A stretch of 33,814 bases of DNA from Gemmatimonadota bacterium (GTDB lineage: Bacteria; Gemmatimonadota; Gemmatimonadetes; Gemmatimonadales; Gemmatimonadaceae): assembly GCA_016200495.1 (NCBI GenBank), contig JACQES010000252.1:1-33814 (forward strand), read 5' to 3'. This document shows, in pieces, positions 1 through 33,814 of this stretch. Every line of letters begins with the position of its first letter. Positions within the stretch are counted from its first letter, which is position 1. Below the pieces are notes generated by a model. That model was not told the DNA's origin. It saw only the letters and a program-made list of their open reading frames with translations, and did no database searches. Made by a program: the position numbers and the translations under genes.

Positions 1-2
1 TC

Positions 3-569
3 GCCGCCCCTGACGCGCGCGTGCTCGCGATCATCGGCAGCGGCGCGCAGGCGATGGCCCACCTCGCGCTGGTGCGACCCCTGCGCGCGTGGGGCGAGGT
101 GCGCCTGACGTCGCCGCGGCTGGCCGCGCGCGCGGCGCTCCTCCCCGAGGGGGTGAGCGCGGCGCCGAGCGCGCACGCCGCCGTGGCCGGTGCCGACGTC
201 GTGCTCTGCTGCACGTCATCGGGCACCGCCGTCATGGATCCGCGCACGCTCGAGCCGCACGCGCTCGTGACCTCGATCAGCACCAACGTGGCCGACGCGC
301 ACGAGGTGCCGCCCGAGTCGCTCGCCGCGCTCGACGTGTACTGCGACTATCGCGCCACCACCCCCGCGTCGGCCGGCGAGATGCGCCTCGCCGCGCGCCA
401 CGGCTGGTCGGCCGACGCGATCCGCGGCGACCTGGGCGAGCTGCTCACGCACGCCGCGCCGCCACCCACGCGCGAACGCCCCGCCTTCTTCCGCTCCATC
501 GGCCTGGGGCTCGAGGACGTGCAGCTCGCCCTCGCGATCCTTCGCCTCCACCGCCAGGAGTCCGCATGA
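3..569 (+). CDS. Ornithine cyclodeaminase/mu-crystallin family protein (5' truncated by window)
   Basis: Open from the window edge, so the N-terminal substrate-binding part is missing. The visible part starts in the Rossmann domain with the dinucleotide-binding loop GSGAQA, then a conserved stretch ending VLCCTSSGTAV. The C-terminal motif AFFRSIGLGLEDVQLA matches the F-K-S-x-G-x-x-x-x-D signature of the family. Members are NAD(P)-dependent enzymes that deaminate and cyclise ornithine or lysine, or reduce cyclic imines and N-alkylated amino acids; the substrate cannot be assigned from this fragment. The TGA stop overlaps the ATG of the following aminotransferase (ATGA at 566-569), so the two are translationally coupled and probably act on the same amino acid-derived metabolite. 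Family assignment is strong, the exact reaction is unknown. Confidence 0.88.
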   Translation, partial: AAPDARVLAIIGSGAQAMAHLALVRPLRAWGEVRLTSPRLAARAALLPEGVSAAPSAHAAVAGADVVLCCTSSGTAVMDPRTLEPHALVTSISTNVADAHEVPPESLAALDVYCDYRATTPASAGEMRLAARHGWSADAIRGDLGELLTHAAPPPTRERPAFFRSIGLGLEDVQLALAILRLHRQESA

Positions 570-1690
570 CCCCGTTCCAGCCCTTCGAGCTCGAGGCGTA
601 CCAGTCGCGCTGGGAGCGCACCGTCGAGATGAACCTCGCCGACTCGAGCGTGCAGTGCCTGAGCACGCACGAGTGGCTCGACGACGACGAACAGCAGGCG
701 GTGCTCCACACCGGGCTCTTCTACCCCGAGGTGAACGGCACGCATGCGCTGCGCGAGCGGATCGCCGCGCTCTACCCGGGGGCCACGCCGGCCCACGTGC
801 TCGTGACCGTCGGCGCCGCGCAGGCCAACAGCATGATCTGCCAGCTGCTGCTCGAGCCCGGCGACGAGGTGGTGGTGCTCTCGCCCGGCTACCGGCAGGT
901 GTGGGGCCTGGCGAAGACGGCCGGCTGCACCGTGCGCGAGATCGCGCTCGATCCCGACGACGCGTGGCGCGCCGACCTCGACGATCTCGACACGCTCATC
1001 ACGCACCGCACGCGGCTGGTGGCGATCGTGAACCCCAACAACCCCACGGGATCGATCCTCACCGAAGCCGAGATGGCGCGCATCGTGGCCGCCTCCGCGC
1101 GCGTGGGCGCGTGGCTGCACGCGGATGAGGTCTACGCCGGCACCGAGCACGGCAGCGCCGGCGAGACGCCGACCTTCTTCGGCCGCTACGACCGGGTGCT
1201 GTGCACCAACGCGCTGTCCAAGGCATACGGCCTGGCCGGGCTCCGGCTCGGGTGGATCGTGGCCCAGCCGGACGTGATCGAGGCGCTGTGGCGCCGGCAC
1301 GAGTACGCGGTGATCGCCGCGGCCGCGCCGTCCATGACGATGGCAGAGTTCGCGCTCAAGCCGGCCAAGCGCGCGATGCTCTTCGCGCGGCAGAAGGCGC
1401 TCACGACCAACGGGTGGCAGCTGCTGCGCGACTGGATCGCCCAGCAGGAGGGGCGCTTCAGCGTGCAGCCGTCGCACGCCACCGCCATCGGCTTCGTGCG
1501 CAGCCACCTCGCCGTGGACTCCCTCACGCTCGCCGACCGGATCCGCGCGGAAGCGAGCGTGCTGGTGGCCCCTGGCAGCCTGCTCGGGGCGGAGCACCAC
1601 CTGCGCGTGACGGTCGGCTACCCGACCGACAAGGTGCGGAAGGCGCTCGAGCGGATCGGCGACGTCGCGCGGAAGTTGTCGCGGGACTGA
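566..1690 (+). CDS. Fold-type I PLP-dependent aminotransferase
   Basis: A 374-residue class I/II aminotransferase. Visible hallmarks are NPNNPTG at residues 156-162, the cofactor-binding D187 with Y190 in ADEVYAG, the PLP-lysine K219 in ALSKAYGLAGLR, and the substrate-carboxylate Arg expected near the C-terminus (LRVTVGY). The length suits a single-domain aspartate aminotransferase-fold enzyme. The ATG at 566 overlaps the upstream cyclodeaminase stop by four bases, which decides the start; an upstream extension in this frame would run antisense-like through that gene. Members of this subgroup include capreomycidine synthase-type enzymes as well as ordinary transaminases. Coupling to a cyclodeaminase-family gene suggests a two-step conversion of a basic amino acid, but this is inference. 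Confidence 0.9.
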   Translation: MTPFQPFELEAYQSRWERTVEMNLADSSVQCLSTHEWLDDDEQQAVLHTGLFYPEVNGTHALRERIAALYPGATPAHVLVTVGAAQANSMICQLLLEPGDEVVVLSPGYRQVWGLAKTAGCTVREIALDPDDAWRADLDDLDTLITHRTRLVAIVNPNNPTGSILTEAEMARIVAASARVGAWLHADEVYAGTEHGSAGETPTFFGRYDRVLCTNALSKAYGLAGLRLGWIVAQPDVIEALWRRHEYAVIAAAAPSMTMAEFALKPAKRAMLFARQKALTTNGWQLLRDWIAQQEGRFSVQPSHATAIGFVRSHLAVDSLTLADRIRAEASVLVAPGSLLGAEHHLRVTVGYPTDKVRKALERIGDVARKLSRD

Positions 1691-1735
1691 GACACGGACG
1701 CGCGGCGCGCGCGGCGCCCTCCGAATGCGCGCCGC

Positions 1736-2479
1736 CTACCCCGCCGTGATCGCGAACGGCACGTCGTGCGGCGAGGCGAGCTCCGCGATCGTGCGACCAT
1801 CGGCCGCGCGGCGCGGCGCCATCGTCACGGTGCCGCCGCGCGAGATCGCGGCGTGCACCGCCGCGGCGACGTCGGGGACGGTGAAGTAGGTGATCCAGTG
1901 TGGCGGCAGGTCGCGCTCGATGACGCCCGCCACCGGGCGCCCGTCGAGCAGGAAGCGCGCGTAGCGCACGGCTCCCTGCGACACGTCCTCCGCCGTCCAC
2001 CCGAACAGCCCCGTGTAGAACGCGATCGCCGCCTCCACGTCGCGCGTGCGCAGCTCGAACCAGCAGGGGGCGCCCGGCGTGGCTTCGTCCGTGGTGAAGC
2101 CCGTCATCGCCATCGACTGCCAGAGATCGAACTTGGCCCCCGCCCCATCCGCGCATACGCTCATGCGCCCTGCGCGGGGGATCTCCCATGCGTCGCGCGC
2201 GGTGCCGCCCAACGCGCGCACGCGCGCCACCGCCGCGTCGGCATCGGCCACCTTGATCATCATCCCGAGTTCGGGCCGGGCACCGCGCGGCGTGTTCGGG
2301 TGCGCGAGGTCGAACATGGCCCCCGCGTCGCGGCCGCCCGCCTGGAAGCGGCTCCCGCCCGGCATCTCCACGAACGTCCAGCCCAGTACGGCGGCGAAGA
2401 ACTCGTGCGCCTCGGCCGGCTCGGCGGTGAGGATGTTGAGCCAGCAGAACTCGCCGGGAGTGCGTTCGCGTGGAGGCAT
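1736..2479 (-). CDS. Two-domain VOC (glyoxalase/bleomycin-resistance) family protein
   Basis: A 247-residue protein made of two vicinal-oxygen-chelate modules. The first begins GEFCWLNILTAEPAEAHEFFAAVLGW (residues about 8-33) and the second begins PCWFELRTRDVEAAIAFYTGLFGW (about 136-160), so the same beta-alpha-beta unit with the F-Y-x-x-L-F-G-W motif occurs twice. Such tandem proteins resemble the 27 kDa antigen Cfp30B group, usually annotated as putative hydroxylases or glyoxalases; no substrate can be read off. It is the last gene of a minus-strand cluster after ArsR, SRPBCC and AlkD-like genes, 14 bases after the AlkD-like stop, so it is probably co-transcribed. The start is the ATG at 2479; no clear Shine-Dalgarno precedes it. 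It converges on the aminotransferase gene. Confidence 0.85.
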   Translation of the reverse strand: MPPRERTPGEFCWLNILTAEPAEAHEFFAAVLGWTFVEMPGGSRFQAGGRDAGAMFDLAHPNTPRGARPELGMMIKVADADAAVARVRALGGTARDAWEIPRAGRMSVCADGAGAKFDLWQSMAMTGFTTDEATPGAPCWFELRTRDVEAAIAFYTGLFGWTAEDVSQGAVRYARFLLDGRPVAGVIERDLPPHWITYFTVPDVAAAVHAAISRGGTVTMAPRRAADGRTIAELASPHDVPFAITAG

Positions 2480-2493
2480 CGTGGGAGTACCGG

Positions 2494-3318
2494 TCAACGA
2501 GGGGAACGCAGGACGCGTCGGGTAGACGTGCTTGGCATCGAGCGCTTGGTGCCGGTGCTCTTCCTGCCGACGCGGGCAGCGTCCCGGCTCGCCGCGCGCT
2601 CGGCCCGCGCCGCCCGCGCCGCACCCTTCTTCGCCGCGCGCGCACGGGCCAGCGGCCACTCGAGATCGCGCAGCGCATCGCGCCCCACCCACCGCTCGGC
2701 CGCGTCGGCCGACGCCGCGAGCTCGCGGGCCAGCGCGCTCGCGGCCGCGTGCAGTGCGGGCGACCGGTTGCCGACGCTGCGCAGCGCCCAGCTCACCCCC
2801 TTCTTCACGTAGTTGCGTCCGTCGTGTGCGTGCGCGCGCACGAGCGAGAGCGCGTCGAGGAACGGTGCATCCGGCGTATCGCGATCGTGTACCGCCATCC
2901 CGGCCATCGTGGCGAAGGCCGCACGTCGCACGAACTCGGCGTTGCGCGCCGCCCAGCGCGGAAGCTGCGCCCACGCGCGCGGCGACTGGTCGAACAGGTG
3001 GAAGCACGCGTTGTCGCACACGGCCCAGTTCTCGAAGTCACGCGCCCAGCGCATCATCTGCGCCGCGGTCACCTGCGCGGGGTCGTCCACCAGCGCGGCA
3101 AGGATGCGCGCCTCCTGCCAGCCCGTCGCCCACAGCGCTTCCGCTAGCGCGTGATCGCGCCCCAGGCGCTTCGCTTCGGCGCGGAGCGGGTCCATGGGAA
3201 CGCCGAGCACCTGCTTCGCGACGATGCCGTAGTGCGCCATCCCTTCGCGATTGCGCGCCGTGCCGAGCGCACGCAACCGGTCGACGATCGCGCGCGCTTC
3301 CGCCCGAGGAGACGCCAT
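2494..3318 (-). CDS. DNA alkylation repair protein, AlkD-like HEAT-repeat glycosylase
   Basis: A 274-residue AlkD-family protein. AlkD enzymes are HEAT-like repeat DNA glycosylases that excise bulky or positively charged alkylated bases such as N3-methyladenine and N7-methylguanine without flipping the base. The motif FENWAVCD places W98 and D102 four residues apart, as the catalytic Trp/Asp pair of Bacillus AlkD is, and KKGVSWALRSVG supplies the second conserved Trp. Residues 1-225 are the all-helical repeat domain. The last about 45 residues form a Lys/Arg/Ala-rich tail, longer than usual, that could add nonspecific DNA binding. The ATG lies three bases after the SRPBCC gene stop, so co-transcription with the ArsR-led cluster is likely. 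Confidence 0.87.
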   Translation of the reverse strand: MASPRAEARAIVDRLRALGTARNREGMAHYGIVAKQVLGVPMDPLRAEAKRLGRDHALAEALWATGWQEARILAALVDDPAQVTAAQMMRWARDFENWAVCDNACFHLFDQSPRAWAQLPRWAARNAEFVRRAAFATMAGMAVHDRDTPDAPFLDALSLVRAHAHDGRNYVKKGVSWALRSVGNRSPALHAAASALARELAASADAAERWVGRDALRDLEWPLARARAAKKGAARAARAERAASRDAARVGRKSTGTKRSMPSTSTRRVLRSPR

Positions 3319-3321
3319 CGC

Positions 3322-3810
3322 TCAGCGCATGCCCGCGAGCACGGCTTCGAGCCGCTGGAAGCTCGCCTCCACGCCCTTGGTCATGCCGGTCTTCATCGCC
3401 TCGTCGCGATGCTTGGGTGTCGCCCACCGGACGGTCTGGACCGCGGTGGTGACGCCGTCGGCTTCCGTGAGCACCAGCGTGTTGACCGTCTCGGGCCACT
3501 CGGGGCCCCACCGCTCGGTGGTGACGAGGCGCGAGGGCGGCACGACTTCGACGATCGATCCGCTCAGCGTCATCCCCGGCGTGCCGGGCTTCTCGTACAC
3601 GTAGCGCCACGCGCCGCCGGGACGCAGGTCCATCTCGCAGATCGGCATCGTCCAGCCGTCGGGACCGGTGAGCCAGTGCGGCAGGTGCGCGGGGTCGGTC
3701 CACGCCTGCCACACGAGGCGGCGCGGCGCGTTGAACTTGCGCGTGAGGACGAGTTCGCGGTCGCCCTGCGTCTCGACCATGAGGGCGTGCGGGCTAACGG
3801 CGCCTGGCAT
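3322..3810 (-). CDS. AHSA1/SRPBCC domain protein
   Basis: A 162-residue START-like (SRPBCC) protein of the Aha1-homology group. The typical opening RELVLTRKFNAPRRLVWQAWTDP is followed by LPHWLTGPDGW, the strand GGAWRYVYEKPG, the segment TERWGPEWPE and the C-terminal helix EASFQRLEAVLA. Such proteins bind hydrophobic ligands in a deep cavity; most ArsR-linked members have no known ligand. The start is the ATG at 3810, chosen because AGGAGA sits about seven bases upstream on the minus strand. This start lies inside the end of the ArsR gene (17-base overlap), so translation is coupled. The ArsR-SRPBCC pair is a widespread combination in high-GC bacteria. Confidence 0.92.
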   Translation of the reverse strand: MPGAVSPHALMVETQGDRELVLTRKFNAPRRLVWQAWTDPAHLPHWLTGPDGWTMPICEMDLRPGGAWRYVYEKPGTPGMTLSGSIVEVVPPSRLVTTERWGPEWPETVNTLVLTEADGVTTAVQTVRWATPKHRDEAMKTGMTKGVEASFQRLEAVLAGMR

Positions 3811-4150
3811 GCTTCTTCTCCTGTTGCTGCATCTGCTGCAGGTAGCGGTCGAGCCGCGCGAAGCTCGCATCCCAGAACCTGGCGTAGGCCCCGGCGTACT
3901 CGGCCACCGCCTTGAGGGGCGCGGGCTCGAGCGTGCGCGGACGCGATTGCGCCTCGCGCGACGTGGCGACCAGTCCGGCCCGCTCGAGCACGCGCAGGTG
4001 CTTCGAGATCGCGGGACCGCTCATGTCGAACGGCTCGGCGAGCTCCTTCACGGTGGCCGATCCGTCGGCGAGGCGCGCGAGGATGGCGCGGCGCGTCGGA
4101 TCGGCCAGGGCGGAGAAGGTGGCGGAGAGGGCGTCGTCGGTGGCTTTCAC
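3794..4150 (-). CDS. ArsR-family winged-helix transcriptional regulator
   Basis: A 118-residue ArsR/SmtB-type repressor. The opening ATFSALADPTRRAILARLADG and the recognition helix region MSGPAISKHLRVLERAGLV (about residues 43-61) are diagnostic. It has no Cys-rich metal site, which fits the non-metal subgroup paired with SRPBCC genes. The C-terminal part, with WDASFARLDRYLQQMQQQEKK, is a helix likely to mediate dimerisation. It is the first gene of a minus-strand cluster of four genes. Two copies of a 14-bp dyad lie 44-73 bases upstream of its start and are the probable autoregulatory operators. It may control the downstream SRPBCC, AlkD-like and VOC genes; this is inference from spacing and overlap. 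Confidence 0.92.
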   Translation of the reverse strand: MKATDDALSATFSALADPTRRAILARLADGSATVKELAEPFDMSGPAISKHLRVLERAGLVATSREAQSRPRTLEPAPLKAVAEYAGAYARFWDASFARLDRYLQQMQQQEKKHARRR

Positions 4151-4193
4151 GGGCGGTCGGGAGGAGCGGGGCGATGGCGCGCGGCGATATACG

Positions 4194-4223
4194 TAACCGA
4201 TCGGTTCGCTAACTAGTTGGTTA
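4194..4223 (-). promoter_or_regulatory. Tandem palindromic operator upstream of arsR-type gene
   Basis: Two adjacent copies of a 14-bp dyad of the form TAACC-N4-GGTTA. The first copy (4194-4207) is TAACCGATCGGTTC and contains the perfect 12-bp palindrome AACCGATCGGTT at 4195-4206. The second copy (4210-4223) is TAACTAGTTGGTTA. Their centres are 16 bases apart. The segment is AT-rich compared with its surroundings and lies 44-73 bases before the ArsR start, and TATATC on the minus strand just downstream could serve as a -10 element. The most economical reading is an ArsR operator overlapping the promoter. The divergent aldo/keto reductase starts 202 bases away and could share the control. Confidence 0.65.
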
Positions 4224-4424
4224 TCTACAAGCGCCCGGCCGGGCCGTCAAGGGTGCGCTGAGCGGCAACCGCCAGGGGCGCGCCGCCGTTAGCTCTCACG
4301 AGGGCGTGCGATGCGAACAAGTGCGCGTGGCGCCCCGCACACTCGACGCGCCACGCCCCGTGCGCACCGGCGCGCACCGCCCGCTCGCCACCCCTCCCGT
4401 CTTCCCTCGCCATCCACGCACGTC

Positions 4425-5414
4425 ATGCAGACCCGCACGCTCGGCCGCAACGGCCCCACCGTCTCCGCCCTCGGCCTGGGCTGCATGGGGATGAGCGAGT
4501 TCTACGGCGCGCGCGACGAAGCCGAGTCGATCGCCACCATTCACCGCGCGCTCGAGCTCGGCATCACCTTCCTCGACACGGCCGACATGTACGGCCCGTA
4601 CACCAACGAGGAGCTCGTGGGCCGCGCGATCAAGGGACGCCGCCGCGAGCTGTTCATCGCCACCAAGTTCGGCATCGTGCGCGACCCGGCGAACCCCGCC
4701 GTGCGCGGACTGAACGGACGCCCCGAATACGTGAAGCGCTCCGTCGAGGGCAGCCTCCGCCGCCTCGGCGTGGACGTGATCGACCTCTACTACCAGCATC
4801 GGGTCGACCGCGACGTGCCGATCGAGGAGACCGTCGGTGCGATGGCCGACCTCGTGCAAGCGGGCCACATCCGGTTCATCGGGCTGAGCGAGGCGTCGGT
4901 CGCGACGCTCGAGCGCGCGTGCGCGGTGCACCCGGTGACCGCGCTCCAGACCGAGTACTCGCTCTGGACGCGCGATCCCGAGGCGGAGATCCTCGGCGCG
5001 TGCCGCCGCCTCGGCGTGGGCTTCGTGCCCTACTCGCCGCTTGGACGCGGCTTCCTCACCGGCGCGTTCAGCTCGCCCGACGACTTCGCCCCCGGCGACT
5101 ACCGCCGGCATTCGCCGCGCTTCCAGGGCGAGAACTTCAGCAAGAACCTCGACCTCGTGGCCAAGGTCAAGGAGGTGGCCGCGCGCCTCGGCTGCACGCC
5201 GTCGCAGCTCGCGCTCGCGTGGGTCCTCGCGCAGGGCGACGACCTCGTGCCGATCCCCGGCACCAAGCGGCGCACCTACCTCGAGGACAACGCCGGCGCC
5301 GTGCGCGTCACGCTCGATCGCGCAACGCTCGACGAGATCGACGCGACCTTCCCGCTGGGCGCCGCGGCCGGGCTCCGCTACCCGGAAGCGATGATGAAGT
5401 CGGTCAACGGGTGA
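4425..5414 (+). CDS. Aldo/keto reductase, AKR13-like
   Basis: A 329-residue NADPH-dependent aldo/keto reductase with a TIM-barrel fold. The catalytic tetrad is visible as D51 and Y56 (FLDTADMYG), K81 (IATKFG) and H125 (LYYQHRVD). The N-terminal signature [13 protein letters not shown] and the sequence [13 protein letters not shown] are typical of the AKR13/YakC branch, which reduces aldehydes and ketones, including methylglyoxal-like carbonyls. The cofactor-binding C-terminus has VPIPGTKR. I start at the ATG at 4425 because the family begins MQxRxLGxxGPxVSxLGLG; an in-frame upstream extension has no family similarity. No obvious Shine-Dalgarno precedes it. It is divergent from the arsR-type operon and converges with the esterase gene. 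Confidence 0.93.
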
Positions 5415-5481
5415 CGCGTCGGGCGACGGCCTGATCTGGCACGAAACGCGGCCGGTTATTCGCTCGCGTCGAGTCCCGGCC

Positions 5482-6087
5482 TCACCCCGCCGCGTCCGCG
5501 AGCATCGCCCGCGCGAACTCGAGTTCGTCCTCGCTCACCAGGTGCCCCATGTTGGGGTACAGGCGCATCGTCACCTTCGCGCCCATCGCGGTGAAGTGCG
5601 CGGCGCTCTCGCGCACGCGATCCGCCGGGATGTGGCCGTCGGGATCGCTGCACCCCAGAAAGACCGGCGTGCCATCGAACGAGCCCGCCGTGGGCCACGC
5701 GGTGCCCGGCGGCCCGATCAATCCGCCCGAGAACATCACCACGCCGCCGTAGCGCGCCGGCCGTCGCACGGCGGCGGTGCCCGCAAGGCAGGCGCCCTGC
5801 GAAAAGCCCAGCAGCACGATGCGTCGTTCGCTCACGCCGGCGGCGATCGCCTGCGCGATGCACGCGTGCACCGCGGCGATGCCGTTGGTGATGCCCGGCT
5901 CGTTGACCGCCGTGGGCGCCATGAATCCCTGCGGATACCACGAGCCGCCCTCCGCCGCGGGCGCGAGGTACGTGACGTCGTCGCGCCCGAGCGCGGGCAC
6001 CATGGTGAGGATCTTGTCCGGCGACGCGTTCCGGCCGTGGACCATGACCACCACCACGCGCCCGCGGCCGAGCGGCCGACCCTGCAT
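5482..6087 (-). CDS. Phospholipase/carboxylesterase-family alpha/beta hydrolase (MhqD-like)
   Basis: A 201-residue alpha/beta hydrolase of the phospholipase/carboxylesterase group. The triad is visible: nucleophile S96 in GFSQG, acid D148 in GCSDPDGHIP and H182 in NMGHLVSEDE. The oxyanion region is VVVMVHGRNAS. It has no signal peptide, so it is cytoplasmic. It lies directly downstream of the ring-cleaving dioxygenase: a GTG at 6096 would overlap the dioxygenase stop (GTGA), while the ATG at 6087 leaves five bases; I prefer the ATG, with moderate certainty. The same two families form the mhqED pair of Bacillus subtilis, which protects against quinones and catechols, so a similar detoxification role is inferred. 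No MarR-type MhqR regulator is adjacent. Confidence 0.85.
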   Translation of the reverse strand: MQGRPLGRGRVVVVMVHGRNASPDKILTMVPALGRDDVTYLAPAAEGGSWYPQGFMAPTAVNEPGITNGIAAVHACIAQAIAAGVSERRIVLLGFSQGACLAGTAAVRRPARYGGVVMFSGGLIGPPGTAWPTAGSFDGTPVFLGCSDPDGHIPADRVRESAAHFTAMGAKVTMRLYPNMGHLVSEDELEFARAMLADAAG

Positions 6088-6092
6088 CACGC

Positions 6093-7034
6093 TCACGCGT
6101 GCACCGCCGGCAGCACCGACTCGATCTGCGCGCGGCGCGGCTCCTCCCACGGCGGAAGCTTGAGCGCCTGGCCGAGCGCGCCCACCGGCTCGTCCACGGT
6201 GAAGCCGGGGGGCCGCGTGGCCACCTCGAACAGCACGCCGTTGGGCTCGCGGAAGTAGATCGAGTGGAAGTACTGCCGGTCCAGCACCGGCGTGACTTTC
6301 ACCCCGCGCGCGATGATCTCCTCGCGGAGCGCGAGCTGCGCCGCGTCGGTGGTGGCGGCGAAGGCGACGTGGTGCACGGTGCCGAGGCCGTTCACGGCCG
6401 CCGCCTCGTCACTCGCGCGGATGATCTCGACGAGCTGCCCCGGCGCGCGGCCGTTGATGCCCATGCGCGTGACGTGCGCGCCCTCGTCGATCACGGCACC
6501 GTCGAGCAGCGACTGCACGAGGGCGATCGTCGTGGCGGGCTCGCGCACGAGGAGCGATACCGAGTGGATGCCGCGGATCGCCTGTGCCGGCGTGATCCCC
6601 GCGCCGGTCCACGGGTCGCGCGCGTCGCCGTCGGTGCCGACGATGCGGATGACGAGCCCCGACGGATCGGAGCAGGTGATCGCCTCCTCGCCGAACGCGG
6701 TGCCCTCGTCCACGAACGGCACGCCGTGCGCGCGCAGTCGCTGCCGCCAGAACCCCATCGCCGCGCGCGGCGCGGAGAACGAGGTGACCGTCACCTGGCC
6801 GACGCCCCGGACCCCCTCGCGCACTCCTTTCCCTGCATACGGAAAGGTGGTCATGATCGTCCCGGGCGTCCCCCGCTCGTCCCCGTAGTAGAAGTGGTAA
6901 ACACCCGGGTTGTCGAAGTTCACCGTCTTCTTCACGAGGCGCTGGCCGAGCAGCCCGACGTAGAAGTCGAGGTCGGGCTGCGCCTCCGCGACGGTGGCGG
7001 TGACGTGGTGCAGGCTGGTGATGTTCGAGTCCAT
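6093..7034 (-). CDS. Ring-cleaving dioxygenase, VOC superfamily (MhqE/MhqO-like)
   Basis: A 313-residue two-domain extradiol-type dioxygenase of the LinE/PcpA/MhqO branch. Characteristic elements are the opening ITSLHHVTATVAEAQPDLDFY (first domain), the segment KKTVNFDNPGVYHFYYGDE, a second metal-site His in GTVHHVAFA and the Glu ligand in VLFEVATRPPGF. Two His plus Glu make the Fe(II)/Mn(II) facial triad. These enzymes open hydroquinone or catechol rings; several members protect against quinone stress without a defined substrate. The ATG at 7034 gives the family start. The gene precedes the MhqD-like esterase in a two-gene operon and is divergent from the FabZ-like gene, with 165 bases between them in which I see only a short GGGT-acc-ACCC dyad. 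Confidence 0.9.
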   Translation of the reverse strand: MDSNITSLHHVTATVAEAQPDLDFYVGLLGQRLVKKTVNFDNPGVYHFYYGDERGTPGTIMTTFPYAGKGVREGVRGVGQVTVTSFSAPRAAMGFWRQRLRAHGVPFVDEGTAFGEEAITCSDPSGLVIRIVGTDGDARDPWTGAGITPAQAIRGIHSVSLLVREPATTIALVQSLLDGAVIDEGAHVTRMGINGRAPGQLVEIIRASDEAAAVNGLGTVHHVAFAATTDAAQLALREEIIARGVKVTPVLDRQYFHSIYFREPNGVLFEVATRPPGFTVDEPVGALGQALKLPPWEEPRRAQIESVLPAVHA

Positions 7035-7199
7035 GGCGACGGAACCGGGCGGGGGGAAGCGAGTACGCTAGGGTGGTACCCGATGACCCGCAACACGCAC
7101 CGAGCCGGCAGGTTGGCCTTCGCGGGCGCGCGGTGCGATTTTCCGTCCTGGCCGTGCGTGCGCATCCGTCGCGCGGGGCCCACTCCCGGGGGACCCGTC

Positions 7200-7652
7200 A
7201 TGGAGCCGAGCACGGAACTGCTGCAGCCGCTCGAGCTGCTTCCGCACCGCTATCCGTTCCTGCTCGTGGACCGGATCACGCGCGTGGTGCCGGGCAAGCA
7301 GGCGTTCGGCATCAAGACCGTGACCCACGGGGAGTGGTGCGTCGGTGGCGCGGCGGAGACCGGCGCGGGCACGATGCCCCACATGCTGATCGTCGAGTCG
7401 CTGGCCCAGCTGTCGGCCGCGCTCTTCAGCACGCTCATGGACGGCACCGACGGGGCGATCGGCTACTTCATGGGGATCGACAACGTGCGCTGCCGCGGCG
7501 ACGTGCGGCCGGGCGACGTGCTCGACCTGCAGATCGACCTCGCGCAGTTCCGCCGGGGGGTGTGCAAGACGCACGGCGTCGCGCGCGTGAACGGCGTCGA
7601 GGTCGTGCGCGCCGACCTGACGACCATCCTCCGCGCCGCGCCCGCCCGCTGA
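7200..7652 (+). CDS. FabZ-like hot-dog protein lacking the catalytic His
   Basis: A 150-residue hot-dog protein closest to beta-hydroxyacyl-ACP dehydratase FabZ. LLPHRYPFLLVDR (residues 13-25), VESLAQ with Glu66, the segment YFMGIDNVRCRGDVRPGD and FRRGVCKTHGVARVNG align with FabZ along its length. However, the FabZ motif G-H-F-P-x-x-P-x-M-P-G that carries the catalytic His reads VGGAAETGAGTMPH here, so the dehydratase His is replaced by Ala while the Glu is kept. It may be a binding protein, a thioesterase-like variant or a dehydratase using another residue. The ATG at 7200 starts the conserved domain. The next gene follows after 20 bases, suggesting an operon, but there are no fatty-acid genes nearby. 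Confidence 0.85.
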   Translation: MEPSTELLQPLELLPHRYPFLLVDRITRVVPGKQAFGIKTVTHGEWCVGGAAETGAGTMPHMLIVESLAQLSAALFSTLMDGTDGAIGYFMGIDNVRCRGDVRPGDVLDLQIDLAQFRRGVCKTHGVARVNGVEVVRADLTTILRAAPAR

Positions 7653-7672
7653 CCGGCAGGCGCGCGACGCCC

Positions 7673-8113
7673 ATGCCCTGCCCGGAGTGCGGCGCCGCGA
7701 CCGGCGCGGACGCGGCCGGTTGCGCGGAACGGTTCGCGCGGCTCCTGGCGCTCGACCATGCGCGGCAGGAACCGTGGGGGAGCCGGCACGGTGTCGCGTT
7801 CGCCGCGTACACGCTCCAGCATCCCGCCAACCAGCCGATCGCCGTGCTCGGCGGCTGCTGGTACCTGCTCCACCGCGTGTACGTGCAGCAGCTCGACCGG
7901 GCGTTCGTGGTCAAGTCGCTGCGCGCGCGCGACGGCGCACCGGCCGAGGCGCTGCCGCTGCCGCCGCTCACGCGGCCCGATGGCACGCGCCCCACCTTCG
8001 CGGTGACGATCGCCGACCTCGGCGCGTTCGACGCGGCCACCTACGCGGCGGGGCTCGACGCCTGGGCGCGCGCGACGCTCGTGGCATACGGCGCGGTGCT
8101 CCCCCCTGCCTGA
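7673..8113 (+). CDS. DUF5946-like small protein with N-terminal CxxC
   Basis: A 146-residue cytoplasmic protein of unknown function. It opens MPCPECGAATGADAAGC, a CxxC plus further Cys that looks like a small metal-binding knuckle, followed by the segment FARLLALDH and then VAFAAYTLQHPANQP. The combination of N-terminal CPECGA and a central Y-x-L-Q-H-P matches what I remember of the DUF5946 family; this is recall, not a search. The middle part, with GGCWYLLHRVYVQQ, is probably helical, and the C-terminal segment, with FAVTIADLGAFD, ends in a helix. The start is the ATG at 7673, 20 bases after the FabZ-like stop. It may be part of a 7200-9699 operon. No function is suggested. Confidence 0.75.
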   Translation: MPCPECGAATGADAAGCAERFARLLALDHARQEPWGSRHGVAFAAYTLQHPANQPIAVLGGCWYLLHRVYVQQLDRAFVVKSLRARDGAPAEALPLPPLTRPDGTRPTFAVTIADLGAFDAATYAAGLDAWARATLVAYGAVLPPA

Positions 8114-8117
8114 GCGC

Positions 8118-8672
8118 GTGCGGTCGCGGCGCGTGGCACGGCCGGTCCTGCTCGCGGTCGCCGGCGCGGCGCTGGCCTGCCGACGCGAGCCGCCCGACGT
8201 GACCGCGGTCGAGGCGCGCGCCATCGAGCATGCCGCGCTCACGACGCTGTTCGTCGAGCGCGAGCACGTGCGCTCGATCGAGCTCTGGCAGGGCCCGCTC
8301 AAGGACGCCCCGGTGCTCGGCGCCCTCGGCGCGGGCGCGGCGTCGGACGTGACGGCGCTCGACGCGCCCGACAGCGCGCAGCTCGCGATCGGGCTGCCGG
8401 TGCATCGCGTGGACCCCGCCGCCCTCGAGGCGCACTTCCGCGCCCATGCCGACGCGTGGGAAGCGTGGTTCCGCCGCTATCCGGGCGGCACGGGGCTCGT
8501 GGAGCTCGGTGTGCCCGAGCGCGACGCGCGCGACCGCACGCGCGCGCGGCTGGTCGTGGCGCGCAGCTGCGGCGAGCACTGTGCCGCGGCGTGGGCGGTG
8601 GTCGTGGCGCGCGACCCAGACGGCACGTGGCACACGGCGTCGGCCAAGCCGCTCACCCTTCCCAAGCGCTGA
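8118..8672 (+). CDS. Putative lipoprotein of unknown function
   Basis: A 184-residue protein starting at GTG 8118, four bases after the preceding stop. Residues 1-21 (VRSRRVARPVLLAVAGAALAC) form an Arg-rich n-region, a hydrophobic core and a Cys in a degenerate lipobox, so I infer export and possible lipid anchoring. The mature part is Ala/Asp/Arg-rich with a central WEAWFRRYPGGTGLVELG and a C-terminal SCGEHCAAAWAVVVARDPDGTW; the two Cys may form a disulfide. I do not recognise a family. Tight spacing puts it in the same transcription unit as the DUF5946-like gene and probably the metallo-beta-lactamase-fold gene after it. The absence of a visible Shine-Dalgarno leaves the start somewhat uncertain. 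Confidence 0.68.
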   Translation: MRSRRVARPVLLAVAGAALACRREPPDVTAVEARAIEHAALTTLFVEREHVRSIELWQGPLKDAPVLGALGAGAASDVTALDAPDSAQLAIGLPVHRVDPAALEAHFRAHADAWEAWFRRYPGGTGLVELGVPERDARDRTRARLVVARSCGEHCAAAWAVVVARDPDGTWHTASAKPLTLPKR

Positions 8673-8688
8673 GCGCGAGGACACGATC

Positions 8689-9699
8689 ATGTTCATGACG
8701 ACGCGGTGGATGAACCTCGGGCTCCCGTCGCGCGCGCGACGCGCGGCGTCGGCGGGCGCGATGGCGCTGCGGGCGCGTGCGGCGACGGCGGGCGCGGTCG
8801 CGCTGCTGGCGTGTGCGGCGACGGCTGGCGGATGCCTGCCGGGGGCCCTCGCGGCGCAGGCGCCCGCGCGCACGACGATCGTCATGCTCGGCACCGGCAC
8901 GCCGATTCCGGATCCCGAGCGCGCCGGCCCCGCGGTGGCGATCGTGGTGGACTCGGTGGCCTACCTGTTCGACGCCGGCAGCGGAGTGGTGCGCCGCGCC
9001 GCCGCCGCGGCGCGCGACGGGATCCCGGCGCTCAGCGCCCCGCGCCTCGGCACGCTGTTCCTCACGCACCTGCACTCCGACCACACGCTGGGCCTCAACG
9101 ACGTGCTGTTCACGCCGTGGATCCAGGGGCGCACCGCGCCGCTCGAACTGTACGGCCCGCCGGGCACGCGACGCCTCGTGAGCGGCATCCTCGACGGCAA
9201 CGCGGAGGACATCGCCGAGCGGATCGCGAGCGCGGGCGGCCCCGCGGCGGGGGGCGAGCGCGCGAACGTGCACGAGATCGGCGAGGGCGAGGTGTATCGC
9301 GACGCGCGCATCACCGTGCGCGCATTCCGCGTGCCGCACAGCGGCTGGGCCCACGCGTTCGGCTACCAGGTGACGACCCCCGACCGCGTGATCGTGCTGA
9401 GCGGCGACGCGCGCGCGAACCCGGCCATCGCGCGGGCGTGCAACCGGTGCGACGTGCTGATCCACGAGGTGTACTCGGACTCGGGGTTCCGCACGATCCC
9501 GGCGCGGCGGCAGCCGTATCACGCGCAGGCGCACACGTCGGCGTCGGAACTCGCGGCGATCGCCACGGCGGCGCGGCCGAAGCTGCTGGTGCTGTACCAC
9601 CAGCTGTACTTCGGCGCGAGCGACGCGCGGCTGCTCGCCGAAGTGCGGGCGGGATTCGCGGGCGCCGTGGTGTCGGCGCGGGACCTGCAGCGGTTCTAG
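8689..9699 (+). CDS. Exported metallo-beta-lactamase-fold hydrolase (RNase Z/arylsulfatase-like)
   Basis: A 336-residue protein with an N-terminal export signal of about 55 residues (hydrophobic stretch near residues 35-50, with a lipobox-like TAGGC). The mature part is a metallo-beta-lactamase fold: MLGTGTPIPDPERAG, the metal motif H127-L-H129-S-D131-H132, FRVPHSGWAHAFGYQV, the VLSGDAR strand and a C-terminal LLVLYHQL that supplies the last His. The GTGTP start and overall order resemble RNase Z and AtsA-type hydrolases rather than beta-lactamases, but the export signal argues against a tRNA-processing role. I start at ATG 8689, which has GAGG about eight bases upstream; an upstream in-frame extension lies inside the preceding gene. 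Substrate unknown. Confidence 0.87.
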   Translation: MFMTTRWMNLGLPSRARRAASAGAMALRARAATAGAVALLACAATAGGCLPGALAAQAPARTTIVMLGTGTPIPDPERAGPAVAIVVDSVAYLFDAGSGVVRRAAAAARDGIPALSAPRLGTLFLTHLHSDHTLGLNDVLFTPWIQGRTAPLELYGPPGTRRLVSGILDGNAEDIAERIASAGGPAAGGERANVHEIGEGEVYRDARITVRAFRVPHSGWAHAFGYQVTTPDRVIVLSGDARANPAIARACNRCDVLIHEVYSDSGFRTIPARRQPYHAQAHTSASELAAIATAARPKLLVLYHQLYFGASDARLLAEVRAGFAGAVVSARDLQRF

Positions 9700-9758
9700 C
9701 GGCTGGCGCGCGGAAGCGCGATTCGCGCGATCAGATCAGCGCGAGCGGCGACTCCCGC

Positions 9759-10175
9759 TCAGTAGCAGGTGACGTCGCCCTCGGCCTGCCCCGACCCCGC
9801 GAACGCGCCCGTGCCGCCCACGCCCTGGAAGAGCGAGCACGTCTGGGTCGTGCCCGGGTGGCTCAGCTGCGCGTTCCACCCCGTGGTGTTGCCGTTGGTG
9901 CCGGCGGCAATGACCTTCGTGCCCGTGGAGGGCTTCCAGGTGCTGAGGCCGCTTGCGCTCGTGAGACCGGCCGCCGTCACCGTCGCGTACGTCTGGTAAT
10001 CCTGGAAGTACGTCTCCTGCGCGGTCGCGAGGTTGCGCAGGTCGGACTTGAGCTGCGTGATCCACGCCTTCTCGCGGCTGCTGCTGAACTTCGGGATCGC
10101 GATCCCGGCGAGGATGCCGATGATGACGACCACGATCAGCAATTCGATCAGCGTGAAGCCGGTGCGACGCTGCAT
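9759..10175 (-). CDS. Type IV pilin / pseudopilin with class III signal
   Basis: A 138-residue prepilin. The short basic leader MQRRTG ends at the prepilin peptidase site, and the mature protein begins FTLIELLIVVVIIGILAGIA, with Phe1 and Glu5. The rest is Thr/Ser/Gly-rich, with ETYFQDYQTYATVTAAG as in type IVa and GspG-like subunits, and two Cys (TQTCSLF and DVTCY at the C-terminus) that could close a D-region loop. The ATG at 10175 is preceded by GGAG at good spacing and gives the expected six-residue leader. No pilus assembly, ATPase or prepilin peptidase genes are nearby, so the subunit must use machinery encoded elsewhere. A sigma-54-like element lies about 100 bases upstream. Confidence 0.92.
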   Translation of the reverse strand: MQRRTGFTLIELLIVVVIIGILAGIAIPKFSSSREKAWITQLKSDLRNLATAQETYFQDYQTYATVTAAGLTSASGLSTWKPSTGTKVIAAGTNGNTTGWNAQLSHPGTTQTCSLFQGVGGTGAFAGSGQAEGDVTCY

Positions 10176-10273
10176 GGGGGGACTCCGGGGTGGACGAGCG
10201 GGTGGGACACGAGGGGTTGCCACGCACGGCATGACCCCGACATCGGAAGCGCTGCCGCTCGACGCCTTACCAA

Positions 10274-10289
10274 CGCACGATGCGTGCCG
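10274..10289 (-). promoter_or_regulatory. Candidate sigma-54 (-24/-12) promoter for the pilin gene
   Basis: On the minus strand this reads CGGCACGCATCGTGCG. It keeps GG and GC ten bases apart and matches the GGCACG-N4-x-T-GC pattern of sigma-54 promoters, with mismatches at the first T, one T of the TTGC box and the last base. It lies 99 bases before the pilin ATG, leaving an untranslated leader of roughly 85-90 bases. Many pilA genes are sigma-54 dependent through PilS/PilR, which supports the reading. The 304-base gap between the pilin and NamZ-like genes holds nothing else that I can identify. Confidence 0.4.
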
Positions 10290-10479
10290 AGGTCACGCCG
10301 GGAGGCCGCTCCATGGGGCGGCTTGCTTGCTCGCACCAGCGCGGGGCCCGCGCCGGTAGGGAAATGCCGCGATTCTGGCAATTCGCTGGGGAACGCATGG
10401 CCGCGCGGCGTGACGCGGCGCACGGGGCCGCCGTGCCGGCCGCCGCGTCGCGGCGCGCAGCTCCCCGCCGCATGCCGCA

Positions 10480-11703
10480 TCACGTGTACAGGAGAACCGG
10501 ACGCACCCGGTCGGACCACGCGGGCACCGCGGTCCACGCGCGCACGAGCGCCGCATCCACGCGATCGGCGTCGGCCTCGAGCTGCGCGCGCACGCGCGCG
10601 TCGCCCACCAACCGGTCGAGGTGCCCCGTCCCCGTGGGGTTGGCCGCCGTCGGGTAGGGCGCCCACGCGAACTTGCCCGCATGCGTGGCGCACACCGCGG
10701 CGAGCAGCCGGAGCCCGAGCGCCACGGGACGCAACGCGTCGGCGTCGCGCACGACGACGCGCACCCCCTGGCAGCGTTCGCCGGCATGCGGCGGCGCGTC
10801 GGGCACGAACGCGTCGTGCTCGAGCATGACCCCCGGCGTGGGCTCGCGCTCCACGTGCGCGACCACGCGATCGGCGTCGAGCCACGGGGCGCCCACGCGC
10901 TCGAACGGCGCCTCGGTGCCGCGCGCGACGCTCAGCGTCGTCCCCTCGAACAGGCAGAGCCCCGGATACGCGAGCGCCGACGCGAACGTGGGCATCGCGG
11001 GTGAGGGCGGCACCCACGCGAGGCCGGTCGCGGGCCAGCGCATGCGGCGCGTCCACCCATCGCACGCGACCACCCGCACCGTCGCATGCGGCCAGCGCTC
11101 GCGGTGCCAGAGCCGCGCGAGTTCACCCAGCGTGAGGGCGTGCCGGATCGGGATCGCGTCCACGCCGACGAACGAGGCCAGCGCGGGATCGAGGAGCGGC
11201 CCCTCCGCCTCGGCGAGCACGCCACCCAGGGGATTCGGCCGGTCGAGCACGATGAGCGCGATGCCCGCCTCGGCGCACGCCGCTAGCACGTGGAAGAGCG
11301 TCGACGCGTAGGTGTAGAAGCGCGCGCCCACGTCGCTCACGTCGAACACGACGGCATCGAGGCCGGCGAGGTGCGCGGGCGCGGGACGGAGGCGCTCGCC
11401 GTAGAGCGACACCACCGGCAGGCCCGTGAGGGGATCGGTGCCGTCGGCGATGGGCGCACCGTCGGCCCCCGTGGCGCCGAGCCCGTGCTCGGGGCCGAAC
11501 AGCCGCGCGATGGGCACGCCGGCCGCCTGGAGCGCCACGCGCGAGGGGCGCGACGGATCGCTCCCCAGGCGCGCGGCGTCGTTGGTCACGAGCGCGACCG
11601 CGCGCGGGGCGCCGAGGTGCGACGGGTCCGCGACGACGCGATCCACCCCGAGGCGCACCACGGGCCCGGAAGCCGGCGGCGGGACGGCGTGGCGGTGCGA
11701 CAT
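10480..11703 (-). CDS. NamZ-like exo-beta-N-acetylmuramidase (DUF1343), no signal peptide
   Basis: A 407-residue protein of the DUF1343/NamZ family. Family landmarks in order are VALVTNDAARLG, the segment ARLFGPEHGLGATGADGAP, VVSLYGERLRP, the segment FDVSDVGARFYTYASTLF, DRPNPLGGVLAEAEGP, the segment ALTLGELARLWH, FEGTTLSVARGTE and a C-terminal FAWAPYPTAANPTGTGHLD. The characterised Bacillus NamZ releases terminal N-acetylmuramic acid from peptidoglycan fragments. The ATG at 11703 is supported by GGGGGAG about seven bases upstream. The N-terminus, MSHRHAVPPPASGPVVRLGV, is not a signal peptide, so the protein appears cytoplasmic and may recycle imported muropeptides. No nagZ or amidase gene is adjacent. 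Confidence 0.9.
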   Translation of the reverse strand: MSHRHAVPPPASGPVVRLGVDRVVADPSHLGAPRAVALVTNDAARLGSDPSRPSRVALQAAGVPIARLFGPEHGLGATGADGAPIADGTDPLTGLPVVSLYGERLRPAPAHLAGLDAVVFDVSDVGARFYTYASTLFHVLAACAEAGIALIVLDRPNPLGGVLAEAEGPLLDPALASFVGVDAIPIRHALTLGELARLWHRERWPHATVRVVACDGWTRRMRWPATGLAWVPPSPAMPTFASALAYPGLCLFEGTTLSVARGTEAPFERVGAPWLDADRVVAHVEREPTPGVMLEHDAFVPDAPPHAGERCQGVRVVVRDADALRPVALGLRLLAAVCATHAGKFAWAPYPTAANPTGTGHLDRLVGDARVRAQLEADADRVDAALVRAWTAVPAWSDRVRPVLLYT

Positions 11704-11765
11704 CGCGGGCTCCCCCGTGTTAGGATGGGCGCGACCGGTGCGCCGTCGGCACCGTGCGGCAAACG

Positions 11766-11793
11766 CGAAGCGACGCTTCGTGATTGCTTGACG
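11766..11793 (+). promoter_or_regulatory. Palindrome plus -35-like hexamer ahead of the 11858 operon
   Basis: CGAAGCG-A-CGCTTCG at 11766-11780 is a perfect 15-bp dyad with one central base. Seven bases further on, TTGACG at 11788-11793 is a good -35-like hexamer in an otherwise GC-rich gap. A convincing -10 is not obvious; GCAAGAT near 11815 is the best candidate, but its spacing is long. The gap (11704-11857) separates the divergent NamZ-like gene from the membrane protein/lipoprotein/hydrolase operon, so the dyad could be an operator for either. This is inferred from position only. Confidence 0.4.
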
Positions 11794-11857
11794 CCGCGCG
11801 CTGCCCGACGATGGCAAGATGCACCCGAATCGGTCTCATTGCACGCAGGAGGCGGAC

Positions 11858-12253
11858 ATGTTCGTGCAACTGCTCCTCGTGACGTTCGCGGTCGCGCTCG
11901 CGACCGCCTCGCTCGTCGCTTGGGCTTTCGCGAAGCCCATGGGCAGCATCCTCGCCCGCCTCGTGGCGGCGGAGCTGGCACCCGCCTGGCGACGCTACCT
12001 CGTGTTCGCCGTGTACGTGACCGGCGTGTCGGGTGGCGTGCGCCTCTGGGAGCTCGAGCGCTACGTTACCCCCGACAAGGACGGGCGACTGCTCGTGCTC
12101 ACGAGCGAGCGCTGGACGGTCGAGCTGATCAAGACGGTGCTCGGCGCCTTGCAGGGGACCGCTTGGATGCTGCTCGTCTTCTTCCTGTTCGCGCTCGTGG
12201 CGTACGTGGTGGTGCGCGGGTTCGAGGGCAAGCGAGGGCAACCGGCCGCGTAG
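11858..12253 (+). CDS. Small inner-membrane protein, two predicted helices
   Basis: A 131-residue protein with a hydrophobic segment at about residues 3-26 (VQLLLVTFAVALATASLVAW) and another near 103-122 (AWMLLVFFLFALVAYVVV). A possible third, weaker segment is RYLVFAVYVTGVSGGVRLW. The connecting region has RYVTPDKDGRLLVLTSERWTVELIKTVLGALQG. I do not recognise a family. The start is fixed by a textbook GGAGG five bases before the ATG at 11858. It ends nine bases before the lipoprotein gene and leads a three-gene operon with that lipoprotein and an alpha/beta hydrolase, so a cell-envelope role is plausible but unproven. Confidence 0.8.
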   Translation: MFVQLLLVTFAVALATASLVAWAFAKPMGSILARLVAAELAPAWRRYLVFAVYVTGVSGGVRLWELERYVTPDKDGRLLVLTSERWTVELIKTVLGALQGTAWMLLVFFLFALVAYVVVRGFEGKRGQPAA

Positions 12254-12262
12254 GAGGGCACG

Positions 12263-12958
12263 ATGACCGCACGCGCGATCCGACGGGCGACCGGGCACGC
12301 GAAACGTACCGTCATCCGGCTGGCCGGGAGCGCGCTCGCCGCGTGGGGCCTCACGGCGTGCGCCGCCACCCAACCCGTGCGCGTGCTGCACGCCAACGAG
12401 ACGCGCTGGGTGGCGTCGGTGGGCGGGCCGCTCCTCCCCAATTCGCTTCCCACCGGGGTGCTGCCGTACACCACCATCGGGCTGCTGCACGGGCTGAACG
12501 ACGACGTCACCGTGGGCGCGAGCCTGCACGCACTGATGCTCGCGTTCGGCGTGGCCGGTGCGGACGTGAGCATCGCGCGGCGCCTCCGCGCGCAGGAGGG
12601 CGCGTGGCCCGAGCTCACCGGCCAGGCGCAGCTGTACGGGTTCACGGGGCCGGGCGGCTCGCGGTTGTATCCCAACGTCACGACGACGCTCAGCTGGAGC
12701 GCGGGGCCGCGCACCCTGCTCTACCTGGGCGGCACCGCCACCGTGCGTCCGCAGGGGGGCGCCGCGCTCGTGGCCACGCCGCTCCTCGGCGTGCAGCGCG
12801 ACGTGAGCGAGCGCCTCGTGCTGCAGCTCGAGGGCAAGTGGATGGCGGCCAACGTGGACGCCACGAGCGGCCTCTTCGAGGGCGACGGGTCGATCGGCCA
12901 CCACGGCGCCATGGCGCTCCAGCTCGGGCTGCAGTGGCGGCGGGGAGGGGCGCGATGA
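12263..12958 (+). CDS. Beta-rich lipoprotein of unknown function
   Basis: A 231-residue protein. Residues 1-33 form a basic n-region, a hydrophobic core and a good lipobox GLTAC (Cys33), so it should be a lipid-anchored envelope protein. The mature part alternates short hydrophobic and polar strands (for example LNDDVTVGASLHALMLAFGVAGADVSI, TLLYLGGTATVRP, RLVLQLEGKWMAANVD and MALQLGLQWRR), which looks like outer-membrane beta-barrel or barrel-like strands. The last strand ends close to the C-terminus, as in barrels, although the final residue is Arg rather than Phe or Trp. GGAGG lies before the ATG at 12263. Its stop overlaps the start of the next gene (ATGA), so it is coupled to the hydrolase. 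Confidence 0.78.
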   Translation: MTARAIRRATGHAKRTVIRLAGSALAAWGLTACAATQPVRVLHANETRWVASVGGPLLPNSLPTGVLPYTTIGLLHGLNDDVTVGASLHALMLAFGVAGADVSIARRLRAQEGAWPELTGQAQLYGFTGPGGSRLYPNVTTTLSWSAGPRTLLYLGGTATVRPQGGAALVATPLLGVQRDVSERLVLQLEGKWMAANVDATSGLFEGDGSIGHHGAMALQLGLQWRRGGAR

Positions 12959-13794
12959 CCCCGCGTGGTGTGCGTCTCATCGTGGCGCTCGCCGCACTCG
13001 CGCTGTCGAGCGCGTGCAAGCTCGACACCCTCGTCTACGGCGGCAAGAAGCTCGATGCGTACGTGCTGCCGCCCACGGCCGTTCCCGACTCGCTCCGCGC
13101 GGAGGTCACCTTCGCCTCGGGCGGCGAGACACTCCACGGTTTCTGGCTCCGCCAGCCGGGCGCGGCGCCGCGCGTGACGGTGCTCTTCTCGCACGGCAAG
13201 GGCGCCAACCTCGCGCGCGTGATCGAGTGGTCGCACGCCGAGGGGCTGTGGGCGGCGGGGTTCGACGTGCTGGTGTACGACTATCGCGGCTTCGGGCGGA
13301 GCACCGGCACGTCCACCGACGAGACGACGCTCATCGCCGACGGCATGGCCGCGTACCAGTGGGTGCTGCAGCAGCCCGGCGTCACGCCGGCGCGTGTCGT
13401 CTCCTACGGCCACTCGCTCGGCTCGGTGCCGGCCACCGCGCTCGCCGCGGCCACGCCGGGGCTCCGCGCGCTCGTGATCGAGAGCGGCTTCGCGAGCGGG
13501 CACGCCATGGGCGAGTCGGCCAACCCGCTGGGGATGCCGGTGGAGTGGCTGCTGCGCGGCCCGATGGACAACCTGCGCCGCATCGCCACGGTCGCCGCGC
13601 CGGTGCTCATCGTGCACGGCTCGGCCGACGCGCAGATCCCGGTGGCGCAGGCGCATGACCTGTTCGCCGCGGCGCACGCCGGGGCGCAGCTGCAGATCGT
13701 GCCGGGCGCCGCGCACGACGACGTACCGCAGGTGCTGGGCGCGACGGCCTATCGCGCGCTGATCCGGACGTTCACGAACGCGGCGGTGCCGTAG
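12955..13794 (+). CDS. Exported alpha/beta hydrolase (BEM46-like)
   Basis: A 279-residue serine hydrolase with an N-terminal export signal (hydrophobic residues 8-20 ending ALSSAC, Cys21, a lipobox-like site). The fold order is LHGFWLRQPG, the oxyanion strand VLFSHGKGANLA, the segment DVLVYDYRGFGRSTGTST, nucleophile GHSLGS, acid Asp in HGSADAQIP and catalytic His in GAAHDD. This order matches the BEM46/YfhR-type group, whose members are esterases or peptidases of mostly unknown substrate. The ATG overlaps the preceding lipoprotein stop by four bases and has GGGGAGGGG upstream. The operon with a small membrane protein and a lipoprotein suggests action at the cell envelope. Confidence 0.9.
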   Translation: MTPRGVRLIVALAALALSSACKLDTLVYGGKKLDAYVLPPTAVPDSLRAEVTFASGGETLHGFWLRQPGAAPRVTVLFSHGKGANLARVIEWSHAEGLWAAGFDVLVYDYRGFGRSTGTSTDETTLIADGMAAYQWVLQQPGVTPARVVSYGHSLGSVPATALAAATPGLRALVIESGFASGHAMGESANPLGMPVEWLLRGPMDNLRRIATVAAPVLIVHGSADAQIPVAQAHDLFAAAHAGAQLQIVPGAAHDDVPQVLGATAYRALIRTFTNAAVP

Positions 13795-13964
13795 CGCCAC
13801 GGGGCATCGGGTTCGGGGCCCGCCCCCGCGGCCGCCCGCGCCGTGGGTCAAGACGACACGCCGTCTGGCCCCGCGCCATTCCACGGGACAACTTCTTCGG
13901 CCCCCCCTGCGTAGCCCGGGGGAGTCAGGACGTCCCTCTTCACCCCGACCGGTCACCCCCCGTG

Positions 13965-16900
13965 ATGCGTCGATTGTTCGCGCTTGCCGCGCTCGCCTCC
14001 GCCACCGCACTGTCGGCTGCCGCCCAGGGCGGCGGACCCGGCGGCGCGGCCGCGGCCACCCCCGGCCTCCCCCTCAAGGCGGCCCGCACCCACTCGTTCA
14101 CCACCACCAAGGGCACCTGGATCTCGCTCGACGTGTCGCCCGATGGCCAGACCATCGTGTTCGACCTGCTCGGCGACCTCTACACGCTGCCCATCACCGG
14201 CGGGAAGGCGAAGCGGATCACGAGCGGCATGGCGTTCGACGCGCAGCCGCGCTTCTCCCCCGACGGCAAGCGGATCGTGTTCGTCTCCGATCGCTCCGGC
14301 GGCCTCAATCTCTGGACCGCGAATGCGGACGGGAGCGACACGACGCAGGTGACGCAGGGGAACGGCAACGAGTACGCGTCGCCGGTCTACACGCCGGACG
14401 GCAAGTACATCGTCGCCTCGCGCGCGGGCGGCACCTTCGGCACCGCCAAGCTGTGGCAGTTCCACGTGGACGGCGGGCGCGGCGTGCAGCTGACGGCGAA
14501 TCCCGCCGTGCCGCCGACGCTCAAGATGATGGGCGCCGCCTTCGGCAAGGACCCGCGCTACACCTACTTCGCGGCGCGCACCGGCGACTGGCAGTACAAC
14601 TCGGTCGGGCCGCAGTACCAGGTGTACGTGTGGGACCGCGAGAACGGGCGCGTGTCGCAGGTGACGCGCCGCCAGGGTTCCGCCTTCCGCCCCGCGCTCT
14701 CGGCCGACGGCAAGTACCTCGCGTACGCCGCGCGCTTCGAGACCAAGACGGGCCTCCGCCTGCGCAACCTCGAGACGCAGGCCGAAGAGTGGCTCGCCTT
14801 CCCCGTGCAGCGCGACGAGATCGAGTCGCGCGCGCCGATGGACGCCTATCCGGGTTACGCCTTCACGCCCGATTCCAAGGCCATCGTGGTGACGTACGGC
14901 GGCGAGATCTGGCGCGTGCCGGTGGACAAGTCGCCCGCGACGAAGATCCCGTTCGAGGCCGACGTGAAGCTGGAGATGGGCCCCGAGCTCAAGTTCACGT
15001 ACCGCGTGGACACGGCCGCGACCTTCACGGCCAAGCAGGTGCGCGACATCGCCCCGTCGCCCGACGGCACCAAGCTCGCGTTCAGCGCGCTTGACCGGCT
15101 CTGGGTGATGGACCTGCCGAACGGGACGCCCAAGCGCGTGACCACCGCCAACACGGGCGAGTTCAGCCCGGCGTGGTCGCCGGATTCCAGGTCGCTCGCG
15201 TACGTGACGTGGACCGACGCGCAGGGCGGCTCGCTCATGCGCGCGACGATCGACGCCAAGAAGGCGTGGAGCACGAAGCAGCTGGCCGGCGCGGGGCTCT
15301 ACAACGATCCGGCCTGGTCGCCCGCGGGCGACAAGGTCGTCGCCGTGCGCGCCGCCGCGCGCGAGATGCAGGAAGCGGGCGCGGCCTTCTTCGGTCCCGC
15401 CGCCGCGGAGTTCATCTTGGTCAACGCCAACGGTGGCGCGGCCACCACCATCATGCCCACGTCGGGCATGGGCAATCCGCACTTCACCACCAACCCGGAG
15501 CGCATCTACGCCTACGGGCGTGACGGCCTCCAGTCGTTCCGCTGGGACGGCACCGACCTCAAGACGCACCTCAAGGTCACCGGGCCGCTGCCGCCGGGGG
15601 CGGGCGGCAACGAGCAGATGACGCTCGACGCCGGGCTCGACGCCAAGGCGGGCGACCTGTGGGTGGGCGGCCGCGCCGCGCGCACCTTCGCGCCGCTACC
15701 CGCCACCGCCACGCACCTCGACAACGACCTCGAGCCGACGCCGCCGCAGCCGCCGCCGGCCGGGCTCGTGATGATCGCCCCCTCGGGCGACATCGCGATC
15801 GCGCACGTCGGGATGGACTTCTATACGGTCGCGATTCCGCAGATCGGCGCCACGCCGCCCACGGTGAGCGTCGCCGATCCCAACGCGGCTCCCGTCCCGG
15901 TCAAGAAGCTGAACGAGATCGGCGGCGAGTTCCCGGCGTGGGCGGCCGGGGGCAAGAAGGTCATGTGGGCGCTCGGCAACGCGGTGTGGACGTACGACAT
16001 CGCGCGCGGCAAGGCGGTGGACGACTCGCTCAAGGCCGACACCAAGCTCAAGGCCGAGCTGCGCAAGAATCCCGCGACCAAGGATTCGATGGCGCGCGTG
16101 GATAGCATCGCCAAGGCCGACACGGCGGCGGCGAAGAAGAAGCCGGGCTACAAGCCGGACGAGATGCGCGTGGCCGTCACCGCCAACCGCGACCAGCCCA
16201 AGGGGACGGTCGTGTTCCGCGGCGCCAAGACGATCACGATGAAGGGGAACGAGATCATCGAGAACGCCGACATCGTCATCACCGACAACCGGATCGTGGC
16301 GATCGGCGCGCGCGGCAGCGTCACCATTCCCGCGGGCGCCAAGGTGATGGACGTGAGCGGCAAGGTCATCATGCCGGGCATGGTGGACACGCACTACCAC
16401 CCGCAGTGGCTGACGCCGCAGATCCACAACACGCAGACGTGGCAGTACCTGGCGGAGCTCGCGTACGGCACGACGACGACGCGCGACCCGCAGACGGCCA
16501 CCACGGACTTCATGACGTACGGCGACCGCGTCCAGATGGGCGACATGGTCGGCCCGCGCATCTACACGACGGGCCCCGGCGTCTTCGCGGGGGAGAACAT
16601 CCGCGACCTGGACCATGCGCGGCAGGTGCTCGCGCGCTACGCCAAGTACTACGACACCAAGACGCTCAAGATGTACATGGCGGGCAACCGCCAGCAGCGG
16701 CAGTGGATCATCATGGCCGCCAAGGAACTCGGCATCATGCCCACCACCGAGGGCGGCCTCGACCAGCGGCTCGACCTCACGCACGGCATCGACGGCTATC
16801 CGGGCGTCGAGCACACGCTGCCGATCACCCCCAAGTACGACGACGTCTTCCAGTGGTACAAGGGGACGCAGACCACCAACTCGCCGACCTTGATCGTCGA

Positions 16901-17480
16901 GTACGGAGGGCCCTTCGGCGAGGGCTGGTTCTACCAGAGCGAGGACCTGCTCGGCGACAGCAAGCTGCGCCACTTCACGCACCCGGTGGACATCGACACC
17001 AAGGTGCGCCGCCGTGGCGCCGGCAACGCCCCCGGGCCGGCCGGCTTCGCGGTGAAGGAGGAGTACGCGATGTGGCAGCACGCGGAGGACGTCGCCAAGG
17101 CGGTCGCCGCGGGCGGACGGATCGGCGTGGGCAGCCACGGCCAGCTCCAGGGGCTCGGCATGCACTGGGAGCTCTGGCTGCTGCAGTCGGGCGGCCTCTC
17201 GACGCACGACGCCCTCAAGGCGGCGACGATCGTGGGCGCGGAGGCGATCGGCCTCTCGACCGACGTGGGTTCGCTCGAGGTCGGCAAGATGGCCGACCTG
17301 CTCGTGCTCGATAAGGACCCGCTGGTGAACATCCGCAACAGCAACACGATCAGCATGGTGATGGTCAACGGGCGCCTCTACGACGGCAACACGCTCGACG
17401 AGGTGTACCCGCGCCAGCAGAAGCTGCCGGCGCAGCCGTGGGCGTACACGCGCCCGGCGGCGGTGAACGGCATCAAGTAG
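13965..17480 (+). CDS. Exported TolB-like beta-propeller/amidohydrolase fusion, 1171 aa
   Basis: The protein starts with a Sec-type signal peptide (MRRLFALAALASATALSAAA). Residues about 45-640 carry at least eight PD40/TolB-like blades with SPDG or variants (VSPDGQTIVF, FSPDGKRIVFVSD, YTPDGKYIVAS, LSADGKYLAYAA, FTPDSKAIVV, PSPDGTKLAFS, WSPDSRSLAYV). Residues about 686-734 are a Lys/Asp/Ala-rich charged linker. From about residue 747 an amidohydrolase domain follows, with MPGMVDTHYH (metal ligands H810 and H812), further His in EHTLPI and GSHGQLQG, and LEVGKMADLLVLDKDPL at the C-terminus. The family hydrolyses amide or cyclic bonds, often in dipeptides; the propeller may bind a polymer or peptide substrate. 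I start at ATG 13965; a GTG three bases earlier is possible. No Shine-Dalgarno is visible. Confidence 0.93.
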   Translation: MRRLFALAALASATALSAAAQGGGPGGAAAATPGLPLKAARTHSFTTTKGTWISLDVSPDGQTIVFDLLGDLYTLPITGGKAKRITSGMAFDAQPRFSPDGKRIVFVSDRSGGLNLWTANADGSDTTQVTQGNGNEYASPVYTPDGKYIVASRAGGTFGTAKLWQFHVDGGRGVQLTANPAVPPTLKMMGAAFGKDPRYTYFAARTGDWQYNSVGPQYQVYVWDRENGRVSQVTRRQGSAFRPALSADGKYLAYAARFETKTGLRLRNLETQAEEWLAFPVQRDEIESRAPMDAYPGYAFTPDSKAIVVTYGGEIWRVPVDKSPATKIPFEADVKLEMGPELKFTYRVDTAATFTAKQVRDIAPSPDGTKLAFSALDRLWVMDLPNGTPKRVTTANTGEFSPAWSPDSRSLAYVTWTDAQGGSLMRATIDAKKAWSTKQLAGAGLYNDPAWSPAGDKVVAVRAAAREMQEAGAAFFGPAAAEFILVNANGGAATTIMPTSGMGNPHFTTNPERIYAYGRDGLQSFRWDGTDLKTHLKVTGPLPPGAGGNEQMTLDAGLDAKAGDLWVGGRAARTFAPLPATATHLDNDLEPTPPQPPPAGLVMIAPSGDIAIAHVGMDFYTVAIPQIGATPPTVSVADPNAAPVPVKKLNEIGGEFPAWAAGGKKVMWALGNAVWTYDIARGKAVDDSLKADTKLKAELRKNPATKDSMARVDSIAKADTAAAKKKPGYKPDEMRVAVTANRDQPKGTVVFRGAKTITMKGNEIIENADIVITDNRIVAIGARGSVTIPAGAKVMDVSGKVIMPGMVDTHYHPQWLTPQIHNTQTWQYLAELAYGTTTTRDPQTATTDFMTYGDRVQMGDMVGPRIYTTGPGVFAGENIRDLDHARQVLARYAKYYDTKTLKMYMAGNRQQRQWIIMAAKELGIMPTTEGGLDQRLDLTHGIDGYPGVEHTLPITPKYDDVFQWYKGTQTTNSPTLIVEYGGPFGEGWFYQSEDLLGDSKLRHFTHPVDIDTKVRRRGAGNAPGPAGFAVKEEYAMWQHAEDVAKAVAAGGRIGVGSHGQLQGLGMHWELWLLQSGGLSTHDALKAATIVGAEAIGLSTDVGSLEVGKMADLLVLDKDPLVNIRNSNTISMVMVNGRLYDGNTLDEVYPRQQKLPAQPWAYTRPAAVNGIK

Positions 17481-17488
17481 CGATCGAC

Positions 17489-17520
17489 GCCGGGCGAGGC
17501 GATCGGTCGCCTCGCCCGGC
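17489..17520. terminator. Perfect 14-bp hairpin after the amidohydrolase gene
   Basis: GCCGGGCGAGGCGA at 17489-17502 pairs perfectly with its reverse complement at 17507-17520 around a TCGG loop. It begins eight bases after the stop codon at 17480. No T-tract follows, so it is either an intrinsic terminator of the T-less, high-GC kind or a 3'-end stabilising structure. Confidence 0.7.
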
Positions 17521-17534
17521 ACGCTGCACGACAT

Positions 17535-17574
17535 GAAGGACCTGCCGGTGCCCTTGGGCGCCGGCAGGGCCTTC
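17535..17574. terminator. Second hairpin between amidohydrolase and CopD-like genes
   Basis: GAAGG at 17535-17539 and CCTGCCGGTGCCC at 17541-17553 pair with GGGCGCCGGCAGG at 17556-17568 and CCTTC at 17570-17574. There is one G-U pair and one A/G mismatch. The downstream GTCATTT is only a weak T-rich tail. It lies 14 bases after the first hairpin and just before the next gene, so it may separate the two transcription units, or it may affect translation of the CopD-like gene that begins 15 bases later. Confidence 0.65.
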
Positions 17575-17588
17575 GTCATTTAGGGGGA

Positions 17589-18077
17589 ATGGCGTTCAAG
17601 TTGCTCGTCACGCTGCACCTGCGGGCCGCGATCGTCTGGGCGGGCGGCATCGCGTTCCTCGCGCTCGTGGGCGCGCCGGCGCTGCGCGGGCTCGACGACG
17701 CCGCGCTCCGGCAGCGGCTGTTCGACGCACTGGGCCGGCGGTTCCGCACCGTGGGATGGAGCGCGGTCACCGTGTCGGTGGTGACGGGGCTGTTCCTGCT
17801 CCACGCGCGCGGGTGGCTCGACCCCGCGGTGCTCGGCTCGGCTGCCTTCTGGGGTACCGGTGCGGGGGTGGCGCTCACGCTCAAGCTCGTCGCGCTCGCC
17901 GCGATGTTCGCCATCAACGGCTGGCATGACTTCGTGGACGGGCCACGCGCGTCGGCGGCCACGGCGGGAACGCCTGACGCCCTGAGGCTTCGCCGGCGGG
18001 CGATGGTGCTGGCGCGCGTGGGCGCGGTGGCCGCGCTCGCGGTGCTGGTGGCGGGGGTGTGGGTGGCGCGGAGCTAG
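17589..18077 (+). CDS. CopD-like integral membrane protein
   Basis: A 162-residue membrane protein with four hydrophobic segments: about residues 5-30 (LVTLHLRAAIVWAGGIAFLALVG), 52-72 (VGWSAVTVSVVTGLFLLHARG), 84-110 (AFWGTGAGVALTLKLVALAAMFAIN) and 136-158 (ARVGAVAALAVLVAGVWV). The His in LHLRAAIVWAGG and the HDF after helix three fit the CopD/cytochrome-b561-like topology of copper-resistance D proteins, but no copper genes are nearby. The ATG at 17589 has AGGGGG immediately upstream at very short spacing, so initiation could be weak. It is the last gene with core-like high GC before the accessory island. The function is uncertain; heme or copper handling is possible. Confidence 0.78.
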   Translation: MAFKLLVTLHLRAAIVWAGGIAFLALVGAPALRGLDDAALRQRLFDALGRRFRTVGWSAVTVSVVTGLFLLHARGWLDPAVLGSAAFWGTGAGVALTLKLVALAAMFAINGWHDFVDGPRASAATAGTPDALRLRRRAMVLARVGAVAALAVLVAGVWVARS

Positions 18078-18365
18078 CTGCTGACTCGCGAGAAGAAGAC
18101 GCAAGGGCACAGGACGTCACCGGAACGCTTCACGTCCGTCGCCGACCTCACGGTGTCAATCAGAACTACATGCAGCGCCAGATCACAATCCTCTGGCTCC
18201 CCTTGGCGACTCGACGGGGCTGGCTGCAGAGGAATAAGGTTTGGCCTCGGAAGGTGCCGCATCCGGATCACGCGCCGTGCTGACCGACATGAGGATGCTG
18301 CACGACTGGTGTCATTTGCGTATCTTTGAGGAGTCGTTTGTCACCACTCCATCCCCGAGCCCGTC
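18078..18365. other. Gene-free left edge of the low-GC accessory island
   Basis: These 288 bases hold no gene that I can support. Base composition falls visibly relative to the left flank, and the short open frames here have no family-like features. I saw no tRNA, integrase fragment or direct repeat marking an attachment site. The only signal is a promoter-like octamer at 18321-18328. The region could be the ragged left junction of an acquired segment. Confidence 0.5.
18321..18328 (+). promoter_or_regulatory. TATCTTTG -7/-10-like element before the antitoxin gene
   Basis: TATCTTTG lies 37 bases upstream of the antitoxin ATG at 18366. It fits both a sigma-70 -10 hexamer (TATCTT) and the TAnnTTTG -7 element known from Bacteroidota promoters. 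The corresponding upstream box is poor: CTGCAC at 17-bp spacing is a weak -35, and no TTTG is present at the Bacteroidota -33 position. It is a likely promoter site by position only. Confidence 0.35.
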
Positions 18366-18806
18366 ATGACAATCCGCGCCGTCGCTGGGAAGTTGGGGGG
18401 TCGCCGAGTGCTCCGTCGCGACGTTACCACCGGGGCCGACCTCATCGCTCTCGTGCGGGTCGGTCTGCCGTCGAAGTCACTTGAACTGCTTCTGGAAGCA
18501 CTACAGGAGTACGACATTCCTTCGTCAGTGATCTATAAGGCAATAGGCAACGTGCGTACATTGCAGCGCAAGCGCGGCGAGCGTAGTCGACTGTCTCCCG
18601 CCGAATCGGATCGCCTCGCCCGATTGGCCCGCGTCCTTGTGCGCGCCGAGGACGCGCTGGGTGACAGTGACCGCGGGCGTCGCTGGATCGCGATGCCCAA
18701 TCGAGCCCTCGGTGGCGACCGACCGATCGATCTCCTCGACAGCGACGTCGGCACCACGGTAGTCGAGCAAGTCCTGGGCCGCATCGAACACGGAGTGTAC
18801 GACTAG
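18366..18806 (+). CDS. ParS/MbcA/Xre-type antitoxin (DUF2384-like)
   Basis: A 146-residue antitoxin of the Xre/MbcA/ParS group. Residues about 20-80 form the helical DNA-binding part (LIALVRVGLPSKSLELLLEAL, then KAIGNVRTLQRKRGERSRLSPAESDRLARLARVL). The C-terminal toxin-binding domain has EDALGDSDRGRRWIAMPNRALGG, then RPIDLLDSDVGTTVVEQVLGRIEHGVYD, where the conserved RPIDLL and G-x-x-x-V-x-x-x-L-x-R-I-x-x-G-V are diagnostic. In known systems the antitoxin blocks the toxin active site with its C-terminal tail and represses its own operon. The RES toxin starts four bases after its stop. The ATG at 18366 has no clear Shine-Dalgarno. Codon use is less GC-biased than in the left flank, consistent with acquisition. 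Confidence 0.92.
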   Translation: MTIRAVAGKLGGRRVLRRDVTTGADLIALVRVGLPSKSLELLLEALQEYDIPSSVIYKAIGNVRTLQRKRGERSRLSPAESDRLARLARVLVRAEDALGDSDRGRRWIAMPNRALGGDRPIDLLDSDVGTTVVEQVLGRIEHGVYD

Positions 18807-18810
18807 CGAA

Positions 18811-19266
18811 ATGCGCGTATATCGCCTGTGCCGACGGCCGTACGCGGTGCTTGACGGAGAGGGCGCCAGACTCCACGGCGGCCGATGGAACAGTCCCGGT
18901 CGCCCTGTAGTGTACACTTCGTCGTCACTGTCACTGTCCGCGCTCGAGTTCCTCATTCACGTCGACATTTCCCTCGTTCCCGACGACCTCGTCTCCCTCA
19001 CGATCGAGCTCCCATCGGCGATTTCGGTGCTCGAAGTGGATCTGGGCTCGCTACCCTCTTCGTGGAACAGCCCTATGAAGGTCGAGGAGTGCCAACGAAT
19101 CGGCGACGCGTGGCTTGCGCGCGGGGAGAGTGCCGCGCTTCGAGTCCCCTCAGTTGCCGTGCCGAGCGAGTGGAACATTCTTCTGAACCCGAGCCATCCC
19201 GATCATCGGCGCATCCGGATGCTCAGCTCCACGCCGTTTCATTTCGACACGCGCTTACTTGGCTAG
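18811..19266 (+). CDS. RES-domain toxin (NAD+-degrading family)
   Basis: A 151-residue RES toxin. Conserved residues are visible with the right spacing: R25 in GGRWNSPG, Y35 in VVYTSSS, E46 in SALEFLIH and the Ser in PSEWNILLNPSHPD. RES toxins such as MbcT and Res deplete NAD+ by phosphorolysis or hydrolysis; ParT from Sphingobium ADP-ribosylates PRPP synthetase. Which activity applies here cannot be told from sequence. The gene follows the ParS/Xre-type antitoxin by four bases, giving the usual antitoxin-toxin order. Its last eight bases overlap a TTG that opens the reading frame of the sigma factor downstream. All key residues are intact, so the module looks functional. Confidence 0.93.
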   Translation: MRVYRLCRRPYAVLDGEGARLHGGRWNSPGRPVVYTSSSLSLSALEFLIHVDISLVPDDLVSLTIELPSAISVLEVDLGSLPSSWNSPMKVEECQRIGDAWLARGESAALRVPSVAVPSEWNILLNPSHPDHRRIRMLSSTPFHFDTRLLG

Positions 19267-19966
19267 TTCATCGCGTGTCTCCCCAATCACGGCGCGGCGA
19301 CATTTCACATCTGTCTCGCGAAATCCGCTCGGAGGCCTAGCGACGTCAACTCAGTCGGAAGGAGATAGTCACAGGGAGCCGCGTGCCCGAGCGGCGAGGC
19401 CGGGCAGGGCTTCGGACGCGCTCTTGCGTCAGCTTTCAGAGCCGGACCCGGCCTGCCGCGACGCGATCAATCTCCTAGCGGCGGGCTCGTTGGGCGGGAT
19501 CGTGCTGGCACAGTTGCGTCGGCGCTGCCACGGCGACGAGGATTTGGCCAGTGATCTGGCCCAAGAGACGTGGCGTCGCATCTGGAAGGCGAGAGGAACC
19601 TGGCAGGCCAACTCGGGCGGTGCCGCGATCGGCTTTGTACTCGCTGTGGCCCACAACTGTTACTTGTCGCATGTTCGGTCTGATTTCCGACGCGTGAATC
19701 GTGAGTCGGAAGCGGCCCGAGAGTCTGCGGGGCGCGATGCGCTCCCGAGCTATTCGGTCGATGACCTCATGGATTTGCATGCGGCCCTCAAACGACTCGA
19801 CGCCCCGGACCGCGAGCTCCTCGAGCTTGCGTACTTCCGCGATGCATCGGACGAGGCTCTGGCCGCACATCTCGGTCTCACCAAGGAGGCTGCAAAAAAG
19901 CGCCGGCAGGCGGCGTTGTCTCGCCTGCGCGCAACCTTCGTTCATCCATCCGATCGAGAGCCGTAG
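19259..19966 (+). CDS. Sigma-70 family (ECF-like) RNA polymerase sigma factor
   Basis: The protein has at most 235 residues if begun at TTG 19259, overlapping the toxin stop. The conserved part starts only near residue 52. Region 2 shows DLASDLAQETWRRIWKARGTW and a DNA-melting-like FVLAVAHNCYLSHVRSDFRR. Region 4 shows LKRLDAPDRELLELAYFRDASDEALAAHLGLTKEAAKKRRQAALSRLR, a helix-turn-helix. The start is unsure: TTG 19424 also fits the domain, and the AAGGAG at 19359-19364 has no in-frame start at normal distance. There is no recognisable zinc-finger anti-sigma gene next to it. I infer that it directs RNA polymerase to promoters within this island, perhaps its own. Confidence 0.8.
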   Translation: MASSSRVSPITARRHFTSVSRNPLGGLATSTQSEGDSHREPRARAARPGRASDALLRQLSEPDPACRDAINLLAAGSLGGIVLAQLRRRCHGDEDLASDLAQETWRRIWKARGTWQANSGGAAIGFVLAVAHNCYLSHVRSDFRRVNRESEAARESAGRDALPSYSVDDLMDLHAALKRLDAPDRELLELAYFRDASDEALAAHLGLTKEAAKKRRQAALSRLRATFVHPSDREP

Positions 19967-20017
19967 CGAGCACGCGCGGCCGATCGTCTTCACTCCCCCT
20001 ACCCTCATTGCGACCAC

Positions 20018-20359
20018 ATGCCGAATCGCTCCTCCTCCCGCACACCGACCGGCAGTCATCGTGTACCGAGCTCCGCTCCGGATTCAGAGTCCCTAAAGGT
20101 CCTGTTCGAGGCGATGACGGTCGAGACCGAGCCTGTTGCTCATGAACGGCCATTGATTCGGCGCGTCCGCGGTCGTCTGACGCGCGCACTCACTTGGGTT
20201 GACGAGTCAGTGCCGGAGCCGGACGGCGGTAGCGCCGACGACGCGATGTCGCGGGCTGACTCAGCCGCGCCTCCGGAGCACGCGCCCCCGCCGGACTCTA
20301 CGCAGTCGCTCATGCGCTCACTCCCCCGCCGCCCCCACCGAGCAGAATCGGACCCCTGA
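20018..20359 (+). CDS. Small hypothetical protein between sigma and HTH genes
   Basis: A 113-residue protein with no family that I recognise. Residues about 24-65 (SESLKVLFEAMTVETEPV, then RPLIRRVRGRLTRALTWVDES) look helical and amphipathic; both ends are Ser/Pro-rich and probably disordered. It has no membrane helix and no Cys/His cluster, so it is not a classical ZAS-type anti-sigma factor. It could still be a small soluble regulator of the sigma factor before it, but only the position suggests this. The ATG at 20018 lies 51 bases after the sigma stop without a clear Shine-Dalgarno, and the stop is 30 bases before the HTH-protein start. Coding status is moderately likely. Confidence 0.55.
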   Translation: MPNRSSSRTPTGSHRVPSSAPDSESLKVLFEAMTVETEPVAHERPLIRRVRGRLTRALTWVDESVPEPDGGSADDAMSRADSAAPPEHAPPPDSTQSLMRSLPRRPHRAESDP

Positions 20360-20389
20360 TCTTTTCTCCGTTCCCCGTCTGGAGCGCCC

Positions 20390-21319
20390 ATGGCCGCGAG
20401 AACCGCATACTCGGAGCCAACGCCGATCCTGACCCTCCCGCCCTTCAAGCACGTATCGAGGGAGGTTCGCAACCAGATTTGGACTAAGCTTGAGCAGCTC
20501 AATGACACCATGGAGCCGCATGGATTTGCGGCTGAAGTGCCGTGTCGGGATGGGCCCTTGGTGGAGATAGCGGAGAAAAAGTGGCGAGATGTCATCGCGG
20601 AGGACGCTGAGACACTTCGGCATCGTCCGGCGGTGGTGGCGATTACGGGGCTTCCAACTCGTGGCATCCACGCGCTTCTCGACCGCGCCGCCGACCTAGG
20701 GGTGCCGCAGCTTCATCTGCATTGGCCAGGAACGCTCCCCATAGCGACGCGCGGGCGCGTGCTTCTCTCCAGTCTCATCGACTCAGCGGGTTACTGGCGG
20801 GAGGAGGTTGGTCGTGTGCTTCACGAGTACGGCGCGTCGCTGCACAAGGCGTTCGCGTCGCAGGGAGGACATTCTCATCGTGTTCCGCCCGCCCCTGCGC
20901 ACGACCCTCGGCCGGTGCGGCTGGAGTACCTGAGGAATGCGCACGACCCGCTGCCGCTCTCGCCCGAGCTGCTTGCAGAGCGGGCTGGACTCCCGCGCGG
21001 CCGAGTCGAGGCAATGTGCCTCCTGGCATGGGACGACATTGACCTGCACATGAAGTCGGCGCGCGCGCTGGCGAAGGCGCTCGACGTCCCGTTGCGCGCT
21101 CTGCTTGTGGATAGCGATCGGGACGCAGGTATCATCATTCGCTGCGGGCAGATCGAACTCGAGGCGAAGGTCCGGCGGAGCAGCGGGCGAGTGCGCGCGC
21201 AGGCACTGCGCCAGGTTTTCTTCCGGACCGATCCATCGAACGAGTTGGCGCGGCTCTCGATCGCGCAAATTCGCGCGATTTTTTCCCATGCTGAACGCTC
21301 TCAGGGAGAATCCAAGTGA
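20390..21319 (+). CDS. 309-aa protein with XRE-like HTH in its C-terminal half
   Basis: Residues about 185-240 (LPLSPELLAERAGLPRGRVEAM, then the segment DDIDLHMKSARALAKALDVPLRALLV) read as an XRE-type helix-turn-helix in which SARALAKALDVPLRAL is the typical last helices. The N-terminal 180 residues are not recognised; AVVAITGLPTRGIHALLDRA followed by VPQLHLHWPGTLPI suggests an alpha/beta core. The C-terminal 60 residues have IIIRCGQIELEAKVRR and SIAQIRAIFSHAERS. XRE repressors are the substrates of ImmA/IrrE peptidases (ImmR, DdrO), and the ImmA/IrrE gene begins at the overlapping GTGA, so this is the likely partner. GGAG precedes the ATG at 20390 at good spacing. It is the strongest candidate here for a new regulator type. 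Confidence 0.8.
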   Translation: MAARTAYSEPTPILTLPPFKHVSREVRNQIWTKLEQLNDTMEPHGFAAEVPCRDGPLVEIAEKKWRDVIAEDAETLRHRPAVVAITGLPTRGIHALLDRAADLGVPQLHLHWPGTLPIATRGRVLLSSLIDSAGYWREEVGRVLHEYGASLHKAFASQGGHSHRVPPAPAHDPRPVRLEYLRNAHDPLPLSPELLAERAGLPRGRVEAMCLLAWDDIDLHMKSARALAKALDVPLRALLVDSDRDAGIIIRCGQIELEAKVRRSSGRVRAQALRQVFFRTDPSNELARLSIAQIRAIFSHAERSQGESK

Positions 21320-22255
21320 ACAGCAGAGTTGGCTTGAGCGACGGCGCGGTGGCATCCATCCAACTCAACCTGCCCATTCGCTTGCACGATCGCTCTCCGA
21401 GCCCCGATCGCCTGCTCGCGGAACTGCTCGGTCAGGACTACGCCTCTCTATGCGACCTTCCAGCCGGTCGGTCAGTCGAGGTACTCGCGAAGCGATTGGG
21501 CGTCGAGGTCAAGCGACTCCCAATGGAGACACTTGGTCAACTGCTCGCCGACTCAACGCGACCGGTTGTTCTACTGCGCGAAGACGCCGATCCCAGACGA
21601 CAGCGTTACACCTTGGCGCACGAGCTTGCGCATCTGCTCGTATGTCGAGCAAGCGAGCGTCGGTTTGTCTCGCCTGCCCTCCGCGAGGTCACAAGGTGCG
21701 AGAGCATTAGCACGCTTGAGTGGCACGTCGATCGCATGCGTCGCTCGGCCAAGCTGGAATTCGTGGTCTCGACGCGGCGTTTGAGCTCAAGAAGCGCTTC
21801 TCGGCTAGCCTTGTCGCTGTTTGTCGACGGCTTGCATTTGTCACGAGCGACTACCTCACCCTCGCTTGCACTCTTCGCCCGGCTCCGGGAAAGGCAACCT
21901 GCTGCCGTGTCGACTGGTCCGTCTGCCGGAATCCTCGGGTATCGTTCGTGCCACGAAATAAGAGCCTCTCCGACGAGGGACCGGCCGCGCGAGCGATCCA
22001 GACCCGTCGCCCCGTGCACGCGCTCGTGACTGTCGACGTCGCCGACCACGAGCTTCAGGTAGCGCGGGCCTACGCCGTCCCGTATTCAGCAAAGGGCGCT
22101 TTGCTCCTTCTCGACCTCGCCTGTGACACTCCGCTCGGTTCGACTCTGGACATTGCACCACGCCTCTTGGCGATTCGTTCCCGTCGTCGCGGCTCGGAAC
22201 GGTCGAACTCATCGGCAGTTCGGTCGCCAGCAACATTTGCGAGATATTCAGGTGA
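21316..22255 (+). pseudogene. ImmA/IrrE-family metallo-endopeptidase gene, apparently frameshifted twice
   Basis: Begins at GTG 21316, overlapping the preceding stop (GTGA), with GGGAGAA upstream. The first frame gives RQRYTLAHELAHLL with the zinc motif H102-E-L-A-H106 and LEWHVDRM. Between about 21711 and 21790 family-like sequence continues in a second frame: AAFELKKRFSASLVAVCRRLAFV, then NPRVSFVPR and GALLLLDLA. Between 22127 and about 22160 it passes to the third frame, which ends GTVELIGSSVASNICEIF at a TGA at 22253-22255. Both changes go the same way (-1 or +2). ImmA/IrrE enzymes cleave XRE repressors to start excision or stress programmes. Without frameshifting, translation of the first frame stops at 22029 with an unrelated tail. 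Decay or assembly error are both possible; I favour decay. Confidence 0.72.
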
Positions 22256-22324
22256 ATCCCGCGAGTGACAGCAGCTCCGCACGGACAGCATCGCCTGAAG
22301 CTCGGTGAAGAAGATGATGTTCCC

Positions 22325-22378
22325 TTTCGCTGGCTTACGGCGCGCTACGACGGGTCCCACATGAACGAGCCAGCGAAA
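22325..22378. repeat. Inverted repeat at the right edge of the island
   Basis: TTTCGCTGGCT at 22325-22335 is repeated inverted as AGCCAGCGAAA at 22368-22378 with 32 bases between. It lies in the 170-base gap between the broken peptidase gene and the oxidoreductase gene, about where GC returns to the core level. It could be a relic of the insertion boundary or a regulatory dyad of the oxidoreductase, but an 11-bp match is also near chance expectation for a window of this size. Confidence 0.4.
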
Positions 22379-22425
22379 CGCGGATACCCCTTTCCGGCAC
22401 GGGGCCTCGTGTCAAGATTGAGGAC

Positions 22426-24057
22426 ATGGCGAGGACATCCGTCGACTACGACTGGCTCATCATCGGCTCCGGCTTCGGCGGCTCCGTGGCCGCGCTGCGC
22501 CTGTCGGAGAAGGGCTACACCGTCGGCGTGGTCGAGCAGGGGCGCCGCCACGCGGACCACGAGTACGCGGCCAGCACGTGGAACCTGCGCCGCTTCTTCT
22601 GGGCCCCGGCGCTCGGGCTGCGCGGCATCATGCGGCTCACGCCGTTCAAGGACATCTTCGTCGCGAGCGGCACGGCGGTGGGGGGCGGGAGCGCGGTGTA
22701 CGCCAACACGCTCTACCGGGCCAAGCCCGCCTTCTTCGAGAATCCGCAGTGGCAGGGACTCGACGACTGGGCCGCCGCGCTCGCGCCGCACTACGCGACG
22801 GCCGAGCGGATGCTCGGCGTGGCGCAGGTGCCGTTCGGGTCGGGCGGGCAGGACTTGCTCCGCGCCACCGGCCGGCACTTCGGCGTCGAGGACACCTTCA
22901 CGCGCACGCCGGTGGGGGTCTTCTTCGGCAAGGCCGGCGAGACGGTGCCGGACCCGTACTTCGGCGGCGAGGGCCCTGAGCGCACCGGCTGCACCAAGTG
23001 CGGCGCGTGCATGGTGGGGTGTCGCGTGGGCGCCAAGAACACGCTGCTCAAGAACTATCTCTGGTTCGCCGAGAAGCGGGGCGCGACGATCCTGCCCGAG
23101 CGCGAGGTGACGGACATCCGTCCGTTGGGCGCGGGAGACGGGCGGGACGGCTACGAGATCACGACGGAACGCCCCGGCGCGTGGCTGTTCAAGCAGCGCG
23201 AGACCTTCCGCGCCCGCGGCATCGTGGTCGCTGGCGGCGCGCTCGGCACCAACGCGCTCCTCGCCAACTGCGTCGCCAACGGCTCGCTGCCGCGGCTGAG
23301 CCCGCGCCTGGGCGAGCTGGTGCGCACCAACTCCGAGTCGATCCTCGCGGTCACGCTGCCGGACGACTCGACCGCGCCGTGGAACGACGTCGCGATCAGC
23401 GCGAGCATCCATCCGGACCACGACACGCACATCGAGCTGTGCACCTACGGCAAGCACGGCGACTTCATGAGCTTCCTGCTGGCGCCGCTCACCGGCAACG
23501 GCACGCGCGTCACGCGCCCGCTCATGCTGCTCAAGGCCATCGCGCGGCACCCGCTCCAGTTCCTGCGCGGGCGGTTTCCCTTCGGGTGGAGCAAGCGCAC
23601 GCTCGTGGTGCTGGTCATGCAGACGAGCGACAACGCGATTGCCTTCCGTGCGGTCAAGCGCCTGTTCGGGCGCGGCGTGCGGCTCACCACCGAGCAGAAC
23701 CGCGAGCACCCGAACCCGACGTTCATTCCCGTGGCGAACGCGGCGGCGGAGTTCATGGCGCGGCACACGGGCGGCATCGCGCAGAGCGGCGTGCTCGAGG
23801 CGGCGATGAACATCCCGACCACGGCGCACATCCTGGGCGGCGCGGTGATCGGCGCCGACGCGTCGCGCGGCGTGGTGGACGCGAAGCTCCGCGCGTTCGG
23901 CTACGAGAACTTCGTCATCTGCGACGGCTCGGCGATGCCCGCCAACCCGGGGGTGAACCCGTCGCTCACGATCACGGCGCTCGCGGAGCACGCGATGGCG
24001 CAGGTGGCGGCCAAGGGCGCCGCCGCGGACTTGGCTCGGGTCGCCGCCGTCGCCTGA
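22426..24057 (+). CDS. GMC-family FAD oxidoreductase (cholesterol oxidase ChoD-like)
   Basis: A 543-residue glucose-methanol-choline oxidoreductase. The FAD ADP-binding loop IIGSGFGGS is at residues 12-20, followed by VGVVEQG. GTAVGGGSAVYAN matches the second FAD motif. A Cys cluster C189-x2-C192-x2-C195-x3-C199 in TGCTKCGACMVGCRVGAKNT resembles that of mycobacterial ChoD-type proteins and could hold an iron-sulfur centre. The C-terminus has HILGGAVIG and NPGVNPSLTITALAE, with the active-site His/Asn region of the family. A sterol or other alcohol is the likely substrate type, but this is unproven. The ATG at 22426 has GAGG three bases upstream, a short spacing. It is the first gene with core-like GC right of the accessory island. 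Confidence 0.9.
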   Translation: MARTSVDYDWLIIGSGFGGSVAALRLSEKGYTVGVVEQGRRHADHEYAASTWNLRRFFWAPALGLRGIMRLTPFKDIFVASGTAVGGGSAVYANTLYRAKPAFFENPQWQGLDDWAAALAPHYATAERMLGVAQVPFGSGGQDLLRATGRHFGVEDTFTRTPVGVFFGKAGETVPDPYFGGEGPERTGCTKCGACMVGCRVGAKNTLLKNYLWFAEKRGATILPEREVTDIRPLGAGDGRDGYEITTERPGAWLFKQRETFRARGIVVAGGALGTNALLANCVANGSLPRLSPRLGELVRTNSESILAVTLPDDSTAPWNDVAISASIHPDHDTHIELCTYGKHGDFMSFLLAPLTGNGTRVTRPLMLLKAIARHPLQFLRGRFPFGWSKRTLVVLVMQTSDNAIAFRAVKRLFGRGVRLTTEQNREHPNPTFIPVANAAAEFMARHTGGIAQSGVLEAAMNIPTTAHILGGAVIGADASRGVVDAKLRAFGYENFVICDGSAMPANPGVNPSLTITALAEHAMAQVAAKGAAADLARVAAVA

Positions 24058-24191
24058 GGTCCCGCGGCGACCGCCACAGCGCGCCGCGCACCGCACGCGT
24101 ACATCCGTCGGGCGCGCGCCCCCTTCCCCGAGGCGTCACCCCGTGGGAAGTTGCGCAGGCTCCCCACTCCCCCACACTCGCCCCGAGCGTC

Positions 24192-25487
24192 ATGTCGTCC
24201 CGTCGCCGCTTCATCGGCACCACCGCCGCCACCGCCGCCGCGCTCGCCTCGGGTGCGCGCCCCGCTTCCGCCCAGCAGGCTCCTACGCAGGGGCCCGACG
24301 TGCCGCCCGCGATCAAGGCGCTCAAGTCCATGAAGGCGCTGGCCAAGCCGATCACGGTGGACGAGCGCCGCGGCCGCATCGAGCGCGCCAGGCAGCTCAT
24401 GAAGGCCAACAAGATCGATGCCCTCATGCTCAACGGCGGCACGAGCATGGAGTACTTCACCGGCATCCGGTGGGGCCTCTCGGAGCGCATGCTCGCGGCG
24501 ATCATCCCCGCGAACGGCACGGCCTTCCTCGTGACCCCCAAGTTCGAGCAGGAGCGCGCGATGGAGCAGGCGCACCTGGGACCGCTGGGGACCGACGCCG
24601 AGGTGATGGCGTGGGAGGAGCACGAGAGCCCGTGGGCGCTCCTGGCACAGGGGCTCAAGGCTCGGGGGATGGCGACCGCCACCGTGGGGGCCGAGGAGAC
24701 GGTGCGGTTCGTGTTCGCCGACGGGACGGCGCACCTGCCGGGGATCACCGTGGTGAGCGGCACGCCGGTCACCGCCGGCTGCCGCATGGTCAAGGACAAG
24801 CACGAGCAGGAGCTGATGCGCCTCGCCTCGCGCGTGACGCACATGGCCTACGAGGCCGCGTGGAAGTCGCTCAAGGAGGGGATGACGCAGGACGACTTCG
24901 CCCGGCTCGTGAGCCAGGCCCATCGCGCGCTCGGCTTCGACGGCGGCGCCGGCGTGCAGGTGGGGAAGTTCAGCGCGCTGCCGCACGGCTCGGTGACGCC
25001 GCAGGTGGTGCGCGAGGGGAGCATCCTGCTCATCGACGGCGGCTGCCGCGTGGAGGGCTACCAGTCGGACCTCTCGCGCACCTTCGTGCTGGGCAAGCCG
25101 ACGCAGAAGATGAAGGACGTCTTCGAGATCGTGCACAAGGCGCAGGAGACGGCGGTCAGGACGGCGCGCCCCGGCCTCGCGTGCGAAGCGGTGGACGCGG
25201 CCGCGCGAAAGATCATCACCGACGCCGGCTACGGCCCCGACTACAAGTACTTCCTGCACCGCGTCGGCCACGGCATGGGCATGGACGGCCACGAGTGGCC
25301 GTACCTCGTGCGCAACAACACGCTGCCGCTCAAGCCGGGGATGGTCTTCTCGGACGAACCCGGGATCTACATCCAGGGCGAGTTCGGCGTGCGCCTCGAG
25401 GATGACATGGTCATCACGGAGAACGGCGCCGAGTTGCTGACGCCGCAGAGCCCGAGCCTCGAGCAGCCGTTCGCGGCGCTCAGCTGA
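24192..25487 (+). CDS. Tat-exported M24 family metallopeptidase (Xaa-Pro aminopeptidase-like)
   Basis: A 431-residue protein. The N-terminus MSSRRRFIGTTAATAAALAS is a Tat signal (S-R-R-R-F-I) ending near ARPASAQ. Residues about 60-190 form the creatinase-like N-domain (LMKANKIDALMLNGG, the segment YFTGIRWG). The pita-bread domain carries the five metal ligands: D282 (LIDGG), D293 (SDLSRT, eleven residues later), H360 (RVGHGMGMDGHE), E389 (DEPGIY) and E403 (RLEDDM). The family removes N-terminal residues before proline. Export folded with metal through Tat fits periplasmic peptide breakdown. The ATG at 24192 gives the complete signal; no clear Shine-Dalgarno is visible. The acetamidase-family gene starts two bases after its stop, so the two form an operon. 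Confidence 0.93.
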   Translation: MSSRRRFIGTTAATAAALASGARPASAQQAPTQGPDVPPAIKALKSMKALAKPITVDERRGRIERARQLMKANKIDALMLNGGTSMEYFTGIRWGLSERMLAAIIPANGTAFLVTPKFEQERAMEQAHLGPLGTDAEVMAWEEHESPWALLAQGLKARGMATATVGAEETVRFVFADGTAHLPGITVVSGTPVTAGCRMVKDKHEQELMRLASRVTHMAYEAAWKSLKEGMTQDDFARLVSQAHRALGFDGGAGVQVGKFSALPHGSVTPQVVREGSILLIDGGCRVEGYQSDLSRTFVLGKPTQKMKDVFEIVHKAQETAVRTARPGLACEAVDAAARKIITDAGYGPDYKYFLHRVGHGMGMDGHEWPYLVRNNTLPLKPGMVFSDEPGIYIQGEFGVRLEDDMVITENGAELLTPQSPSLEQPFAALS

Positions 25488-25489
25488 CC

Positions 25490-26677
25490 ATGAAGTCGCG
25501 GCGGGAATTCCTGGCCCGCACGCCGATCGCGCTGGCGGGGCTGGCGGTGGCGTGCGGGGATCGAGGCGGTAGTTCGGCGGCGGGTGGAGCGGCGGGGGCA
25601 GAGTCGGCGGCGAACGCGAGCGCCCGCACGGGCGCGACGGGCGCGACCTCGTCCGGCGCGGCAACGGTGGCGAGTGGCGCCGCGTTGACCGCTCGCCCCG
25701 CACCGCTCCTCTCCGCCGTCCCCGCCAACGCCCCCGTCCTCACGTGGACGCCCAAGCACGAGGACCTCGTCTACACCTTCGGCGGCGCGGCGCCCAGGCA
25801 CCGGATCAGGAGCGGCACGCACATCATCACGTGGACCGAGGACTGCTTCGACGGTGCGGTCAAGACCGCGGCCGACCTGCCGTCCAAGGTGATGCCGCCC
25901 GGCCACGACAACCCGCAGACGGGGCCGTTCCATGTGGAAGGCGCGGAGCCGGGCGACACGATCGCCATCCACATCCTCAAGCTCGAGCCGGCGCGCGGCT
26001 ACGCGGTGAGTTCGTTCGGGCCCGGGTTTGGCGCGATCGTCGGCACCGACCGCACCGCGATGCTCGGTCCCGACTTTCCCGAGACCACGTGGCGCTACGA
26101 CGTGGACACGGCCAAGGGGGTCGCGCGCTCGCAGTCGCGCGACGGCAAGCACCGGTGGGAGGTGCCGCTCGCGCCGTTCCTGGGCTGCATGGGCGTGGCG
26201 CCGAGCATGGGCGAAGTGCGCTCGACGATCGTGCCGAGCTTCTTCGGCGGCAACATGGACTGCCCCGAGGTGCGCGCGGGCAACACGGTCTTCCTCGGCG
26301 TCAACGTGCCGGGCGCGCTCGTCTCGTTCGGCGACGGCCACTACGCCATGGGCGACGGCGAGATCATGGGCGCGGCGATCGAGGGCGCGATGAACGTCGA
26401 GGTGTACATCGAGCTCATCAAGAAGCAGGCGACCCCCGTGCCGCGCATCGAGAATTCGGCGCAGGTGATGTTCGTCGGCAATGGCCGCCCGCTCGAGGAC
26501 GCGGCGCGCGTCGCGTACAAGGCGATGGTGGGCTGGGTGCGCGCGCAGACCGGCATGGCGGAGATGGACGCCTACCAGTTCACGGCACAGAACGTGACCG
26601 CGCCGATCGTGCAGCTCGTGGATCCCGAGTTCACGGTGGTGGTCAAGCTCGACAAGGCGCGGTTGCCCACGAGGTGA
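25490..26677 (+). CDS. Tat-exported acetamidase/formamidase family protein
   Basis: A 395-residue protein. MKSRREFLARTPIALAGLAVAC is a Tat signal (S-R-R-E-F-L) ending in a lipobox-like Cys. Residues about 24-70 are a Gly/Ala/Ser/Thr-rich linker. The FmdA/AmdA domain follows: HEDLVYTFGG, the segment IRSGTHIITWTEDCFDGAV, GPFHVEGAEPGDTIAIHIL, the segment FLGCMGVAPSMGE, SFFGGNMDC and GDGHYAMGDGE, all core motifs of acetamidase/formamidase enzymes that hydrolyse short-chain amides to ammonia and acid. Characterised family members are cytosolic, so an exported, possibly membrane-tethered version is unusual. The ATG lies two bases after the M24 peptidase stop, so translation is probably coupled and both may act on amino acid or peptide amides outside the cytoplasm. 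Confidence 0.92.
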   Translation: MKSRREFLARTPIALAGLAVACGDRGGSSAAGGAAGAESAANASARTGATGATSSGAATVASGAALTARPAPLLSAVPANAPVLTWTPKHEDLVYTFGGAAPRHRIRSGTHIITWTEDCFDGAVKTAADLPSKVMPPGHDNPQTGPFHVEGAEPGDTIAIHILKLEPARGYAVSSFGPGFGAIVGTDRTAMLGPDFPETTWRYDVDTAKGVARSQSRDGKHRWEVPLAPFLGCMGVAPSMGEVRSTIVPSFFGGNMDCPEVRAGNTVFLGVNVPGALVSFGDGHYAMGDGEIMGAAIEGAMNVEVYIELIKKQATPVPRIENSAQVMFVGNGRPLEDAARVAYKAMVGWVRAQTGMAEMDAYQFTAQNVTAPIVQLVDPEFTVVVKLDKARLPTR

Positions 26678-26820
26678 ACGCCCCCGGGGCGACGCGCACG
26701 GCGATTCAGCCACCTCGATCGACCGTTCGCCCCGACCCGACTCCCGGCGCGCATCGGGCGCGTCGATCGTTCGCGCAGGCCCGCACGCCGCGGGCACCAA
26801 CCCGCGAACCCGGAGTCCGC

Positions 26821-27900
26821 ATGCGCGCGCTCGCCATCCTGATGCTGGTCGCATCCCTGGGCTGCATCGTCCTTCCCGCCACCCAGACGGCGGCCCAGTC
26901 CGCCGCGCGACCCGCGACCCCGGCCGACACCGCGAACTATGCGCTCGTGCGCGTGGCCGCCGGGGTGTACGCCTTCATCGCGCCGCCGGGCATCACGCCG
27001 ATGGTGTCGGGCAATTCCACGGTGGTGATCGGCGACAGCAGCGTCCTGGTCGTCGACAACGGGCAGTTCCCTTCCGTCGTGCGCTGGCAGGTCGCGAAGA
27101 TCCGCGCCCTCACGCCGCTCCCCGTCCGCTTCCTCGTCACCACGCACTGGCACGCGGACCACTGGCTGGGCAACGGCGTCTATCGCGACGCGTTCCCGGA
27201 CATCACGATGCTCGCCACGCCGGCCACCGCGCGGCAGATGGAAGCGCAGGCGCCGACGCTCACGCCGGCCGTGTCGGCGTCGACGCGGGCCGCGATCGGT
27301 CGCATCCTCGCGGCCAAGGCCATGCCCGACGGGCAACCGATGACGGCGGACGCGGAGCAGTGGTATCGCTTCGGCCTCGCGGAACTCGAGGCGCTGGCGC
27401 CCGACCTGCCCACGCTGCGCCTTGCCTACCCGACGCGTTACGTCCCCGACAGCGTCGTGGTGGACCTGGGCCGTCGCGTCGTCGTGCTCCGGCACGGCGG
27501 CCCCGGCAACACCGAGGGCGACCTCACCGCCTGGATTCCCGACGTGCGCACGCTCGTCACCGGCGACCTCGTGGTGCGGCCGTACCCGTACGTGTTCGGC
27601 TCGTTCGTGACCGAGTGGCGGGATCGCCTGCGGGAGCTCGACGCCCTCGGCGCGCAGGCCATCGTGCCGGGACACGGCGAGGTGATGCGCGACGGCGCGT
27701 ATCTCCGTGACGTGTCGGCGCTGCTGTCCGCGTTGCACGCCCAGGCGGCCGCCGGCGCCACCCGCTTAGAGTCCGCGGACTTCTTCGAGCGGATGTGCCC
27801 GACGCGCGACGGCTTCTGCGCCTTCGGCTTCCGCATCTCGATGGCGGCGGGGCTGGAGCGCGCCAAGGCGGGGCTTCCGGGCGCGACACCGCATGACTGA
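26821..27900 (+). CDS. Exported metallo-beta-lactamase-fold hydrolase
   Basis: A 359-residue protein with a signal peptide (MRALAILMLVASLGCIVLPATQTAAQ; Cys15 could be a lipobox in LGC). The fold motifs are VYAFIAPPGITPMVSGNSTVVIG, VLVVDNGQF, metal motif H109-W-H111-A-D113-H114, GGPGNTEGDLTAWIP with VTGDLVV, and VPGHGEVM. The GNTEGD form and the His in PGHG are typical of the SoxH/quinoprotein relay-type metallohydrolases and B3-like enzymes, but the substrate is unknown. A C-terminal segment of about 60 residues, including the two Cys of MCPTRDGFCAFGF, is probably disulfide-linked. The ATG at 26821 has GGAG about six bases upstream. The 143-base gap from the acetamidase gene leaves open whether it is in the same operon. 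Confidence 0.9.
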   Translation: MRALAILMLVASLGCIVLPATQTAAQSAARPATPADTANYALVRVAAGVYAFIAPPGITPMVSGNSTVVIGDSSVLVVDNGQFPSVVRWQVAKIRALTPLPVRFLVTTHWHADHWLGNGVYRDAFPDITMLATPATARQMEAQAPTLTPAVSASTRAAIGRILAAKAMPDGQPMTADAEQWYRFGLAELEALAPDLPTLRLAYPTRYVPDSVVVDLGRRVVVLRHGGPGNTEGDLTAWIPDVRTLVTGDLVVRPYPYVFGSFVTEWRDRLRELDALGAQAIVPGHGEVMRDGAYLRDVSALLSALHAQAAAGATRLESADFFERMCPTRDGFCAFGFRISMAAGLERAKAGLPGATPHD

Positions 27901-27983
27901 GCGGCGCGACCGCGCAGGGCGCCACTAGCTTTCCGCTGGCTCCGGTCAGACAGACCGATGCAGGCAACCCGCCGGGGACGACG

Positions 27984-29072
27984 ATGACCTCCTCCGTGTG
28001 GCAGGGCAGGATCCGGTTCATGGCCGTGAGCGGCGCCATCTGGCTGACGCTCGCCGTCGTGAGCCTCAGCCAGATGGCGATCTCGATGCCGGGCTGGACG
28101 TCGGGCCGACCGACGCAGGTGGTGCTCGCGCTGCACGCGCCGACCTATGCCTCGTGGTGGTTGCTCACGCCGTTCATCTTCCGGCTCGCCGACCGCTACC
28201 GCGTGGACGAGCGTCCGCGCGGCGCGGCGCTGGCCGTGCATGCGGCCGCGGCACTGTCCATCGCGCTCGTGCCGACCGCCGCCTCCGTCGCCTTCATGCA
28301 GCTCATCGACACGGGGCTCATGCCCGGCGCCGGGCGGAACCTGCTCGGACTCCGCTACGGTTTCGACGTCATCACCTACCTGGGCGTCGTCGGCGTCGCG
28401 ACCGGCCTCAGGCTCCGCGATGCCTCGCGCCGGGGCGAGCTGCGGGCGCTCCGCCTCGAGGGGGCGCTCGCCCGCGCGCGCCTCGCCGCCCTGTCGTCGC
28501 AGCTCGAGCCGCACTTCCTCTACAACGCGCTCAACAGCGTCGCGATGCTCATCCGGCGGAAGGACCACGAGCGCGCGCTCTCGGCCGTGGTGGGTTACGG
28601 TGCCCTGCTCCGCGGCGTCGTGGCGGGCGAGGCGACCGAGGTGCCCCTGCGCGACGAGATCGCGTTCATCGAACGCTACCTCGAGCTCGAGCAGCTGCGG
28701 TTTCCCGGCGCGCTCACCACGTCGCTCGCGATTCCCGCGGATGCGGCGGACGCCCTCGTCCCGCGCCTGCTCCTCCTGCCGCTCGTGGAGAACGCGCTCC
28801 ATCACGGATTCGTCGACGCGACCGCGGACGCCCGGCTCGACATCACCGCGCGCGCGACCGGTGAGCGCCTGCTCGTGTCCGTGGCGGACAACGGCCGCGG
28901 CTTCCAGCCCGATGCGGCGGGCACCACCGGCACCGGGCAGGGGCTCGCGAACACGCGACAGCGCCTCGCGACCTGCTACGGTGATGACCAGGCGCTCACG
29001 TTCGAGACGGGCGCCGGCAGGGGCACGACCGTGCACGTCGACATGCCGCGCCGCACCGTCGCGACCGCATGA
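27984..29072 (+). CDS. LytS/YehU-type sensor histidine kinase
   Basis: A 362-residue membrane kinase. Four hydrophobic segments are visible at about residues 12-33, 47-68, 80-105 and 120-143, making a compact sensor module without a large periplasmic domain. The His_kinase domain has the phospho-acceptor His177 in LEPHFLYNALNSVAMLIR, the segment LRDEIAFIERYLELEQLRF and an ATPase part with LLLPLVENALHHGF, VADNGRGF and GTGQGLANTRQRL. This is the LytS/AlgZ-like class that works with LytTR response regulators. It is followed by such a regulator with a four-base ATGA overlap. The signal is unknown. I start at the ATG at 27984; the 83-base gap before it holds only a short GGTC-agaca-GACC dyad. Confidence 0.95.
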   Translation: MTSSVWQGRIRFMAVSGAIWLTLAVVSLSQMAISMPGWTSGRPTQVVLALHAPTYASWWLLTPFIFRLADRYRVDERPRGAALAVHAAAALSIALVPTAASVAFMQLIDTGLMPGAGRNLLGLRYGFDVITYLGVVGVATGLRLRDASRRGELRALRLEGALARARLAALSSQLEPHFLYNALNSVAMLIRRKDHERALSAVVGYGALLRGVVAGEATEVPLRDEIAFIERYLELEQLRFPGALTTSLAIPADAADALVPRLLLLPLVENALHHGFVDATADARLDITARATGERLLVSVADNGRGFQPDAAGTTGTGQGLANTRQRLATCYGDDQALTFETGAGRGTTVHVDMPRRTVATA

Positions 29073-29884
29073 CGGACGCCGGCCGGAAGGGCGGCCCGCC
29101 CTGGCGGGCCCTCGTCGTGGACGACGAGCGACTCGCGCGCGAGGGGCTGCGCGACATGCTGGCGGCCGATCCCGAGCTGCAGGTGACGACGTGCGCCTCC
29201 GGACGGGAGGCGGTGACCGCCCTCCAGACGGGCCAGGTGGACATCGTCTTCCTCGACATCCGGATGCGCGACCTCGACGGGTTCGGCGTGATCGCGGCCG
29301 TCGGCGTCGAGCAGATGCCGGTCGTCGTGTTCACGACCGCGTTCGGCGCGCACGCCATCCAGGCGTTCGAGGCGTGCGCCCTCGACTTCGTGCTCAAGCC
29401 GATCGGGGACGACCGGCTCGCGCAGGCGGTGCGGCGCGCCAAGGCCGCGGTGCGACAGCGGACCGCCGCCACCGTGCACGAACAGCTGCGCGCCCTGCTC
29501 GCGTCGCACGCACCGGCCTCGGCGCCGCGCCCGCCGACGCCGCCGATCGAGGTGCGCTTGGGCACGCGCGTCTTCTTCGTCGATCCGGTCGAGGTGACGT
29601 GGGCGGAGTCGGCCGACAACTACGTGCGGCTGTGGTGGCGGGGACAGGGGCACCTCATCCGCGCCACGCTGGCGCAGCTCGTCGCGGCCCATGCCCACGC
29701 CGGGTTCCTGCAGGTCCATCGGCGCGCCCTCGTGAACCTCGCGCACGTGCAGGAGGTCCGCGTCGGCGGCATGCGCGGCGCGCAGGCCGTGCTGCGCGAT
29801 GGCACGCGCGTGCCGGTCAGCCGCGATCGCCGCGCGACCGTGCTTGCCGCCCTGCGAGCGCGAACGGGAGTCCCCTCCCCATGA
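29069..29884 (+). CDS. LytTR-family response regulator
   Basis: A 271-residue regulator. The receiver domain covers residues about 12-130, with acidic residues D18 and D19 (VVDDE), the phosphorylated D63 (VFLDIRM), T90 (VVFTT) and K110 (DFVLKPI). A linker rich in Pro and Ala follows. The LytTR DNA-binding domain runs from about residue 165: VFFVDPVEVTWAESADNYVRLWW, then LAQLVAAHAHAGFLQVHRRALVNLAHVQEVR. The motif F-x-x-x-H-R-R-x-x-V-N is diagnostic. The start codon overlaps the kinase stop (ATGA), so the pair is co-translated and is certainly a cognate two-component system. Targets are unknown; I did not find convincing LytTR direct repeats in the neighbouring intergenic gaps. Confidence 0.95.
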   Translation: MTDAGRKGGPPWRALVVDDERLAREGLRDMLAADPELQVTTCASGREAVTALQTGQVDIVFLDIRMRDLDGFGVIAAVGVEQMPVVVFTTAFGAHAIQAFEACALDFVLKPIGDDRLAQAVRRAKAAVRQRTAATVHEQLRALLASHAPASAPRPPTPPIEVRLGTRVFFVDPVEVTWAESADNYVRLWWRGQGHLIRATLAQLVAAHAHAGFLQVHRRALVNLAHVQEVRVGGMRGAQAVLRDGTRVPVSRDRRATVLAALRARTGVPSP

Positions 29885-29920
29885 CCGAGGCCATGAGGAG
29901 GATCGGACCGCCCGCCGCGC

Positions 29921-32900
29921 TCACTTCACGGGCTTGGGCATCACCGGATAGATCCCCACATCGCTCAGCTGCTTCACGAACGCCGTGAAGCGCGCCACCA
30001 GCGCGTTGGTCTCGTCCACCGCCGCCGGCACCTCGCGCCGCACTTCGTCCATCGTGCGGAGGTTCTGCGCCGTCGGGCCGGTGAGGAAGCCGCTCAGGTC
30101 GCCGCCCAGGCCGCCTACCTTGAACGGCAGCACCGCGCGGAAGAGCTCGGCCGAGAACTGGATCTCTTCCCCTTCGTCGCGCAGCAGGAACTTCTTCTTG
30201 AGCGGCTCGATCTGCTTGGTGAGCGAGTCGAGCGTCGCCCGGTAGGCGGCCGGCGTCTTGGCGGAATCGGCGAGCTCCTTCCGGATCGCGGCCAGCTGCG
30301 TCTGCACCTGCCTGGCCGCCGCCACCGCGTCCTGCAACCGGCCGTTGAGCCCGTGAAGCTCCTTCATCAGGTCGAAGTTGGCCTTGCGATCAGCCGCGCT
30401 CACCTGCGATTCCGGATCCGACCGCACCACGACGTCGGTGCCGCCGATCTTCTTGCCGTTCACGAACACGGTCGCGACGTAGTTCCCCGGCAGCACGAGC
30501 GGCCCCTCGCGGTTGCTGCCGCCGCCGAACGGATTCTCGGTGCCACCCCCCTTGGGCTCGGGCAGCGGCTCGATGCGGAGGTCCCAGTGGGCGACATTGA
30601 GGCCGAGCGCGGGGCGCTTCGCCTTGGCGGTGTCGCCCTTGACCTGGCGGATCACCGCGCCCGACGCATCGGTGATCTCGATGCGCACGCTGTCGGGCTT
30701 GGCCTTGGTGATGTACGTGATCGGCGCCGCCATGGGCGGGTTCTCGCCGAGGAAGAGCATGTCGCCCTGGAAGCCACGCTCCTGCTCGGACGCCGGGAGG
30801 CGCAGCGTGGCGCCCGGGCTGCCGAAGACCCAGCCCGCCTGCGTCTGCGCGGCGGTCCACGTCTGGAGCGGCGTCATGTCGTCCAGGATCCAGATGGCGC
30901 GGCCGTGCGTGGCCAGGATCATCGCGTTGTCGCGGCTGTGCTGCGTGATCTCGTAGACGGGCACGACGGGCAGGTTGGCCCGCACGCGCGTCCACCCCTT
31001 GCCGCGATCGTGGCTCACCCAGAGCCCCGTCTCCGTGCCGGCGTAGAGCACGTCGGGGTTCCTCTGGTCCTCGCTCACGGTGCGGATCACTTCGCCCTTG
31101 GGGAAGCCGCCGGCGAGCGAACGGAACGACGCGCCGTAGTCGGTGGTCACGTAGAGGTACGTGCCGTAGTCGCCGGTGCGGTGGCTGTCGAACGACACGT
31201 ACGCCGTCCCCTCGTCCACGCGCGACGGCTCGACCTTGGACACGTACGCGAAGCGCGGCGCCCCCGCGATCCTGGGCGTCACGTTGGTCCACGTGGCGCC
31301 GCCGTCCCGCGTCACGTGCACGAGGCCGTCGTCCGACCCGGTCCAGATGAGCCCCGGCTTCTTGCGCGACTCGGCGATCGAGAAGAGCGCGCCGTACGCC
31401 TCGACGCCGTCGTTCTTGGCGATGGTGATGTCCTTGCCCTTGACCCCCATCAGCTCGACGGTGTCGCGGTCGAGCGCGGTGGTGAGGTCACCGCTGATGG
31501 CCGTCCACGTGTGGCCGCGATCGGTGGACTTGAAGAGCTTGTTCGCGCCGACGTAGATCGTCGCCGGATCGGTGTGGGACAGCATCATCGGCGTGTCCCA
31601 GTTCCACCGGTACGGCTTCTCGGTGCTCGGCGCCTCGGGGCGGATGCTCTTGGCCTCGAGCGTCACCTTGTCGATCCGGTTCATGAAGCCGTCCTGCGAC
31701 TCCGAGAACACGATCCGGTGGTTGGTGGGGTCGATCAGGCTCACGAGGCCGTCGCCGCCCTGCACCGTCACCCAGCTGTCGTTGCCGATGCCGTACTGCG
31801 ACCGCGTCGCGCTCGGCCCGCACCAGGCGTCGTTGTCCTGCAGGCCGCCGCACACGTGGTACGGCTGCTGCATGTCGTAGCCGACGTGGTAGAACTGCCC
31901 CACGGGCAGGTGCGGGAGCCACATCCACTTCTTCCCCTTGTCGTACGTGATGCCGACGCCACCGTCGCCGCCGATCATCATGTGGTCGCCGTTCTTCGGG
32001 TCGATCCACATCGCGTGGAAGTCCACGTGGATCGTGCTCGCGCCATTCGAGCGGAAGGTCTTGCCGCCGTCGTCGCTCACCTGGAGCGGCGTGGCGGGCG
32101 AGTAGATGCGGAGGTCGTTCTCGGGATCGACGCGGATGATGCCGAAGTACATCGGGCGCATGTTGGTGCCGCCCTGCCTGGTCCACGTCACGCCGGCGTC
32201 ATCGCTGCGATAGACGCCCCCCTGCTTGGGATGCTCGACGCGCGCGTAGAGGATGCTCGTGTTGCGGCGGAAGATGTCCAAGCCGATGCGCCCCATCGCG
32301 CCCTCGGGCAGTCCCTTGGTGAGCTTGACCCAGGTGCGCCCGGCGTCGGTGGACTTCCAGATCCCGCTCGCGGGACCACCGCCGTTCATCCCCCAGCTCG
32401 CGCGGCGGCGCTGGTAGGTGGCCGCGTAGAGCGTCTTGTTGTTGGTGGGGTCCATCACGAGCGCGGTGCCGCCCGCGTCGGGGCCGGCGTCGAGCACCCT
32501 GGTCCAGTTCACCCCGCCGTCGGTCGTCTTGTAGATGCCGCGCTCGCCGCCCGACTTCCAGAGGTCGCCCAGCGCGGCAACGTACACGACGTCGTGGTCC
32601 ACCGGGTCGATCACGATGCGCGCGACCTGCTTCGAGTCGCGGAGCCCCATGTTCTTCCAGCTCTTGCCGCCGTCGGTGGACTTGTAGACGCCGTCCCCCC
32701 AGCTCGAGCTCTGCCGGTTGTTGTTCTCTCCCGTGCCGACCCACACGAGGTTCGGGTCGTCGGCAGGGATCGTCACCGCGCCGATCGACGCCATGCTCGA
32801 CGAGTCGAACACCGAGGTGAGCGACATGCCGCCGTTCGTCGTCTTCCAGAGGCCGCCGGTCGCGGCGGCGATGTAGAAGATGCGCGGATCGCGCTCGAGC

Positions 32901-33085
32901 ACGGCGAAGTCGTCGATGCGCCCGCTCATCACGGCGGGACCGATCGAGCGGAAGTGGAGCCGGTCGAAGGGGCCGCCCGGCGGCGCGGAATCGGCGGCGG
33001 ACGCCGGCTTGGGCTGCGGTCGCGCCGCGAAGGGAAGAGTGAGCGCGAGCGCGGTGAGCGCGATGATGGATCGACGGACGGGCAC
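29921..33085 (-). CDS. Exported 1054-aa Asp-box (BNR/sortilin-like) beta-propeller protein
   Basis: Begins at GTG 33085, chosen because GGAGGT lies six bases upstream and a signal peptide (RRSIIALTALALTLPFAA) follows directly. Residues about 30-690 carry ten or so Asp-box repeats of the S/T-x-D-x-G-x-T/S-W type, for example LWKTTNGGMS, VYKSTDGGKSW, IYKTTDGGVNW, IWKSTDAGRTW, VYRSDDAGVTW, LFKSTDRGHTW, VHVTRDGGATW and LWVSHDRGKGW. This suggests one or two large propellers as in sialidases, xyloglucanases and sortilin. After about 740 there is a beta-sandwich-like part, a Gly/Glu-rich linker and a predicted coiled coil (NFDLMKELHGLNGRLQDAVAAARQ onward). I saw no glycosidase active site. Its role is probably surface binding or hydrolysis, unknown. 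Confidence 0.93.
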   Translation of the reverse strand: MPVRRSIIALTALALTLPFAARPQPKPASAADSAPPGGPFDRLHFRSIGPAVMSGRIDDFAVLERDPRIFYIAAATGGLWKTTNGGMSLTSVFDSSSMASIGAVTIPADDPNLVWVGTGENNNRQSSSWGDGVYKSTDGGKSWKNMGLRDSKQVARIVIDPVDHDVVYVAALGDLWKSGGERGIYKTTDGGVNWTRVLDAGPDAGGTALVMDPTNNKTLYAATYQRRRASWGMNGGGPASGIWKSTDAGRTWVKLTKGLPEGAMGRIGLDIFRRNTSILYARVEHPKQGGVYRSDDAGVTWTRQGGTNMRPMYFGIIRVDPENDLRIYSPATPLQVSDDGGKTFRSNGASTIHVDFHAMWIDPKNGDHMMIGGDGGVGITYDKGKKWMWLPHLPVGQFYHVGYDMQQPYHVCGGLQDNDAWCGPSATRSQYGIGNDSWVTVQGGDGLVSLIDPTNHRIVFSESQDGFMNRIDKVTLEAKSIRPEAPSTEKPYRWNWDTPMMLSHTDPATIYVGANKLFKSTDRGHTWTAISGDLTTALDRDTVELMGVKGKDITIAKNDGVEAYGALFSIAESRKKPGLIWTGSDDGLVHVTRDGGATWTNVTPRIAGAPRFAYVSKVEPSRVDEGTAYVSFDSHRTGDYGTYLYVTTDYGASFRSLAGGFPKGEVIRTVSEDQRNPDVLYAGTETGLWVSHDRGKGWTRVRANLPVVPVYEITQHSRDNAMILATHGRAIWILDDMTPLQTWTAAQTQAGWVFGSPGATLRLPASEQERGFQGDMLFLGENPPMAAPITYITKAKPDSVRIEITDASGAVIRQVKGDTAKAKRPALGLNVAHWDLRIEPLPEPKGGGTENPFGGGSNREGPLVLPGNYVATVFVNGKKIGGTDVVVRSDPESQVSAADRKANFDLMKELHGLNGRLQDAVAAARQVQTQLAAIRKELADSAKTPAAYRATLDSLTKQIEPLKKKFLLRDEGEEIQFSAELFRAVLPFKVGGLGGDLSGFLTGPTAQNLRTMDEVRREVPAAVDETNALVARFTAFVKQLSDVGIYPVMPKPVK

Positions 33086-33205
33086 CGGGTACCTCCGGGG
33101 GAAGAACGACCTGCGCGGACGGGAGACGCCCCGCACCGGGCGCGCCCCGGCGCAGAAACAACGCCGTGCGAGGGAGCGGCGCAAGGCGGCCGCGCCCGCG
33201 AACGA

Positions 33206-33240
33206 CGAAGGCCCCGCCGCATCGAGCGGCGGGGCCTTCG
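33206..33240 (-). terminator. Perfect 15-bp hairpin after the small Trp-rich gene
   Basis: CGAAGGCCCCGCCGC at 33206-33220 pairs perfectly with its reverse complement at 33226-33240 around a five-base loop ATCGA. It lies 43 bases downstream of the minus-strand gene ending at 33284 and upstream of the propeller gene, so it separates two same-strand transcription units. There is no T-tract. Confidence 0.8.
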
Positions 33241-33283
33241 CGGATCCGTGCCACGACCGGACGACGCCGGTCGCGTGCCGAGT

Positions 33284-33571
33284 TCAATCCTCCGGCGCGG
33301 CCACCACCGTCTTCGGCCGTCCGGGCCGCGAGAAATGATGGCGTGCTTCCACCGGGCGCGCGCGCACGACGAGCAGGTTGTCGTAGTACGCCGCGATCCG
33401 CTTCTGGACGTTCTTCTGCGTGTCGCTGTCGGCGACTTCGAACGGCGCATAGCGCTGCTGGTCCGACGACACCGCGAACCACCACCACCAGCCGGCCGGC
33501 GCCGCGGTGCGCCGCTCCACCGTGCACACGAACGTGCGGCCGTCGTGATCGAACGTGAAACCCTGAAGCAT
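33284..33571 (-). CDS. Small Trp-rich hypothetical protein
   Basis: A 95-residue protein without a family that I recognise. It opens MLQGFTFDHDGRTFVCTVERR, has an unusual WWWWFAVSSDQQRYAPFEV at about residues 28-46, then a helical NVQKRIAAYYDNLLVVRARP and a basic C-terminus. It has no signal peptide. The alternation of short strands in the first half suggests a small beta-sheet domain. It lies downstream of the cold-shock gene on the same strand but is separated from it by a hairpin, and it has its own hairpin at its 3' end, so it is probably a single-gene transcript. The ATG at 33571 is the first in frame; its coding potential is supported by the bracketing terminators. Confidence 0.72.
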   Translation of the reverse strand: MLQGFTFDHDGRTFVCTVERRTAAPAGWWWWFAVSSDQQRYAPFEVADSDTQKNVQKRIAAYYDNLLVVRARPVEARHHFSRPGRPKTVVAAPED

Positions 33572-33599
33572 CAGTGCGTCTCCGCGGAAGGTGAAGCCG

Positions 33600-33641
33600 A
33601 CAGAGGGCCGGCCCGACCGAATGGTCAGGCAGGCCCTCTGT
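33600..33641 (-). terminator. Branched hairpin terminator after the cold-shock gene
   Basis: ACAGAGGGCC at 33600-33609 pairs with GGCCCTCTGT at 33632-33641. The interior extends the helix with GCC/GGC and GACC/GGTC around a GAAT loop, with small mismatches. It lies 14 bases after the stop codon of the minus-strand cold-shock gene and is the expected terminator of that gene. Confidence 0.8.
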
Positions 33642-33654
33642 GGTCAGTCAGTGG

Positions 33655-33814
33655 TTACTGGCCGAGCTTCGTCACGTTCTCCGCGGCGGGGCCCTTCTGG
33701 CCCTGCACCACGTCGAACTCGACGCGCTCGCCTTCGGCGAGCGACTTGAAGCCCGAGCCCTGGATCGCCGAGTGATGCACGAAGCAATCCTTGGCGCCGC
33801 CTTCGGGCGTGATG
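33655..33814 (-). CDS. CspA-family cold-shock protein (5' end outside window)
   Basis: The C-terminal 52 residues of a cold-shock domain protein, read on the minus strand from the window edge to a TAA at 33655-33657. The visible sequence starts [20 protein letters not shown], which contains the RNP2 motif (CFVHHS), then [21 protein letters not shown] and the ending AENVTKLGQ. The missing part would be about 15 residues including RNP1 (K-G-Y/F-G-F). Cold-shock proteins are small OB-fold single-stranded RNA/DNA binders that melt RNA secondary structure and keep transcripts translatable. A strong hairpin follows the stop. No paralogue is visible in the window. Confidence 0.93.

Follow-up and report, generated by a model that had tools for sequence, protein, structure and literature searches.

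CapP is a protease that, as the work of Lau et al. 2022 is cited in PMC13373217, is activated by ssDNA and cleaves the repressor CapH, which derepresses an adjacent immune operon, e.g. CBASS. PprI/DdrO works like CapP/CapH, and PprI without its C-terminal domain loses the response to ssDNA (PMC10904395). Besides these pairs, ImmA of ICEBs1 and the COG2856-Xre modules (PMC2701414) are the described systems closest to the locus presented here. It lies in a window of 33,814 nucleotides (the whole stretch of DNA that was analysed) from a Gemmatimonadota bacterium (contig JACQES010000252.1 of assembly GCA_016200495.1).

The locus contains an ImmA/IrrE protease gene with a GTG start at 21316; the frame of this codon is called frame 0, and that of position 21318, frame 2. 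Its likeness to CapP/CapH is seen in the PADLOC results, where capP was the top match both for the frame-0 product and for a reading joined to frame 2 (RmrA came next with ~20 bits), in the HExxH motif, and in the position of the gene, which is directly downstream of a presumed regulator gene and overlaps it. Moreover, plasmid relatives of this protease adjoin ThiF/multiubiquitin genes, or CBASS genes (CD-NTase, CBASS phospholipase). However, the reading frame is broken here, the partner has 309 residues with a weak HTH hint whereas CapH has ~105-110, and no known immune operon adjoins the protease, whose neighbours are a RES/Xre toxin-antitoxin pair and an ECF sigma factor.

Concerning IrrE/PprI, the peptidase domain is similar to that of the Deinococcus protein in PDB 3dte (E 0.003), and the order of peptidase, HTH and C-terminal sensor in IrrE/PprI (PMC10904395) fits the position of the break. 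On the other hand, the break comes after the peptidase core, and a C-terminal sensor or GAF-like domain was not recognisable in any frame with the family tail profile. ImmA of ICEBs1 and the COG2856-Xre modules share with this locus a protease beside a regulator, a mobile-looking segment and toxin-antitoxin genes nearby, but the sequence here is nearer to CapP and the partner is not recognisable as an Xre protein.

The low-GC island and its genes

The genome is a draft metagenome-type assembly of 4.14 Mb in 431 contigs, 85.7% complete. From ~18150 to 22400 the GC content is ~0.62, versus ~0.71 outside. The codon usage of this island differs from that of the core genes, and a codon model built from core genes gave zero coding signal in 18.15-22.4 kb. 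Because of the GC drop and the lack of coding seen by the core-trained model, the segment looks foreign in origin. The sigma factor, the 309-residue gene and the protease had no close relatives in the several hundred genomes of the class. An empty-site comparison gave no result, both same-genus genomes (2/2) being without the flanking gene. No Rfam match was obtained in 17800-22600. The features of the island are listed in Table 1.

Table 1. Coordinates of the features around the protease gene, in positions of the window
Feature	Position	Strand	Remarks
Xre/ParS-type antitoxin	18366-18806		Intact; NCBIfam 98.9 bits
RES-domain toxin	18811-19266		Intact; NCBIfam 167.3 bits; paired with the Xre antitoxin
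ECF-type sigma factor	~19337-19966		
113-codon ORF	20018-20359		Between the sigma factor and the orphan gene
Orphan gene, 309 codons	20390-21319	+	Intact; directly upstream of the protease
Frame-0 ORF of the protease	21316-22029	+	From translation; GTG start 21316, stop 22027-22029
HELAH (HExxH) metallopeptidase motif	21619-21633	+	Residues 102-106; sequence and profile alignments
Glu135 of STLEWHVDRM	21718-21720	+	Frame 0; likely third metal ligand
Changeover (frame 0 to frame 2)	21757-21774	+	-1 or +2 sense; limits ~21740-21775
Displaced gene remainder, AAFELKKRFSASLVAVCRRLAF...ALLLLDLA	21765-22127	+	Frame 2; profiles, codon phase, open frame
Supposed third-frame tail, GTVELIGSSVASNICEIF	22127-22255	+	Unsupported as part of the gene

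The stop of the 309-codon gene overlaps the protease GTG by 4 bases; translational coupling of the two genes was also noted. The C-terminal part of its product is weakly HTH-like (HTH_3 with an E-value of 0.2 only), and residues 195-249 weakly match phrog_13326, whose function is not known (E 6.7e-4). No relatives of this protein were found in 179 genomes of the family, plasmids, Pfam or PDB, and its single-sequence structure model, built without relatives, was poor (pLDDT 39). The product is presumed to be the regulator, or repressor, partner of the protease. The 113-codon ORF gave no family match and may or may not be a real gene. Furthermore, neither the 309-residue protein nor this ORF nor either gene of the RES/Xre pair gave a PADLOC match.

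Regarding the protease, its gene is the sole Pfam M78 match in the genome. Close intact homologues were found neither in the 179 genomes of the family or 394 of the class, nor in phages and viral contigs, and in plasmids no relative exceeded ~37% identity. A set of 84,980 genomes yielded 9 matches, with identities of at most 55% over short stretches, and one of them, from Chthoniobacteraceae (L011), was rejected as a chance match. All the plasmid relatives taken (14/14) read in a single continuous frame. As a separate observation, CapP-like genes on alphaproteobacterial plasmids (L006, L007, L063) adjoin ThiF/multiubiquitin, CD-NTase/CBASS phospholipase and nucleotidyltransferase genes.

The frame change near position 21760

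The frame-0 product matches PF06114 (peptidase M78, ImmA/IrrE) at residues 58-109 with 31.9 bits, the cut-off being 22. Glu135 stands 29 residues past the second histidine of the HELAH motif and is aligned opposite the E-x-EANRF region in the profile alignment. This spacing is the one expected for the third ligand in this family, and the assignment of Glu135 as that ligand is likely by analogy with IrrE/ImmA. Frame 0 covers positions 1-55 of the 123 of the PF06114 profile and the rest is covered in frame 2 only; no single continuous frame holds the whole M78 domain here. An independent profile of 32 homologues, with the window sequence left out, aligned with frame 0 from 21472 to 21759. Frame 0 is thus in-family to ~21760, and from there it runs through a tail of ~84-90 out-of-frame codons, with VSTRRLSSRSASRLALS, up to its stop.

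When a frame-2 continuation taken from 21771-21774 was joined to the frame-0 part, the Pfam M78 score rose from 32.7 bits (profile 1-55) to 39.7 bits (1-122), and that of PADLOC capP from 30.8 bits (profile 23-94) to 40.2 bits (23-160). The Pfam gain was absent with a frame-0 or frame-1 continuation (frame 1: 32.5 bits) and with 10 shuffled tails (32.3-32.5 bits), and the capP controls (frame 1, four shuffles and frame 0) gave 30.4-30.8 bits. Moreover, positions 146-178 of the window-free profile match frame 2 at ~21765-21863, colinear with the frame-0 part, and only 0.5-0.7% of 2000 dinucleotide shuffles matched equally well (p ~0.005). Over all the profiles, frame 2 is supported at ~21765-21867, and beyond this segment no frame had a profile match. 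A frameshift-aware Viterbi alignment with a home-made profile did not choose the shift, the gain being smaller than the penalty plus a 27-position deletion, and the frame-2 evidence was taken from the local and curated-profile tests instead. The profile of alignment A1, which includes the joined sequence of the window itself, matched frame 2 strongly and was kept out of the evidence.

The base composition at codon positions follows frame 0 in the earlier part and frame 2 at ~21970-22170, and frame 0 loses its coding phase past ~21975. Codon statistics at 21800-21960 are indecisive, with a slight lean to frame 0 over frame 2, and between ~21867 and ~21970 it is the open frame alone that carries the continuation in frame 2. 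This frame is open from 21720 to ~22266-22268, that is, 163 codons past the junction, a length that 4% of shuffles match for a given frame.

At the level of sequence, then, a single frameshift at ~21760 in the CapP-like ImmA/IrrE gene is confirmed. The sequence-only reading had proposed a first shift between 21711 and 21790 with a -1 or +2 sense, and both its place and its sense hold: Pfam, capP and the independent profile agree on a changeover near 21760, and the passage is from frame 0 to frame 2. It had also described a gene running through all three frames, two of which (0 and 2) are supported, whereas the third brings no gain in score. As no close intact homologue was found, the indel is placed within ~21740-21775 and not to the base.

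Inactivation, error or recoding

The gene was probably broken by one small indel near 21760 and would now be a decayed CapP-like ImmA/IrrE gene, most likely a pseudogene. Such an inactivating indel is the likeliest reading, with a single assembly error in second place. Decay is plausible here because the island has a GC content of 0.62 and its genes are without close relatives in the class. The metal-binding residues would still be read, but the final helices of the peptidase domain, the HTH-like part and the remainder would be displaced into the -1/+2 frame. The product would be a chimeric protein of 237 residues that ends in nonsense sequence and probably does not fold or cannot respond. The intact, presumed repressor partner would then remain uncleaved and the module stuck unswitched. 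Since the gene loses the end of its peptidase domain and everything after it through the break, the switch is most likely dead. This would be another regulatory protease of the ImmA/IrrE/CapP type that decays in an acquired island beside intact genes, and it calls for caution against annotating a working switch at this locus.

It is also possible, although unlikely, that the true gene is intact and that a one-base-type error of assembly or sequencing near 21760 produced the break. The fragmented draft assembly agrees with this, as do the long open frame 2 and its coding-like phase at 21970-22170, which look as if decay were recent or absent. However, errors in homopolymer runs are the commonest type of indel error, and an error of this type is not suggested because there is no run of at least four identical bases between 21406 and 22009. 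In addition, no frameshift-like change was seen in the contig's other 29 core coding segments. For these reasons, and because one shift is supported, the two sequence errors offered by the sequence-only reading are disfavoured, and of the causes that it listed, inactivation has the best support, with one indel as its origin.

A gene with two indels, running across all three frames, is considerably more doubtful. A second shift had been proposed at 22127-22160, with a tail up to a stop at 22253-22255. The third-frame tail (~22157-22252) gave no capP gain (39.6 vs 39.5 bits), the codon-phase analysis revealed no clear coding frame at ~22170-22265, and the family tail profile (25 relatives) matched no frame past 21849. 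Full-length relatives have ~90 positions after profile position 178, which places the expected end of the protein at ~22130, and frame 2 itself is open to 22266. On the other hand, the supposed third frame (frame 1) contains a TGA at 22124, near the end of the relatives, and the length leaves room for a second shift just upstream. Since the tail adds no score, has no coding phase and lies beyond the expected end, the second shift is unsupported by the sequence, although not disproved. The same TGA limits the earlier observation that no stop codon interrupts at the changeover points: at the first of these points it is true of frames 0 and 2.

It is very improbable that there is no frameshift and that frame 0 encodes a genuine divergent C-terminal part, with the frame-2 match arising by chance. 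Frame 0 is open for 84 further codons and the codon statistics at 21800-21960 are slightly in its favour, but the colinear frame-2 match exceeds 99.3-99.5% of the shuffles, the two curated profiles (Pfam M78 and PADLOC capP) also show it, and the coding phase of frame 0 does not extend past ~21975.

Very little credence can be given to a functional frame change, in which recoding, or separate translation of frame 2 from GTG 21720, would give a CapP-like protease in two pieces, occasionally fused, and the switch of the module would depend on the change of frame. A stress or immune module would then be gated in a new manner, and nothing points there. Least credible of all is programmed -1 ribosomal frameshifting, or other recoding, by which a short protease would be made besides the full-length one: frames 0 and 2 are both open and overlap over 21720-22026, but it is disfavoured because, as already noticed in the first reading, the changeover (21720-21790) holds no slippery heptamer, the only X-XXY-YYZ heptamer of the region (GGGAAAG at 21887) being ~120 bases downstream and out of the frame-0 register, and the 14 single-frame plasmid relatives do not keep the arrangement.

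Elsewhere in the genome, a simple codon model gave four candidate frameshift-like changes in 135 kb. The candidate frame changes on other contigs lie at L019 5700-7655, L022 2419-3826, L032 8933-9859 and L032 10786-12913.
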